The notes under the pieces are model-generated. The model made no database searches and was not told the origin of the DNA. It saw only the letters and a program-made list of their open reading frames with translations. Shown one piece after another: positions 1 to 64,000 of a stretch of DNA of 64,000 nucleotides. The position numbers and the translations under genes were made by a program. Each line of letters begins with the position of its first letter. Within the stretch, counting starts at the first letter, position 1. The stretch comes from Microbacterium sp. (GTDB lineage Bacteria; Actinomycetota; Actinomycetes; Actinomycetales; Microbacteriaceae): contig NZ_JAPSIY010000002.1 in assembly GCF_031178445.1 (NCBI RefSeq), positions 186,001-250,000 on the forward strand. Direction: 5' to 3'.

Positions 1-237
1 AGGGCCGGCGGAATCCGCCTCGACACCCTGTTCATCGATGAAGGCTTCGGTTCGCTCGACGCCGACACCCTGGACACCGCGATGCGCACGCTCGACGAGC
101 TGCGCCAGGGCGGCCGTACGGTGGGAGTGATCAGTCACGTGGAGGCCATGCAGGAGCAGATCCCCGCTCAGCTCACCGTGCGCGCTCTTCCAGACGGACC
201 CAGCGTGATCGATCAGCCGCGCGCGCCGCGCCGCTGA
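1..237 (+). CDS. sbcC: SbcC/SMC-like exonuclease ATPase, C-terminal fragment (truncated by window edge)
   Basis: Open frame from base 1: ...GGIRLDTLFIDEGFGSLDADTLDTAMRTLDELRQGGRTVGVISHVEAMQEQIP..., with Walker B/D-loop (LFIDEGFGSLD) and H-loop (ISHV) typical of SbcC/Rad50; stop TGA 235-237. Absent from the ORF track because it has no start in the window. Confidence 0.85.
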   Translation, partial: RAGGIRLDTLFIDEGFGSLDADTLDTAMRTLDELRQGGRTVGVISHVEAMQEQIPAQLTVRALPDGPSVIDQPRAPRR

Positions 238-795
238 TCAGAGCGAGTACTCGTCGCGCACCCGCTGCCACAGCTGTGCGCTGCAGGCCGCGACCACCTC
301 GTCCCAGATCTGGGTGGCGCCGTCCTGCGCGCGGTCGGAAACGGCTCGCAGCACCCGGATCGGTACGCCGAACTGCTGCGATACCCAGATGTACGCGAAG
401 GTCTCCATGTCGACCAGCACCCCTCCGAGACCGCGGATGCGGGCCACGGCATTCGCATCGTCGACGAAGATGTCACCGGTGGCGATGGTGTGTCCGTCGC
501 GGCCGGTCTGCACGTGGGAGGGAAGTGAGACGTGCTGTCCGACGACGCCGTCGAGGTCCTGCACGTCGTGCTGGAGGGCGGCGCTGACCTCGTAGACGCC
601 GGACTCCAGGTCGTCGTCCACCGCGCCGGCGGTTCCGACTACGAGCACCTCGTCGTAAGCGGCGGCATCAAGTGCACGGGTGAGTCCGTAGGCGGCCTTC
701 AGCTTGCCCGGCCCCGTCACGAGGCGGTCGAATCCGGGGAGTTCGGCGGGAAAGGCCTGGAGCTCGGATTCAAGGGCGGCGACGAGAAGTTTCAC
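238..795 (-). CDS. 5'-methylthioadenosine/S-adenosylhomocysteine nucleosidase-like protein
   Basis: VKLLVAALESELQAFP...VGTAGAVDDDL...LVDMETFAYIWVSQQFGVPIRVLRAVSDRA (VDMETFA and VSDRA motifs of the PNP/MTAN family). GTG start at 795, shorter than the 223-aa track ORF. Confidence 0.75.
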   Translation of the reverse strand: MKLLVAALESELQAFPAELPGFDRLVTGPGKLKAAYGLTRALDAAAYDEVLVVGTAGAVDDDLESGVYEVSAALQHDVQDLDGVVGQHVSLPSHVQTGRDGHTIATGDIFVDDANAVARIRGLGGVLVDMETFAYIWVSQQFGVPIRVLRAVSDRAQDGATQIWDEVVAACSAQLWQRVRDEYSL

Positions 796-859
796 GCATC
801 CATCCTGACAGGTGGAGACTGGAAGCCCATCCTCAGGACGCGCCGACGAAGGAGACACC

Positions 860-1678
860 ATGAGTATGCAGCAGCAGATCGCCGACGACCTGGGCGTTCG
901 TGCCGACATCGATCCCGCGGCGGAGATCGAAGCGAGGATCGGCTTCCTCGTCGACTATCTGCGCGTCTCAGGTGCGAAGGGCTTCGTGCTCGGAGTCTCC
1001 GGCGGCCAGGACTCCACCCTCGCCGCCAGGCTCGCGCAGCTCGCCGTCGAACGGGTGCGCGCCGAAGGGGCGGAGGCGACCTTCGTCGGCGTGCGTCTGC
1101 CGTACCGTGTCCAGGCGGATGCCGCCGACGCGGAGGCGGCCCTCGACTTCATCGCCGGTGACCGGTCGATCGAGGTCAACATCCAGCATGGCGTCGACGG
1201 GATCGAGACCGACATCGAACAGGCAGGCGTGGGGGACATCAGTGACTTCAACCGCGGCAACATCAAGGCCCGTCTGCGCATGGTCACGCAGTACGCCCTG
1301 GGCGGGCACGAGGGGCTGCTCGTGATCGGCACCGATCATGCCGCCGAGGCGGTGACCGGCTTCTACACGAAGTTCGGCGACGGAGCGGCCGACATCCTGC
1401 CGCTCGCCGGACTCACCAAGCGGCAGGGACGCGCGATGCTGAAGCATCTGGGCGCGCCCGAGCGGCTCTATCTGAAGGTGCCGACCGCCGACCTGCTCGA
1501 CGGTCAGCCCGGCCGTGCGGACGAGGATGAGCTGGGTCTGACCTACGAGCAGATCGACGACTACCTCGAGGGTGAAGAGGTCGCCGCCGACGTGGCCGCC
1601 CGCATCGAGTCGAGGTATCTGGCCACCAGGCACAAGAGGCACCTGCCGGTCACCCCGGCCGACAGCTGGTGGCGCTGA
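860..1678 (+). CDS. nadE: NH3-dependent NAD+ synthetase
   Basis: [13 protein letters not shown]...[20 protein letters not shown] (PP-loop SGGQDST), [33 protein letters not shown], typical NadE; ATG 860 preceded by GGAGA. Confidence 0.95.
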
Positions 1679-1809
1679 GCCCCTCGCGGCACGCCGCTCT
1701 TTCGCAGAGGTCTCCAGGCGTCGAGACCCTTCGCGGATTGACCGGGCGCCCGGTCGGGGATGTCCGTGCCCGCGGATAGTGTCGATGCAGGGCAAGAGAG
1801 AGGGGCGCC

Positions 1810-4800
1810 GTGCGGGTCATCGCAGCCGAGAATCGTGTGGTGTGGAGCGCCAGCGACCTGAAACTGGCGGCCGAATGCGAGTTCGCCTGGGCGCGAGCGC
1901 TCGACGCGAAACTCGGCAGGGTCCCCGCTGTCGAAGAGCCCGAAGACGCCACGCTGGCCCGCGCCGCCGAACTGGGCGACGTGCACGAACGCGCTGTGCT
2001 CGCCCAGTACATCGCCGACCTCGGCCGCGCGGTCGACGGAGGGCACGGTGTCGTCGAGCTGCCCAAGGTGTCTTCGGCGGACGCCGATGCGCTCGGCGAG
2101 GCCGTGGCCGAGACCGAGAGAGCGCTGCGCTCCGCAGCATCCGTCGTCTTCCAGGCCGCCTTCGCGACCGACGAGTTCGTCGGGTTCGCCGACTTTCTCC
2201 TGCGTGACGAACTGCTGCCAGGCGAGACCGACGGCCGCTGGCGGGTGCAGGACACGAAGCTCGCCCGCACCGCGCGCGTCACCGCCCTGATGCAGTTGGC
2301 GGCCTATGTCGACCAGCTGGATCGTCTCGGCATCCCGAGGGCCGACGAGGTGGACCTGATCCTCGGCGACGGGAGCGTCAGCACGCACCAAGTCTCCGAC
2401 CTTCTGCCGCTCTTCCACGTGCGGCGCTCGCGCTTGCGTGCGCTCATCGCCGACCGTGACATCGACGCCGGAGCGTCCGGCGCCCCGCTCGCCTGGGGCG
2501 ACGACCGCGGCGATCTGCAGATCAACGCGTGCGGCAGGTGCGCCACCTGCGACGAGCAGGTCACAGCGCACCGAGATCTGCTGCTCGTCGCTCGCATGCG
2601 ACCCGTGCAGCGTCAGAGGTTGCGCGCCGACGGCGTGCTCACCATCGACGACCTCGCAGCCGCGCCCCAGGCGCCGGAGGGGATGAACCCCGACACCTTC
2701 TCCGCGCTGCGCGCCCAGGCGCGGCTTCAGCTGGGGGCGCCCGCCGATGCGCATGACGCTCCGCCGTTCGAGCTCGTCTCGCCCAATGCGATCGGACTGA
2801 TGCCTCGCCCCAGCCGCGGCGACATCTTCTTCGACTTCGAGGGTGATCCGCTGTACACCGAACCCGTCGGAGGCTCGGGTGAAAGCCCGAGCTGGGGCAT
2901 CGACTACCTGTTCGGCTGGATCGACAACGCCGAACAGTACACCGCCCTGTGGGCGCACAGCTTCGCCGACGAGAAGCAGGCGCTGCTGGACTTCCTTGCC
3001 TTCGTCAAGCTGCGCCGCCAGACGCATCCCGACATGCATATCTACCATTACGCGCCGTACGAGGTGACGCACCTCTCGGCTATGGCAGCACGGCATGGAG
3101 TGGGCGAGGCGGATGTCGACCGGCTGCTGCGCGAGGGCGTCTTCGTTGACCTGTACCCGATCGTCCTGCGCTCGGTGCGGGTCGGGTCGCGTTCCTACTC
3201 GATCAAGAAGCTCGAGCCGCTGTACATGGGCGACGAGGTGCGTACGAGCGACGTGCAGAAGGGCGACGACTCGATCGTCAAGTACGTGCAGGCGCGCACG
3301 CTCCTCGCAGCGGGGGCGGATGCCGAGGCGCGCAGCGTCCTCGACGATCTCGCCGACTACAACCGTTACGACTGCGTCTCGACGCGGAGGCTGCGCGACT
3401 GGCTCATCGGGCTGGCCCGCCAGGAGGGGGTGCTGCCGGCGCCGCCCGACGACCCGGAGACCCGCGCGTACGAGCCGTCACCGCTGAGCCTGGCTCTGCA
3501 GGCTGAGGCGCAGCACGCCGAGCGCGTGGGTCGCGACGGGGAGGTCTTCCGGGTCGCGGCCGCGGCGATCGACTACTTCCCGCGCGAGGCCAAGAGTTTC
3601 TGGCAGGGTCATTTCCAGCGACTGCGCGAACCCGCGTCCATCTGGGAATCGACGAGGGACGTGCTGCGCATCGATCCCGCAGTCAGCGGCGTCGATGAGG
3701 ACTGGGGCATCGCTGAGGGGCAGCGGACGCAGACACGCATCCTGCGCCTGCGCGGAGAGGTGGCCCCTGGCAGCACGCTCGGAGTGGGCGGTCGACCGTT
3801 CGCGCTGTACGGCGTTCCCGCGCCCTTCGACGCGAATACGCCGTCGCGGGTGATCCACGTGCCGCACGAGGTCGAGATCGTCGGGGTCCTCGATGACGGC
3901 TACCTCGTGCGCGAACGCACGGTGCAGGGCCAGATCTGGGACGAGCTGCCCGTGGCCCTGGCGCCGGCCGCCCCGCCCAACGTCGCCTCGCAGCAGGGAG
4001 CCATCGAGGAGTGGGCGGCCACCGTGCATCAGGCTGCGCCCGGGTTCCCTGAAGACGCCGCATCCGACATCCTGCGTCGCTCCGTACCACGCACCCTTTC
4101 CGGCGCACCGCTGCCGCCGGCGGGCGACGACAAGATCGACGCGATCGTGCGCGGCGTCCTCGACCTCGATCGCAGCTACGTCGCGGTGCAGGGGCCTCCC
4201 GGCACGGGCAAGACCTACACCGGGTCGCAGGTGATCGCACGGCTCGTGCGCGAGCATGGCTTCACCGTCGGCGTCGTTGCACAGTCGCACGCCATCGTCG
4301 AGAACCTGCTCGATCGGGTCGTCGCCGACGGTGTGCCCGCGTCACAGGTCGCCAAGGCGCCGAAGAACGGCGACGACGCCGAGCGCTCCTACACTTCGCT
4401 GCGGAAGGACGGCATGGCCGCCTTCCTCTCCGAGCACGAAGGCGAGGGCGCCGTCGTCGGCGGCACGGCCTGGGATTTCAGCAACACGCGGCGCGTAGAC
4501 CGTCAGGGCCTCGACCTGCTCGTCATCGACGAAGCCGGCCAGTTCTCGCTCGCCTCGACGATCGCCGTCGCGGCCGGCGCCAAGCGACTGCTGCTGCTCG
4601 GTGATCCGCAGCAGCTGCCGCAGGTGAGTCAGGGAACGCATCCCGAGCCGGTGGACACCTCCGCCCTCGGCTGGGTCATGGCGGGCGCAGCCGTGATCGA
4701 CCCCGCACACGGCTACTTCCTCGACCGTTCATGGCGCATGCACCCCGCCGTCGCAGCACCGGTCTCGACCCTGTCCTACGCCGGACAGCTCTCCTCCGAG

Positions 4801-5325
4801 CCCTGCACCGAGGAGCGGATCGTCGAGGGCATCGAGCCCGGGCTGCACGTGCTGCCGGTGCGGCACCGCGGCAATGCCACGCAGTCTCCCGAAGAGGCTG
4901 CAGAGGTCGTCCGCATCGTCCGTGACCTGCTCGGCCGGACGTACCGCGACGGGGACGCCGTCCCTCGCCCCCTCGGCGAGGGAGACATCATCGTGGTCGC
5001 ACCGTACAACGCGCAGAAGCAGCTCATCCACGACGAGCTCGAGGCCGCCGGTTTCGGGGGTGTGGCGGTCGGCACCGTCGACAACTTCCAGGGCAAGGAG
5101 GCGGTCGTGTCGATCACGTCGCTTGCGGCATCCAGCGGGCGCGACGCACCGCGCGGCCCCGAGTTCCTGCTGCTGCAGAACCGGCTGAACGTGGCCATCT
5201 CCCGTGCGAAGAGCGTGGCCTACCTCATCCACTCGCCGGCGCTGCTGGACGACCTGCCCTGGACTCCCGAGGGCGTCGCGCGGCTCAGCGCCTTCGCGCG
5301 ACTGGTCGGTGCGGACAGGGTTTGA
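1810..5325 (+). CDS. TM0106-type RecB-like putative nuclease fused to an RNase H-like domain and an SF1 (AAA_11/12) helicase
   Basis: 1171 aa; N-terminal RecB/Cas4-like region with AEC...CGRCATC cysteines, RNase H-like FFDFEGDP...HYAPYE, then Walker A GPPGTGKTYTGSQ and Walker B LLVIDEAGQFSLAS, with C-terminal VGTVDNFQGKEAVVSITSL...NRLNVAISRAKS. Confidence 0.85.
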   Translation: MRVIAAENRVVWSASDLKLAAECEFAWARALDAKLGRVPAVEEPEDATLARAAELGDVHERAVLAQYIADLGRAVDGGHGVVELPKVSSADADALGEAVAETERALRSAASVVFQAAFATDEFVGFADFLLRDELLPGETDGRWRVQDTKLARTARVTALMQLAAYVDQLDRLGIPRADEVDLILGDGSVSTHQVSDLLPLFHVRRSRLRALIADRDIDAGASGAPLAWGDDRGDLQINACGRCATCDEQVTAHRDLLLVARMRPVQRQRLRADGVLTIDDLAAAPQAPEGMNPDTFSALRAQARLQLGAPADAHDAPPFELVSPNAIGLMPRPSRGDIFFDFEGDPLYTEPVGGSGESPSWGIDYLFGWIDNAEQYTALWAHSFADEKQALLDFLAFVKLRRQTHPDMHIYHYAPYEVTHLSAMAARHGVGEADVDRLLREGVFVDLYPIVLRSVRVGSRSYSIKKLEPLYMGDEVRTSDVQKGDDSIVKYVQARTLLAAGADAEARSVLDDLADYNRYDCVSTRRLRDWLIGLARQEGVLPAPPDDPETRAYEPSPLSLALQAEAQHAERVGRDGEVFRVAAAAIDYFPREAKSFWQGHFQRLREPASIWESTRDVLRIDPAVSGVDEDWGIAEGQRTQTRILRLRGEVAPGSTLGVGGRPFALYGVPAPFDANTPSRVIHVPHEVEIVGVLDDGYLVRERTVQGQIWDELPVALAPAAPPNVASQQGAIEEWAATVHQAAPGFPEDAASDILRRSVPRTLSGAPLPPAGDDKIDAIVRGVLDLDRSYVAVQGPPGTGKTYTGSQVIARLVREHGFTVGVVAQSHAIVENLLDRVVADGVPASQVAKAPKNGDDAERSYTSLRKDGMAAFLSEHEGEGAVVGGTAWDFSNTRRVDRQGLDLLVIDEAGQFSLASTIAVAAGAKRLLLLGDPQQLPQVSQGTHPEPVDTSALGWVMAGAAVIDPAHGYFLDRSWRMHPAVAAPVSTLSYAGQLSSEPCTEERIVEGIEPGLHVLPVRHRGNATQSPEEAAEVVRIVRDLLGRTYRDGDAVPRPLGEGDIIVVAPYNAQKQLIHDELEAAGFGGVAVGTVDNFQGKEAVVSITSLAASSGRDAPRGPEFLLLQNRLNVAISRAKSVAYLIHSPALLDDLPWTPEGVARLSAFARLVGADRV

Positions 5326-5346
5326 CGACACGCCCCATCACGGTGC

Positions 5347-5352
5347 TACGTT
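5347..5352 (+). promoter_or_regulatory. -10 box consistent with leaderless GNAT mRNA
   Basis: TACGTT, 6 nt before ATG 5359. Confidence 0.55.
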
Positions 5353-5358
5353 GCTAGC

Positions 5359-6126
5359 ATGCACTCGCTCGATGACGTCCTCCGCGCCTCGGCGGCCTGG
5401 GTCTGGTTCCCGCGTGGATGCGAACAGCACAGAGCGGAGCTGCAGCTGGTCCGCTACCCGGCGCGCTTCGGTGGAGGCGTCAAAGCCTCTCAGGTCGACT
5501 CGGCGCTGGATGCTGCGGCGGTTCTCGACCATGCGATCGAGCAGACCCGTTCTTGGGGCGAGTCGCGGCTGACCTTCTGGACCAACGCATCCGACCGGCC
5601 CGATCTTGAGGCCGAGCTCCGCCGCCGCGGTGCCGAGCACATCGACACGGTGGCGGTGCTCGCCCGCCCCGTCGCAGGAGATCCGATCGACGTCCCTGCG
5701 GGAGTGTCGGCCGAGATCGTACGCACCGTGGACCAGGTCCGCGAGGTCGACGCGATCAACGTCCCGGTGTGGGAGCAGGAGCCGCTCGACGAGGACGGCC
5801 TGCGCGACGAGCACGCCGAGGTGACGACCGGACTGATCGAGGGGCAGGGGGCGCGCGTAATCGCCCGGATCGACGGTGCCGCCGTCAGCACCGGCGGCTG
5901 CACGATGGCGGACGGCTTCGTGCGGCTCTGGGGCGCGGCCACGCTGCCGGAGGCGCGAGGGAAGGGCGCCTATCGCGCGGTGCTCGCCGAACGGCTGCGC
6001 ATCGGCGCGGCGCTCGGCGCCAGGACCGCGCTCGTGAAGGGCCGGGTCACGACGTCCGCGCCGATCCTGCAGCGCGCCGGGTTCGAACACCTCGGAGACG
6101 AGCGCGGCTACACGTTGATCGTCTGA
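5359..6126 (+). CDS. GNAT-family N-acetyltransferase
   Basis: 255 aa; ...VRLWGAATLPEARGKGAYRAVLAERLRIGAALGARTALVKGRVTTSAPILQRAGFEHLGDERGYTLIV, GNAT fold pattern. Confidence 0.75.
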   Translation: MHSLDDVLRASAAWVWFPRGCEQHRAELQLVRYPARFGGGVKASQVDSALDAAAVLDHAIEQTRSWGESRLTFWTNASDRPDLEAELRRRGAEHIDTVAVLARPVAGDPIDVPAGVSAEIVRTVDQVREVDAINVPVWEQEPLDEDGLRDEHAEVTTGLIEGQGARVIARIDGAAVSTGGCTMADGFVRLWGAATLPEARGKGAYRAVLAERLRIGAALGARTALVKGRVTTSAPILQRAGFEHLGDERGYTLIV

Positions 6127-6181
6127 GCGCTCACCGGAGTCGCAGCGTCCGCAGCATCCATCGATGCCGCCCAGGCTCCGA

Positions 6182-6814
6182 TCAGACGGTGCCGTAGAGC
6201 CGGTCGCCGGCGTCGCCGAGACCGGGGACGATATAGCCCTTCTCGTTCAGGCCCTCGTCGAGAGCGCCCAGCACGAGAGTGACGTCCTGGTCGCCGACGA
6301 GCTCCTCGATCGCTGCGACGCCCTCCGGCGTGCCCAGCAGGCAGATCGCTGTGACATCCTTGGCGCCGCGGTCGAAGAGGAACTGGATCGCAGCGCCGAG
6401 CGAACCGCCGGTTGCCAGCATCGGGTCGATCGCGAAGCACTGGCGGTCGCTGAGGTCATCTGGCAGTCGCTCGGCATAGGTGGTCGGCTCGAACGTCTCC
6501 TCATCGCGCACCATGCCGAGGAAGCCGACCTCGGCCGTGGGGATCAGCTTGACCAGGCCCTCCAGCATCCCGAGTCCCGCGCGCAGGATCGGCACGACGA
6601 TCGGGCGAGGCTCGGCGATCTTCACCCCCATGGTCTTGGTGACGGGCGTCTGGATCTCGACGGGCGCCACCTTCACGCCGCGGGTCGCCTCATAGGCGAG
6701 AAGCGTCACGAGCTCCTCGGTGAGCTGACGGAACACGGGCGACGGTGTCTTCTCATCACGCAGCACCGTGAGCTTGTGGGTGATGAGAGGGTGGTCGGCC
6801 ACATGAACGCGCAT
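6182..6814 (-). CDS. upp: uracil phosphoribosyltransferase
   Basis: [45 protein letters not shown]...[13 protein letters not shown]...[10 protein letters not shown], diagnostic of Upp. Confidence 0.97.
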
Positions 6815-6820
6815 GGATAC

Positions 6821-6826
6821 AGGCTA
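6821..6826 (-). promoter_or_regulatory. -10 box consistent with leaderless upp mRNA
   Basis: TAGCCT (minus strand), 6 nt before ATG 6814. Confidence 0.6.
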
Positions 6827-6881
6827 CTTGGCTCGGGACGCATCTCGTACAGCGGGCTAGGCTCGACCGTCGGGAGGTTCC

Positions 6882-7337
6882 ATGAACGCGGCAGACGGCA
6901 GGGCGATGGGTCGAGCACTGGAGCTCGCCGCCGAGGCCGGCGCGGAGGGCGACGTGCCGGTCGGCGCGGTCGTGCTCGATCCGACCGGGAGGATCGTCGG
7001 TGAGGGGCGGAACCTGCGCGAGCAGAGCCATGACCCGACGGGGCACGCCGAGATCGTGGCGTTGCGCGCCGCGGCGGCGTCGCTCGGCTCGTGGAACCTG
7101 GAAGGGCACACGCTCGTCGTCACCCTCGAACCGTGCGTCATGTGCGCGGGGGCCGTCCTGCAGTCGCGGATCGGCCGGGTGGTCTTCGGCGGCTGGGACG
7201 ACAAGGCCGGGGCGGCCGGGTCCATGTACGACGTGCTGCGCGACAGGCGGCTTCCCTACCGCGCCGAGGTCGTCGGCGGGGTGCAGGCGGATGCAGCAGC
7301 AACCCTGCTGCGTGACTTCTTCGAATCCCGTCGCTGA
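6882..7337 (+). CDS. tadA: tRNA-specific adenosine deaminase TadA
   Basis: HAEIVALRAAA and EPCVMCAGAVLQSRIGRVVFGGWDDKAGA zinc deaminase motifs. Confidence 0.95.
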   Translation: MNAADGRAMGRALELAAEAGAEGDVPVGAVVLDPTGRIVGEGRNLREQSHDPTGHAEIVALRAAAASLGSWNLEGHTLVVTLEPCVMCAGAVLQSRIGRVVFGGWDDKAGAAGSMYDVLRDRRLPYRAEVVGGVQADAAATLLRDFFESRR

Positions 7338-7378
7338 CGTTCCGACTTCCACCCGGCTTGCACCGGCCGCGGATCGGC

Positions 7379-7714
7379 TCAGTCGGCCGACTTCAGGACG
7401 AAGACGTCCGTGGGGGGAGCGGGGTCGATGCCGGGCCGGTAGACATCGGGCTCGATGTAGATCGAGGATGCCGCAGGCACCGCGGCGCGGATGCGCGTCT
7501 TGATCACGTCGATCTGGTCGGCTGCGGCGCGCACCGTGACGTCGTCGACGAGGGCGACCTTGGCGGCGATGAGCAGATCGTCGGAGTCGAGCTGAAGCGT
7601 GCGGAGCTGGATGATCTTCTGCACGCCGTCGCAGCCGATGATGGCGTCGACGATCAGCCCGTAGTCGTCTTCCGACGCCGAAGGTGTCTGATTGCTGTCA
7701 CCCGATGCGCTCAT
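7379..7714 (-). CDS. Free-standing cytosolic domain resembling the C-terminal (ZT_dimer) domain of cation diffusion facilitators
   Basis: 111 aa, no TM helices; DDYGLIVDAIIGCDGVQKIIQLRTLQLDSDDLLIAAKVALVDDVTVRAAADQIDVIKTRIRAAVPAASSIYIEPDVYRP resembles CDF C-terminal domains (LRTLHLGPEELLVAAKI...IYLEPDIYR style). Confidence 0.65.
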   Translation of the reverse strand: MSASGDSNQTPSASEDDYGLIVDAIIGCDGVQKIIQLRTLQLDSDDLLIAAKVALVDDVTVRAAADQIDVIKTRIRAAVPAASSIYIEPDVYRPGIDPAPPTDVFVLKSAD

Positions 7715-7720
7715 GCCGCG

Positions 7721-7726
7721 AGTCTA
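7721..7726 (-). promoter_or_regulatory. -10 box consistent with leaderless mRNA of the CDF-CTD-like gene
   Basis: TAGACT (minus), 6 nt before ATG 7714. Confidence 0.6.
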
Positions 7727-7766
7727 CGCGGCCACGGCCCGAGAGGAGCCGCGACCCCCTGACGCC

Positions 7767-7807
7767 GAGCGACTTCCTAGGATGCGGCGGAGCGAGTTCC
7801 TAGGATG
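7767..7807 (+). promoter_or_regulatory. Duplicated -10 region upstream of proC
   Basis: GAGCGACTTCCTAGGATG (7767-7784) and GAGCGAGTTCCTAGGATG (7790-7807); the second TAGGAT (7801-7806) is 6 nt before ATG 7813. Confidence 0.65.
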
Positions 7808-7812
7808 GAGGG

Positions 7813-8682
7813 ATGGCCGATTCACTCGCTCGTTCCTCGGTTCCGACCTCCACCACACTGCCGGCGTTGGCGTTCCTCGGTGCGGGGTCGATGGGAGGCG
7901 CGATCCTTCAGGGCGTGGTCGCGTCCGGCATCCGGCATGGCGGCATCGTCGCGACCAATCGCTCGGCCGAGAAGGCGCAGACGCTCGCGGGTGTCGACGG
8001 CGTGCGCAGCATCGCGCTCGCCGACGATCCGGCGGGGAACACGGATGCCGCCGCATCGGCGCGCATCGTGCTCGTGGGCGTGAAGCCGGCGATGGTTCCC
8101 GACCTGCTGCGCGAGATCGCCCCCGTCCTGCGCGATGATGCGATCGTCGTGAGCCTGGCCGCCGGTGTGACGCTCGCCACTTTCGCCGACGCGCTGGGGG
8201 AGCGGGCCAGCACGATCCGCTCGATGCCGAATACTCCAGCCACCGTCGGCAAAGCGGTCACCGGCATCGCGGCGGGACCCGCCGCGTCCGCAGAGGATGT
8301 CGCGCTCGTCCGCGCACTGTTCGAGACCGTGGGCGCCGTCATCGAGTTGCCCGAATCGCAGATCGACCCGCTGTCCACCGTCTCCGGATCGGGCCCCGCC
8401 TACGTGTTCCTGCTCATCGAGGAACTGACCAAGGCCGCCGTCGGCATGGGATTCTCGGAGGGCGATGCGCGCCTCATGGCAGAGCAGACGTTCATCGGGG
8501 CATCCGCTCTGCTCGCCGCATCCGGTGAGGATCCGGCAGAGCTGCGCCGTCGCGTGACGAGCCCCAAGGGCACCACCGAGCGTGCCGTGGCCGTGCTGCA
8601 GGAGGCGCGGCTCGACGACGTGTTCGCGCGCGCGACCGCAGCGGCGCTCGCCCGCGCCAGGGAGCTCGCCGCCGGCGGCTGA
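7813..8682 (+). CDS. proC: pyrroline-5-carboxylate reductase
   Basis: LAFLGAGSMGGAILQGVVASG...VSLAAGVTLATF...RSMPNTPATVGKAVTG...VSGSGPAYVFLLIEELTKAAVGMG. Confidence 0.96.
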   Translation: MADSLARSSVPTSTTLPALAFLGAGSMGGAILQGVVASGIRHGGIVATNRSAEKAQTLAGVDGVRSIALADDPAGNTDAAASARIVLVGVKPAMVPDLLREIAPVLRDDAIVVSLAAGVTLATFADALGERASTIRSMPNTPATVGKAVTGIAAGPAASAEDVALVRALFETVGAVIELPESQIDPLSTVSGSGPAYVFLLIEELTKAAVGMGFSEGDARLMAEQTFIGASALLAASGEDPAELRRRVTSPKGTTERAVAVLQEARLDDVFARATAAALARARELAAGG

Positions 8683-8684
8683 GC

Positions 8685-9356
8685 TCAGCGGTCGAGGCCG
8701 GCGAAGCGCTCGATGTCGCTGTTCGTGCCCGACACAATGATCAGATCGTGGTTGGTGACCACGGTGGTGGCCTCGGCATAGCGGAAGGGCTTGCCCGGAC
8801 TCTTCACACCCACCACGGTCACGTTGTACTTGGTGCGCACACCGGACTCGTTCAACCCGATGCCGCGGATGAACTTCGGCGGGTACATCTTGGCCAGCAC
8901 GAAGTCGTCGTCGAAGCGGATGAAGTCGAGCATCCGCCCGCTGACGAGGTGCGCGACGCGCTCGCCGGCCTCGCGCTCGGGATAGATGACGTGGTTGGCG
9001 CCGACGCGGGCGAGGATCTTGCCGTGCGACTGCGAGACGGCCTTCGCCCAGATCTGCGGCACCTTGAGGTCGACGAGGTTCGCGGTGATCAGCACGGACG
9101 CCTCGATCAGTGAACCGACGGCGACGACCGCGACCTGGAAGTCCTGGGCGCCGATCTGCCTCAGGGCGTCGATGTTGCGCGCATCGGCCTGCACGGTGTG
9201 GGTGACCCGCTCTGACCACTTCTGCACCAGGCCGAGGTCCTCGTCGATCGCGAGCACCTCGCGGTCGAGCCGGTCGAGCTCCCCGGCGCACGCCGCGCCG
9301 AAGCGTCCGAGTCCGATGACGAGCACCGGGGCGTCGCCCCGCACCATCTCAACCAA
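8685..9356 (-). CDS. TrkA-family K+ uptake regulatory subunit (KtrA/TrkA, RCK domains)
   Basis: VLVIGLGRFGAACAGELDRLDREVLAIDED (Rossmann RCK-N) and a C-terminal TrkA_C-like domain. Confidence 0.9.
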   Translation of the reverse strand: MVEMVRGDAPVLVIGLGRFGAACAGELDRLDREVLAIDEDLGLVQKWSERVTHTVQADARNIDALRQIGAQDFQVAVVAVGSLIEASVLITANLVDLKVPQIWAKAVSQSHGKILARVGANHVIYPEREAGERVAHLVSGRMLDFIRFDDDFVLAKMYPPKFIRGIGLNESGVRTKYNVTVVGVKSPGKPFRYAEATTVVTNHDLIIVSGTNSDIERFAGLDR

Positions 9357-10779
9357 CGATCGGCCTTTCGACGGGCAGCGAGTACAGCTGCGAACGGGAG
9401 GTCGCGGCGACCGCCGCGGCGAGAGTCACTGTACCAACGCGGCCCATGAAGATGGTCACGGCCATCACGTAGCTGGCGGAGTCGGGCAGCTCGGCGGTCA
9501 GGCCGGAGGTGAGCCCGACGGTGCCGAAGGCGGAGATCACGTCGAACAGCACGTCGATGATGTCGGCCTTCGTGATCTGGGCGATGATCACGGTCGACAC
9601 GGCGACGATCGTTGCGCCCCACGCGACGACCGAGAGCGCGACGCGCTGCACATCGGAGGGGATGCGGCGGCCGAAGGCCTCGACCGACTGGCGCCCCTTC
9701 GCCTCCGACCAGACGGCGATGGCCAGCACCGCGAGCGTCGTCACCTTGATGCCGCCGGCGGTGGATGCGGAACCGCCGCCCACGAACATGAGCATGCAGG
9801 CGACCAGCATCGAGGAGCCGTTCAGGTCGGCCATGTCGATCACGTTGAAGCCGCCCGAACGGGTCATCGCCGAGAGGAAGAGCGCGTTCATCGTCGTCTC
9901 GCCGGCGTCCATCGAGCCGAACGTGACGGGATTGTCGAACTCCAGCAGGAGGAAGACCCCGGCGCCGGCCACGAACAGCAGAGCCGTCGTGATGAGCGTG
10001 AGTTTGGTGTGCAGCGACCAGCGCTTCACGTGCCAGGCGTGCTTGGCGAGCGTGTAGATGACGGGGAAGCCGATGCTGCCCAGGAAGACGCTGATCATCA
10101 GGATGGTCAGCACGAGGTAGTCATCGGCGAAGACGGTCACTCCGCCGGCGTTCGGCGTGAAGCCGGTGTTCGTGAACGACATCGCGGCGTAGTACGGCGC
10201 CTCCCACAGAGCGGCGAACGGGTCGATGCCGGTCCAGATGAGCGCGGGGTACAGCAGCACGGCGACCACGCCCTCGATCACCAGCGTCGACAGCGCGACG
10301 GTGGTCAGCAGCTGGCCGACCTCTCCCAATCGCACGGTCTGGCTCTCGTTGACCGGGCCGCCGTGGGCGCGCATCGGGTTGGTGTCACCGGCGGCGAGGA
10401 GCTTCGCGCGCAGACCCAGCCGCTTGGAGATGACCAGGCCCATCAGCGAGGCGAGGGTCAGCACGCCCATACCGCCGATGTTCACGCCGATGAAGATCAG
10501 CACGTTGCCGAACGGCGACCAGTGGCTGCTCATGTCGACCGTGGAGAGTCCGGTGACGCAGATGGTCGACATCGCGGTGAAGAGCGCGTCGCTCAGCGGC
10601 GTGACCGTGCCCGAAGCCGAGGAGATGGGCAGGGAGAGCAGTGCGGTGAACAGCAGGATCAGCGCGGCGAAGATGACGATCACGAAGCGCGAGGGCGACG
10701 ATGTCACCACGTGCCGGACCGAGTGCCCCAGCCGCCCGAACCCGCCGCCGGGGGCGGACGCCGACATCATGCCCGACAT
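9349..10779 (-). CDS. TrkH/KtrB-family potassium transporter
   Basis: 476 aa multi-TM protein with FTAMSTICVTGLSTVDMSSHWSPFG selectivity-filter-like loop; overlaps the RCK gene by 8 bp. Confidence 0.9.
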   Translation of the reverse strand: MSGMMSASAPGGGFGRLGHSVRHVVTSSPSRFVIVIFAALILLFTALLSLPISSASGTVTPLSDALFTAMSTICVTGLSTVDMSSHWSPFGNVLIFIGVNIGGMGVLTLASLMGLVISKRLGLRAKLLAAGDTNPMRAHGGPVNESQTVRLGEVGQLLTTVALSTLVIEGVVAVLLYPALIWTGIDPFAALWEAPYYAAMSFTNTGFTPNAGGVTVFADDYLVLTILMISVFLGSIGFPVIYTLAKHAWHVKRWSLHTKLTLITTALLFVAGAGVFLLLEFDNPVTFGSMDAGETTMNALFLSAMTRSGGFNVIDMADLNGSSMLVACMLMFVGGGSASTAGGIKVTTLAVLAIAVWSEAKGRQSVEAFGRRIPSDVQRVALSVVAWGATIVAVSTVIIAQITKADIIDVLFDVISAFGTVGLTSGLTAELPDSASYVMAVTIFMGRVGTVTLAAAVAATSRSQLYSLPVERPIVG

Positions 10780-10850
10780 CGTCCTCCCTCAGTCAACCGC
10801 CGACGACCTTTCACCGAACCTCCGTCATGGTACTCCGCCCGCGCGCCGAC

Positions 10851-10856
10851 TACCCT
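10851..10856 (+). promoter_or_regulatory. -10 box consistent with leaderless ArsR mRNA
   Basis: TACCCT, 6 nt before ATG 10863. Confidence 0.6.
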
Positions 10857-10862
10857 GATGGC

Positions 10863-11273
10863 ATGACCGACATCTTCGACGTGATCGCGGACGGCACGAG
10901 GCGGGACATCCTGCAGCTCCTGCTGGGCCGCTCGACGGAGAGCGATGCCGGCACGAGCGTGACCGAGATCGTCAGCGAACTCGGCATCAGCCAGCCGACG
11001 GTGTCGAAGCATCTGAAGGTGCTGCGCGATGCAGAGCTGGTGACGGTGCGCGAAGACGGCCAGCGTCGGTTCTACAGCCTGTCGGTGGCTCCGCTCGAGA
11101 CGGTCGACGACTGGCTGGTGCCGTTCCTCGTGGATGCGTACGGCGATCAGGCGCCCGACATCGACATCCCGTTCGCACCGCTGCCCGACGGAGCCGCGCA
11201 CGCGGCCGAGGTGGTCGGCCGCGCCGCGGCATCCGCAAAGCACGTGATGGCGAACGCGTTCAAGCGTCGCTGA
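10863..11273 (+). CDS. ArsR-family winged-helix transcriptional regulator
   Basis: MTDIFDVIADGTRRDILQLLLG...TSVTEIVSELGISQPTVSKHLKVLRDAELVTVREDGQRRFYSL. Confidence 0.9.
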   Translation: MTDIFDVIADGTRRDILQLLLGRSTESDAGTSVTEIVSELGISQPTVSKHLKVLRDAELVTVREDGQRRFYSLSVAPLETVDDWLVPFLVDAYGDQAPDIDIPFAPLPDGAAHAAEVVGRAAASAKHVMANAFKRR

Positions 11274-11276
11274 ACG

Positions 11277-12092
11277 TCACCGTCTTCCCGCCTTGCGGCG
11301 GAAGAGCCACGCGCCCCACGCCACGGCGATGGCGAGGATGAGCACGCACCAGATCACGGCCCAGACCGGCTCCGAGTCGACCGTCGACCCCATCAGAAGC
11401 GAACGGATGCTTTCGACGATGGGAGTGATCGGCTGATGCTCGGCGACCGGGCGCAGCCAGTCCGGCATGCTCTCGACGGGCACGAAGGCGCTCGAGAGGT
11501 AGGGCAGGAACAGCAGGACGAAGCCGTAGCCGTTCGCGCCCTCGGGCGAGCCCGCGGCGAGACCGATGGCGGCGAAGAGATACGTGATCGCCAGGATGTA
11601 GAGGGCGATCAGCGCGGCCGTCAGTACCCACTCGCCCGGAGTCGCGGTGGGCCGGAAGCCGACGAGCACGCCGACGCCGATCACGATCGCGGTCGCCACG
11701 AGGTTCCGGATGAGGCTCGCCACGACGTGGCCGGTGAGCACGGCACCTGCACGCAGCGGCATGGTGCGGAAGCGGTCGATGATGCCGGTGCGCATGTCGT
11801 TGGCGACATAGACGGCCGTGGAGGCCGCGCCGAATCCGGCGCAGGTGAGGATGATGCCGGGCACGACGTAGTCGACGTAGGCGCCGGAGGGGTCGATCGC
11901 CCCGCCGAAGACCCAGGTGAACATGAGCATGAGCATCACGGGCAGCATGATCGCCATGAGCAGCGATTCGCCGTCGCGGATCGAGTGGCGCAGGCTGCGG
12001 CCGACGAAGACGAGCTCGGCGGTGGCGCCGCGCAGCCGCGGGCGGGCTGCGGGGACGGAGGGCGCCGTCGGCGCGGTGGTGATGGCGGTCAT
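11277..12092 (-). CDS. ABC-2 type exporter permease (DrrB-like)
   Basis: Six-TM ABC2 permease pattern: SLLMAIMLPVMLMLMFTWVFGGAID...VPGIILTCAGFGAASTAVYVANDMRTGIIDRFRTMPLRAGAVLTGHVV. Confidence 0.88.
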   Translation of the reverse strand: MTAITTAPTAPSVPAARPRLRGATAELVFVGRSLRHSIRDGESLLMAIMLPVMLMLMFTWVFGGAIDPSGAYVDYVVPGIILTCAGFGAASTAVYVANDMRTGIIDRFRTMPLRAGAVLTGHVVASLIRNLVATAIVIGVGVLVGFRPTATPGEWVLTAALIALYILAITYLFAAIGLAAGSPEGANGYGFVLLFLPYLSSAFVPVESMPDWLRPVAEHQPITPIVESIRSLLMGSTVDSEPVWAVIWCVLILAIAVAWGAWLFRRKAGRR

Positions 12093-13006
12093 GCGGACTC
12101 CTTGGCGGATGCGGCGCCGACGAGACGGTCGGCGCGGGAACGGTCGGATTCGGTCAGTGCGAGGAACACGTCGTCGAGGGTCGGGCGGTGCAGCGTCACG
12201 GTTCCCTTCGCGCCCTGTTCGTCGAGCTGATCGAGGGCTCGGCGCAGATCGGACAGCGTTCCGTCGGTCGGGATCCGTCGCAGCAACTCACCGGCTTCGT
12301 CATGGACCTCGACCGTGTCTCCGCCGACGCGGGCCTTCAGCTCGGTCGCGGTGCCGAGCGCGGCGATGCGCCCGTCGTGCAGCACGGCGATACGGTCTGC
12401 CAGCTGATCGGCCTCTTCGAGGTACTGCGTGGTGAGGAACACCGTGGTGCCGGCATCCGCCAGAGAGCGGATGATCTGCCACAGGTCGCGGCGGCTTCTT
12501 GTGTCGAGGCCTGTCGTGGGCTCGTCGAGGTACAGCACCTCGGGGGTCACGACGAAGCTGAGCGCAAGATCGAGTCTGCGCCGCATGCCTCCGGAGTAGG
12601 TGCGCACCAGGCGGGAGGCGGCTTCGGTGAGCCCGAATCGCTCGATGAGCTCTGCTGAGCGACGCTTCGCGGCTCGTGGAGTCAGGCCGGAGAGCCTTGC
12701 GAACATCACGACGTTCTCGGTGGCGGTCAGCGCGTCGTCCACGGCAGCCGATTGGCCGGTGAGGCTGATCCGCTGCTGGACGGCGACGGGATGGGTGCGC
12801 ACGTCGAATCCGGCGACGTGCACCGAGCCCGAGTCCGCTCGCGTGAGCGTGGTGAGGATGTTGATGGTCGTCGTCTTGCCCGCCCCGTTGGGGCCGAGCA
12901 GAGCGAAGACCTCTCCGCGGGCGACCGTGAGGTCGATCCCGTCGATGACGGTGTGATCGCCGAAGCGCTTGCGGAGGTCCCTGACGTCGATCGCGACTGC
13001 GGTCAT
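12089..13006 (-). CDS. ABC transporter ATP-binding protein (DrrA-like)
   Basis: MTAVAIDVRDLRKRFGDHTVIDGIDLTVARGEVFALLGPNGAGKTTTINIL...YSGGMRRRLDLALSFVVTPEVLYLDEPTTGLDTRSR; start ATG 13006 (the 402-aa track ORF is over-extended). 4-bp overlap with the permease. Confidence 0.93.
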   Translation of the reverse strand: MTAVAIDVRDLRKRFGDHTVIDGIDLTVARGEVFALLGPNGAGKTTTINILTTLTRADSGSVHVAGFDVRTHPVAVQQRISLTGQSAAVDDALTATENVVMFARLSGLTPRAAKRRSAELIERFGLTEAASRLVRTYSGGMRRRLDLALSFVVTPEVLYLDEPTTGLDTRSRRDLWQIIRSLADAGTTVFLTTQYLEEADQLADRIAVLHDGRIAALGTATELKARVGGDTVEVHDEAGELLRRIPTDGTLSDLRRALDQLDEQGAKGTVTLHRPTLDDVFLALTESDRSRADRLVGAASAKESA

Positions 13007-13027
13007 GGGTCTTGTCCTTTCTGTGGA

Positions 13028-13067
13028 GGTCATAAACTGTGTATGCCAGATACAATTGTGTATGACC
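13028..13067. promoter_or_regulatory. Candidate TetR operator region (DrrAB-like/TetR intergenic)
   Basis: Outer IR GGTCATA (13028-13034)/TATGACC (13061-13067); inner GATACA-ATTG-TGTATG (13049-13064) and TGTAT-GCCAG-ATACA (13040-13054). Confidence 0.7.
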
Positions 13068-13097
13068 ATAGCACACGGTTTATCAAATAAACAGAAG

Positions 13098-13103
13098 TAG
13101 GAT
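13098..13103 (+). promoter_or_regulatory. -10 box consistent with leaderless TetR mRNA
   Basis: TAGGAT, 6 nt before ATG 13110. Confidence 0.6.
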
Positions 13104-13109
13104 GTCGGC

Positions 13110-14039
13110 ATGGCCGAGGAACTTCCCGAGCTCCCCAGGGGCATCGCACTGGCGTGGGGTGTCGCCGCGAACCCGCAGCGCGGGCCGAAGCGCGAGATGA
13201 GCGTGGAGCGGATCGTCGACGCCGCCGTCGAACTGGCCGATGCCGACGGACTCGGTGCCGTCTCGATGGCCGCAGTCGCCGCAAAGCTGGGCTTCACGCC
13301 GATGTCTCTGTACCGTTACGTCAGCGCGAAGGACGACCTTCTGCTGCTCATGCAGGAGCAGGCGACAGGTCTGCCGCCCGAGGAGCATCGTGAGCACGAG
13401 GGCTGGCGCGACAGGCTGCGCGCGCTGTTCGAGGCGCAGGTGCTCATCTACCTGCGCCATCCGTGGATCCTGTCGCTGCCCATCACCGGATCGCCGATCA
13501 CCCCCAACAGCTCGGCTTGGATCGACGCTGGCCTCGAGGCGCTCGCCGCGACGCCGCTCTCGGAGACGGAGCGCCTGGCGACCGCCCTGGCCATGACCGG
13601 TCACGCGCGCTGGTACGGCATGGTGCTGGCGGGATACGCGGACCAGGCGCGCACGAAGGGGCTGAGTGCGGACGAGGTCTCGGCCGAAGAAGCGGCGCTC
13701 TTCGATCGGGTCATCGTCGCGGAGGAGTTCCCCCATCTCCGCAGAGCCATCGATGCGGGCGTGTTTACCGCGGCCGACGATCCGTTCCGCTTCGCCATGG
13801 AGCGTCTGCTCGACGGCGTCGGCATGTACATCGACGCCCTCGAACGGGGCGACGCGCACGCGGCGGCCCCGGGATGGGTCGACCTCGACCCCGCAGAGCT
13901 CACCGGCGACAAGAAGTACCGCGAGGCGCAGAAGGCGGTGCGGGACGCCGAGAAGGCTCTGCGTGATGCGCGCAAGATCGAGCGCCAGGCCCGCAAGGAC
14001 GCGCTGGACCGCGCGGCGCGCGGCCGCCGCGATTCCTGA
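13110..14039 (+). CDS. TetR/AcrR-family transcriptional regulator
   Basis: SVERIVDAAVELADADGLGAVSMAAVAAKLGFTPMSLYRYVSAKDDLLLLM HTH; divergent from the DrrAB-like exporter. Confidence 0.92.
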   Translation: MAEELPELPRGIALAWGVAANPQRGPKREMSVERIVDAAVELADADGLGAVSMAAVAAKLGFTPMSLYRYVSAKDDLLLLMQEQATGLPPEEHREHEGWRDRLRALFEAQVLIYLRHPWILSLPITGSPITPNSSAWIDAGLEALAATPLSETERLATALAMTGHARWYGMVLAGYADQARTKGLSADEVSAEEAALFDRVIVAEEFPHLRRAIDAGVFTAADDPFRFAMERLLDGVGMYIDALERGDAHAAAPGWVDLDPAELTGDKKYREAQKAVRDAEKALRDARKIERQARKDALDRAARGRRDS

Positions 14040-14162
14040 GGTGCCTGCCCGGCGCCGCCGCGCCCACGCCGGCGTGCGCCTCAGCACTCACACAGGTCAC
14101 AGCGGTTTACACGCGTCCCAGCTACCCCATAGAGTGTGCATCAGCAGAAAGGGGTACGGGGG

Positions 14163-14354
14163 ATGCCCGATGTCCAAGACGTTCGATTCCTGACGGTGGC
14201 GGAGGTCGCCGAGCTGATGCGCGTATCGAAGATGACCGTGTACCGGCTCGTGCATTCCGGCGAGCTGCCGGCCATTCGGTTCGGCCGCAGTTACCGCGTG
14301 CCCGAGTCGGCCGTCACCGAGGCCCTGCGACGCCCGATCGCAGACGTCGGCTGA
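14163..14354 (+). CDS. bldC: BldC-family developmental transcriptional regulator (MerR-like HTH)
   Basis: MPDVQDVRFLTVAEVAELMRVSKMTVYRLVHSGELPAIRFGRSYRVPESAVTEAL, matches the BldC/excisionase HTH pattern. Confidence 0.9.
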   Translation: MPDVQDVRFLTVAEVAELMRVSKMTVYRLVHSGELPAIRFGRSYRVPESAVTEALRRPIADVG

Positions 14355-14481
14355 CGCGCCCTCGCGCAGCGGTGGTCCGGGTACGGTCCGCGGGTTTGCT
14401 AGAATCATCCGAGGCATTTTCCGTGCCCGTACCCGGGTGTCCGACCGCGTGGCATCCAGCCCCTGACTTAGTGAGGTTTCC

Positions 14482-14580
14482 GTGGGTTCTGTCATCAAGA
14501 AGCGCCGCAAGCGCATGGCGAAGAAGAAGCACCGCAAGCTGCTTCGCAAGACTCGCCACCAGCGCCGCAACAAGAAGTAA
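14482..14580 (+). CDS. bS22-like small ribosomal protein (AURKAIP1/COX24-domain protein), 32 aa
   Basis: GTG start: MGSVIKKRRKRMAKKKHRKLLRKTRHQRRNKK*; the actinobacterial 30S bS22-type protein. Missing from the ORF track because it is short. Confidence 0.93.
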   Translation: MGSVIKKRRKRMAKKKHRKLLRKTRHQRRNKK

Positions 14581-14594
14581 GCGGCACGACACCG

Positions 14595-14622
14595 AGCGCC
14601 TGTCTCCGGACGGGCGCTTTGT
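14595..14622 (+). terminator. Putative intrinsic terminator after the bS22-like gene
   Basis: AGCGCC-TGTCTCCGGACG-GGCGCT followed by TTGTG. Confidence 0.5.
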
Positions 14623-14655
14623 GTCTGCGCGCGCCGCGACGCCGAGGAGGAAACC

Positions 14656-14949
14656 ATGAAGTCGATCACCGTCGAACAGCTCGCCGGACGCTCAGGCGTG
14701 CCGCTCATCGACGTACGTGAACGGGACGAGTTCGCTGCCGGGCACGTTCCGGGGGCCGTGAACCTGCCGCTGTCCGAACTCGGCGCACGGCTGGGCGAGC
14801 TGCCCGCCGAGGCCTTCGACGTGATCTGCCAGGTCGGCGGTCGCTCCGCGCGTGCCGTGCAGGCGCTCGAGGCCCGCGGCTTCGACGCGACGAACGTCGA
14901 GGGAGGCACCGGCGAATGGATCGCCCAGGGCCGCCCGGTGGCGCAGTGA
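14656..14949 (+). CDS. Rhodanese-like domain protein
   Basis: PLIDVRERDEFAAGHVPGAVNLPLSEL...VICQVGGRSARAVQALEARGFDATNVEGGTGEW. Confidence 0.93.
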   Translation: MKSITVEQLAGRSGVPLIDVRERDEFAAGHVPGAVNLPLSELGARLGELPAEAFDVICQVGGRSARAVQALEARGFDATNVEGGTGEWIAQGRPVAQ

Positions 14950-15209
14950 CCACTCTCACGCTGATCGGCAAGCCCGACTGCCACCTCTGCGACGTCGCGT
15001 CCGAGGTCGTCGACGCGGTCATCGCCGAGCTGCCCGACGCCGCGGCCGATGGCATCGAGGTCGTGGAGCGCTCGATCGCCGACGATCCCGCACTGTACGA
15101 GCTGTGGTGGGAGAAGATCCCGGTCGTGTTGATCGACGACCGTCTGCACGCGCACTGGCGCGTCTCACCCGAGCGACTGCGCTCCGCCCTCGAGGAGGCG
15201 ACCCGATGA
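14946..15209 (+). CDS. Glutaredoxin-family (DUF836-like) protein
   Basis: MTTLTLIGKPDCHLCDVASEVVDAV with a CHLC motif; GTG start overlaps the preceding stop. Confidence 0.85.
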   Translation: MTTLTLIGKPDCHLCDVASEVVDAVIAELPDAAADGIEVVERSIADDPALYELWWEKIPVVLIDDRLHAHWRVSPERLRSALEEATR

Positions 15210-15508
15210 GCATCCGTCACGTGGTGATGTGGAAGATGAATGGAGCGGACGCCGCAGAGCGTGCCGCGCAGGCCGCAGAGGTCGCCCGCCGCCTGAACGC
15301 CCTCGACGGCGTGGTGCCGACGCTCCGGTCGATCTCGGTCGGTGCCGAGGCGGTCTATCCCGACGTGAACTGGGATGCGGTGCTGGTCGCGGAGTTCGAT
15401 TCCGTCGTGGATCTCGAGGCGTACCAGGTGCACCCCGCTCATGAGGAGGTCGTGGCGTACGTGCGCTCGGTCGCGGCCGCTCGGGCGGCGGTCGACGTCG
15501 AGTTCTGA
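15206..15508 (+). CDS. Dabb-family stress-response protein
   Basis: MSIRHVVMWKMNG...LNALDGVVPTLRSISVGAEAVYPDVNWDAVLVAEFDSVVDLEAYQVHPAHEEVVAYVR. Confidence 0.85.
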   Translation: MSIRHVVMWKMNGADAAERAAQAAEVARRLNALDGVVPTLRSISVGAEAVYPDVNWDAVLVAEFDSVVDLEAYQVHPAHEEVVAYVRSVAAARAAVDVEF

Positions 15509-15631
15509 CCTGCGACTTGCAACCCAACCGTGACCCGTGCGAAGGCCGGCGGTGCATCGCATCCTGCCGCGTCGTGTCAAGATGATTCCCAACCCGTACC
15601 CGGCTGAAAGCCCAGTCCCGCAGGAGTGACC

Positions 15632-16468
15632 ATGAACAACCGTCGTCCTCTTCTCTTCGGCGCCGCGATCGCGGCGACCGCCGTTCTCGCGCTCACCGGC
15701 TGCGCCGGTGGGGGCAACGATGCCGGTGGTGACGGCGGCCAGGCTGGTGGCGGCGGCGATGCCGGTGCCGACTACGGGCTGGTGAACGAGGGCACGCTGA
15801 CCGCCTGCTCCGACATCCCCTATCCTCCCTTCGAGTTCGAAGGCGGCGACAACGGCACCGGGTACACCGGGTTCGACATCGAACTGCTCGCTGCGATCGC
15901 CGAGAAGCTCGACCTCGAGATCGCCGTGCAGGACGTGAACTTCGATGCGCTGCAGTCTGGCACCGTGCTGCTCACGGGTGACTGCGACCTCGGTGCCTCT
16001 GCGATGACCATCACCGAGGAGCGCAAGGCGAACATCGACTTCTCCGACCCGTACTACGACTCGCTGCAGTCGCTGCTGGTGCGCGTCGACTCGGGGATCG
16101 AGAGCATCGACGACCTCGACGGCAAGAATGTGGGCGTGCAGCAGGGAACAACGGGCGAGGCCTATGCGCAGGAGAACGCGCCGGGTGCGAACCTGCTGCA
16201 GCTGCCTTCCGACGGCGAGCTGTGGCCGGCCATCCAGGCCGGCCAGATCGAGGCGATCCTGCAGGACCAGCCGGTGAACCTCGAGCACGAGAAGGCCGAT
16301 GACGCGTACAAGATCGTCGAGACGTATGAGACCGACGAGCAGTACGGCTTCGCCTTCGCGAAGGGCGAGAAGGATGCTCTGCGTGAGGCCGTGAACGATG
16401 CCCTCGCCGAGCTGCGCGACTCCGGCGAGTACCAGGAGATCTACGACACCTACTTCACCGCCGAGTAA
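15632..16468 (+). CDS. Amino-acid ABC transporter substrate-binding lipoprotein
   Basis: Lipobox LTGC; SDIPYPPFEFEGGDNGTGYTGFDIELLAAIAEKL (SBP family 3). Confidence 0.92.
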   Translation: MNNRRPLLFGAAIAATAVLALTGCAGGGNDAGGDGGQAGGGGDAGADYGLVNEGTLTACSDIPYPPFEFEGGDNGTGYTGFDIELLAAIAEKLDLEIAVQDVNFDALQSGTVLLTGDCDLGASAMTITEERKANIDFSDPYYDSLQSLLVRVDSGIESIDDLDGKNVGVQQGTTGEAYAQENAPGANLLQLPSDGELWPAIQAGQIEAILQDQPVNLEHEKADDAYKIVETYETDEQYGFAFAKGEKDALREAVNDALAELRDSGEYQEIYDTYFTAE

Positions 16469-16489
16469 ACGGCAGGGCAAGGAGGCGCC

Positions 16490-17281
16490 ATGGCGCTGCG
16501 CAGACGCACCCGGAGCCGCATCTACCGGTTCAGTATGTACGCCCTCTTCATCGCGGCCGTCGTCGCGATGGCCCTGGCCGCTGATTGGCCGACGATCGGG
16601 CGGCAGTTCTTCAACGCCGAGGTCGCGGCGAAGATGTTCCCTGACATCATCCTCGTCGCCCTCCGCAACACGATCCTGTTCACCCTGATCGCGTTCGCCG
16701 GCGGTCTGCTGCTCGGCATCCTGTTCGCGCTCATGAAGCTGTCGATCATCGCGCCCTTCCGGTGGTTCGCGACCGCGTGGATCGAGTTGTTCCGCGGCCT
16801 TCCGGCGCTGCTCACCATCTTCGCGATGGCCTTCATCCTGCCGATCGCGCTGGGTGTCAAGGTTCCGGGCGGCCCGGTCGGCGCGGGGCTGCTCGGCCTG
16901 ATCCTGGTCGCGTCCGCGTACATGGCGGAGGTGATCCGCGCCGGGATCCAGGCCGTGCCCAAGGGACAGACCGAGGCGTCGCGTTCGCTGGGCATGTCAC
17001 CGATGAAGACCATGTTCTGGATCGTGCTGCCCCAGGGCTTCCGCATCGTGATCCCGCCGCTGACCAACGAGTTCGTGCTGCTGCTCAAGGACACGTCGCT
17101 GCTGTTCATCGCCGGGTCCTTCATCTGGTCGAAGGAGCTGACGACCTTCGCGCGCGACGGTTCGACGCAGAACGCGAACGCGACGCCGCTGATCATGGCG
17201 GCGCTGCTGTACCTGGTTGTGACGATCCCGCTCACGCGATTCACCGCGTGGCTGGAGCGACGGATGGCGAGGGAACGATGA
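16490..17281 (+). CDS. Amino-acid ABC transporter permease (HisM/GlnP family)
   Basis: [25 protein letters not shown]...[15 protein letters not shown]...[59 protein letters not shown]. Confidence 0.93.
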
Positions 17282-18033
17282 CCACCGAGATGATCGACGT
17301 GCACGCTCCTGCCATCGACGTGCAGGGACTGGTCAAGAGCTTCGGCGACAACGTGGTGCTCCAGGGCATCGACCTGACCGTCACCGCGGGGGAGGTGGTG
17401 TGCGTCATCGGGCCGTCGGGCTCGGGCAAGTCGACGCTGCTGCGATCGGTGAATCTCCTTGAGGAGCCCACCGGAGGCCGCATCCTCATCGAGGGCATCG
17501 ACATCACCGACGAGGAGACCGACATCGACCGGGTGCGACAGCGCATCGGGATGGTGTTCCAGAGCTTCAACCTGTTCCCGCACATGACGGCGCTGGGCAA
17601 CCTCACGATCGCCCAGCGGCGTGTGAAGAAGCGATCGAAGGATGAGGCCGAGCGCATCGCGCGCGAGATGCTCGACCGGGTGGGCCTCGCCGAGAAGGCC
17701 GATGCCTACCCGAGCCACCTCTCGGGCGGTCAGCAGCAGCGCGTCGCGATCGCGCGGGCGCTGTGCATGAACCCGGACATGATGCTGTTCGACGAGCCCA
17801 CCTCCGCTCTCGACCCCGAACTCGTCGGCGAAGTGCTGCAGGTGATGCGCGAACTGGCCGACGAGGGCATGACCATGCTCGTGGTCACGCACGAGATGGG
17901 CTTCGCTCGCGAGGTCGGGTCTCGCCTGATCTTCATGGACGGCGGGCACATCCTCGAGCAGGGCGATCCGCGCGAGGTGCTGTCGAACCCGCAGCATCCG
18001 CGTACACAGGACTTCCTGTCGCGCGTGCTCTGA
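17278..18033 (+). CDS. Amino-acid ABC transporter ATP-binding protein (GlnQ-like)
   Basis: [28 protein letters not shown]...[43 protein letters not shown]; start ATG 17278 overlaps the permease stop. Confidence 0.95.
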
Positions 18034-18051
18034 CGTGCGGTCCGCAGCGGG

Positions 18052-18567
18052 TCAGCGCGGCGCGACGGTGAACTTGAAGCCCCGATGCGAACCGGTGAAT
18101 CCGAGGCGCTCGTAGAACCGGTGCGCGTCGGTGCGCGCCGCATCCGATGTCAGCTGCACGATGGAGGCCCCCAGTCCGGGGGCCGCGACATCGGTCACCC
18201 AGCGCATCATCGCCGAACCCAGCCCCGCCGAACGCTGATCTGCGCGCACCCGCACCGCCTCGACCAGCAGACGGCGTGAGCCACGGCGGGACATACCGGG
18301 AATCAGAGTCAGCTGGAAGGTGCCGACGATGGCGCCCGCACTCTCGACGACGAGCAGATCGTTCGAGGGATCTCCGATGACCTCTCCGAGCGCCGCGGCA
18401 TAGGCCGGGCGGTCATCGACGGAGACGCTGTCGCCGCGCGACGCGCTGATCAGGTCGTCTGCGAGCAGGGCGATGATCGCGTCGGCATCGTCTGCCGCAG
18501 CGCGCCGCAGACGCCCGTCGCCATCGCGCACGGGAAGCGGATGCGGCAGGGGCAGTGAGTCGAGCAT
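18052..18567 (-). CDS. GNAT-family N-acetyltransferase
   Basis: DGRLRRAAADDADAIIALLADD...VEAVRVRADQRSAGLGSAMMRWV...RTDAHRFYERLGFTGSHRGFKF. Confidence 0.87.
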   Translation of the reverse strand: MLDSLPLPHPLPVRDGDGRLRRAAADDADAIIALLADDLISASRGDSVSVDDRPAYAAALGEVIGDPSNDLLVVESAGAIVGTFQLTLIPGMSRRGSRRLLVEAVRVRADQRSAGLGSAMMRWVTDVAAPGLGASIVQLTSDAARTDAHRFYERLGFTGSHRGFKFTVAPR

Positions 18568-18593
18568 GTTCTCAGTCTGGCATCCTGGAGGGA

Positions 18594-19412
18594 ATGGACA
18601 TCGGAGCTCTCGTCGGCCTCGAGCAGCTCACCTGGGGCACGCTCGTCCTCATCATCATCGCCGCGTTCGGCGCAGGCTGGATCGACGCCGTGGTGGGTGG
18701 CGGCGGGCTGCTGCAGCTGCCCGCCCTGCTGCTCATCCCCGGAATCGCACCCGTGCAGGCGCTCGCGACCAACAAGCTCGCCTCGGTGTTCGGCACGGCG
18801 ACGAGCAGCGTGACCTACTATCGCCGCGCGAAGCCCGACCTGCGGACGGCGCTGCCGATGGCGTTGGTCGCTCTCGCCGGCTCGTTCGCCGGCGCCGCGG
18901 TGGCGACGCTGCTGCCCGCCGCCGTCTTCAAGCCGATCATCGTCGTGGCGCTTGTCGCGGTCGCGTTCTTCACGGTCTTCCGGCCGGCGATGGGAACCGT
19001 GACGAGACTGCGATTCGACGGACATCGGCATCACATCGCGGCCGGGTCCGCAGGCCTTGTGATCGGTTTCTACGACGGTCTCATCGGACCTGGCACCGGC
19101 ACCTTCCTGGTGATCACTCTGGTGGCGTTGCTCGGCTACGACTTCCTGCAGTCCAGCGCCAAGGCGAAGATCGTGAACTTCGCCACGAACGCCGGTGCGC
19201 TTCTGCTGTTCATCCCGCACGGATCCGTGCTCTGGCTGCTGGGCGGCATCCTCGCAGTGGCGAACGTCGCCGGCAGCTATCTGGGCTCTCGTATGGCGAT
19301 CTCCCGCGGCGCGTCGTTCATCCGCGTGGTGTTCCTCGTCGTCGTGACGGTGTTGATCGGCAAGCTCGGCATCGACGTCTGGAACGAGAACCTCGCACCA
19401 CTGCTGGGCTGA
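18594..19412 (+). CDS. TSUP (TauE/SafE) family permease
   Basis: AFGAGWIDAVVGGGGLLQLPALLLIPGIAPVQALATNKLASVFGTATSSVTYYR, diagnostic of TauE/SafE. Confidence 0.92.
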   Translation: MDIGALVGLEQLTWGTLVLIIIAAFGAGWIDAVVGGGGLLQLPALLLIPGIAPVQALATNKLASVFGTATSSVTYYRRAKPDLRTALPMALVALAGSFAGAAVATLLPAAVFKPIIVVALVAVAFFTVFRPAMGTVTRLRFDGHRHHIAAGSAGLVIGFYDGLIGPGTGTFLVITLVALLGYDFLQSSAKAKIVNFATNAGALLLFIPHGSVLWLLGGILAVANVAGSYLGSRMAISRGASFIRVVFLVVVTVLIGKLGIDVWNENLAPLLG

Positions 19413-19458
19413 CCGGGCCCGCGCCCGCACCGCCCGCGGCCGGCACCCGCCTCACCGC

Positions 19459-19499
19459 CGACACCCCCTGCTGTGGGATGTCCACGGCAGGGGGTGTCG
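19459..19499. terminator. Strong stem-loop between convergent TSUP permease and aspS (possible bidirectional terminator)
   Basis: CGACACCCCCTGC (19459-19471) pairs perfectly with GCAGGGGGTGTCG (19487-19499), with further internal pairing; no clear U-tract. Confidence 0.55.
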
Positions 19500-19526
19500 A
19501 CGAGAACCGAGGGCGCGCGATGCGGG

Positions 19527-21308
19527 TTACGCCTCGACGTCCTCCGGGACGAAGTCCACGCCCGCTTCGGCGCGCTGTTCGGGCGAGATGGTGCCCGGCG
19601 CCTCGGTGAGCGGGTCGAAGCCGTTGCCGGACTTCGGGAACGCGATGACCTCGCGGATCGAGTCGGTCTTCGTCAGGTGCTGCATCACCCGGTCCATGCC
19701 CAGCGCGATGCCGCCGTGCGGGGGAGCGCCGAACTTGAACGCCTCGAGGAGGAAGCCGAACTTCTCGTCGGCCTGCTCGTCGGTGATCCCCATCACGTTG
19801 AAGACGCGCTTCTGAACGTCCTCGCGGTGGATGCGGATCGAGCCGCCCCCCAGCTCCGAGCCGTTGCAGACGATGTCGTACGCGTAGGCGAGGGCGGATG
19901 CCGGGTCGGTGTCGAAGGTGTCCTCGAACTCGGGCTTCGGCCCGGTGAAGGCGTGATGCACGGCGGTCCAGGCGCCGGCGCCGACGGCCACGTCGCCCGA
20001 TGCCACGGCATCCGACGCCGGCTCGAACATCGGCGCGTCCACGACCCAGGTGAACGCGAAGACGTTCGGGTCGAGCAGCTCGAGGCGGCGGCCGATCTCG
20101 ACGCGCGCGGCACCGAGAAGGGCCCGGCTGGCCTTCGTCTCACCGGCGGCGAAGAAGGCGCAGTCGCCCGGCTTCGCTCCCACGAGCTGGGCGAGGCCGG
20201 CCTGCTCTGCCTCCGACAGGTTCTTCGCGACGGGCCCGCCCAGCGTGCCGTCCTCGTTGAAGAGCACGTACGCGAGGCCGCGTGCGCCGCGCTGCTTGGC
20301 CCAGTCCTGCCAGGCATCCAGCGTCTTGCGGGGCTGTGACGCGCCGCCCGGCATCAGCACCGCGCCGACGTACTCCGACTGGAACACGCGGAACGGAGTC
20401 TCGGAGAAGTAGTCGGTCGCCTCGACGAGCTCCAGGCCGAAGCGCAGGTCCGGCTTGTCGGAGCCGTACCTCGCCATCGCGTCGGCGTACGTCATCCGCG
20501 GCAGCGGAGTCTGCACATCGACGTCGATCGTCTTCCACATCGCGACGATGAGCGACTCCATCATCTCGATGACGTCCTCCTGGTCGACGAAGCTCATCTC
20601 GATGTCGAGCTGCGTGAACTCCGGCTGACGGTCGGCACGGAAGTCCTCGTCGCGGTAGCAGCGCGCGATCTGGAAGTACTTCTCCACGCCGCCGACCATG
20701 AGCAGCTGCTTGAACAGCTGCGGTGACTGCGGCAGCGCATACCAGCTGCCGGGGTGCAGGCGGGCGGGCACCAGGAAGTCGCGGGCGCCCTCAGGCGTCG
20801 AGCGGGTCAGAGTCGGCGTCTCGACCTCGACGAAGTCGCGGTCGTGCAGCTCGTCGCGGATCGCCTTGTACACGTCGGAGCGCAAGCGCATCGCAGCGGC
20901 GGGCGCGGGCCGACGCAGGTCGAGGTAGCGGTGCTTCAGGCGCACCTCCTCGCCGATCGGGTCGCTCTCTGCCAGTCCGCTGGAGACCTGGAAGGGCAGC
21001 GGCGCCGACTCGTTGAGCACCACGACATCGGTCGCGATCAGCTCGACCTCGCCGGTCGGCAGGTTCGGGTTCTCGTTGCCGGCAGGCCGGCGCGAGACCT
21101 CGCCGCTCACCTGCAGCACGAACTCGCTGCGCAGCGGGTGGGCCACCTCTTCGTCGCGGATGACGACCTGGGCGATGCCCGAAGCATCGCGAAGATCGAT
21201 GAACGCGACGCCTCCGTGATCGCGGCGACGATCGACCCAGCCCGAGAGGGTGACGGTCTGACCGATGTGCTCGGCTCGCAGCGAGCCTGCCGTGTGTGTG
21301 CGAAGCAC
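19527..21308 (-). CDS. aspS: aspartyl-tRNA synthetase
   Basis: [49 protein letters not shown]...[19 protein letters not shown]...[16 protein letters not shown] start 21308 (the 831-aa track ORF is over-extended). Confidence 0.96.
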
Positions 21309-21379
21309 GGAGGATTCCTTCTGATCGGGAACGGTGAACCCAGCCAGTCTACGGGCCGGGCCCGCGTCGCCACTCTGGC

Positions 21380-21385
21380 TAGACT
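21380..21385 (+). promoter_or_regulatory. -10 box consistent with leaderless histidine phosphatase mRNA
   Basis: TAGACT, 7 nt before ATG 21393. Confidence 0.6.
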
Positions 21386-21392
21386 CGCTCGC

Positions 21393-22016
21393 ATGCCCGC
21401 GTCCCGCCTGCATCTCGTGCGCCACGGTGAAGTGCACAACCCGCATCAGGTGCTCTACGGTCGGCTGCCCGACTATCACCTCAGCGATGCCGGAAGGGGG
21501 ATGGCGCAAGCCGCGGCGCGACACGTCCTCTCCCTCGGCCGGCCCGTGACCGAGCTGCGCTGTTCGCCTCTGGAGCGCACGCAGGAATCGGCCGAGCCAT
21601 TCACCGAGCTGTTCGGCCTCACCGCCGTGCTCGATGAGCGCGTCATCGAGCCGACCAACGTCTTCGAGGGCACCCGGATGCGGCGCGCGCTGCGCGACCC
21701 GCGCAACTGGCGACACCTGCGCCGGCCGTCGCTGCCGAGCTGGGGCGAGCCGTACGTCGCGGTCGCGGAGCGCATCCGCTCCGCGATGGACGAGCGGTGG
21801 GATGCGGCGGCTGACGGCGACATCGTCTTCGTCTCGCATCAGGCGCCCATCTGGATCACCCATCTGTCGGTCGCAGGCCTGCCGCTTCGGCACGATCCAC
21901 GCACCCGCCGCTGCTCGCTGTCGAGCGTGACGTCGTTCGAGCGCGTGGGCGATGTGTGGCGCGAGGTGGACTACGCCGAACCGGCCTCGGCCGGAATCGA
22001 CCTCGGAGCGGTCTGA
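21393..22016 (+). CDS. Histidine phosphatase family (phosphoglycerate mutase-like)
   Basis: [45 protein letters not shown]...[14 protein letters not shown] (RHGE motif). Confidence 0.9.
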
Positions 22017-22022
22017 GCGCAC

Positions 22023-22913
22023 TCAGCTCGACAGTTCCTGCACGATCATGGCGCCGGCCACCATGCCTGCTGAGGCCGCCACCGTGACCGATGCCATCAC
22101 GCCGGGCATGCTCGCGCGGTGCGCCAGATCGCCCGCCGCCCAGACGCCGGGGAGCGACGTGCGGCCGAAATCGTCGATTTCGATCGCGCCGCTCGGCAGC
22201 ATCCGCAGACCCAGCTGCTCGGCGAACGGCGCACGCTGACGTGCCGAGCCCGATGCGACGAACAGTCCGGCGACGTCCACCGGCGACCCCGCGTCGACCC
22301 GGACGCCGTCGTCGGCGGCCGATACCGACGCGACGGGCGTGGAGTGCACGTCCGCGCCGAGCGCCTCGAGCCTGGCACGTTCGTCGTCGTTCAGCCGTCC
22401 GTCATCGAACACGGTGACGCCGCTCACGATCGGCTTCAGCAACCGCACCACGTGTTCGGCGCGGGCGCTGTCGGCGATCAGCCCGATGCGGCGCCCGGCG
22501 AACTCGTGGCCGTCGCAGAAGGGGCAGCTGAACGCGCGGAGCCCCCAGAGATCGGCAAGTCCGGGAACAGCCGGCAGATCGTCGGCCATCCCTGTGGCCA
22601 GCAGCAATCGGCTGGATGCCACGACGGACCCGTCAGCGAGTCGGACCTCGAAGCCGTCGGCCGAGGGCGAGACGCGCACGACCGAACCCCGGCGGTACTC
22701 GACAGTGTCGTACTGTTCGAGCTGCCCGCGGGCGACTTCCCGGAAGGCCGAAGGAGCCGTGCCGTCGTTGGCGATCACGTTGTGCATGTGCTGCACCGGA
22801 CCGTTGCGATACTCGCCGGAGTCGATGACGACTGCGCTGCGATGCATCCGGCCGATGGTCAGGGCGGCCTGCAGTCCTGCGGGGCCGGCACCGATGATGA
22901 TGAGGTCGAGCAT
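22023..22913 (-). CDS. NAD(P)/FAD-dependent (thioredoxin-reductase-like) oxidoreductase
   Basis: MLDLIIIGAGPAGLQAALTIGRM...FSCPFCDGHEFAGRRIGLIADS (CPFC redox motif)...PGVWAAGDLAHRASMPGVMASV. Confidence 0.93.
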   Translation of the reverse strand: MLDLIIIGAGPAGLQAALTIGRMHRSAVVIDSGEYRNGPVQHMHNVIANDGTAPSAFREVARGQLEQYDTVEYRRGSVVRVSPSADGFEVRLADGSVVASSRLLLATGMADDLPAVPGLADLWGLRAFSCPFCDGHEFAGRRIGLIADSARAEHVVRLLKPIVSGVTVFDDGRLNDDERARLEALGADVHSTPVASVSAADDGVRVDAGSPVDVAGLFVASGSARQRAPFAEQLGLRMLPSGAIEIDDFGRTSLPGVWAAGDLAHRASMPGVMASVTVAASAGMVAGAMIVQELSS

Positions 22914-22957
22914 TCTGTCCTCCTGGAGGCGTAGGGCTTGCGTTTCGCATCAGTCTG

Positions 22958-22981
22958 TGACTTCATGTCAACATGAAGTCA
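22958..22981. promoter_or_regulatory. Perfect palindrome spanning the start codon of the MerR-family gene (candidate operator)
   Basis: TGACTTCATGT-CA-ACATGAAGTCA: 11-bp perfect arms, 2-bp spacer. Confidence 0.7.
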
Positions 22982-23437
22982 AGTCCTTCGAGTCGTTGGT
23001 CCGTCGGAGATGTCGCTGGCCGCTTCGGGCTTCCCACCAACGTGCTGCGGCACTGGGAGTCCGTCGGGCTGCTGTTCCCGCAGCGCGATGCCGCCGGACG
23101 CCGACGCTACGGTGAAGACGACGTGGTACGGGTCGCCGTGATCCTGCGCAGCAAGGCGTCGGGGATGAGCCTCGACCAGATCGCGCACCTGCTCGAGCGC
23201 GACATGTCAGGCCGGCACGAGGTGCTGCAGGCGCACCTCGACGATCTCGATCGGCGCATGGCCGAGATGCAGCACTCGAAGGCGATGACCGAGCACGCCC
23301 TGCGATGCTCGGCGCACGACATCTCGACCTGCCCGCGCTTTCGCGCGGAGGTGATCGACGTGCTCGACGGCTTCCCCGCGCCCGACGTCGAGCACTCGCA
23401 TGGGCGCGTCCCGGCGAACGCGCTGCGCATGAGCTGA
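22973..23437 (+). CDS. MerR-family transcriptional regulator
   Basis: RWSVGDVAGRFGLPTNVLRHWESVGLLFPQRDAAGRRRYGEDDVVRVAVILRSKASGMSLDQI; C-terminal C-x7-C (RCSAHDISTCPRF). Confidence 0.92.
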   Translation: MKSSPSSRWSVGDVAGRFGLPTNVLRHWESVGLLFPQRDAAGRRRYGEDDVVRVAVILRSKASGMSLDQIAHLLERDMSGRHEVLQAHLDDLDRRMAEMQHSKAMTEHALRCSAHDISTCPRFRAEVIDVLDGFPAPDVEHSHGRVPANALRMS

Positions 23438-23510
23438 CATCCGCGTGGGCGTTCCGAGGGGAGCGGGGAGTGGCGCGACCCCTTCCGGCTCACCCATAGG
23501 AACCCGTGCA

Positions 23511-23516
23511 TACACT
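23511..23516 (+). promoter_or_regulatory. -10 box consistent with leaderless TlpA-like mRNA
   Basis: TACACT, 6 nt before GTG 23523. Confidence 0.6.
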
Positions 23517-23522
23517 GACATC

Positions 23523-24173
23523 GTGCCTCTCGCGTCGACGACTCGGTCTGTCCGCAGCGGGCGCCCTTCCCGCAGCATCCGTTCTTCGCGTGCCGCCGGA
23601 GCCGCGCTCGCCGCGGTGCTCGCCGTCGGCCTGAGTGCCTGCGCCCCCGACCCCGCCACCGAGGCCTTCCTGAACGGCGATGAGAAGGCGTACACGGCAG
23701 AGGACTTCCGGGTCGTCGAGATCCCGGCCGAGAAGCGCGGCGAGCCCGTCGTCTTCGGCGGAGTGACCGAGCACGGCGAGCAGTTCTCGAGCGACGATCT
23801 TCGTGGTCGGGTCGCGGTGGTCAACTTCTGGTACGCCGGCTGCGGGCCGTGCCGCGTGGAGGCGAAGGACCTCGAAGCGGTCTGGCAGAAGCATCAGCCC
23901 GACGACGTGCAGTTCATCGGTGTGAACATCTACGACCAGGCCGACACGGCGAAGGCGTTCGCCGACACCTACGGCATCACCTACCCGAGCCTGCTCGACG
24001 CCGACACGGGAGAGGCCAAGCTCGCCTTCGCGAAAGTCACGCCCATTCAGGCGCCGCCCACGACGCTCGTGCTCGACAGGCAGGGCCGTGTCGCCGCGCG
24101 CGTCATCGGCCCGATCGACGGCACGTCGATCCTCTCCACTCTCGTCCAGACCGCACTCGCGGAGAAGGCGTGA
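23523..24173 (+). CDS. TlpA/ResA-like thioredoxin-fold lipoprotein (cytochrome c maturation, system II)
   Basis: GTG start; lipobox LSAC; GRVAVVNFWYAGCGPCRVEAKDLEAVWQKH (WYAGCGPC). Confidence 0.93.
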   Translation: MPLASTTRSVRSGRPSRSIRSSRAAGAALAAVLAVGLSACAPDPATEAFLNGDEKAYTAEDFRVVEIPAEKRGEPVVFGGVTEHGEQFSSDDLRGRVAVVNFWYAGCGPCRVEAKDLEAVWQKHQPDDVQFIGVNIYDQADTAKAFADTYGITYPSLLDADTGEAKLAFAKVTPIQAPPTTLVLDRQGRVAARVIGPIDGTSILSTLVQTALAEKA

Positions 24174-24952
24174 ACCCCGAGGCGGTCATCGGCGCCGGCG
24201 CCCTGTGGGCCGCGATACCGCTCGCGATGCTGGCCGGCCTGGTGTCGTTCGTCTCGCCGTGCATCCTCCCGCTCGTCCCGGGGTACCTCGGATTCATCGG
24301 GGGAGCGGCGGGCGTGAGCACCGCCGCATCCACGACGTCGACGAGCGGCGGCGCGACGCTCACGCACGTCGCCGCGAAGCGTCGGATGCTGCTCGGCGTG
24401 CTGCTGTTCATCGCCGGATTCACGGTCGTCTTCGTCGGCATCACAGCGCTCAGCGGCACCGTCGGGGCCTTCGTGCTGGAGTGGTCCGAGCTGATCACAC
24501 GCATCCTGGGCGTCGTGATCATCGCGATGGGCTTCGTCTTCCTTGGCTTCTTCGGCTTCGCGCAGCGCGAGATGCGCCTGAACGTGAACTCCACGACCGG
24601 ACTGGTCGGCGCGCCCCTGCTCGGCGTCGCCCTGGGTCTTGGCTGGGCCCCCTGCATGGGCCCGACGCTCACGGCGATCGTGGCGCTCTCGTTCAACGCC
24701 GGCGCCCCGGGCAGGGCTGCGCTCCTGGGCGTCGCCTACTCGCTCGGCCTCGGCATCCCGTTCCTGCTGCTCGCGCTGGGCTTCGGCTGGGCGACACGGG
24801 CGGTCGGATTCCTGCGGCGGCACATCCGCGCCATCAACATCGCTGGCGGCGCGCTGCTGATCCTGCTCGGTGTGCTGATGCTGACCGGTGTCTGGACCCA
24901 GATCATGTCGAGACTGACGGCGGTGATGAGCAGTGTCATCCTCCCGATCTGA
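24170..24952 (+). CDS. ccdA: CcdA-type cytochrome c biogenesis transmembrane protein
   Basis: PLAMLAGLVSFVSPCILPLVPGYLGFIGG...GLGWAPCMGPTLTAIV (SPCxLP and PCxGPT motifs); overlaps the preceding stop. Confidence 0.94.
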   Translation: MNPEAVIGAGALWAAIPLAMLAGLVSFVSPCILPLVPGYLGFIGGAAGVSTAASTTSTSGGATLTHVAAKRRMLLGVLLFIAGFTVVFVGITALSGTVGAFVLEWSELITRILGVVIIAMGFVFLGFFGFAQREMRLNVNSTTGLVGAPLLGVALGLGWAPCMGPTLTAIVALSFNAGAPGRAALLGVAYSLGLGIPFLLLALGFGWATRAVGFLRRHIRAINIAGGALLILLGVLMLTGVWTQIMSRLTAVMSSVILPI

Positions 24953-26675
24953 GCGGCCCGAGCCGCAGAACGAAGGCGCTTCGGCGGCATCCGATCCGCT
25001 GCGCCCGTCGGACCACATCGACTCCATCGACGACGAGATCAACCAGCCCAGGCTCGGTCTCGTCGGCTGGCTGCGCTGGGGCTGGCGTCAGCTGACCTCC
25101 ATGCGCGTGGCGCTGGTGCTGCTGCTGATCCTCGCGATCGCCGCCATCCCGGGTTCGATCTTCCCGCAGCGCATGGCCGATCCCAACGGCGTGGTCCAGT
25201 ACAGGACCGACAACCCCGACCTGTTCCCGATCCTCGACAGCCTGAGCATGTTCGACGTCTACCTGTCGCCATGGTTCTCGGCCATCTACCTGCTGCTGTT
25301 CGTGTCGCTGATCGGCTGCATCATCCCGCGCATCAAGCACCACCTCAAGGCGCTGCGCGCTCAGCCGCCGCGCACGCCCGCCCGCCTCGCCCGCCTGGAC
25401 GACCACCGGACGGTCGAGCGCGAGGGATCCGAGCAGGATGCGGCCCAGGCGATCGACGTCGCCGAGAAGCAGCTCAAGGCGCTCGGCTACCGAGTCGCCC
25501 GCTACGACTCCGCCGAGAGCCGGGGCAGGGGTCGTGTCTGGTCGGTGTCGGCCGAGCGAGGCTACTGGCGTGAAACCGGCAACCTGCTGTTCCACATCGC
25601 CCTGGTCGGCGTGCTCGTGACCGTGGGCGTGGGCGGAGGCTTCGCCTACACCGGGCAGAAGGTCGTGATCGAGGGCAAGTCGTTCGTCAACACACTGCTC
25701 GATTACAACTCGATCAACCGCGGGCGCTTCGTGCCCGACGACGCGTTGCAGCCGTACGCGCTCACGCTCGACTCGTTCGACATCACTTACGAGGAGTTCG
25801 GCAAGCCCGGCGCGGGCCAGGCCGGCAACTTCAAGGCGAACCTCGACGTGCGCGAGACGGACGGCTCGACGCGCAAGGGCTCGGTCGAGGTGAACCACCC
25901 GCTCAGCGTCGGCGGCGACAAGGTCTACCTGCTCGGCAACGGCTACGCGCCCACCATCACCGTGCGCAACGCCGAGGGCACGGTGCTGCTCAGTCAGCCC
26001 GTCGAGTTCCTGCCACAGGACAGCAGCATGAGCTCGCTCGGCGTCGTGAAGATCCCCGACGGCATGCCCGAGCAGCTGGGCCTGATCGGCTTCTTCTACC
26101 CGACGGCGGTCAAGCTCGACACCGGTGCCTTCGCCTCCGCGCACGGCGCCGTCAACATCCCGCTGCTGACGCTCGACGTCTACCAGGGCGACCTGGGCAT
26201 CGATGACGGCACGCCGCGCTCGGTGTACGTGCTCGACACCGAGGACATGACCAAGCTCGCGGGCCGTGGAACCGACGTCGAATCGATCCAGCTGCAGCCG
26301 GGCGAGACGGCAGACCTGCCGAACGGCCTGGGTACGGTGACGTTCGAAGACGAGTCGCCCGCGGGCGCCACCGATTTCACCGAGTCGGTCAAGCGCTACG
26401 TATCGCTGCAGATCCACCACGACGAGTCCGCGCCGTGGGTGCTCGCCTTCGCGCTTCTCGCGCTGGCGGGCCTCGGCCTCGCGCTGTTCGTGCCCCGTCG
26501 TCGCATGTGGGTCAAGGCGACGGCATCCGACGACGGCATCCGGCTTGAGTACGCCGGACTCGCCCGAGGCGAGGACCCGACCCTCGCCGCCGCTGTGGAC
26601 GATCTCGTCCGCGGCCACGAAAGACTGCTCGACGACGCCGCGCCGCGTCGCGAGAACCCCGTGAAGGGAGCCTGA
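24933..26675 (+). CDS. resB: ResB-family cytochrome c biogenesis protein
   Basis: LTSMRVALVLLLILAIAAIPGSIFPQ...YLSPWFSAIYLLLFVSLIGCIIPRIKHHLKALRAQPP, typical ResB. Confidence 0.93.
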   Translation: MSSSRSERPEPQNEGASAASDPLRPSDHIDSIDDEINQPRLGLVGWLRWGWRQLTSMRVALVLLLILAIAAIPGSIFPQRMADPNGVVQYRTDNPDLFPILDSLSMFDVYLSPWFSAIYLLLFVSLIGCIIPRIKHHLKALRAQPPRTPARLARLDDHRTVEREGSEQDAAQAIDVAEKQLKALGYRVARYDSAESRGRGRVWSVSAERGYWRETGNLLFHIALVGVLVTVGVGGGFAYTGQKVVIEGKSFVNTLLDYNSINRGRFVPDDALQPYALTLDSFDITYEEFGKPGAGQAGNFKANLDVRETDGSTRKGSVEVNHPLSVGGDKVYLLGNGYAPTITVRNAEGTVLLSQPVEFLPQDSSMSSLGVVKIPDGMPEQLGLIGFFYPTAVKLDTGAFASAHGAVNIPLLTLDVYQGDLGIDDGTPRSVYVLDTEDMTKLAGRGTDVESIQLQPGETADLPNGLGTVTFEDESPAGATDFTESVKRYVSLQIHHDESAPWVLAFALLALAGLGLALFVPRRRMWVKATASDDGIRLEYAGLARGEDPTLAAAVDDLVRGHERLLDDAAPRRENPVKGA

Positions 26676-26676
26676 C

Positions 26677-27654
26677 ATGACCTCGCTCGATGACCTGTCG
26701 ATCCTGCTGCTGTGGACCGCCATCGCGATCTACGCCGGCGCGTTCATCGCGTACGCCTTCGACCTCGCGCGCCGCTCTTCGGCAGTGGAGGAGGTGACCG
26801 CCGGGGCCAAGGTGCTCGTGGCTGCCGGCTCGGCGGGAGCGGATGCGGATGCGACACCGGTCCCGGCATCCGAGACGCCTGCGAAGCCGCGCTTCGTGCT
26901 CGCCCGCATCGGCACAGCGCTGACCGTGCTGGGCTGGCTCTTCCACCTGGGCGCCACGCTGACGCGCGGCTTCGCCGCCGGGCGAGTGCCGTGGGCGAAC
27001 CTGTACGAGTTCGCCATGATCGGCACGCTGCTGATCGTGCTGGTCTACCTGGTGGTGCTGACCCGGATCGATCTGCGCTACCTCGGTACGTTCATCACCG
27101 GCCTCGTCGTCGTGCTGCTCGGCGCCGCCGCCGCCAACTTCTACGTGATCGTCACGCCGCTGGTCGACCCGCTGAAGTCGGTGTGGCTGATCATCCACGT
27201 GTTCGTCGCCTCGCTGTCGACGGCGCTGCTGGCCCTGGCCTTCGCGCTGTCGGTGATGCAGCTGCTGCAGACGCGGCGGGAGCGCCGGGTCGCCGAGGGG
27301 GCCGCCAAGCCGGGCCCGCGGTTCCTTGCGACACTGCCTGACGCCTCCCGACTGGAGAACCTCGCGTACCGCTTCGCCGTGGTCGGCTTCATCTTCTGGA
27401 CCTTCACGCTGATCGCCGGTGCGATCTGGGCGCAGGATGCCTGGGGCCGCTACTGGGGCTTCGACGTGAAGGAGACCTGGACGTTCATCATCTGGGTGCT
27501 CTACGCCGGCTACATCCACGCCCGCGCGACCCGCGGCTGGCGGGGCACGCCGTCGGCGTGGCTGTCGATCACCGGTTTCGCGGCCGTGATCTTCAACTTC
27601 GCGATCGTGAACGTGTTCTTCAAGGGTCTGCACGCGTATTCCGGGCTGAGCTGA
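26677..27654 (+). CDS. ccsB: CcsB (ResC/CcsA family) c-type cytochrome biogenesis protein
   Basis: GAIWAQDAWGRYWGFDVKETWTFIIWVLYAGYIHARATRGWRG (WGRYW..D.KE.W tryptophan-rich haem-handling motif). Confidence 0.95.
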   Translation: MTSLDDLSILLLWTAIAIYAGAFIAYAFDLARRSSAVEEVTAGAKVLVAAGSAGADADATPVPASETPAKPRFVLARIGTALTVLGWLFHLGATLTRGFAAGRVPWANLYEFAMIGTLLIVLVYLVVLTRIDLRYLGTFITGLVVVLLGAAAANFYVIVTPLVDPLKSVWLIIHVFVASLSTALLALAFALSVMQLLQTRRERRVAEGAAKPGPRFLATLPDASRLENLAYRFAVVGFIFWTFTLIAGAIWAQDAWGRYWGFDVKETWTFIIWVLYAGYIHARATRGWRGTPSAWLSITGFAAVIFNFAIVNVFFKGLHAYSGLS

Positions 27655-27706
27655 GCGCGGGTCTCGCTCGCCGGCGCGTGTGGCCCGCGCACGCCACGGC
27701 ATGCAT

Positions 27707-27779
27707 CGAGAACAGGAGATTCGCGTGAAACAGGTCCGCTGTGCGGCCGTTGTCCTGTTCTCGCCGAATCTCCTGTTCA
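27707..27779. repeat. Composite intergenic palindromic element
   Basis: GAACAGGAGATTCG (27710-27723) / CGAATCTCCTGTTC (27765-27778) and CGAGAACAGGA (27707-27717) / TCCTGTTCTCG (27753-27763). Confidence 0.7.
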
Positions 27780-27818
27780 CGCGCGCCGCGGGCCGGACGC
27801 GCAACGGCGTTCAGCTGA

Positions 27819-28421
27819 TCAGAGGGATGCCGCAGCGCCGAGCGGGAACACCTCGCGGTGCTCGGTGCCGTCGTGATATGTGACGAACTCCGCCTCGGCC
27901 ACTGTCTCGGCGGGCGGGGCGGGGTACTCCCGGCTCACCTCGCGGGCGAGCTCCTCCCACTCTGCGGGCGCGAGCCGCTTGGCGTAGACCGTTGAGAGGT
28001 GGAAGGTCCAGTCGTCGAGCGGCAGCTCGCCGATGCGCCGCAGATCGGTGCGGTCGAGGGCCTCGGTCAGCGTGGCGTAGGCGCCTACGAGCGACGGCGT
28101 GCGCTTCAGTCGGGCGATGACGATCTGCCACGGTGCGGGGAACGAGTCGACAGCCTCGAACACGATGTCGATCGGATGCTGCGCCGCGGCCCACTCGCGC
28201 ACCACCGCGCGCACCTCGTCGACGCGCTGCGGTTCGTAGAGGCCGCGCAGCGTCACGTGCGCGGCTCCCGGATAGCGCGCCGTGTCGCCGAGGCGCCGCC
28301 GTGCGGCATCCTGCACCCGATCGAACTCGTGCATCACCGCGCCCGTCGGACGCAGTACGAGGTACTGCTGCCCTTCGAGGTCTCGCAGCTGCCCTGGGTC
28401 GGTCATGAAGTCGCGCGGCAT
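27819..28421 (-). CDS. 2'-5' RNA ligase family protein
   Basis: GAAHVTLRGLYEPQRVDEV...DWTFHLSTVYAKRL (HxT/S...HxS/T motifs of the 2H phosphoesterase fold). Confidence 0.8.
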   Translation of the reverse strand: MPRDFMTDPGQLRDLEGQQYLVLRPTGAVMHEFDRVQDAARRRLGDTARYPGAAHVTLRGLYEPQRVDEVRAVVREWAAAQHPIDIVFEAVDSFPAPWQIVIARLKRTPSLVGAYATLTEALDRTDLRRIGELPLDDWTFHLSTVYAKRLAPAEWEELAREVSREYPAPPAETVAEAEFVTYHDGTEHREVFPLGAAASL

Positions 28422-28427
28422 CCGACG

Positions 28428-28433
28428 ACGGTA
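28428..28433 (-). promoter_or_regulatory. -10 box consistent with leaderless 2'-5' RNA ligase mRNA
   Basis: TACCGT (minus), 6 nt before ATG 28421. Confidence 0.55.
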
Positions 28434-28644
28434 CCGGATGCCGCGGCATCCCGTACCGTCCGTGACGGACACGCACCGCGAACGCCGGCGCAACGGGGTG
28501 ACCAGCTCGCGCTGTGTCTCGCACCGGTCACGCTGGCCTTTCCTGCTCGCGCTGCGTGAATCCGCGCCGCGCGAGCAGATATAAGCAACGCGAACCGAGA
28601 CGTCGTTGAGAAGGGCAGCGCGAGCCGACCCCGCGGACCGGATG

Positions 28645-30690
28645 CTACGCGGCGGCGAGCACCGCCCTCGCACTGGTCGTGCGGCGGGTGGCGACCGCGA
28701 GCGTCGCCGCGCTGAGCGACAGCACCGCCCATACGACGAGCCCTGTGACCGCTGTGCCGCTCGGCTCGATCAGGCCGCTGAGGGCGGGGGAGGTGGGCAT
28801 CGCGGCGCCGAGGCCGGCGAGCCACCCCGGAATCGTCGAGATGAGGCCGGTCGCGACGGCGACGACGCCGATCAGCGCGCTGATCCAGCGCCCGATGCCG
28901 CCGAGTACGGCCACCAGCGCCTGGTTGACGGCGGCGAACGCGATCCCAGCGAGCACGGCGAGTCCGGCGAAGCCCCACCACGTCGACGCGTCATAGCCCG
29001 CGACGATCTGCACGATGAGCGAGACCAGAATGCCCTGCCCGGCGCCCATAGCGGCAGCCGGCCAGAACCCGCGCAGCACCATGCCGATCGACGAACGGCG
29101 CGAGGTCAGGGTGCTGCCCGGCACCGCCCGCAGCGCGATGAACGACGCCAGTGCGCCGAACCACAGCACGACCGCCGAGAGCAGCGGGATGGCGGTCGGC
29201 CCGAACATGCTCGATCCCGCTCCCGCGGCCTTCACCGGGTCGGCGATGACCGACGCCAATGAGGTCGACTGCTCGTCGTCGAATGACGGCAGCGATGTGG
29301 ATGCGGTCTCGAGCCCGTCGGCGAGGTCGCCGGTGCCGCTGGCGAGGGTGTCCAGGCCGGTGGCGAGCTCGCCCGCGCCGTCAGCGAGAGCCGTCGCGCC
29401 GTCGCCGAGCTGGGTCGCCCCGGCGGCGAGTCCTCTGGCGCCGACGGCCGACTGGCCGACGCCGTCCGCGAGTCGGCCCAGCCCCGAGCCGAGCTGCGTC
29501 GCCGCAGAGCCGGCAGTGCGCATCTGGCCGGCGATGGCCTTCGGTGCTGCGGCGCTCAGCTGAGCGAGTCCGTCTGCCGTGCCGGAGGCCGCCTGCGCCG
29601 CCGGCGCCGCGTACTGAGCTGCCGCTGCGGCCGCCTGCGCCGCCTGGGTCGACGGCTCGACCAGTCCGCTCGCGGTCGCCGCCGCCTGATCGAGCTGCGT
29701 GCAGAAGCCGGGAGTGGCGGCGCGGTCGCAGTCAGCTTTGAGGGCGGCCAGCTGCTCTGCGAGCCCGCCGACTCCCTGCTGCACTCCTGCGGTGGCCAGC
29801 TTGGCTCCGTCAGCGGCCTGCTGGACTCCGGCCGTCGCCTGCTCGGCGCCGTTCGCCGCCTCGATCAGCTGACTCGGCACGATCCCGTCGCGCTCGAGGG
29901 CAGCGGCTCCCGCGGTGAGTCCCTGTCCGAGCTGCGATGCGCCGGTGCCGGCCTCGCGCGACTTCGCGGCGATGGTGTCGAGGCCGCCGGCGAGCTGCGA
30001 GGCGCCGTTGGAGAGTTCGCCCGCTCCGTCGGCGAGTCTGCTCGCCCCGTCGGGGATCGCGCCCGCACCGGCGGCGGCGTCCTTGGCGCCGTCCGCCAGT
30101 TGCGACGCGCCGTCGGCGGCGTCGCCGATCTGGTCGCCGATCGTGGCGAAGCCGACGAGTACGTTGCCCACGGTCGCCTCGCTGAGCATGGTGCCCATGG
30201 TCGATGCCGCCACTGACGCGATCTGCTGGGTGATGAGATCGTCCGCGACGCGTCCGTCGGGCGGCGTGGTGACGGTGATCTCGGCCTGCTCGGCGGAGGC
30301 ATCGCCGTCCTGCAGCGCGGTGCCCGACGACGTGGCATCCGCGGAGAACGACTTCGGGATCGTGACGATCGCCTGGTAGGTGCCGTCGGCCAGCCCCTGG
30401 GCGGCGTCGTCCTCGTTCGAGATCACCCAGGTGAGGTTGGAGTCGAACTCGTCGGAGCCGTCGACGAGGCCCGCCGCGAGCTGGCGGCCGAGTGGCGTGT
30501 ACTGATCGTCGATGGTCACCGGCTTGTCGAGGTTGACGACCGCCGCCGTCATCGAGTCCAATCGCTCGGTCGGGTTCTGCAGCGCCGCGACGAGGATGCC
30601 GCCGATCACCGCCGGCAGCAGCAGCACGCCGATGATCGTCAGCCACGTGATGGGCCGGCGCGAGCGGGCGCGTTCGATGGGAAGGGTCAT
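28645..30690 (-). CDS. YhgE/Pip family membrane protein
   Basis: N-terminal TM, long Ala/Gly-rich repeats (ASQLADGAKDAAAGAG...LADGAGELSNGASQLAGG), C-terminal TM cluster; typical YhgE/Pip. Confidence 0.9.
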   Translation of the reverse strand: MTLPIERARSRRPITWLTIIGVLLLPAVIGGILVAALQNPTERLDSMTAAVVNLDKPVTIDDQYTPLGRQLAAGLVDGSDEFDSNLTWVISNEDDAAQGLADGTYQAIVTIPKSFSADATSSGTALQDGDASAEQAEITVTTPPDGRVADDLITQQIASVAASTMGTMLSEATVGNVLVGFATIGDQIGDAADGASQLADGAKDAAAGAGAIPDGASRLADGAGELSNGASQLAGGLDTIAAKSREAGTGASQLGQGLTAGAAALERDGIVPSQLIEAANGAEQATAGVQQAADGAKLATAGVQQGVGGLAEQLAALKADCDRAATPGFCTQLDQAAATASGLVEPSTQAAQAAAAAAQYAAPAAQAASGTADGLAQLSAAAPKAIAGQMRTAGSAATQLGSGLGRLADGVGQSAVGARGLAAGATQLGDGATALADGAGELATGLDTLASGTGDLADGLETASTSLPSFDDEQSTSLASVIADPVKAAGAGSSMFGPTAIPLLSAVVLWFGALASFIALRAVPGSTLTSRRSSIGMVLRGFWPAAAMGAGQGILVSLIVQIVAGYDASTWWGFAGLAVLAGIAFAAVNQALVAVLGGIGRWISALIGVVAVATGLISTIPGWLAGLGAAMPTSPALSGLIEPSGTAVTGLVVWAVLSLSAATLAVATRRTTSARAVLAAA

Positions 30691-33509
30691 GCGTTCACCT
30701 CGGAGCTGTCGGAGCTTTCGTTCGAGTGCTGAGAGCCCGCGCTGTCGTCGGCATCCCGTGCTGCGGGCGTCGCCGTCGCGGGGTCCGGACGGGAGGCGGG
30801 GGAGTCGGCGCGGTCGCGCAGGTCGATGACGGATGCCGCACGCCGGCCGGCATCGACCAGGAGCGCGCGAGCGGACGCGGCGTCGACGGCGGTGGCGAGC
30901 ACGGCGGTCTGCTCGCCGGTGTCGCGCAGCCGAGCGGCGAGCTGATCGCGCTCGGCCTGCGTCAGCCGGTCCACGCCGTCCAGCACGACGAGGCTGGAGC
31001 GGCCACGCAGCGCCTCGGCGATCTGCTCACCGTCAGCGGTGTCCCCCAGCAGGGCGATGCCGACGTGGGCGCGCACCCACGCCGCGCGACCGGGAAGCAG
31101 ATGACCTGCGACGCGCAGCATCCCGGCGTCCGGCTTCACCCGGCCGGCGATCATCAGCGCGAGAGTGCGAAGCGTGCGCTGGCGGGCACCGGTGACGATG
31201 AGCGTCCCGCCGGGTGCGAGCCTCAGGTGCGCGCCCGCGATGCCCGCCGCATCCAGGGAGAGATCGTCGGCGGCGACCACGCTGTCATCGCCCGGCCATC
31301 CGGCCAGGGCGCGTTCGCGCTCTACAGCCTCGCCCTCGATGTCCACGTGCGGCAGGACGCGCTCGAGCCAGCGCGGGATGCGCCAGGCGCGGTCGCCGAG
31401 GATGGCCATGACGGCCGGGATCAGCGTCATCCGCACGAGGAACGCGTCAATGGCGATGCCCGCTGCGAGGCCCAGCGCGATCGGCTTGAGCGAGGAGTCT
31501 CCCTCCGGCACGAACGCCACGAAGACCGCGAACATGATCAGCGCCGCGGCGGTCACGACCCTCGCCGTGCCGGAGAAGCCCGTGCGCACCGCGCGGATCG
31601 CAGCCTTTCGGCGCGTCGCCGGGTCGTGCCGGTCGGCGTCGTGCACGTAGTCCTCACGCATGCGCGACACGAGGAAGACCTGGTAGTCCATGGCGAGCCC
31701 GAACAGCACGCCCATCAGCACGATCGGCATGAAGCTGATGATCGGCCCGGTTCTGGCCACGTGCAGCGCGTCGGCGAACCAGCCCCACTCGAACACCGCC
31801 GCCACGACTCCGAAGGCGGCCACGATCGACAGCAGGTACCCGGCGGCGGCGGTGATCGGCACCCAGATCGAGCGGAAGACGACGGCCAGCAGGATCAGCG
31901 ACAGGCCGATCACGAACACGCCGAAGGGCAGGAGCGCGGCACCCAACTGGTCGGAGATGTCGATCGCGACGGCGGTGAAACCGGTGACCTTGAGATCGAT
32001 CCCGTACTCGTCGAGCCACTCGTCGTGGTGCTCTCTCAGTTCGCGCACGAGCTCCGAGGTGGCCGGGTCGTCAGGCGCGGTCTCCGGGATGATCTGCACG
32101 ATGCCGGTGTCGGCGGTCTCATTGGGGGTGGCCAGCGCCACCTCCCGTACGCCTGGCAACTGCTCGACCTCCTCGCCGAGTTCCTGCATGAGGTTCAGTG
32201 GGTCGGTCGAGGTGACGATCGTGCCGGTGAGGATCAGCGGGCCGTTGAACCCGGGGCCGAACTCCTCGGCGGTGAGATCGTAGCTGTGCCGCGCCTCGGA
32301 GTGCTTCGGCAGCACCCCGGCGTTCGGCAGCGCGAGGTTCAGGCTGAGGGCGGGCACTGCGACGATCCCGAGCCCCAGCACGATCGCGATGGTCACGAGC
32401 GCGGGCCGGCGCGTCACACCGGAGACCCAGCGCGCCGCGAAGCCCGGCCGATGCGCGGCATCCGCCTTCTTCCGCGTCTTGCGCGGCCTGCCCGCCACAC
32501 GCCCCTTCATGAAGCCGAGGAAGGCGGAGGTGAGGGTGATCGAGATGGCGACCGCGATGGCGACGGCGACCGACGCGGCGATGCCCATGGTCGTCAGGAA
32601 CGGGATGCCGGCGAACCCCAGCCCGATAAGGGCGATGAGAACCGTGACACCGGCGAAGACCACCGCCGACCCGGCCGTGCCGACGGATCGTGCGGCGGAC
32701 TCCTCGGGATCGACCCCGGCGCGTACCTGGTCCTGATGGCGGGCCATGATGAACAGCGCGTAGTCGATGCCGACCGCCAGGCCCAGCATCAGCGCCAGCA
32801 GAGGGGTCGTCGACGACACCGTGGCGAAAGCCGTGGCGGCGAAGATGCCGGCCATCGAGATGCCGACGCCGAGCACTGCTGTCAGAAGCGGCAGCCCCGC
32901 GACGACGAACGAGCGGAAGGTGACGATCAGCACGAGCAGGGCGATGAGCAGGCCGACCGCCTCGGTGAGCGTGACGGTCGGGATCGACATGGCGAAGAGA
33001 TCGCCGCCGAGCGCTGTCTGCGAGCCGTCGGGCAACGCGCCTTCGAGCTCGTCGACGATGCCCTGCAGTCGGCTCTTGGTCTCATCCGACACGTCGGTGG
33101 ACTGGCCGTCGAACTGCAGGCGCACGATCGCCGCCGCGTGCTCGTCGTTGATCATGCCGTCGATGTTCTCGTCGTACGGCGAGGTGGCCGCGAGCACGTC
33201 GTCGAGACCGCCGAGCTCGTCGACGACGTCCTCGATCTCGTCGCGGTAGGCGGCTTCGGCGATGTCATCGCCCTCCGCGGCCACCACGATGAACTGCGCG
33301 TTCGTGCCGCTCACCTGCGGGAAGGTGCGCTCGAGCTGCTCGAGACCGGCCTGCGACTCGGTGCCGGGGATCGAGAACGTGTTGTCGGTTCCAGAGCCGA
33401 GCACGAGTGCGCCGGCTCCGGCGATGCCGAGGACGATGAGCCAGCTGACGAGCACACGCCACGGGTGTCGGAACGACCAGCGCCCGAGCGACGACAGGAA
33501 AGTGGACAC
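30687..33509 (-). CDS. MMPL-family RND transporter with C-terminal ABC-NBD-like extension
   Basis: VSTFLSSLGRWSFRHPWRVLVSWLIVLGIAG...GLAVGIDYALFIMARHQDQVRAG...VLMGVLFGLAMDYQVFLVSRMREDYVHD (MMPL signatures); extra ~160 aa after TM12. GTG start 33509 (the 1021-aa track ORF is over-extended). ATGA overlap with the YhgE gene. Confidence 0.9.
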   Translation of the reverse strand: MSTFLSSLGRWSFRHPWRVLVSWLIVLGIAGAGALVLGSGTDNTFSIPGTESQAGLEQLERTFPQVSGTNAQFIVVAAEGDDIAEAAYRDEIEDVVDELGGLDDVLAATSPYDENIDGMINDEHAAAIVRLQFDGQSTDVSDETKSRLQGIVDELEGALPDGSQTALGGDLFAMSIPTVTLTEAVGLLIALLVLIVTFRSFVVAGLPLLTAVLGVGISMAGIFAATAFATVSSTTPLLALMLGLAVGIDYALFIMARHQDQVRAGVDPEESAARSVGTAGSAVVFAGVTVLIALIGLGFAGIPFLTTMGIAASVAVAIAVAISITLTSAFLGFMKGRVAGRPRKTRKKADAAHRPGFAARWVSGVTRRPALVTIAIVLGLGIVAVPALSLNLALPNAGVLPKHSEARHSYDLTAEEFGPGFNGPLILTGTIVTSTDPLNLMQELGEEVEQLPGVREVALATPNETADTGIVQIIPETAPDDPATSELVRELREHHDEWLDEYGIDLKVTGFTAVAIDISDQLGAALLPFGVFVIGLSLILLAVVFRSIWVPITAAAGYLLSIVAAFGVVAAVFEWGWFADALHVARTGPIISFMPIVLMGVLFGLAMDYQVFLVSRMREDYVHDADRHDPATRRKAAIRAVRTGFSGTARVVTAAALIMFAVFVAFVPEGDSSLKPIALGLAAGIAIDAFLVRMTLIPAVMAILGDRAWRIPRWLERVLPHVDIEGEAVERERALAGWPGDDSVVAADDLSLDAAGIAGAHLRLAPGGTLIVTGARQRTLRTLALMIAGRVKPDAGMLRVAGHLLPGRAAWVRAHVGIALLGDTADGEQIAEALRGRSSLVVLDGVDRLTQAERDQLAARLRDTGEQTAVLATAVDAASARALLVDAGRRAASVIDLRDRADSPASRPDPATATPAARDADDSAGSQHSNESSDSSEVNA

Positions 33510-33536
33510 ACGACCTCCGAGGCGACGGCTGAGAAT

Positions 33537-33554
33537 GGATACAGAAGTGTATCC
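33537..33554. promoter_or_regulatory. Palindromic operator O1 in the TetR/MMPL divergent region
   Basis: GGATACA-GAAG-TGTATCC, 7-bp perfect arms. Confidence 0.8.
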
Positions 33555-33570
33555 GATACATATGTGTATC
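33555..33570. promoter_or_regulatory. Palindromic operator O2, adjacent to O1
   Basis: GATACA-TATG-TGTATC, 6-bp perfect arms; centre 17 bp from O1. Confidence 0.8.
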
Positions 33571-33621
33571 CTACGGTGAGTCGGCGAAACGAACCTGTGC
33601 GCCGCGTGTGAAGGTGAGGGC

Positions 33622-34254
33622 ATGACGATCCCCGTGACGAAGCGGCGCGAGAACACCCGTGCTCGTCTGCTGGAAGCCGCGTCCCAGCTGTTCGCCGAAG
33701 TGGGCCTCGAGGGCGCCAGCGTCGAGGCCATCTGCGAACGCGCGGGGTTCACCCGCGGGGCGTTCTACTCCAACTTCGAGAGCAAGGACGAACTGTTCCT
33801 GCAGCTCGCTTCGGCCGTCGCCGAGCAGCGCCTGGCGACGGTGCGCGGTCGCATCGACGAGTTCGTCGCCTCCGGGGTGCTCACTGGAGACGCCGATCCG
33901 ATCGAACTCGTGCAGCGGATCATGGACTCCGGCATCGACGATCGCCTCGGCGTGCTGATGATGAGCGAGATCCGCATCCACGCGCTGCGCGACGAGAGCT
34001 TCGGCGCGGCCTACCGCGCCCAGGATCAGGCGATGATCGCCAGCATCGAGGAGATCATCCAGGGCATCGTCGACTCCGGGCTCTTCGCCCTGCGCATCGG
34101 CGTGCCTCAGGCTGCTCAGATGCTGATGGTCCAGTGGGAGGGCTGCATGGCGCGAGCCGCAGTCTCCGGCTATGACGGGGAGAGGCTGCATCGGGCCGGA
34201 GCCGAGGCGCTCGGCCAGCTGGTCCAGCTCATCATCGCACCGGCTGACAGCTGA
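33622..34254 (+). CDS. TetR/AcrR-family transcriptional regulator
   Basis: RENTRARLLEAASQLFAEVGLEGASVEAICERAGFTRGAFYSNFESKDELFLQL. Confidence 0.94.
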   Translation: MTIPVTKRRENTRARLLEAASQLFAEVGLEGASVEAICERAGFTRGAFYSNFESKDELFLQLASAVAEQRLATVRGRIDEFVASGVLTGDADPIELVQRIMDSGIDDRLGVLMMSEIRIHALRDESFGAAYRAQDQAMIASIEEIIQGIVDSGLFALRIGVPQAAQMLMVQWEGCMARAAVSGYDGERLHRAGAEALGQLVQLIIAPADS

Positions 34255-34284
34255 TCGACCAGCCGTATCGGCCTGGCGGCCGCG

Positions 34285-34365
34285 ATCGTCGCTCAGGCCT
34301 CGGATGCCGCCATCGTCGCTCAGGCCTCGGATGCCGCGATCGTCGCTCAGACCTCGGATGCCGCC
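34285..34365. repeat. Three tandem 27-bp direct repeats overlapping the menC 3' end
   Basis: ATCGTCGCTCAGGCCTCGGATGCCGCC / ...GCCTCGGATGCCGCG / ...GACCTCGGATGCCGCC at 34285, 34312 and 34339. Confidence 0.92.
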
Positions 34366-35330
34366 AGCAGCGCGTGACAGCGCTCGAGACGAGCCGTCCA
34401 CCAGTCGCGGCGATCAGCGGGCGCCGACAGTCGATCCAGCGCTGTGGTGTCGGGGGTCACCCGCTCCGCGGAGAGATATCCGCCCGCGGGCCGCGCCTCC
34501 GCGACGTCGTCGGCGAAGAGTGACGCCGTGCCGAGACCGCAGTCGTACTCGAGCTCTGGAAGGGCGGCTGCGAGCGCCGCGCCCTGCGACAGCCCGATCG
34601 CGGTGTCGAGAGCGCTCGAGATCACGGCGGGCAGCCCGGCTTCCGCGACGATCGCCAGGGCCCTGCTGATACCGCCGAGCGGCTGCGCCTTGATCACGAG
34701 CAGGTCCGCCGCACCCGCGCGCGCGACGGCGAGGGGGTCGTCCGCCTTGCGCACGCTCTCGTCGGCGGCGATCGGAATGCCCTTGTGCTTGACCCGGTAC
34801 CGCAGTTCGGCGAGCTCCGGGACGCTCGCGCACGGCTGCTCCGCGTACTCCAGGTCGAACTCGCCCATCGCGTGGATCGCGTGCTCGGCCTCATCGACGT
34901 TCCAGCCGCCGTTCGCGTCGATGCGGATGCGGCCTTCCGGGCCCATGGCCTCGCGCACAGCGCGCACGCGGGCGACGTCATCGGCCAGCACCTGACCGCG
35001 TTCGGCCACCTTGACCTTGGCGGTGCGGCATCCGTCGAACCGGGCCAGCACGTCGGGCACCCTGGCCGCGGCGACGGCGGGCACGGTCGCGTTCACGGGG
35101 ATCCGATCGCGCAGGGGCGCGGGCTGCTCGTTCCAGGCGAAGTCGATCGCGGCCTGCAGCCAGGTCGCGGCCTCGGCATCCGCGTACTCCGTGAAGGGGG
35201 AGAACTCGGCCCACCCCTGCGGTCCCTGCAACAGCAGGGCCTCGCGCACGTCCACCCCTCGGAAGCGCGTGTGCATCGGCAGCGAGACGACGCGAGCGGT
35301 GGCGATCAGGTCTGCGAGCGCGGGGAGCAT
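34347..35330 (-). CDS. menC: o-succinylbenzoate synthase
   Basis: Enolase-superfamily: TAKVKVAERGQ...RIRIDANGGWNVDEA...YAEQPCASVPELAELRYRVKHKGIPIAADESVR...VIKAQPLGGISRA...VISSALDTAIGLSQGAALAAAL; ATG 35330. Confidence 0.93.
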   Translation of the reverse strand: MLPALADLIATARVVSLPMHTRFRGVDVREALLLQGPQGWAEFSPFTEYADAEAATWLQAAIDFAWNEQPAPLRDRIPVNATVPAVAAARVPDVLARFDGCRTAKVKVAERGQVLADDVARVRAVREAMGPEGRIRIDANGGWNVDEAEHAIHAMGEFDLEYAEQPCASVPELAELRYRVKHKGIPIAADESVRKADDPLAVARAGAADLLVIKAQPLGGISRALAIVAEAGLPAVISSALDTAIGLSQGAALAAALPELEYDCGLGTASLFADDVAEARPAGGYLSAERVTPDTTALDRLSAPADRRDWWTARLERCHALLAASEV

Positions 35331-35386
35331 GCGTCCATCATGCCCCGGCGGTCGCTCGCCGCAGAGCAATGCAGGACGGATGCGTT

Positions 35387-35440
35387 TCTGAAGGATGGTC
35401 CGGGCCGGATCGTCCTTCAGACGTGCGATCGTCCTTCAGA
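35387..35440. repeat. Direct plus inverted repeat cluster upstream of menC
   Basis: TCTGAAGGA (35387-35395); GATCGTCCTTCAGA at 35408-35421 and 35427-35440. Confidence 0.65.
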
Positions 35441-35449
35441 GTCCGGCCG

Positions 35450-36466
35450 TCAGGCCAGTCGCTTCTGCAACTCGCCCAGCCGGCCGGTCACCTCGAAGCC
35501 CAGGCGGGCGTTGACGGCCAGCATGTGCTCGTTCGACTCGGCGTTGTACGTGTGGATCGCAGGCGCCTCAGGGGAGTGCCGTTGCAGCATCCGCAGGTTC
35601 TCGAGCTTCACTCGCAGTCCGAGCCGATGACCGCGATGCTCGCGGCGCACGAGCGTTCCCCACTGATACGCGTTGCCGTCCTCGCTCGAGACGACGACCT
35701 GGGTGTAGGCGGCGATGCGTCCGTCGGGAGCCAGGGCGATCGTGCCGAACGACGTGCGCCCCTGGCGACCCTGCAGCGCCTCATCGGCGCGGAAGTCGTC
35801 GACCTCGGCGGATGCGGTTTCGATGTCGAGCCGGCCGGTCGGCGCCTCGGTGTCGAGCAGCGCGTCCAGCGCAGCCCACTCCGCGACGAACTCCTCGGGC
35901 ACCGGGCCGACCCAGCTGCGAAGGGTGTAGCCGGCTGCCGGCGCCTCGGCCAGCAACTCGTCGATGATCTCGCCGGCGACGGGAAGCCGGAGCCGGTTCT
36001 GCAGATCGCCCAGGGCGAGGTCGTAGCCGTGGCGGCGGGCGAACTCGCGGCCTGGTGCGCCGGCGCCGTCGGGGGTCGCGGACGCCGGCCAGGACGTCTC
36101 GGCCCGAAGTGTGCGCCGACCGGCATCCGCCGCCGCGGCCTCGACGTGCGCGAGCAGGGCCGACCCGACGCCCCCACGCCGATGCGCTCGGGGCACTGTG
36201 ACTCCGATCGACGCGGAATGGCGATTGTCCTTCTGCGGAAGCGCCAGCGAAGCCGAGCCGACGACGACACCGTCTCTCCGCGCGAGGTAGGCGCGCCGCT
36301 CCATCGTCGCGGAGGCCTGCTGCAGCTCTGCTCGTGCCTCCTCGCGTGACCAGATCAGCGCGTTCTCGCCCATGTCGTCTCGTCGGGCGGCGGCGTAGGC
36401 GTCCCACCAAGCGTCGAACTCGCGGGAGTCGGCCGGGTCGATGCGCGCGATCTCAGGGGCGGTCAT
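35450..36466 (-). CDS. GNAT-family acetyltransferase with two GNAT-like halves
   Basis: IGVTVPRAHRRGGVGSALLAHVEAAAADAG... and GTLVRREHRGHRLGLRVKLENLRMLQRHSPEAPAIHTYNAESNEHMLAVNARLGFEVTG; ATG 36466. Confidence 0.87.
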   Translation of the reverse strand: MTAPEIARIDPADSREFDAWWDAYAAARRDDMGENALIWSREEARAELQQASATMERRAYLARRDGVVVGSASLALPQKDNRHSASIGVTVPRAHRRGGVGSALLAHVEAAAADAGRRTLRAETSWPASATPDGAGAPGREFARRHGYDLALGDLQNRLRLPVAGEIIDELLAEAPAAGYTLRSWVGPVPEEFVAEWAALDALLDTEAPTGRLDIETASAEVDDFRADEALQGRQGRTSFGTIALAPDGRIAAYTQVVVSSEDGNAYQWGTLVRREHRGHRLGLRVKLENLRMLQRHSPEAPAIHTYNAESNEHMLAVNARLGFEVTGRLGELQKRLA

Positions 36467-36520
36467 GCTCTCATCCTGCACTGGGCGAGAGGGCTCGCGC
36501 TGAACAACGATGTGCGCTTG

Positions 36521-36547
36521 ACTATAGTGTGCGAGACACAATATAGT
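36521..36547. promoter_or_regulatory. Inverted repeat over the promoter of the PadR-like gene (candidate PadR operator)
   Basis: ACTATAGTGT-GCGAG-ACACAATATAGT; includes the TATAGT -10 box at 36542-36547. Confidence 0.65.
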
Positions 36548-36554
36548 TTCGTGC

Positions 36555-36890
36555 ATGAACGAGACCGATTTCGATGGCCACCTGCAGGAACTGCGGCGTG
36601 GCACCATCGTGCTCGCCAGCCTGCAGCTGCTGCGCGTTCCCGGCTACGGATACAGCCTGCTCGAGCAGCTGGCGTCCGCGGGCTTCCCGACCGACGCGAA
36701 CACGCTGTACCCGCTGCTGCGCAGGCTCGAGAAGCAGGGCTACCTCGACAGCGAATGGAACACGGAAGAGGCGCGCCCGCGCAAGTTCTACCGCACCTCC
36801 GAGGCAGGGATCCGCCTCGCCGCCACCATGACCCAGGAGGTCGCGGCCATCGCCGCCGCGACCGCCGCACTCCGTGAAGAGGAGAACTGA
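36555..36890 (+). CDS. PadR-family transcriptional regulator
   Basis: RRGTIVLASLQLLRVPGYGYSLLEQLASAGFPTDANTLYPLLRRLEKQGYLDSEWNTEEARPRKFYRTSEAG. Confidence 0.94.
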   Translation: MNETDFDGHLQELRRGTIVLASLQLLRVPGYGYSLLEQLASAGFPTDANTLYPLLRRLEKQGYLDSEWNTEEARPRKFYRTSEAGIRLAATMTQEVAAIAAATAALREEEN

Positions 36891-36891
36891 C

Positions 36892-37848
36892 ATGACCGCC
36901 ACCCTGACCGACCGCTACATCGCCGCGACCGTCAAGAGCCTTCCGCCTGAGCTGCAGCCGGAGGTGCGCGACGAGTTGCAGGCGTCGATCGCGGATGCCG
37001 TCGAGGCCCGCACACACCAGGGGGAGCCGCAGGAAGCAGCCGAACGGGCCGTGCTGACCGACCTCGGCGACCCCGGCATCCTCGCCGCGGGCTACGCCGA
37101 TCGCCCGCTGCACCTGATCGGCCCGAAGTACTTCCTCACCTGGTGGCGACTGCTCAAGCTGCTGATCGCGATCGTGCCCGCCTGCGCGTTCGCAGGCGTC
37201 GCGATCGCGCAGGCGATAGGCGGGGCGGGCGTCGGACAGATCATCGGGCAGGGCATCGCCGTCGCCCTCTCCGTCGTCGTGCACATCGCCTTCTGGACGA
37301 CGCTGGTGTTCTTCGTGCTGGAGCGGACCGGCGCCGACACCGGTGTGCGGTGGAGCGTCGACCAGCTGCCCGAGCAGCAGCAGCCCGGCACAGGGCGCGC
37401 GGACCTCATCGCGTCGCTGGTGATGCTCGCGATCTTCGCGGGAGCGCTGCTCTGGGACCGTTTCCGCGGATTCGTGCCGACGGAAGGCGAACCGATCTCG
37501 ATGATCAACCCCGGCCTGTGGCCATGGGGGATCGGTGCGCTGTTCGTGCTGATGGCCGCCGAAGCGGCGGTCGCGATGGCGGTGCACGCCCGTGGCCGAT
37601 GGACGAGCGCGCTCGCCTGGATCAACGCCGCCGTCGCGGTGTGCGTGTTGAGCCTCGGTCTCACTGCGCTGGGCCGCGGCGTGCTGTTCAACCCCGAGTT
37701 CGTCGACGTCGCCATAACCGGCAACGGAGTCAACAGTGATGCCGGCGCCGTGCTGGTCGCGCTCACCGGGATCGGAATCGCAGGAGTCTGCGCCTGGGAT
37801 GCGATCGACGGCTTCCTGAAAGCCCGTCGCGCACGGCTGCGCGGCTGA
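36892..37848 (+). CDS. HAAS-domain (permease prefix domain) membrane protein
   Basis: LTDRYIAATVKSLPPELQPEVRDELQASIADAVEARTHQGEPQEAAERAVLTDLGDPGILAAGYADRPLHLIGPKYFLTWWRLLKLLI, N-terminal HAAS signature plus TM helices. Confidence 0.88.
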   Translation: MTATLTDRYIAATVKSLPPELQPEVRDELQASIADAVEARTHQGEPQEAAERAVLTDLGDPGILAAGYADRPLHLIGPKYFLTWWRLLKLLIAIVPACAFAGVAIAQAIGGAGVGQIIGQGIAVALSVVVHIAFWTTLVFFVLERTGADTGVRWSVDQLPEQQQPGTGRADLIASLVMLAIFAGALLWDRFRGFVPTEGEPISMINPGLWPWGIGALFVLMAAEAAVAMAVHARGRWTSALAWINAAVAVCVLSLGLTALGRGVLFNPEFVDVAITGNGVNSDAGAVLVALTGIGIAGVCAWDAIDGFLKARRARLRG

Positions 37849-37878
37849 ACGAGCCACCAGAACGCACAGGGACGGCGG

Positions 37879-37884
37879 TACGTT
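37879..37884 (+). promoter_or_regulatory. -10 box consistent with leaderless AlkD-like mRNA
   Basis: TACGTT, 6 nt before ATG 37891. Confidence 0.6.
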
Positions 37885-37890
37885 GGTGCG

Positions 37891-38553
37891 ATGAGCACCG
37901 CGGCCGCCGTCCTCGCCGATCTGCGTTCCGTCGCCGATCCCGGCGCACACCCGAATCGGCACTACGGCGGTGACGGGGGAGTGCTCGGGGTGCGGATGGG
38001 AACGGTCTTCGACATCGCGAAGACGCACAGCCGGATGCCGCTCGACGAGGTGGAGCGGCTGCTCGACGAGCACGACTACGAGCCGCGCCTGGCGGCGTTC
38101 TGCGTGCTGGACTTCCAGGTGCGCCCTCCGCGGGTGACGGATGCGGAGCGCGAGGAGCGGTACGAGCTGTACCTGCGACGACACGACAGCATCGACTCCT
38201 GGGACATGGTCGACCGCTCCGCTCCGCGAGTGGTGGGCATGTTCCTGCGCGACCGCTCCCGGCAGCCGCTCTTCGAACTCGCCGCCGCATACGACCCGCT
38301 GCGCCGCCGCACGGCGATGACGGCACCGCTGGCGTACACCCGTCCACCGCACGCCGATGGCATCGCCGATCTGCTGCGGCTGGCCGAGCTTCTCGCCGAC
38401 GATCGCGACCCTCTCGTCGCGAAGCCGGTCGGCATTGCGCTCAAACACGCCGGAGCCGCGGCGCCTGACGCCGTGCGCGGCTTCTTGGACAGGATGGGTG
38501 ATCGGCTGGCGCCATCCGTCCGGCGTGAGGCGAGGGCGAAGCTGCCGGAATAG
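37891..38553 (+). CDS. AlkD-like DNA alkylation repair (HEAT-repeat) protein
   Basis: VLGVRMGTVFDIAKTHSRMPLDEVERLLDEHDYEPRLAAFCVLDFQ...DSIDSWDMVDRSAPRVVGMFL (AlkD-like NWDxVD/SWDMVD). Confidence 0.85.
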   Translation: MSTAAAVLADLRSVADPGAHPNRHYGGDGGVLGVRMGTVFDIAKTHSRMPLDEVERLLDEHDYEPRLAAFCVLDFQVRPPRVTDAEREERYELYLRRHDSIDSWDMVDRSAPRVVGMFLRDRSRQPLFELAAAYDPLRRRTAMTAPLAYTRPPHADGIADLLRLAELLADDRDPLVAKPVGIALKHAGAAAPDAVRGFLDRMGDRLAPSVRREARAKLPE

Positions 38554-38556
38554 GCT
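38551..38556 (+). promoter_or_regulatory. -10 box consistent with leaderless menB mRNA
   Basis: TAGGCT, 7 nt before GTG 38564. Confidence 0.6.
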
Positions 38557-38563
38557 GGGTGCC

Positions 38564-39475
38564 GTGACCGACGACTTCATCTCCGACCTCTTCGACTCTG
38601 CGGAATGGACCCTCGCGTTAGGCGCCGAGTCCTACACCGACATCACCGCGCACGTCTCCCGCGACGGCGGCGTCGCACGCATCGCCTTCGACCGGCCCGA
38701 GGTTCGCAACGCGTTCCGGCCGCACACGGTCGACGAGCTGTACCGGGCGCTCGATGTCGCCCGTCAGGACCCGCGGATCGGAGCGGTGCTGCTCACCGGC
38801 AACGGACCCAGCCCGAAGGACGGCGGCTGGGCGTTCTGCTCCGGCGGCGACCAGCGCATCCGGGGCCGCGACGGCTACAAGTACTCCGACGACGCGACGT
38901 CCGTGCAGGATCCGGCGCGCGCGGGTCGCCTGCACATCCTCGAGGTGCAGCGCCTCATCAGATTCATGCCCAAGGTCGTCATCGCCGTCGTCCCGGGGTG
39001 GGCGGCCGGCGGCGGTCATTCGCTTCACGTCGTCTGCGACCTCACGATCGCCAGCGCCGAGCACGGACGCTTCAAGCAGACGGATGCTGATGTGGGCAGC
39101 TTCGACGCCGGCTACGGCTCGGCGTACATGGCGCGCCAGACCGGACAGAAGTTCGCTCGCGAGGTGTTCTTCCTCGCCGAGGAGTACTCGGCGCAACGGG
39201 CCTACGAGATGGGCGCCGTCAACCGGGTCGTGCTGCACGCCGAGCTCGAGCGTGAGGCCCTGCGCATGGCGCGCACGGTGCTGACGAAGTCGCCGACCGC
39301 GATCCGGATGCTGAAGTTCGCCTTCAACGCCGTCGACGACGGGATGGTGGGCCAGCAGGTCTTCGCCGGTGAGGCGACCCGCCTGGCGTACGGGACGGAT
39401 GAGGCCGTGGAGGGCCGCGACTCCTTCCTCGAGAAGCGCGAACCCGACTGGTCGCCGTTCCCGTACCACTTCTGA
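38564..39475 (+). CDS. menB: 1,4-dihydroxy-2-naphthoyl-CoA synthase
   Basis: GVARIAFDRPEVRNAFRPHTVDELYRAL...FCSGGDQRIRGRDGYKY...GSFDAGYGSAYMARQTGQKFAREVFFLAEEYSAQRAYEMGAVN; GTG 38564. Confidence 0.97.
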   Translation: MTDDFISDLFDSAEWTLALGAESYTDITAHVSRDGGVARIAFDRPEVRNAFRPHTVDELYRALDVARQDPRIGAVLLTGNGPSPKDGGWAFCSGGDQRIRGRDGYKYSDDATSVQDPARAGRLHILEVQRLIRFMPKVVIAVVPGWAAGGGHSLHVVCDLTIASAEHGRFKQTDADVGSFDAGYGSAYMARQTGQKFAREVFFLAEEYSAQRAYEMGAVNRVVLHAELEREALRMARTVLTKSPTAIRMLKFAFNAVDDGMVGQQVFAGEATRLAYGTDEAVEGRDSFLEKREPDWSPFPYHF

Positions 39476-39498
39476 ACGGCTCAGCGGGAGGGAGCGCG

Positions 39499-40629
39499 AT
39501 GCGACTGCATCCGGTCGACGGCGGCGACCCGCGCGCCGTTCGCGACGCCCTGCCGGCGGCGTTGGCGGGCACGCACCCGCTCGCGCTGGGCTTCGCCCCC
39601 GACACCGACGTCGAAGTGCCCGAGGGCACCGCCGTGGTCATCGCCACCTCCGGCTCGAGCGGCGTGCCGAAACGCGTCGTGCTGAGCGCGGCTGCGTTGA
39701 GCGCGAGCGCCGAGGCGACTGCGGCCCGTATCGGGTCGGGACGATGGATGCTGGCTCTGCCTGCCGGCTACGTGGCCGGCCTGCAGGTCCTCGTTCGCTC
39801 GCTCGTGGCAGGAACAGAGCCGATCCTGCTCGGGGGACGGTTCAGTGCCGACGCCTTCGTCGAGGCGACCAGGCGTGCCGGCGTCGACGACGTGTACATC
39901 TCGCTCGTTCCCGCACAGCTGGCGACGCTCATCGATGCGGCCGACGACGCGCAGGTGCTCGCGGCGCTGCGAGCGCACAGGGCGATCCTGGTGGGCGGGC
40001 AGGCGCTCTCCGACGGCATCCGGATGCGCGCCGCCGACCTGCGGATCCCGCTGGTGCACACGTACGGCTCCAGCGAGACGAGCGGCGGTTGCGTGTACGA
40101 CGGCATCCCGCTGGACGGCGTGCGGGTCGGGCAGGTCGACGACGAGCTGCGGATCAGCGGACCCATGCTCGCCGACGGCTACCTCGACGATCCGGCGCTG
40201 ACCGCGCGCGTCTTCGAGACCGACGCGCGCGGCACGCGGTGGTATCGCACGGGCGACCGCGGATTCATCCTCGACGGCGTCGTCGAGGTGCACGGGCGGC
40301 TCGACAACGTCATCGTGTCGGGAGGGATCAACATCTCGCTCGATCGCGTGGAGCGCATCGTGCGCGGTGTTCCCGGCCTCGAGCAGGCCGTCGTGCTGGG
40401 CATGCCGGACGAGCGCTGGGGTGAGGCGTCGATCATCTTCGTCGCACGGACGCGTGGGGAACCCGAGGACATGCTCGAAGAGGCGCGGTCCCGCGTCGCC
40501 GCCGAGATCGGCCGGCACGCTCGTCCGGTGCAGCTGGAGGTCGCTCCCGAGTTGCCGATGCTGGCATCCGGGAAGCCGGATCGCGAGCTGCTGCGACGGA
40601 TGATCCACGACGTGCCTCCTCCCGCCTGA
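39499..40629 (+). CDS. menE: o-succinylbenzoate--CoA ligase (AMP-dependent ligase)
   Basis: VVIATSGSSGVPKRVVLSA...VHTYGSSETSGGCVYDG...WYRTGDRGFILDGVVEVHGRLDNVIVSGGINISLDRVERIV. Confidence 0.9.
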   Translation: MRLHPVDGGDPRAVRDALPAALAGTHPLALGFAPDTDVEVPEGTAVVIATSGSSGVPKRVVLSAAALSASAEATAARIGSGRWMLALPAGYVAGLQVLVRSLVAGTEPILLGGRFSADAFVEATRRAGVDDVYISLVPAQLATLIDAADDAQVLAALRAHRAILVGGQALSDGIRMRAADLRIPLVHTYGSSETSGGCVYDGIPLDGVRVGQVDDELRISGPMLADGYLDDPALTARVFETDARGTRWYRTGDRGFILDGVVEVHGRLDNVIVSGGINISLDRVERIVRGVPGLEQAVVLGMPDERWGEASIIFVARTRGEPEDMLEEARSRVAAEIGRHARPVQLEVAPELPMLASGKPDRELLRRMIHDVPPPA

Positions 40630-40653
40630 TCCTGTCCGGCCGGTCGCGGCTGA

Positions 40654-40659
40654 GATACT
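40654..40659 (+). promoter_or_regulatory. -10-like box consistent with leaderless methyltransferase mRNA
   Basis: GATACT, 6 nt before ATG 40666. Confidence 0.5.
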
Positions 40660-40665
40660 GGCGCG

Positions 40666-41457
40666 ATGGCCGTCTACACGCACGGGCACCACGACTCGGT
40701 GCTTCGCTCCCACAACGTCCGCACCGTGTCGAACTCGGCGGACTACCTCGCCGGACATCTCACCGCCGGCATGCACCTGCTCGACATCGGTGCCGGCCCC
40801 GGGACCATCACCGCCGACTTCGCGACCCGCGTGGCTCGCGTCACCGCGACCGAGATCGACGAAGCGGCACTGAGCCTCTCGCGCGCGCTCGCCGCCGAAC
40901 GGGCCGCCGAGAACATCGACTTCTCCGTCGAGGACGTGCACGCGCTGAGCTTCACCGACGACAGTTTCGACGTCGTGCACGCACATCAGGTGCTGCAGCA
41001 TGTCGGCGACCCGGTCCAGGCACTGCGCGAGATGCGCCGCGTCGCGAGACCCGGCGGCATCGTCGCTGCCCGCGACGCCGACTACGCGGGGTTCATCTGG
41101 TTCCCGCTGCTGCCCGAGCTCGACGAGTGGCTGGGGCTGTACCGGGCTGCGGCGCGCGCGAACGGCGGAGAGCCCGATGCCGGGCGGCGGCTGCTGTCAT
41201 GGGCGAGAGCGGCGGGCTTCACCGAGATCACCGCCACCGCATCCTCCTGGTGCTACGCGGCGCCGGAGGAGCGGGAGTGGTGGGGCGGGATGTGGGCCGA
41301 CCGCATCCTCGAATCGGCGCTCGCCGGTCAGCTCGTGCGAGACGGGTTCGCGACTCGTGAACAGCTGCAGCGCATCAGCGACGCGTGGCGTGCGTGGGCC
41401 GACGACGGCGACGGCTGGTATCTGATCCCGCACGGTGAGATCCTCTGCCGCGCCTGA
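40666..41457 (+). CDS. SAM-dependent methyltransferase (UbiE/class I)
   Basis: GMHLLDIGAGPGTITADFATRVARVTATEIDEAALSLSRALAAERAAENIDFSVEDVHALSFTDDSFDVVHAHQVLQHVGDPVQALREMRRVARPGG. Confidence 0.92.
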   Translation: MAVYTHGHHDSVLRSHNVRTVSNSADYLAGHLTAGMHLLDIGAGPGTITADFATRVARVTATEIDEAALSLSRALAAERAAENIDFSVEDVHALSFTDDSFDVVHAHQVLQHVGDPVQALREMRRVARPGGIVAARDADYAGFIWFPLLPELDEWLGLYRAAARANGGEPDAGRRLLSWARAAGFTEITATASSWCYAAPEEREWWGGMWADRILESALAGQLVRDGFATREQLQRISDAWRAWADDGDGWYLIPHGEILCRA

Positions 41458-41490
41458 AGAAGGCTCTGCCTGCGCGGATACATCTTCCGA

Positions 41491-41516
41491 GGGACGCGGG
41501 CGCCGCGTCGCGTCCC
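41491..41516. promoter_or_regulatory. Inverted repeat just upstream of the histidine kinase -10 box
   Basis: GGGACGCG (41491-41498) / CGCGTCCC (41509-41516). Confidence 0.45.
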
Positions 41517-41517
41517 G

Positions 41518-41523
41518 TAGCGT
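41518..41523 (+). promoter_or_regulatory. -10 box consistent with leaderless histidine kinase mRNA
   Basis: TAGCGT, 6 nt before GTG 41530. Confidence 0.55.
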
Positions 41524-41529
41524 GAAGGT

Positions 41530-42786
41530 GTGATCCGCACCGTCTCCCGAACCTGGCTGGCGTTCGACATCGTCGGCAGCGTCATCGGCCTGCTGATCAC
41601 GCTGCCGCTGTCGTTCGCCTTCGTCGCCGGGCCGCTCAGTGTCTGGCTGCCGTCGGCGCCGACCACCTACGCGCTGCACGTGCTCATCGGCGCCGCGATG
41701 TGGGCAGCCGCCGCGATCAGCCGGCTGGCGCCAGGCCTCGCCCTCGTCGTCGCGTGGGTGGCAGCGATCCTGCAGATGGCGTGCGGGTTCCCACCCGTGC
41801 CGTTCGACATCGCGGTGTTCTCGGTGCTCTTCGGCACGGCCGCGTGGGGTTCGCGCCGCCTGCTCTGGCTGGGCGGCGCATCCGCAGTGCTCGGCGGCGT
41901 GATCGCGGGGCTGTACATCGCGCTGCTGCAGTTCGACGAATCCGTGACCACCCCCGCCCCGGCCGCTGACGGGATGCGGCTCGTGCTGCTCGCGGTGGCC
42001 ATGGGCACGAGCATCGTGTTCGCCCTCGTCATCGCCTGGGGCGCCGGGCTGCTGTGGCGCGTGGTGCGGCACGGCAGGCAGACCCGTGAAGCGCAGCTGC
42101 GCGCAGAGGCGATCGCCGCCGAAGAGCAGGAGCGGGTGCGCATCGCCCGCGACATGCACGACATCGTCGCGCACTCGCTGGCGGTCGTGATCGCCCAGTC
42201 GGACGGCGCCCGCTACGCCGCCGCCGCGAAGCCCGAGCTCGCGCAGGAGGCGCTCGGCACGATCGCGCAGACTGCGCGCGCCGCGCTGTCGGATGTGCGG
42301 ATGCTGCTCACCCAGCTGCGTCACAGGCAGGGCGACGGCCCCCAGCCGACCCTCGCCGACCTGGAGACCCTGTTCGCGCAGGTGCGCCAGGCCGGGATCG
42401 AGCTGCGCGTCACCGTCGACCCGATGCCGCCGGGCGAGCCGCCGGGGGCGATCCAGCTGGCCGTCTACCGCATCCTGCAGGAGGCGCTCACCAACGCCCT
42501 TCGACACGGCGAGGGCGGTGTGGACGTCAGGCTCTCCTGGTGGCCGGAGCGCGTCGACATCGGGGTGCGCAACCGCATCCGCCGCCCACAGGCCACCGGA
42601 CCGGGCGGCGGACACGGGCTGGTCGGAATGCGCGAGAGAGCACAGCTCGCGGGCGGTACGCTCGAAGCCGTGCGCGGAACGGGACAGGACGACGGCTGGT
42701 TCGTCGTCAGTGCGACCCTCCCGATCGGCACACCGTCGCAATCCGGCTCCGCCGGCGCTCGCTCAGGAACCGGAGATGCAGGATGA
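41530..42786 (+). CDS. Two-component sensor histidine kinase (NarL/DesK type)
   Basis: EEQERVRIARDMHDIVAHSLAVVIAQSDGARYAA (HisKA_3) and HATPase region GGGHGLVGMRERAQLAGGTL. Confidence 0.93.
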   Translation: MIRTVSRTWLAFDIVGSVIGLLITLPLSFAFVAGPLSVWLPSAPTTYALHVLIGAAMWAAAAISRLAPGLALVVAWVAAILQMACGFPPVPFDIAVFSVLFGTAAWGSRRLLWLGGASAVLGGVIAGLYIALLQFDESVTTPAPAADGMRLVLLAVAMGTSIVFALVIAWGAGLLWRVVRHGRQTREAQLRAEAIAAEEQERVRIARDMHDIVAHSLAVVIAQSDGARYAAAAKPELAQEALGTIAQTARAALSDVRMLLTQLRHRQGDGPQPTLADLETLFAQVRQAGIELRVTVDPMPPGEPPGAIQLAVYRILQEALTNALRHGEGGVDVRLSWWPERVDIGVRNRIRRPQATGPGGGHGLVGMRERAQLAGGTLEAVRGTGQDDGWFVVSATLPIGTPSQSGSAGARSGTGDAG

Positions 42787-43418
42787 TCCGCGTCGTGCTC
42801 GTCGACGATCAGGCGCTGTTCCGCGCGGGCGTGCGGATGCTCGTGGCGTCGCAGCAGGACATGGATGTCGTGGGCGAGGCGGGCGACGGGCGCGAGGCGA
42901 TCGACGTCGTCGCGCAGACCCGCCCTGATGTCGTGCTGATGGACATCCGCATGCCGGTGATGGACGGCCTCACCGCGACCGCTCAGATCCTGGCGCGACC
43001 GGACGCTCCCCGCATCGTGATGCTCACCACCTTCGACCTCGACGAGTCGGCGGCCAGGGCGATTCAGCAGGGCGCAAGCGGGTTCCTGCTCAAGGACGCC
43101 GACCCCGAGTTCCTGCTCGCCGCGATCCGCACGGTGCACGCGGGGTCGAGCGTGATCGCGGCTTCCGCCACGCGGGAGCTGTTCGCGCACTTCACGTCCG
43201 AGACGAAGCCCGTGCCCCCGCAGTACTCCGACCTCACCGACCGCGAGCGGGAGATTTTCGCCCTGGCCGCCCGTGGGCTGTCGAACTCCGAGATCGCGGC
43301 GCGTGAGTACCTCAGTGAGGCGACCGTGAAGACGCACATCAGCCGCATCCTCACCAAGCTCGCGCTGCGCGACCGGGTGCAGCTGGTGGTGTTCGCCTTC
43401 GAGCACGGACTCGCCTGA
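42783..43418 (+). CDS. LuxR-family response regulator
   Basis: MIRVVLVDDQALFRAGVRMLVASQQDMDVVGEAGDGREAIDV...DIRMPVMDGLTATAQIL...LTDREREIFALAARGLSNSEIAAREYLSEATVKTHISRILTKL; ATGA overlap with the kinase. Confidence 0.96.
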   Translation: MIRVVLVDDQALFRAGVRMLVASQQDMDVVGEAGDGREAIDVVAQTRPDVVLMDIRMPVMDGLTATAQILARPDAPRIVMLTTFDLDESAARAIQQGASGFLLKDADPEFLLAAIRTVHAGSSVIAASATRELFAHFTSETKPVPPQYSDLTDREREIFALAARGLSNSEIAAREYLSEATVKTHISRILTKLALRDRVQLVVFAFEHGLA

Positions 43419-43424
43419 GCGGAT

Positions 43425-43447
43425 CATCCTCTGGGTGTACGAGGATG
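43425..43447. promoter_or_regulatory. Inverted repeat upstream of the ABC exporter (candidate response-regulator site)
   Basis: CATCCTC-TGGGTGTAC-GAGGATG, 7-bp perfect arms. Confidence 0.5.
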
Positions 43448-43484
43448 CATCGCCCGGTCGATGTGCGGGCATGGGCGCCGGAAA

Positions 43485-43490
43485 TAGCGT
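43485..43490 (+). promoter_or_regulatory. -10 box consistent with leaderless ABC ATPase mRNA
   Basis: TAGCGT, 7 nt before ATG 43498. Confidence 0.55.
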
Positions 43491-43497
43491 CGAAGGC

Positions 43498-44259
43498 ATG
43501 GAGATCACGACTTCGGACCTCGGGCTCGCAGCCCGCGTCCAGCACCTCACCAGGAGCTACGGCGCCGGCGACGCGGGCGTTCGCGCCCTCGACGACGTCA
43601 GCGTCGGCATCCGCCGCGGCCAGTTCACCGCGATCATGGGCCCCTCCGGATCGGGCAAGTCGACGCTCATGCACATCATGGCAGGCCTTGACGCGCCCAC
43701 CGAAGGGCGGGTGTGGATCGGAGACACCGAGATCACCGGTCTCGGCGACGTCGAGATGACTGTGCTGCGTCGCCGACGCGTCGGCTTCATCTTCCAGGCG
43801 TTCAACCTCGTACCCACACTCGATGTGGTCGGCAACATCCTGCTGCCCTTCGAACTCGACGGCCGTCGCCCCTCGGCGATCGAGCGGGCCCGCATCGACG
43901 GGCTCATCGAGACGCTCGGCCTCGGCGCACGCCTCCGCCACCGTCCGCATCAGCTGTCAGGCGGGCAGCAGCAGCGGGTGGCGATCGCCCGCGCACTGGC
44001 CACCGCGCCCGATCTCGTGTTCGCCGACGAGCCCACCGGCAACCTCGACTCGGCCACCGGCCGAGAGGTGCTGCAGCTGCTCGCGACGGCCAGTCGCGAG
44101 CACGGTCAGTCGATCGCGATGGTCACGCACGACGCGATCGCCGCGAGCCACGCCGACCGGGTGCTGTTCCTCGGCGATGGACGCATCACCGCCGACCACC
44201 CCCAGCAGACCGCCGAGCAGATCTCGTCGTACATGCTGGCCGCGGAGGTGGCGGCGTGA
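43498..44259 (+). CDS. ABC transporter ATP-binding protein (MacB/LolD type)
   Basis: [29 protein letters not shown]...[19 protein letters not shown]...[35 protein letters not shown]. Confidence 0.96.
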
Positions 44260-45734
44260 GCGCCGCGACGTCCGCGCCGGCCGCGGTCGCGACGGCAGCA
44301 CTCGACGGACCGAGTACCCCGCGGCTCGGATGGCTGCGCGAGAGGGGCATGGGAGCCAGCATCCTGGTGTCGGCGCTCGCCGCAGCGTTCGGGGTCGTGC
44401 TCGTCGAGGTGACGGTCTACATCGGGGCGCTGCTCAAGGCCGACCCGTTCATCGGCGACAGCGAGACGCTGGCGATCGTCGTCGCGATCCTGTCGGTGCT
44501 GCTCACAGGCGTCGCCATGTACGTCGCTGCCATTGTCACCGCCAACACCTTCTCGACGATCATCGCCGGGCGCACCAGGCGCATCGCACTGTTGCGCCTG
44601 ATCGGAGCATCGGCCCGCTCGCAGCGGGCGGAGGTCACGGGACAGGGCTTCGTCGTCGGCCTGATCGGCGCGCTCATCGGACTGCTGGTCGGCCTCGCCC
44701 TGTCAGCGGGCGGGATGCTCGCGGGTGAACGTCTGCTCGGCCCGACGCCGGGGACCTTCACGCTGGTGCAGCCCGCGGTCGTACTGCCGGTCGCCGGTGT
44801 GGCGCTGACCACATGGCTGGCGGCCTGGATCGGCTCGCGCAGAGTGCTCTCGGTGACGCCGCTGCAGGCGCTCGGCGGCTCTGTCGAGCGCAGTCGCGAG
44901 GAGGTCGCCGCACGGGGCGGCCGTCACATCGGGGCACTGGTGCTGCTCATCGCAGGACTCGCGCTGCTCGCCGGAGGCATCGTCGTCGGCCTCATCACGC
45001 CGCTCGGCGTCGTCGTCGCGTTCTTCGGCGGTGTGCTGTCGTTCACCGGCCTCACGACCGGAGCGGCGCTCGTCATGCCGCCGGTCCTTCGGCTGGTCGG
45101 ACGCATGTTCGGACGCGGGGCGACCGCCCGGCTGGCGGCCGAGAACGCCCTGCGCTATCCGGAGCGCTCGAGTCGCATGGCGATCGGCGTGGTGATGGGC
45201 GTGACGCTGGTGACGATGTTCGCCGTCGCCCTCGAGTCCACCAAGGCGCTGATGGGGCGACAGGCCGATGAGGAGGTGCTGCAGGACTCCTTCGCCGTGC
45301 TCGATGCCTTCGCCTCGGTGATGATGGTGCTCGTCGCCGTGTCGGCGGTGATCGCCGCAGTCGGGCTGGTCAATCTGCTCACCATCGGCGTCGTGCAGCG
45401 TACCCGCGAGCTGGGGCTGCTGCGCGCGATCGGCCTCACCGGTCCGCAGGTGCGTCGCATGGTGCTGCTCGAGGCCGTGCACATCACGGTCGCCGCCACC
45501 CTGACGGGACTCGTGCTCGGCGTCGCCTACGGCTGGGCTGCGGCGCAGTCGCTGCTCGGATCGGTGCCGGTGCTGCCCGACTTCGAGCCGGCGGGCCTGG
45601 TGTACCCCGCAGTGCCGTGGGCCCCAGTCGCGATCATCGTGGTCGCGACGGCACTGCTGACCGTCATCGCCGCCGTCACCCCGACGCGCCTCGCCACCCG
45701 GGTGGCGCCGGTGGAGGCGCTCGCCGCGGACTGA
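44256..45734 (+). CDS. FtsX-like ABC transporter permease
   Basis: Two FtsX repeats: RTRRIALLRLIGASARSQRAEVTGQGFVVGLIGALIG... and VQRTRELGLLRAIGLTGPQVRRMVLLEAVHITVAATLTGLVLGVAYG; GTG 44256. Confidence 0.92.
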   Translation: MSAATSAPAAVATAALDGPSTPRLGWLRERGMGASILVSALAAAFGVVLVEVTVYIGALLKADPFIGDSETLAIVVAILSVLLTGVAMYVAAIVTANTFSTIIAGRTRRIALLRLIGASARSQRAEVTGQGFVVGLIGALIGLLVGLALSAGGMLAGERLLGPTPGTFTLVQPAVVLPVAGVALTTWLAAWIGSRRVLSVTPLQALGGSVERSREEVAARGGRHIGALVLLIAGLALLAGGIVVGLITPLGVVVAFFGGVLSFTGLTTGAALVMPPVLRLVGRMFGRGATARLAAENALRYPERSSRMAIGVVMGVTLVTMFAVALESTKALMGRQADEEVLQDSFAVLDAFASVMMVLVAVSAVIAAVGLVNLLTIGVVQRTRELGLLRAIGLTGPQVRRMVLLEAVHITVAATLTGLVLGVAYGWAAAQSLLGSVPVLPDFEPAGLVYPAVPWAPVAIIVVATALLTVIAAVTPTRLATRVAPVEALAAD

Positions 45735-45742
45735 GTCATCCC

Positions 45743-45822
45743 GCGTGCCACCATCGAACCCGCGCGCCACCATCCAAGCCGCGCAGGTTGCGTGGTGGCG
45801 CGCGGCTCGGGTGGTGGCACGC
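45743..45822. repeat. 80-bp nested intergenic palindrome
   Basis: Outer arms GCGTGCCACCA (45743-45753)/TGGTGGCACGC (45812-45822); inner arms CGCGCGCCACCA (45761-45772)/TGGTGGCGCGCG (45793-45804). Confidence 0.85.
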
Positions 45823-45830
45823 GCCGGCAA

Positions 45831-45836
45831 TAGGCT
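45831..45836 (+). promoter_or_regulatory. -10 box consistent with leaderless ComB-like mRNA
   Basis: TAGGCT, 6 nt before ATG 45843. Confidence 0.6.
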
Positions 45837-45842
45837 GGATGG

Positions 45843-46508
45843 ATGCCGTCTCCGTTCGATCAGTCGTCGTATCAGGTCCGCCACGAGTGGGGCGTTGAGG
45901 GGCTCGCCCGGCTCGCCCCGGCCGACATCGTGGTCGTCGTCGACACCCTGCGCTTCTCGTCCACGTTGGCGGATCTCGTCGCCGACGGTCGCACGGTCGC
46001 GCTCGACGAGGCCCGCGCCTGGTCGACGAACGGCGCCGTCGTGGCAGGCGCCGCCGCCGCCGACACCGCGGCAGTGGTGCTGCTGGGAGGCATCAGGAAC
46101 GCAGCCGCCGTGGCCCGTGCGGTGATGACGATCCAGGAGCGGCGCGCGGCGCGCACGTCGGTGACCGTGCTGGCAGCGGGCGAGCTCGCGGTCGACGGCT
46201 CGCTCCGCTTCGCGGTCGAGGATCAGCTCGGTGCGGGCGCGGTGATCGCTGCGCTGACCGACCTCGGCATCGATCACTCGTCGCCCGAGGCTGCGGCGGC
46301 CGCCGAGTCGTATCGTGCGCTTCGCCGGGCGCTGCGGCACCTGCTCTCGGCGAGCGGCTCCGGGCGCGAGCTGGCGGACGGGGTGGCGTCGACCGCGCGG
46401 ATGGAGGCGTCCGGCATCCGGCCCGCGTCGGTGGCCGAGGCCGCTGAGCCCGATGCGGTGGATGCCGTGCCGGTGCTGCACGACGGGACTTTCACGGCGT
46501 TCGCCTGA
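45843..46508 (+). CDS. 2-phosphosulfolactate phosphatase family (ComB-like)
   Basis: QVRHEWGVEGLARLAPADIVVVVDTLRFSSTLADLVADGRTVAL...VTVLAAGELAVDGSLRFAVEDQLGAGAVIAAL. Confidence 0.85.
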   Translation: MPSPFDQSSYQVRHEWGVEGLARLAPADIVVVVDTLRFSSTLADLVADGRTVALDEARAWSTNGAVVAGAAAADTAAVVLLGGIRNAAAVARAVMTIQERRAARTSVTVLAAGELAVDGSLRFAVEDQLGAGAVIAALTDLGIDHSSPEAAAAAESYRALRRALRHLLSASGSGRELADGVASTARMEASGIRPASVAEAAEPDAVDAVPVLHDGTFTAFA

Positions 46509-46548
46509 TCCGCGCCGCGCGCCGCCGCGGTGCGGCAGGGCGAGCCCG

Positions 46549-46554
46549 TAGGGT
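46549..46554 (+). promoter_or_regulatory. -10 box consistent with leaderless DUF3054 mRNA
   Basis: TAGGGT, 6 nt before ATG 46561. Confidence 0.6.
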
Positions 46555-46560
46555 CGGGCT

Positions 46561-46932
46561 ATGAGGTACCTGCCCGCCTTTCTCGTCGACGCCGTCCTCG
46601 TGCTGATCTTCGCGGTCATCGGCCGCGCTTCGCATCAGGAGGATCCATCGGGCTTCCTGATCACGGCATGGCCGTTCCTGGTGGCCCTGGTCGCCGGTCA
46701 TCTGCTCGCGGCGCTCGTTCCGATGCGGCCGCGCCGGCCGTGGTCGCTCGGCTGGGGCGTGGTGGCGTGGGTGGTCGCGGTGGCCGGGGGGATGCTGCTG
46801 CGTGTCGTGAGCGGCGGCACCGCCGAGACGCCGTTCATCATCGTCGCGGCCATCGTGCTGGCGGCGTTCCTGATCGGCTGGCGGCTGATCGCCCTCCTCG
46901 TGCGCCGCTACCGCTCGCCGCGCGCGACGTAG
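46561..46932 (+). CDS. DUF3054-family membrane protein
   Basis: FLVDAVLVLIFAVIGRASHQEDPSGFLITAWPFLVALVAGHLLA, typical DUF3054. Confidence 0.87.
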   Translation: MRYLPAFLVDAVLVLIFAVIGRASHQEDPSGFLITAWPFLVALVAGHLLAALVPMRPRRPWSLGWGVVAWVVAVAGGMLLRVVSGGTAETPFIIVAAIVLAAFLIGWRLIALLVRRYRSPRAT

Positions 46933-46957
46933 CGGTCACCGGAGGCGAGCCGATCGC

Positions 46958-47446
46958 TCAGCGCTCGGCGAGCGCGGCGATCCGGTCTGCGGCCGTGATC
47001 TCGCGACGCGTCCACTCGAAGAGGTAGCGCTGATCGAAGCGCGGCGAGCACTTCGCACACGACGTGGCCCTCGCCGGTTTGCGATGGCGGTAGGCGACGT
47101 GTCCGGCCGGGCACCGACCGATCCACGGCGCCAGTTCCGTGGCCGTCTCACCCGTGTGCGTCGTGCCTCCGACGTAGCCCAGTTCGCGTGCCGCGCGCTT
47201 CCACTCCGGGCCGTGCGCGGCGGCGTGGCCGACGATGGCGTGGGCCACCTCGTGCAGCAGCGTCTGGTGGATCTCGTCGTCTTCGAAGCGGGCGGCGAGG
47301 TACCGCGAGACGGTGATGCGCTTGCGCCGGTAGTCGCAGAGCCCGGCCCGGCGCTTGGCGTTGTCGAAGTCGAAACTCCACGACTCGTCGAGGTGCAGTC
47401 TGATAAGCGCCTCGCCCCAGACGCGCACCCGGTTCAGATCCGCCAT
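46958..47446 (-). CDS. SprT-like zinc metalloprotease-domain protein
   Basis: EIHQTLLHEVAHAIVGHAAAHGPEWKRAARELG (HExxH) plus C-terminal CP/CAKC zinc ribbon. Confidence 0.92.
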   Translation of the reverse strand: MADLNRVRVWGEALIRLHLDESWSFDFDNAKRRAGLCDYRRKRITVSRYLAARFEDDEIHQTLLHEVAHAIVGHAAAHGPEWKRAARELGYVGGTTHTGETATELAPWIGRCPAGHVAYRHRKPARATSCAKCSPRFDQRYLFEWTRREITAADRIAALAER

Positions 47447-47452
47447 GAGATC

Positions 47453-47458
47453 AGCGTA
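47453..47458 (-). promoter_or_regulatory. -10 box consistent with leaderless SprT-like mRNA
   Basis: TACGCT (minus), 6 nt before ATG 47446. Confidence 0.6.
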
Positions 47459-47490
47459 GATCCGACGGCCGACATCCGGTACGTGGGCGG

Positions 47491-48021
47491 TCAGATCAGC
47501 AGCGCGGGCTGCTGGGTGGTGCGCCGTTCGGCCGCTTCGATCGCCAGCAGAGACACTTCGAGGTCGTCATCGCCCGCACCGGCCTCGCGACGCAGGAACA
47601 GCGAGCGCTTGAAGCTCTCGCGCGCCTGCTCGTAGTCGCCGCCCTCGTAGGCGTTCTTGCCGTGATGCTGGTGTGCGAACGCGGCGATCCCTGCCCAGCC
47701 CTGGCCCTCCGCCTCGCTGGCGCACGTGGCCAGTTCCTGGGCGGCTGCAGCGCGGGCGCCGCGGCGCTGCAGCACCGTCGCGTGCAGTACTCGAGCGCGC
47801 AGCAGGTCCTTGCGGGTGCCAGCCATGCGCGCCTGCCGCACGGTCTCTTCGGCGAGTTCGAGCGCCTCGTCCAGACGATCGAGCACTTTCAGCAGCCACA
47901 CCCGCTCGAGCAGCACCGGAAGGCTGCGCTGCTGTTCGATCTCGCTGAGGCGCTCAGCGCACTCACGCTGGTCCACCACTTCACGAAGGGTGTCGGGGTC
48001 GTATCCCTGGATCAAATTCAC
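47491..48021 (-). CDS. TPR-like hypothetical protein
   Basis: VNLIQGYDPDTLREVVDQRECAERL...LDRLDEALELAEETVRQARMAGTRKDLLRARVLHATVLQRRGARAAAAQELATCASEAEGQGWAGIAAFAHQHHGKNAYEGGDYEQARESFKRSLFLRREA; GTG 48021 preceded by GAGAGGAG. The upstream part of the 251-aa track ORF is repeat, not coding. Confidence 0.75.
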   Translation of the reverse strand: MNLIQGYDPDTLREVVDQRECAERLSEIEQQRSLPVLLERVWLLKVLDRLDEALELAEETVRQARMAGTRKDLLRARVLHATVLQRRGARAAAAQELATCASEAEGQGWAGIAAFAHQHHGKNAYEGGDYEQARESFKRSLFLRREAGAGDDDLEVSLLAIEAAERRTTQQPALLI

Positions 48022-48137
48022 GACGTAGAACTCCTCTCCGTGACCGTTCCAGTCTGCCTGCCCGATCCGGGAAAGGACCGAGGCACGCCCTGCACGTCCG
48101 CATCCGGTTGTGGCCCCGCCGCGTCGCGCCCCCGCGA

Positions 48138-48263
48138 CGGATGCTTTTCGTCGCTGGGGTGGTGTCTGGGCCTGCGTTCTCCATCTGCTGCCCGTGCGGG
48201 CGGATGCTTTTCGTTGGTGTGGTGGTGTCTGGACGGCGTTCGCCATCCGCTACCCGCTGACGG
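48138..48263. repeat. Two tandem copies of a ~63-bp intergenic repeat
   Basis: CGGATGCTTTTCGT...GTGGTGTCTGG...GCGTTC.CCATC.GCT.CCCG at 48138 and 48201. Confidence 0.75.
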
Positions 48264-48281
48264 CGAGGCGGGCGCGCGCCG

Positions 48282-49148
48282 TCAGCGGAGGAAGATCGAG
48301 GCGTCGGGGCGGGGCGAGGCCACGGCATCCGCGTCGGTGACGACGGCGGCGCCGCGGGCGAAGGCGTCGACCTCGTCGCCCTGGGCGATCTTCGCCGGAT
48401 GCGGTCCTGCGGCGAGCACACGCGGAAGCCAATCGGTGGGCAGGGCGGTGGCGGATGCGGCCAGCACGAGGTTGCCGAACCGGCGGCCCTTCAGCACCTG
48501 CGCGTCGGCCAGCACGGCGACCTCCGGGAACACCGCCTGCACCGTCGCGACCTGTCGGCGGGCGAACGCGAGCCCAGGTCCGTCGGCGACGTTGACGAGC
48601 AGCACCCCCGAGGGCGCGAGCAGCGCCGACAGCTCGCGGTAGAACTCGAGGCTCGTCAGATGCGCGGGGGTCTGCGCCCCTGAGAACACATCCGACACCA
48701 CCGCATCGCATCGACCGACGAGCGCGGGCGGCAGCCGGCGCACGCCCTCACGCGCATCGCCGATCCGCACGCGGATCGCAGCTCCGCGCGGCAGCGGCAG
48801 GTGCTCGCGCACGAGCTGCACGAGCGGTGCCTCGAGCTCGATGACCTGCTGACGCGAGCCGGGCCTGGTGGCCTCGATGTACCTCGGGATCGTGAGGGCA
48901 CCGGCGCCGAGGTGCACGACGCTGAGCGGGGCGCCCGGCTTCGCCAGCTGATCGATGATGGCGCCCATGCGCACGATGTACTCGAAGTGCAGGTGCGTCG
49001 GATCGTCGAGGTCTACGTGAGACTGCGGGGTGCCGTCCACGATCAGCTCGAAGCCGTTCGCGAACTCGGACGGCGCGATCTGCGCGGTTCCGCCGTGGTC
49101 GAGCCGCGCCTGCGGATTCTCGGCGTCGCGCCCACGTGCTCGTCCCAT
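48282..49148 (-). CDS. Spermidine synthase-like / SAM-dependent methyltransferase-fold protein
   Basis: LSVVHLGAGALTIPRYIEATRPGSRQQVIELEAPLVQLVREHLPLPRGAAIRVRIGDAREGVRRL...CDAVVSDVFSGAQTPAHLTSLEFYRELSALLAPSGVLLVNVAD; ATG 49148. Confidence 0.87.
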   Translation of the reverse strand: MGRARGRDAENPQARLDHGGTAQIAPSEFANGFELIVDGTPQSHVDLDDPTHLHFEYIVRMGAIIDQLAKPGAPLSVVHLGAGALTIPRYIEATRPGSRQQVIELEAPLVQLVREHLPLPRGAAIRVRIGDAREGVRRLPPALVGRCDAVVSDVFSGAQTPAHLTSLEFYRELSALLAPSGVLLVNVADGPGLAFARRQVATVQAVFPEVAVLADAQVLKGRRFGNLVLAASATALPTDWLPRVLAAGPHPAKIAQGDEVDAFARGAAVVTDADAVASPRPDASIFLR

Positions 49149-49155
49149 GGCATCG

Positions 49156-49161
49156 AGCGTA
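49156..49161 (-). promoter_or_regulatory. -10 box consistent with leaderless spermidine synthase-like mRNA
   Basis: TACGCT (minus), 7 nt before ATG 49148. Confidence 0.6.
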
Positions 49162-49270
49162 CTGCCGCGCTCACCAGGCCCGTTCCCGGCCCCGCACAGG
49201 CCGTCCACCTTCCGACGTCTGTCGCGCGAAGCATCCCGCCCCACCGCATCCGCGCGCCGGTGCCGGTGCT

Positions 49271-50503
49271 TCAGCGGCGGCGACCGGTGCAGGTCTGCTG
49301 GTTCAGGTCGATCCCGCTGATCTCGGGGGAGAGGGTCTCGCGGTCGCTCGGCGACGGCTCCGGTGAGCTCGAGGGGGAACCCGAAGGTGACGAGGAGGCA
49401 GAGGGCGCGGGTGTCCCGCCCACCGCGCCGCCGTGGTTGCTGGCCTCGCCCGTGATCTCGAGCGACCGGCCGGCCTTCAGCGCCTCCCAAAGCGGCTCGG
49501 CCGCGCGGCGGTTCGGCACGACCCGGTCCGCGTCCGCCGGATCCTCCAGGGTCGGATACTGCACGAAGACGAATTCGTCGAAGGGCACGTCGTTCAGCGC
49601 CAGTGCGAGCTGGGCCATGCGCAGCGGGTCGGCGAGCTCTTTGCTGGGCTGCACGTTGCGCGCGATCGTGTCGGCGAGTCTCAGTACCGTCGGCACGTCG
49701 CTGAGCGTCTCGCTGCTGAGCACCTTGCGCGCCAGCCGCGACATGTACTGCTGCTGGTTCGAGATCCGTGCGAGATCGCTGCCGTCGCCCACCCCGTTGC
49801 GCGTGCGCAGGAACTGCAGCGCCCAATAGCCCTCGACCGTTCGCGGTCCCGGCTCCCAGTCGATGCCGGTCTTCGGGTCGCGCAGTCCGCCTTCCCCGAT
49901 GCACACCTCCACGCCGCCGACGGCCTCGGTGATCTCCATCACGCCGTCGAAGCTCAGCTTGGCCGCGAAGCCGATGGGCACATCGCTCAGCTGCGTCACC
50001 GTCTTCGCGACGCAGGAGAGACCGGCGTGCTCGAACACTCCGTTGATCTGCGCCTTGCCCATCGCGGATGCCGTCGATCCGTCCTCTCTGACGCACTGAG
50101 GCACCTCGACCATGAGGTCGCGCGGGAACGAGACCGCGGTCACCTTTCGTGGCGCGGCTGAGACGTGAACGAGCAGATTGACGTCGTTGAGGGTGCCCTC
50201 CTCGCGGAGGCAGCGCTCACCGAGCAGCTCCTTCGAGACCTCGCCGCACTCGTCGGTGCCGATCAGCAGGACGGCGAACTCGCCGGGGTATTCGCCGAGC
50301 TGCGGCGGAGCGACCGAAGGTGCGCCCTCGAGCGTGACGGCGTCTTCGCCGACGCGCGACGCCAGGTCGGCGACGAGGAACCCGGTCACGCCGAGCGCGG
50401 CGACGGTGAGCACGGCGAGGGCGACACCGAGCATGCGCAGCAGGGAGCCCACTGCAGTGGGTGTGCGGTGCGGGGCGTGCTTCGCCACCGGCTGTCGCTT
50501 CAT
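49271..50503 (-). CDS. LytR-CpsA-Psr (LCP) family cell-wall ligase/regulator
   Basis: FAVLLIGTDECGE...DVNLLVHVSAAPRKVTAVSFPRDLMVEVPQC...INGVFEHAGLSCVAKTVTQLSDVPIGFAAKLSFDGVMEITEAVGGVEVC...FLRTRNGVGDGSDLARISNQQQYMSRLARKVLS. Confidence 0.94.
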   Translation of the reverse strand: MKRQPVAKHAPHRTPTAVGSLLRMLGVALAVLTVAALGVTGFLVADLASRVGEDAVTLEGAPSVAPPQLGEYPGEFAVLLIGTDECGEVSKELLGERCLREEGTLNDVNLLVHVSAAPRKVTAVSFPRDLMVEVPQCVREDGSTASAMGKAQINGVFEHAGLSCVAKTVTQLSDVPIGFAAKLSFDGVMEITEAVGGVEVCIGEGGLRDPKTGIDWEPGPRTVEGYWALQFLRTRNGVGDGSDLARISNQQQYMSRLARKVLSSETLSDVPTVLRLADTIARNVQPSKELADPLRMAQLALALNDVPFDEFVFVQYPTLEDPADADRVVPNRRAAEPLWEALKAGRSLEITGEASNHGGAVGGTPAPSASSSPSGSPSSSPEPSPSDRETLSPEISGIDLNQQTCTGRRR

Positions 50504-50509
50504 AGCCTG

Positions 50510-50515
50510 ACCCTA
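50510..50515 (-). promoter_or_regulatory. -10 box consistent with leaderless LCP mRNA
   Basis: TAGGGT (minus), 6 nt before ATG 50503. Confidence 0.6.
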
Positions 50516-50534
50516 CCCGCCGGCATCACGCAGA

Positions 50535-50571
50535 CCGATACCTGATCGCGACCGAGCCGATACCGGATCGC
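50535..50571. promoter_or_regulatory. Direct repeat upstream of the peptide ABC operon (candidate operator)
   Basis: CCGATACCTGATCGC (50535-50549) and CCGATACCGGATCGC (50557-50571), 22-bp spacing. Confidence 0.55.
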
Positions 50572-50682
50572 AATCCACGCGAGTTGGCATCGCGGCTCTC
50601 GATGAGTAGCGTCGGATCATCACGTGAGCGGATGCGCCGAAGCATCCGTACGCGCAATGAAGCGTCCACAGAGAGGCAGACC

Positions 50683-52362
50683 ATGCTCAACAACCCCATG
50701 CGCAGACGGCCGATCGCCGCAGTCGCAGGCGCCGCAGTGGCGGCCATGCTCCTCGCCGGCTGCGTCGCCAGCCAGCGCGACGACGACACGCCCGACCAGG
50801 GCGCCGGTGAGGTCGACAGCACCTTCATCTTCGCCGCGTCGTCCGACCCCGCCAGCCTCGACCCGGCGATCGCCCAGGACGGCGAGACGTTCCGCATCTC
50901 GCGCCAGATCTTCGAGGGCCTGGTCGGCACTGAGCCAGGCACCGCCGACCCCGCTCCGCTGCTCGCCGAGGAGTGGGACTCCTCCGACGACGGCATGAGC
51001 CACACCTTCACCCTGAAGCAGGACGTCACGTTCCACGACGGCACGCCGTTCAACGCCGAGGCGGTCTGCTTCAACTTCGACCGCTGGTACAACTGGACGG
51101 GCTCGATGGCATCGGAGGCGCTCGGCTACTACTACAACAAGCTGTTCAAGGGCTACGCGTCGAACCCCGCCGACGCCGTGTACAAGTCGTGCACCCCCGA
51201 CGGCGAGGACAAGGTCACGGTCGAGCTGAACAAGCCGTTCGCCGGCTTCATCGCCTCGCTCTCGCTGCCCGCATTCGGCATGCAGAGCCCATCGGCGCTC
51301 GAGGAGTTCAAGGCCGACGAGGTCGGCGGCACAGCCGAGGCCCCCGTGCTCTCGGAGTACGCGAAGGCGCACCCCGTCGGCACCGGTCCGTTCAAGTTCG
51401 AATCGTGGTCGCCGGGTGAGAACGTCACCCTGACCGCCTACGAGGACTACTGGGGTGAGCAGGGTCAGATCGAGGAGGTCATCTTCCAGATCATCGGCGA
51501 CGCGACCGCCCGCCGCCAGGCGCTCGAGGCCGGAACGATCGACGGCTACGACCTGGTCGGCCCGGCCGACACCCAGGCGCTCGAGGACAAGGGCATGTTC
51601 ATGACCTCGCGTCCGCCGTTCACCATCCTGTACCTCGCCTTCAACCAGGCCGTGCCTGAGCTGCAGGACATCAAGGTGCGTCAGGCGCTGTCGTACGCCA
51701 TCGACAAGGATGCGCTGATCTCGCAGGTGCTTCCGGAAGGGACCGAGAAGGCCACCCAGTTCGTGCCCCCGGTCGTCAACGGCTACAACGACGAGGTCAC
51801 GACGTACGACTACGACCCCGAGAAGGCGAAGTCGCTGCTCGAGGAGGCCGGCTACACCGCCGACAACCCGCTGGCACTGACGTTCAACTACCCGGTCAAC
51901 GTGTCGCGTCCGTACATGCCCAACCCCGAGCAGATCTTCACGGTGCTGTCGAAGCAGCTCGAGGAGGCGGGTGTGCAGATCACCCCGAAGACCGACCCCT
52001 GGAACCCGGACTACCTCGAGCGCATCACGGCGGGAGCCGACCACGGCATCCACCTGCTCGGCTGGACCGGCGACTACAACGACACCGACAACTTCGTCGG
52101 CGTGTTCTTCGGCCAGAAGAGCGCGGAGTGGGGCTTCGACAACCCCGAGCTGTTCCAGAAGCTCACCGAGGCGCGCGGCGTCTCGAGCCTCGACGAGCAG
52201 ACGCCGCTGTACGAGGAGATCAACGCGGATGTAGCGGAGTTCATCCCCGGTGTGCCGCTGGCTCACCCCGCGCCGACGCTCGCTTTCGACCCGCGCGTGA
52301 AGAGCTACCCGGCCAGCCCGGTCAACGACGAGGTGTTCACCGAGATCGAACTGACCGAGTAA
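50683..52362 (+). CDS. Peptide/nickel-type ABC transporter substrate-binding lipoprotein (SBP family 5)
   Basis: Lipobox LAGC; FIFAASSDPASLDPAIAQDGETFRISRQIFEGLVGTEPGTADPAPLLAEEWDSSDDGMSHTFTLKQDVTFHDGTPFNAEAVCFNFDRW. Confidence 0.95.
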   Translation: MLNNPMRRRPIAAVAGAAVAAMLLAGCVASQRDDDTPDQGAGEVDSTFIFAASSDPASLDPAIAQDGETFRISRQIFEGLVGTEPGTADPAPLLAEEWDSSDDGMSHTFTLKQDVTFHDGTPFNAEAVCFNFDRWYNWTGSMASEALGYYYNKLFKGYASNPADAVYKSCTPDGEDKVTVELNKPFAGFIASLSLPAFGMQSPSALEEFKADEVGGTAEAPVLSEYAKAHPVGTGPFKFESWSPGENVTLTAYEDYWGEQGQIEEVIFQIIGDATARRQALEAGTIDGYDLVGPADTQALEDKGMFMTSRPPFTILYLAFNQAVPELQDIKVRQALSYAIDKDALISQVLPEGTEKATQFVPPVVNGYNDEVTTYDYDPEKAKSLLEEAGYTADNPLALTFNYPVNVSRPYMPNPEQIFTVLSKQLEEAGVQITPKTDPWNPDYLERITAGADHGIHLLGWTGDYNDTDNFVGVFFGQKSAEWGFDNPELFQKLTEARGVSSLDEQTPLYEEINADVAEFIPGVPLAHPAPTLAFDPRVKSYPASPVNDEVFTEIELTE

Positions 52363-52377
52363 GCCGCCCGCTCGCGA

Positions 52378-52415
52378 CCGCGCATCCGGGTCCGATGACG
52401 GACCCGGATGCGCGG
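52378..52415 (+). other. Perfect 17-bp intra-operon stem-loop between SBP and permease genes
   Basis: CCGCGCATCCGGGTCCG-ATGA-CGGACCCGGATGCGCGG. Confidence 0.9.
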
Positions 52416-52440
52416 GCGCCGCGACCTCCGGAGATCTTCT

Positions 52441-53445
52441 GTGCTGCGCACCATCGGCAGGCGACTGCTTTTCCTCATCCCCACCCTGTTCGGTCTGAGC
52501 CTGCTGCTCTTCGCCTGGGTCCGCGCCCTTCCGGGCGGACCCGCCATCGCCCTCCTCGGTGAGAAGGCGACGCCGGAGGCGATCGAACGTGTCAACGGGC
52601 TCTACGGCTTCGACCGGCCGCTGTACGAGCAGTACTTCACCTGGATCGGCCGGCTCCTGCAGGGCGATTTCGGCTCGTCGATCGTCACCTCGCGCCCGGT
52701 CGTCGAGGAGTTCTTCCGCCGCTTCCCCGCAACGATCGAGCTCAGTGTGCTCGCCCTGATCTTCGCGGTCGGCGTCGGCATCCCGCTCGGCTACTGGGCA
52801 GCCCGTCGGCACGGCCGGCTGAGCGACCACTCCGCGGTGGTGTTCAGCCTGATCGGCATCACCATCCCGGTGTTCTTCCTCGCCTTCATCCTGAAGTACG
52901 TCTTCGCCGTGCAGCTCGGATGGCTGCCGTCCGCCGGCAGGCAGGACCCCCGCATCGACGCGACCCACGTGACGGGCTTCTATGTGTGGGACGGCATCAT
53001 CACCGGTGAGTTCGACGCCGCGTGGGACGCCATCCTGCACCTCATCCTCCCTGCGCTGGCGCTGGGCACCATCCCGCTGGCGATCATCGTGCGCATCACC
53101 AGGGCCAGCGTGCTCGAGGTGCAGAACGCCGACTACGTGCGCACGGGCAAGGCCAAGGGCGTCACCCAGAGCACGCTGCGCAGCAGGTTCATCCTGCGCA
53201 ACGCGATGCTGCCCGTCATAACGACCATCGGCCTGCAGACCGGCCTGCTGATCTCGGGGGCGGTGCTCACCGAGACGGTGTTCGCCTTCCCCGGCATCGG
53301 CTCGTTCCTCGCGCGATCGATCTTCGCGCGCGACTTCCCGGTTCTGCAGGGGTTCATCATCTTCATCGCGATCGCCTACGCGTTGATCAACCTGGCCGTC
53401 GACGTGTCGTACAGCCTGATCGATCCGAGAGTGAGGGTCCAGTGA
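52441..53445 (+). CDS. Peptide ABC transporter permease (DppB-like)
   Basis: VLRTIGRRLLFLIPTLFGLSLLLFAWVRALPGGPA...YVRTGKAKGVTQSTLRSRFILRNAMLPVITTIGLQTGLLISGAVLTETVFAFPGIGSFLARSIFARDFPVLQGF. Confidence 0.95.
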   Translation: MLRTIGRRLLFLIPTLFGLSLLLFAWVRALPGGPAIALLGEKATPEAIERVNGLYGFDRPLYEQYFTWIGRLLQGDFGSSIVTSRPVVEEFFRRFPATIELSVLALIFAVGVGIPLGYWAARRHGRLSDHSAVVFSLIGITIPVFFLAFILKYVFAVQLGWLPSAGRQDPRIDATHVTGFYVWDGIITGEFDAAWDAILHLILPALALGTIPLAIIVRITRASVLEVQNADYVRTGKAKGVTQSTLRSRFILRNAMLPVITTIGLQTGLLISGAVLTETVFAFPGIGSFLARSIFARDFPVLQGFIIFIAIAYALINLAVDVSYSLIDPRVRVQ

Positions 53446-54398
53446 TGAGCGCGACGCTCCCACCCGCACAGGGGCCAGGCGAGGTGCTCGACACCGTCGC
53501 CGTGGCTCAGGCCGAGATGAAGGGCGGCGGCGGTGGCTTCTGGCACGACGTGTTCCGTCGCCTCCGCCGGAACCCCACCGCATGGATCGGTGCCGTCATC
53601 GTCGTGCTGTTCCTCCTCGTCGCCGCCCTCGCGCCGATCCTCGCGCCCTACGCCGAGACGGCGCTGCCCGGCTCTCGCAACATCACGCCGACGCACATCC
53701 CAGGGCCTGGCGAACTCGCCGAGTTCCCGCTCGGGCTCGACAGGTTCGGCGGCGATGTGCTGTCGAAGCTGATCTGGGGCGCCCAGGCGTCGCTCCTGGT
53801 CGGGGTCGTGTCGACGGCGCTCGGCCTCGTCGGAGGAATGCTGCTCGGCCTGCTCGCAGGCACGTTCGGCGGCTGGGTCGACACCGTGATCATGCGCATC
53901 GTCGACATCATCCTCTCGGTGCCGAACCTGCTGCTCGCCGTGTCGATCGCTGCGATCCTCGGTCAGACGCCCTCGGCCGTGATGATCGCCATCGGTGCAT
54001 CGCAGGTGCCGATCTTCGCCCGCCTGCTGCGCGCGTCGATGCTGCAGCAGCGCTCCAGCGAATACGTGCTGTCCGCGCAGACTCTGGGCCTCGGTCGCGG
54101 GCGCATCACCATGTCTCATGTGCTGCCGAACGCCATCGGGCCCGTGATCGTGCAGGGAACGCTCACGCTGGCCACTGCGGTGATCGACGCCGCTGCGCTG
54201 TCGTTCCTGGGACTCGGCGGCGGCCGCCCCGAGACGGCGGAGTGGGGGCGGATGCTGACCTACGCCCAGAACGAACTGGCGATCGCGCCGTGGCTGGCCT
54301 TCTTGCCCGGCATCTGCATCGCCGTCACCGCACTCGGGTTCACGCTGTTCGGCGAGGCCCTGCGAGAGGCGATGGATCCGAGGACGAGGGCACGATGA
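53445..54398 (+). CDS. Peptide ABC transporter permease (DppC-like)
   Basis: FRRLRRNPTAWIGAVIVVLFLLVAALAPILAPY...PLGLDRFGGDVLSKLIWGAQASLLVGVVSTALGL...SEYVLSAQTLGLGRGRITMSHVLPNAIGPVIVQGTL. Confidence 0.95.
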   Translation: MSATLPPAQGPGEVLDTVAVAQAEMKGGGGGFWHDVFRRLRRNPTAWIGAVIVVLFLLVAALAPILAPYAETALPGSRNITPTHIPGPGELAEFPLGLDRFGGDVLSKLIWGAQASLLVGVVSTALGLVGGMLLGLLAGTFGGWVDTVIMRIVDIILSVPNLLLAVSIAAILGQTPSAVMIAIGASQVPIFARLLRASMLQQRSSEYVLSAQTLGLGRGRITMSHVLPNAIGPVIVQGTLTLATAVIDAAALSFLGLGGGRPETAEWGRMLTYAQNELAIAPWLAFLPGICIAVTALGFTLFGEALREAMDPRTRAR

Positions 54399-56113
54399 GA
54401 GACGAAGCGATGAACGACGACAACGTCCGCGCCGATTCCGGCCGCGTCCGCGACAGCGCGGTGAGCCAGCCGCTGCTGCAGGTTTCTGGCCTGGCCGTCG
54501 ACTTCACGACCATGGACGGCGTCGTGCACGCCGTCGAGGGCGTCGACCTCGAGATCGCACCCGGTGAGACGGTCGCGATCGTCGGCGAGTCCGGTTCGGG
54601 CAAGTCGACCACCGCGATGGCGGTGATCGGCCTGCTCGCCTCGGGCGGGCACGTCGCCCGCGGCAGCATCCGGCTCGACGGGCGGGAGCTGGTGGGGATC
54701 TCCGAGAGCGAGCTGCGCGACATCCGCGGCCGTGACATCGGCATGGTCCCGCAGGATCCGATGTCGAACCTCAATCCGGTCGCGAAGATCGGCACGCAGG
54801 TGGCGGAGACGCTGCTCGCGCACGGCATCGCAACCCGCAGGGACGTCGACGCCAAGGTCATCGCCGCACTCTCGGCCGCCGGTCTTCCCGACCCCGAGCG
54901 CCGGGCCAAGCAGTATCCGCACGAGCTCTCCGGAGGGTTGCGCCAGCGGGCGCTGATCGCGATCGGGCTGGCGTGCAGGCCGAGGCTGCTGATCGCCGAC
55001 GAGCCGACCAGCGCACTGGACGTCACCGTGCAGAGAACGATCCTCGATCAGCTCGATGACATGACCCGCGAGCTCGGCACCGCGGTGCTGCTGATCACCC
55101 ACGATCTCGGTCTGGCCGCCGAGCGCGCGCAGCGCGTCGTGGTGATGCATCGCGGACGAGTCGTCGAGCAAGGGGCGGCGCGGCAGATCCTCGAGGCCCC
55201 GCAGCATCCGTACACGCAGAGCCTGGTGAAGGCTGCGCCCTCGATCGCCGCCGCCCGGCTGCGGCCCGAGGTCTTCCATGCCGAGGAGCGCCGAGGCGCA
55301 GAGACGGATGCGGGGGACGCGGCATCCGACAACATCGTGGAGATCGAGGGCCTGCGCAAGGTGTACCCGGTGCGCGGCCGCGGTGAGGACTTCGTGGCCG
55401 TGGACGACGTCTCGCTGGTGATCCCGCGCGGTGAGACGGTCGCGATCGTGGGGGAGTCCGGTTCGGGTAAGACCACGACAGCGCGGATGCTGCTGAAGCT
55501 GATCGAGCCGACGGCGGGAACCATCCGCTTCGAGGGCCGTGACGTGTCGACTCTCGACCGGGCGCAGGCGCGGGAGTTCCGCCAGCGCGTGCAGCCGGTC
55601 TTCCAGGACCCGTACTCGAGCCTGAATCCGATGTTCACGATCGAGCGCCTGATCGCCGAGCCGCTGGAGTTCTACAAGCGCGGCAGCCGGGCCGAACGGC
55701 GCGCACGGGTGAGGAAGCTGCTCGACGACGTCGCCCTGCCGCACTCGATGCTGCAGCGCTACCCGTCGGAGCTGTCCGGCGGGCAGCGCCAGCGTGTCGC
55801 CATCGCCCGTGCTCTCGCGCTGTCGCCCGACCTGGTGGTGTGTGATGAGCCGGTGTCGGCGCTCGACGTGCTCGTGCAGGATCAGGTGCTGACTCTGCTC
55901 CGCGATCTGCAGCAGGAGTACGGCCTGAGTTACCTGTTCATCTCGCACGACCTCGCCGTGGTCCGCCTGATCAGCGACTACGTGTGCGTGATGAAGGACG
56001 GCGCGCTGGTCGAGGCCGCCAGCTCGGAGGAGATCTTCACGAACCCGCGCGACCCCTACACTCGACGTCTGCTGGCGTCGATCCCGGGCAACGAACTGGG
56101 CATCGCATCCTGA
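54395..56113 (+). CDS. Dual-NBD peptide ABC transporter ATP-binding protein (DppD-DppF fusion)
   Basis: Two Walker A motifs (GESGSGKSTTAMAV and GESGSGKTTTARML) and two signature motifs (LSGGLRQRALIA, LSGGQRQRVAIA). Confidence 0.96.
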   Translation: MRDEAMNDDNVRADSGRVRDSAVSQPLLQVSGLAVDFTTMDGVVHAVEGVDLEIAPGETVAIVGESGSGKSTTAMAVIGLLASGGHVARGSIRLDGRELVGISESELRDIRGRDIGMVPQDPMSNLNPVAKIGTQVAETLLAHGIATRRDVDAKVIAALSAAGLPDPERRAKQYPHELSGGLRQRALIAIGLACRPRLLIADEPTSALDVTVQRTILDQLDDMTRELGTAVLLITHDLGLAAERAQRVVVMHRGRVVEQGAARQILEAPQHPYTQSLVKAAPSIAAARLRPEVFHAEERRGAETDAGDAASDNIVEIEGLRKVYPVRGRGEDFVAVDDVSLVIPRGETVAIVGESGSGKTTTARMLLKLIEPTAGTIRFEGRDVSTLDRAQAREFRQRVQPVFQDPYSSLNPMFTIERLIAEPLEFYKRGSRAERRARVRKLLDDVALPHSMLQRYPSELSGGQRQRVAIARALALSPDLVVCDEPVSALDVLVQDQVLTLLRDLQQEYGLSYLFISHDLAVVRLISDYVCVMKDGALVEAASSEEIFTNPRDPYTRRLLASIPGNELGIAS

Positions 56114-56131
56114 TCGCCGCCCGGGAGAAGC

Positions 56132-56695
56132 TCACCGCACGCGTCGGTGCACGGTCAGCAGCACCCCGTCGCCGTACACGGTCGCCTCGCTGAGCTGCCA
56201 CGCCGTCTTGTCCGGCGTGTCGGCCCAGAGTCGGCGGCCATGACCGAGCAGCACCGGCGAGGCCATCAGGTGGATCTCGTCGACGAGGTCTTGTGCCAGC
56301 AGGGCCTGGACGAGACGGATGCTGCCGGGGACGGAGATCTCACCGTCGACCGAGTCGCGCAGTCGGCGCACCTCGTCGGGCAGCTCGCCGCGCAACACCG
56401 TGGTGTTGGTCCAGGCGGCGTCGGTGAGCGTCTGCGAGACGACGTACTTCGGCATGCCGTTGTACTTGTCGGCCAGCTCTCCGGTGTACTGCGGCCATGC
56501 CGACGCGAAGCCTTCGTAGGTGCGGCGGCCGAGCAGAAGCGCATCGGCGCCGAGGGCCTCGGTCTCCTTGTACCGCTCGCCCTCGGACCCCCGGTCGACC
56601 TCGAAGCTCCAGTTCGGGTAGCGGAAGTCCTCGCCGCCCGGTGCCTCCACCACGCCGTCGAGGGAGATGAACTCAGTCACGACGATGCGTCCCAT
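56132..56695 (-). CDS. Dihydrofolate reductase-family (RibD C-terminal-like) protein
   Basis: MGRIVVTEFISLDGVVEAPGGEDF...ADALLLGRRTYEGFASAWPQ...YVVSQTLTDAAWTNTTVL. Confidence 0.92.
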   Translation of the reverse strand: MGRIVVTEFISLDGVVEAPGGEDFRYPNWSFEVDRGSEGERYKETEALGADALLLGRRTYEGFASAWPQYTGELADKYNGMPKYVVSQTLTDAAWTNTTVLRGELPDEVRRLRDSVDGEISVPGSIRLVQALLAQDLVDEIHLMASPVLLGHGRRLWADTPDKTAWQLSEATVYGDGVLLTVHRRVR

Positions 56696-56696
56696 G

Positions 56697-57515
56697 TCAG
56701 TTCTCCTCGATGAAGGTGCGAAGCTCGGCTGCCAGCACGTCGGCAGTGGTGCCATGATTCTCGCCGGGCACCGGCTTGAGGGTCGCCGTCGGCAGAATGC
56801 CCGCGATCGCGCGTGCACCGGCGGCGAGGAACGGCCACGTGCCGGTTCCGTGCATCACCAGTACGGGGATGCGGATGCCGTCCCACCGCGCCGGATCGAG
56901 CGGTCGGCCGGACATGATGTCGCCGATCTGGCGGCCGTCGTGTGCGATGGTCGGCGCGATCCGCTCCAGGCCCGCCCACACCTCGTCGTTCTGCCGCATC
57001 CCGGTGACGAACTCCTCCGGCATTCCGACCGCGGTCGTCATGAACAGGGCGACGGCGTCGCCAGGACGCCCGTCGGCGATCGCCGCTTCGAGGCGCTCGA
57101 CGTAGTCGGACGGGATCGGCGGACGTGCGTCGTCGACGAGGGCGTTGGGCTCGAACAGCGCCAGCCGTGCGACCGGCGCACCGGCCTGGACGGCGTTGAG
57201 TGCCATGTTCCCGCCCGACGACCACGCGAACACTGTGGACGGCGCGCCGCCTGCGGCCTGTTCGATCACGGCCGCGAGGTCCTCGAACTCCCGCTCGCGG
57301 GCGTACGGTGCGGTGTCGCCGCTCTCACCGCGGCCCCTGCGGTCGTAGTTGATGACGAGATGACGATCCGCGAGCAGCTCAGCCGTCGCCGCGTTCTCGG
57401 GCGTCGTCGCGCGGTGCGCGGTGGCGCCGTCGACGATGATGATCGGTTCTCCGCCGCCCCAGGCCGTGTAGGCGATCCGCGTGCCGTCGGCCGAGGTGAC
57501 CGTGCCGTGTTCCAT
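56697..57515 (-). CDS. Alpha/beta-fold hydrolase
   Basis: MEHGTVTSADGTRIAYTAWGGGEPIIIVDGA...LVINYDRRGRGESGDTAPYARERE...TVFAWSSGGNMALNAVQAGAPVARLALFEP. Confidence 0.9.
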   Translation of the reverse strand: MEHGTVTSADGTRIAYTAWGGGEPIIIVDGATAHRATTPENAATAELLADRHLVINYDRRGRGESGDTAPYAREREFEDLAAVIEQAAGGAPSTVFAWSSGGNMALNAVQAGAPVARLALFEPNALVDDARPPIPSDYVERLEAAIADGRPGDAVALFMTTAVGMPEEFVTGMRQNDEVWAGLERIAPTIAHDGRQIGDIMSGRPLDPARWDGIRIPVLVMHGTGTWPFLAAGARAIAGILPTATLKPVPGENHGTTADVLAAELRTFIEEN

Positions 57516-57560
57516 GAGCGTTCCCTTCGTGAAGCGGCCCTGTGCCGCGTTGCGTTCAGG

Positions 57561-58334
57561 TTAGGAACCGGCCGAGTGCTCGGTCTTGTACAGAAGCGAC
57601 ATCGCGTGCCCGCCCTGGCTCTGCAGCTGCGTGGCGCTGCGGCCGATGAACCGGCGCAGCGACCGGGCGAGGTGAGGCTGGTCGTAGTACCCGGCGAGGT
57701 GCGCGACCTGAGCCGCGGGCAGCCCGTCCATGAGCAGCAGCGCGGCCTCCCTGGCGCGTTCGACCTGGCGGATGGTGCCGTGGGTGAGGCCCGTCGCCGA
57801 CAGCACGCGGCGCTGCACGGATCGCGCGCCCACCCTGGCGACGCCGCCGCAGACCACGTCCTCGACCAGGGGGTCCCGCTGCAGCAGCCCCGCTCGCACC
57901 AGGCGCTGCACGAGCAGCTCCGCATCGTCGATGGCGGGGATCTCCCAATCCTCGCCGCCGAGCCGGAACGTGCGCGCGGTGGTGCGCGGGCTCTCCCGGT
58001 GCGCATCGACCAGCTGAGACGGGGAGAGGAGCGGCATCACGGCTCCGTGGGCGAAGGTGATGCCGAACGTCTCGGAGTCCTCGGCGATCGCCACTTCGGT
58101 CGGGCCGGCCTCGGGCCCGCGCACTGCCGCGTGCACGCCGTCGCGGTCGTCCCAGAAGACCAGCTCCCAGGTCGACGTCGCGACCGAGGTCATCGCATCG
58201 GGTCCGGTCGCCAGTCCCCGCCAGACGCGCGAGACGTAGGGGGAGTCGGAGGAGCGGTGGATGCTTTCGATCGGCACGCGGGGCGCTCCCTCCGTCGGCC
58301 GCGCCGGACGCCGGCGTCGCGTGGATGCCGCCAC
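57561..58334 (-). CDS. AraC-family helix-turn-helix transcriptional regulator (start uncertain)
   Basis: SVQRRVLSATGLTHGTIRQVERAREAALLLMDGLPAAQVAHLAGYYDQPHLARSLRRFIGRSATQLQSQ. Confidence 0.85.
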   Translation of the reverse strand: MAASTRRRRPARPTEGAPRVPIESIHRSSDSPYVSRVWRGLATGPDAMTSVATSTWELVFWDDRDGVHAAVRGPEAGPTEVAIAEDSETFGITFAHGAVMPLLSPSQLVDAHRESPRTTARTFRLGGEDWEIPAIDDAELLVQRLVRAGLLQRDPLVEDVVCGGVARVGARSVQRRVLSATGLTHGTIRQVERAREAALLLMDGLPAAQVAHLAGYYDQPHLARSLRRFIGRSATQLQSQGGHAMSLLYKTEHSAGS

Positions 58335-58492
58335 TTTACGATCGCCGCCGCACAGGCGACAAGACCTCGTGTGAGGGCGCCCGGCGCGAGTTGGGCTTGT
58401 GCCGCGGTGGGTGGAGGTCTAGAACGGTGCTGTGCGGCGACGACGCCGCATCCGGTCGCCGGTGGGCGCTCGGGTTTCCTCTGGGGTTAGGA

Positions 58493-58810
58493 ATGCAGAT
58501 GAAGAAGACAGCGATCGGCGCCGCGCTCGGGCTCATGCTCGTGCTGGGCGGCGCAGGGGCGGCGACGGCGGGGGAGTACAACGGACAGGGGGGTGACATC
58601 CGCGGCGGCGACAAGGCGCACTCGGCGTGTCACTTCTCGGGCCGGGACCTTCCCGACGATGTCGAGGGGAACCCATTCCCGTTCCTCGACGATGACGAGT
58701 ACACGGACGGTCACGTGCAGAACTACGGCCAGTACGTCCGAGCCGGGGTCAAGGGCCTCGAAGGCGGACCCGGTGTGGCCTGTCGCGGCAACGTGATGCA
58801 CGAGGAATGA
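58493..58810 (+). CDS. Small secreted hypothetical protein
   Basis: 105 aa with Sec signal MQMKKTAIGAALGLMLVLGGAGAATAGEY; mature part GGDKAHSACHFSGRDLPDDVEGNPFPFLDDDEYTDGHVQNYGQYVRAGVKGLEGGPGVACRGN. Confidence 0.75.
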   Translation: MQMKKTAIGAALGLMLVLGGAGAATAGEYNGQGGDIRGGDKAHSACHFSGRDLPDDVEGNPFPFLDDDEYTDGHVQNYGQYVRAGVKGLEGGPGVACRGNVMHEE

Positions 58811-58815
58811 GCATG

Positions 58816-58860
58816 ACCGCCCCCGGTCGGCGGGCGGTGCGCTCGGCGACCGGGGACGGT
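58816..58860. terminator. Long inverted repeat 6 nt downstream of the small secreted protein gene (putative terminator)
   Basis: ACCGCCCCCGGTCG (58816-58829) / CGACCGGGGACGGT (58847-58860), one mismatch in 14; no U-tract. Confidence 0.5.
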
Positions 58861-58904
58861 GGGTGCTCAATACCTCAGCTTCCGGAAATGGTCAAGGACT
58901 CCGC

Positions 58905-58933
58905 TTGCCATGTCGCGAAATCGTGCGTATAGT
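58905..58933 (+). promoter_or_regulatory. Candidate rpoB promoter
   Basis: TTGCCA (58905-58910), exactly 17 bp, TATAGT (58928-58933); about 120 nt upstream of the rpoB start. Confidence 0.7.
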
Positions 58934-59056
58934 TGGTAGTTGCGCTCGCTTCTCCGTGCCCTCATATGGTGGTCGGCATCGTCGAGCTCTCGCGCGCGCA
59001 CTCCACCGACGACAAGGAATCGACTAGCCCTGCCCGGGCTCACGGAGGTTATTCCC

Positions 59057-62560
<3,504 letters not shown>

Positions 62561-62594
62561 TCCGGCGCCATTCGACTAGCGACAGATTTTCTAA

Positions 62595-64000
<1,406 letters not shown>

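Follow-up and report, generated by a model that had tools for sequence, protein, structure and literature searches.

The window analysed here, a stretch of 64,000 nucleotides from a Microbacterium sp. contig (NZ_JAPSIY010000002.1), contains two overlapping minus-strand genes, which encode an MMPL (RND) transporter with an additional C-terminal domain and a YhgE/Pip family protein, and a divergent gene for a TetR-family regulator. The genes, the parts of the MMPL protein and the sites between the divergent genes are as follows.

33509 to 30687, minus strand: MMPL gene with the fused tail; GTG start, ORF of 940 aa
31335 to 33509, minus strand: MMPL (RND) transporter body, residues 1-725 (Pfam MMPL; Asp-Tyr pairs)
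30825 to 31292, minus strand: degenerate ABC nucleotide-binding domain (NBD) on the MMPL C-terminus, residues 740-895 (AF2, Foldseek, profile matches, alignment with YhgE-partner NBDs)
31167 to 31190, minus strand: Walker A remnant GARQRTLR, residues 774-781 (ungapped alignment against GPSGSGKT of fused relatives)
31059 to 31124, minus strand: hyper-conserved segment GMLRVAGHLLPGRAAWVRAHVG, residues 796-817, proposed docking surface (per-site entropy)
30969 to 30992, minus strand: Walker B remnant LVVLDGVD, residues 840-847 (entropy and alignment)
30690 to 30824, minus strand: low-complexity, fast-evolving C-terminal linker, residues 896-940 (dN/dS)
28645 to 30690, minus strand: YhgE/Pip family protein, 681 aa (TIGR03061, Pfam ABC2_membrane_3)
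33622 to 34254, plus strand: TetR-family regulator, divergent from MMPL (NCBIfam TetR-type matches)
33538 to 33553, no strand: TetR operator-like inverted repeat 1, GATACAgaagTGTATC (motif count and relatives)
33555 to 33570, no strand: TetR operator-like inverted repeat 2, GATACAtatgTGTATC (motif count and relatives)

The pump body contains two Pfam MMPL repeats (E 1.5e-78), and the Asp-Tyr pairs of the proton relay, one in each half of the protein (D249/Y250 and D608/Y609), are intact. The MMPL stop codon and the YhgE start codon share the ATGA at 30687-30690, an arrangement that is fixed: YhgE lies directly 3' of the tailed MMPL gene in all 78 relatives with enough sequence, with an overlap of ATGA in 76 of them and of GTGA in the other 2. 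A preliminary description, made from the sequence alone, had named the MMPL gene, quoted sequence from an extra soluble region behind it (which is indeed present in the ORF) and proposed translational coupling to YhgE through this overlap, and these points agree with the domain matches and the relatives. The tail itself is present in 80/80 top relatives. In a Microbacterium relative among them (L061) the reading frame of the tail apparently shifts immediately ahead of the Walker A motif, owing perhaps to a sequencing error or a recent loss. An MMPL encoded on another contig of the same genome (C29) has no such NBD tail.

Both fold and ancestry make the tail an ABC NBD, because PDB profile matches, the AF2 model and Foldseek matches to ABC ATPases all lead to this assignment, and its likeness to an NBD is not due to chance. 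The AF2 model of the tail had a pLDDT of 91.1 and a pTM of 0.88, and when it was submitted to Foldseek 566 PDB chains matched at E<=1e-3; all of the 50 listed were ABC ATPases (ABC ATPase probability 1.00), the best among them being FtsE (6.4e-8). A profile of 48 related tails matched EcfA1 (the best PDB match, 3.7e-5), CbiO and CFTR NBD1, in two collinear segments that leave out the middle. NCBIfam gave weak partial matches only for the window tail, the best being CarA (3.7e-5) and NodI (1.6e-3). Because a Pfam scan of the tail returned no ABC_tran match, the NBD-like domain that the preliminary description had called by eye was a better assignment than a plain domain scan would have provided, and the structure prediction proposed there as a check returned the ABC NBD fold, not a fold foreign to NTPases. 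Two other assignments were considered and set aside: DUF6231, the sole Pfam match of the tail, falls below the cut-off (E 0.043) while profile and fold searches lead to the NBD, and a deacetylase found in a single-sequence PDB search was judged a chance match and overruled by the same searches.

The catalytic parts of this NBD have been lost. The Walker A pattern GxxGxGK(S/T) is replaced in the window by GARQRTLR, with Leu780 at the position of the canonical Lys; the Lys is gone in all Microbacteriaceae relatives, and nearly all of them have Arg for the Ser/Thr. Aligned to canonical ABC ATPases, the window tail has Leu at the Q-loop Gln position, and its whole helical/signature subdomain, including LSGGQ, is deleted. 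Walker B Asp844 is retained and Gly845 occupies the position of the catalytic Glu; the switch-loop His may be missing too, as judged by eye in the alignment. The window tail is probably non-hydrolytic. In three loci from another Microbacteriaceae genus (L121, L175 and L176) Walker A is lost and the helical subdomain is still present, and these domains represent an intermediate state. Loss of the Walker A signature had been recognised from the window alone; deletion of the helical/signature subdomain had not, so that the degeneration extends further than first described.

The tail profile also finds stand-alone NBD-like proteins encoded immediately upstream of YhgE in other Actinomycetia. A joint profile run against 395 genomes gave 133 strong matches (E below about 1e-29) that stand apart from generic ABC ATPases, and for 129 of these 133 the next gene downstream on the same strand is a YhgE. 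Of the other four, three (G094, G214 and G290) are fusions to an MMPL; their YhgE did not reach the cut for listing but is visible in the loci themselves (L121, L175 and L176). Most members of this partner family are encoded on their own, and the loci examined show no MMPL near them; MMPL is therefore not essential to the NBD-YhgE pair. From the YhgE side, 129/150 among the matches listed have an NBD partner at the same cut-off; five further loci (L177, L178, L179, L186 and L187) show YhgE with a split, weaker or MMPL-fused partner, and in six YhgE loci examined (L180-L185) no partner NBD was seen, which indicates that YhgE can act without one. Outside the class a partner NBD was present in 3/12 loci, in one case with an intact GRNGSGKT. 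We regard the membership of the tail in this YhgE-partner family, as a degenerate NBD, as almost certain.

Loss of catalytic motifs is a property of the family as a whole. The Q-loop Gln, LSGGQ and the catalytic Glu were not found in any aligned member, the Glu position being Asp or another residue. At the Walker A Lys position, stand-alone members have Arg (31), His (9), Pro (5) or other residues, and four keep Lys; Lys is also kept in eight MMPL-fused members belonging to families f29 and f19, which have GPSGSGKT or GPPGTGKT together with a Walker B DD. The Arg of the motif (A/T/S)GR(M/L/V) directly after the Walker A helix (R790 in the window) is invariant in 152/152 aligned sequences, although the Walker A Lys of the same family is not. 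Several members pass the Pfam ABC_tran cut-off, and 0/6 members tested reach the cut-off of any NCBIfam model shown. The neighbour survey suggested in the preliminary description thus yielded stand-alone NBDs next to YhgE, some with an intact Walker A. Its core reading of an MMPL with a degenerate NBD-like tail, coupled to YhgE, stands; it missed the probable origin of the tail as a captured YhgE partner, and was silent on YhgE as an ABC-2-type permease and on the catalytic-motif loss across the partner family.

Several further arrangements were noted in the course of this survey. The second YhgE of the genome, on contig C10, has a degenerate NBD-like protein directly upstream (L117:8939-9694, minus strand), with AETEQRPT at the Walker A position and no NCBIfam family found. 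In L128 and L177 the NBD-YhgE pair is duplicated in tandem, one of the L177 NBD copies being apparently split across frames. Outside the class, L211, L212, L217, L218 and L219 contain tandem YhgE pairs, possibly heterodimers, for which no NBD-family partner was found.

YhgE/Pip proteins are widespread, and in Firmicutes they are known as a phage receptor or phage infection protein; to our knowledge they have no assigned transport function. The window YhgE, which has a long extracellular LxxG coiled region, matches TIGR03061, the pip_yhgE N-terminal domain (104.6 bits, 4.1e-30; cut-off 96.15), and more weakly TIGR03062, the C-terminal domain (49.8 bits, 3.1e-13; cut-off 102.2). It also matches Pfam ABC2_membrane_3 (43.4 bits, 3.1e-11; cut-off 31.6), as do seven YhgE relatives at 1e-18 to 1e-28 and up to 100 bits, and we take it on this evidence from sequence to be an ABC-2-type permease. 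Whole-chain fold matches of the AF2 model (a monomer, pLDDT 79.5) include 3cni, Wzm, KpsM, PmtCD and TarG, and are non-significant (E 0.02 and above).

In the YhgE tree all 28 MMPL-coupled YhgEs fall into a single clade (SH-aLRT 100). To account for the fusion, the NBD tree calls for one or two changes, two if the tree alone is followed, and a single clade of fused NBDs is not rejected by the NBD data (p-AU 0.387). Because the MMPL-coupled YhgEs form one clade and a clade of fused NBDs is not rejected, we favour one capture of a YhgE-partner NBD by an MMPL, after which f29 and f19 would have retained Walker A and Microbacteriaceae would have lost it. On these data separate fusions in several lineages are not favoured, despite the two-change NBD tree.

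Conservation within the tail is uneven. Across 81 sequences, residues 796-817 (GMLRVAGHLLPGRAAWVRAHVG, 22 residues) have a mean entropy of 0.45 bits, as compared with 0.60 for the MMPL body, and G796, L804, R808 and R813 are invariant (81/81); the Walker A remnant, at 1.89 bits, is the most variable core segment. Residues 796-817 are highly conserved while Walker A drifts, so that what keeps the NBD tail in place is not the nucleotide site but another surface. The equivalent stretch of canonical NBDs leads into the Q-loop region that meets the permease, and for this reason we propose residues 796-817 as a docking surface. The preliminary description had suggested that the tail would be a sensor or a scaffold; as the nucleotide site is unconserved and another surface highly conserved, a scaffold or adaptor role is favoured over that of a nucleotide sensor.

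We consider it rather probable that the tail is a non-hydrolytic adaptor, which docks the proton-driven MMPL onto the ABC-2-type permease YhgE. On this reading an MMPL would have acquired, fused to its cytosolic C-terminus, the NBD subunit of an ABC-2-type transporter with YhgE as the membrane subunit, and the ATPase parts of that NBD would have been lost afterwards. Residues 796-817 of the tail would dock on YhgE at its cytosolic face, the usual contact site of an ABC-2 permease and its NBD, and the tail would so hold MMPL and YhgE in one complex. The proton-driven MMPL would supply energy to this complex, and YhgE, which has a long extracellular part, would take the substrate onward across the wall; by analogy, amphiphiles or lipids would be the likeliest substrates. 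The structure predictions for the MMPL tail and YhgE cover monomers. We counted against the adaptor the YhgE loci that lack a partner, the stand-alone NBD-YhgE pairs that have no MMPL as neighbour, the faster evolution of the tail relative to the MMPL body, and the non-significance of the YhgE fold matches to ABC-2 transporters. Only tentatively do we suggest a further-reaching version, according to which the proton-driven MMPL replaced ATP hydrolysis as the engine of the ABC-2 permease, the former NBD being a mechanical coupler that passes the conformational cycle of the MMPL to YhgE.

If the tail were instead a nucleotide sensor, it would bind ATP or ADP without hydrolysis and gate MMPL or YhgE by energy state. 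The MMPL-fused relatives of two other families, with their GPSGSGKT or GPPGTGKT and Walker B DD, and the outgroup class with GRNGSGKT would suit such a role; in the window and all its Microbacteriaceae relatives, however, the Lys is lost, the Ser/Thr is Arg with few exceptions, and no core segment varies more than this site, and we consider a sensor doubtful there.

Selection on the tail bears on the further possibility that it is a vestige, an NBD that lost its role once the MMPL took over and is now decaying without function. In Microbacteriaceae none of the ATPase motifs is left, nor is the helical subdomain, and the MMPL body evolves more slowly than the tail by a factor of about 2.7, as a decaying remnant would lead one to expect. 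Against this, median dN/dS over 40 independent pairs was 0.13 for the pump body, 0.36 for the tail (below 0.65 in every one of the pairs) and 0.84 for the adjacent linker of the last 45 residues. The tail is under purifying selection; moreover, it contains a 22-residue segment more conserved than the pump and persists throughout the top relatives, the apparent frameshift in L061 notwithstanding. We consider a functionless remnant unlikely.

We find it similarly hard to credit that the dead tail forms a mixed pair with an intact NBD from another locus, in a system that is still ATP-driven. Pairing of a degenerate with a canonical NBD is established in heterodimeric ABC exporters, and intact ABC ATPases are encoded in the genome (for example at 12089-13297 of the window). 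However, no intact NBD gene was found beside the fused genes in the loci scanned, save unrelated ones several kb away (L119 and L121); the tail cannot complete the ATP site of a partner, because its signature subdomain is missing; and the partner family is tied to YhgE on its own. Least likely of all is a role in assembly or translation only, with the tail as a membrane-insertion or stability element for YhgE and no part in transport: the strict ATGA coupling and the fusion could serve stoichiometric assembly alone, and nothing speaks specifically against a reading that overlaps with the adaptor.

Between the TetR and MMPL genes lie two inverted repeats of the form GATACAN4TGTATC (33538-33570, 17 bp apart). 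The chance expectation for such inverted repeats in the window is 0.01, and these two are the only exact copies in the genome. The repeats recur in most relatives, a single copy being present in L156, L186 and L146, the last of which is a stand-alone NBD-YhgE locus, and a divergent TetR homologue is found in the loci of most of the 80 relatives. The divergent regulator and the twin putative operators suggest an operon that would be switched on by an inducer. Elsewhere in the window, an ABC-2 transporter of the DrrAB type, whose motifs are canonical (GPNGAGKTT, YSGGM and LDEPT; 11277-13297, minus strand), adjoins a divergent TetR-like gene (13110-14039, plus strand), and near its 5' end is an operator-like site with one mismatch, GATACAATTGTGTATG (13049-13064).

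The components of this locus resemble known systems in part. Like heterodimeric ABC exporters and CFTR NBD1, the tail has an NBD fold with lost catalytic residues, and the Lys-bearing members of its family have Asp for Glu; in those systems, however, a second, catalytic site is present in the same dimer, whereas the window tail has no known catalytic partner and no helical subdomain. The matches of YhgE to ABC2_membrane_3 and ABC2_membrane, and an NBD gene upstream of the permease, recall DrrAB, Wzm-Wzt and TarGH, whose NBDs are catalytic, unlike the YhgE-partner family with its missing Q-loop Gln, LSGGQ and catalytic Glu. The window partner exceeds the N-terminal cut-off of the YhgE/Pip family (TIGR03061/TIGR03062, with an EsaA-like N-terminal domain); the Firmicute member is known as a phage infection protein, and the papers searched describe neither NBD pairing nor MMPL fusion for the family. 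With its dedicated NBD-like partner, actinobacterial YhgE becomes a testable subunit of an ABC-2-type transporter. The pump body, with its DY proton-relay pairs, resembles MmpL3 and other MMPLs, and we know of no MMPL C-terminal extension of NBD fold. The open-access literature yielded no report of YhgE-NBD/MMPL pairing or of an MMPL-NBD fusion, which does not in itself prove novelty.

MMPL and ABC families are thought to work separately, and the Microbacterium locus suggests a joint machine: a proton pump fused to the inactivated energy subunit of an ABC transporter, beside the membrane subunit of that transporter, points to a hybrid. An NBD family without catalytic motifs, taken over by a proton-driven pump, prompts one to ask if permeases of the ABC type could operate without ATP. 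The nearest precedent for such a partnership is in mycobacteria, where MmpL7 (MMPL/RND) and DrrABC (NBD DrrA, permeases DrrB and DrrC) are both needed for PDIM export, and where the DE165-166AA change in DrrA leaves PDIM export unaffected (PMC11539658). In both cases an MMPL is partnered with an ABC-2-type transporter; MmpL7 and DrrABC are separate proteins with a recognisable NBD, whereas in Microbacterium a single chain comprises NBD and MMPL, YhgE is the permease and the ATPase motifs have been lost. The MMPL-NBD-YhgE arrangement therefore offers a compact system in which to address cooperation between RND/MMPL and ABC-2 transporters, a question that MmpL7 and DrrABC also pose.
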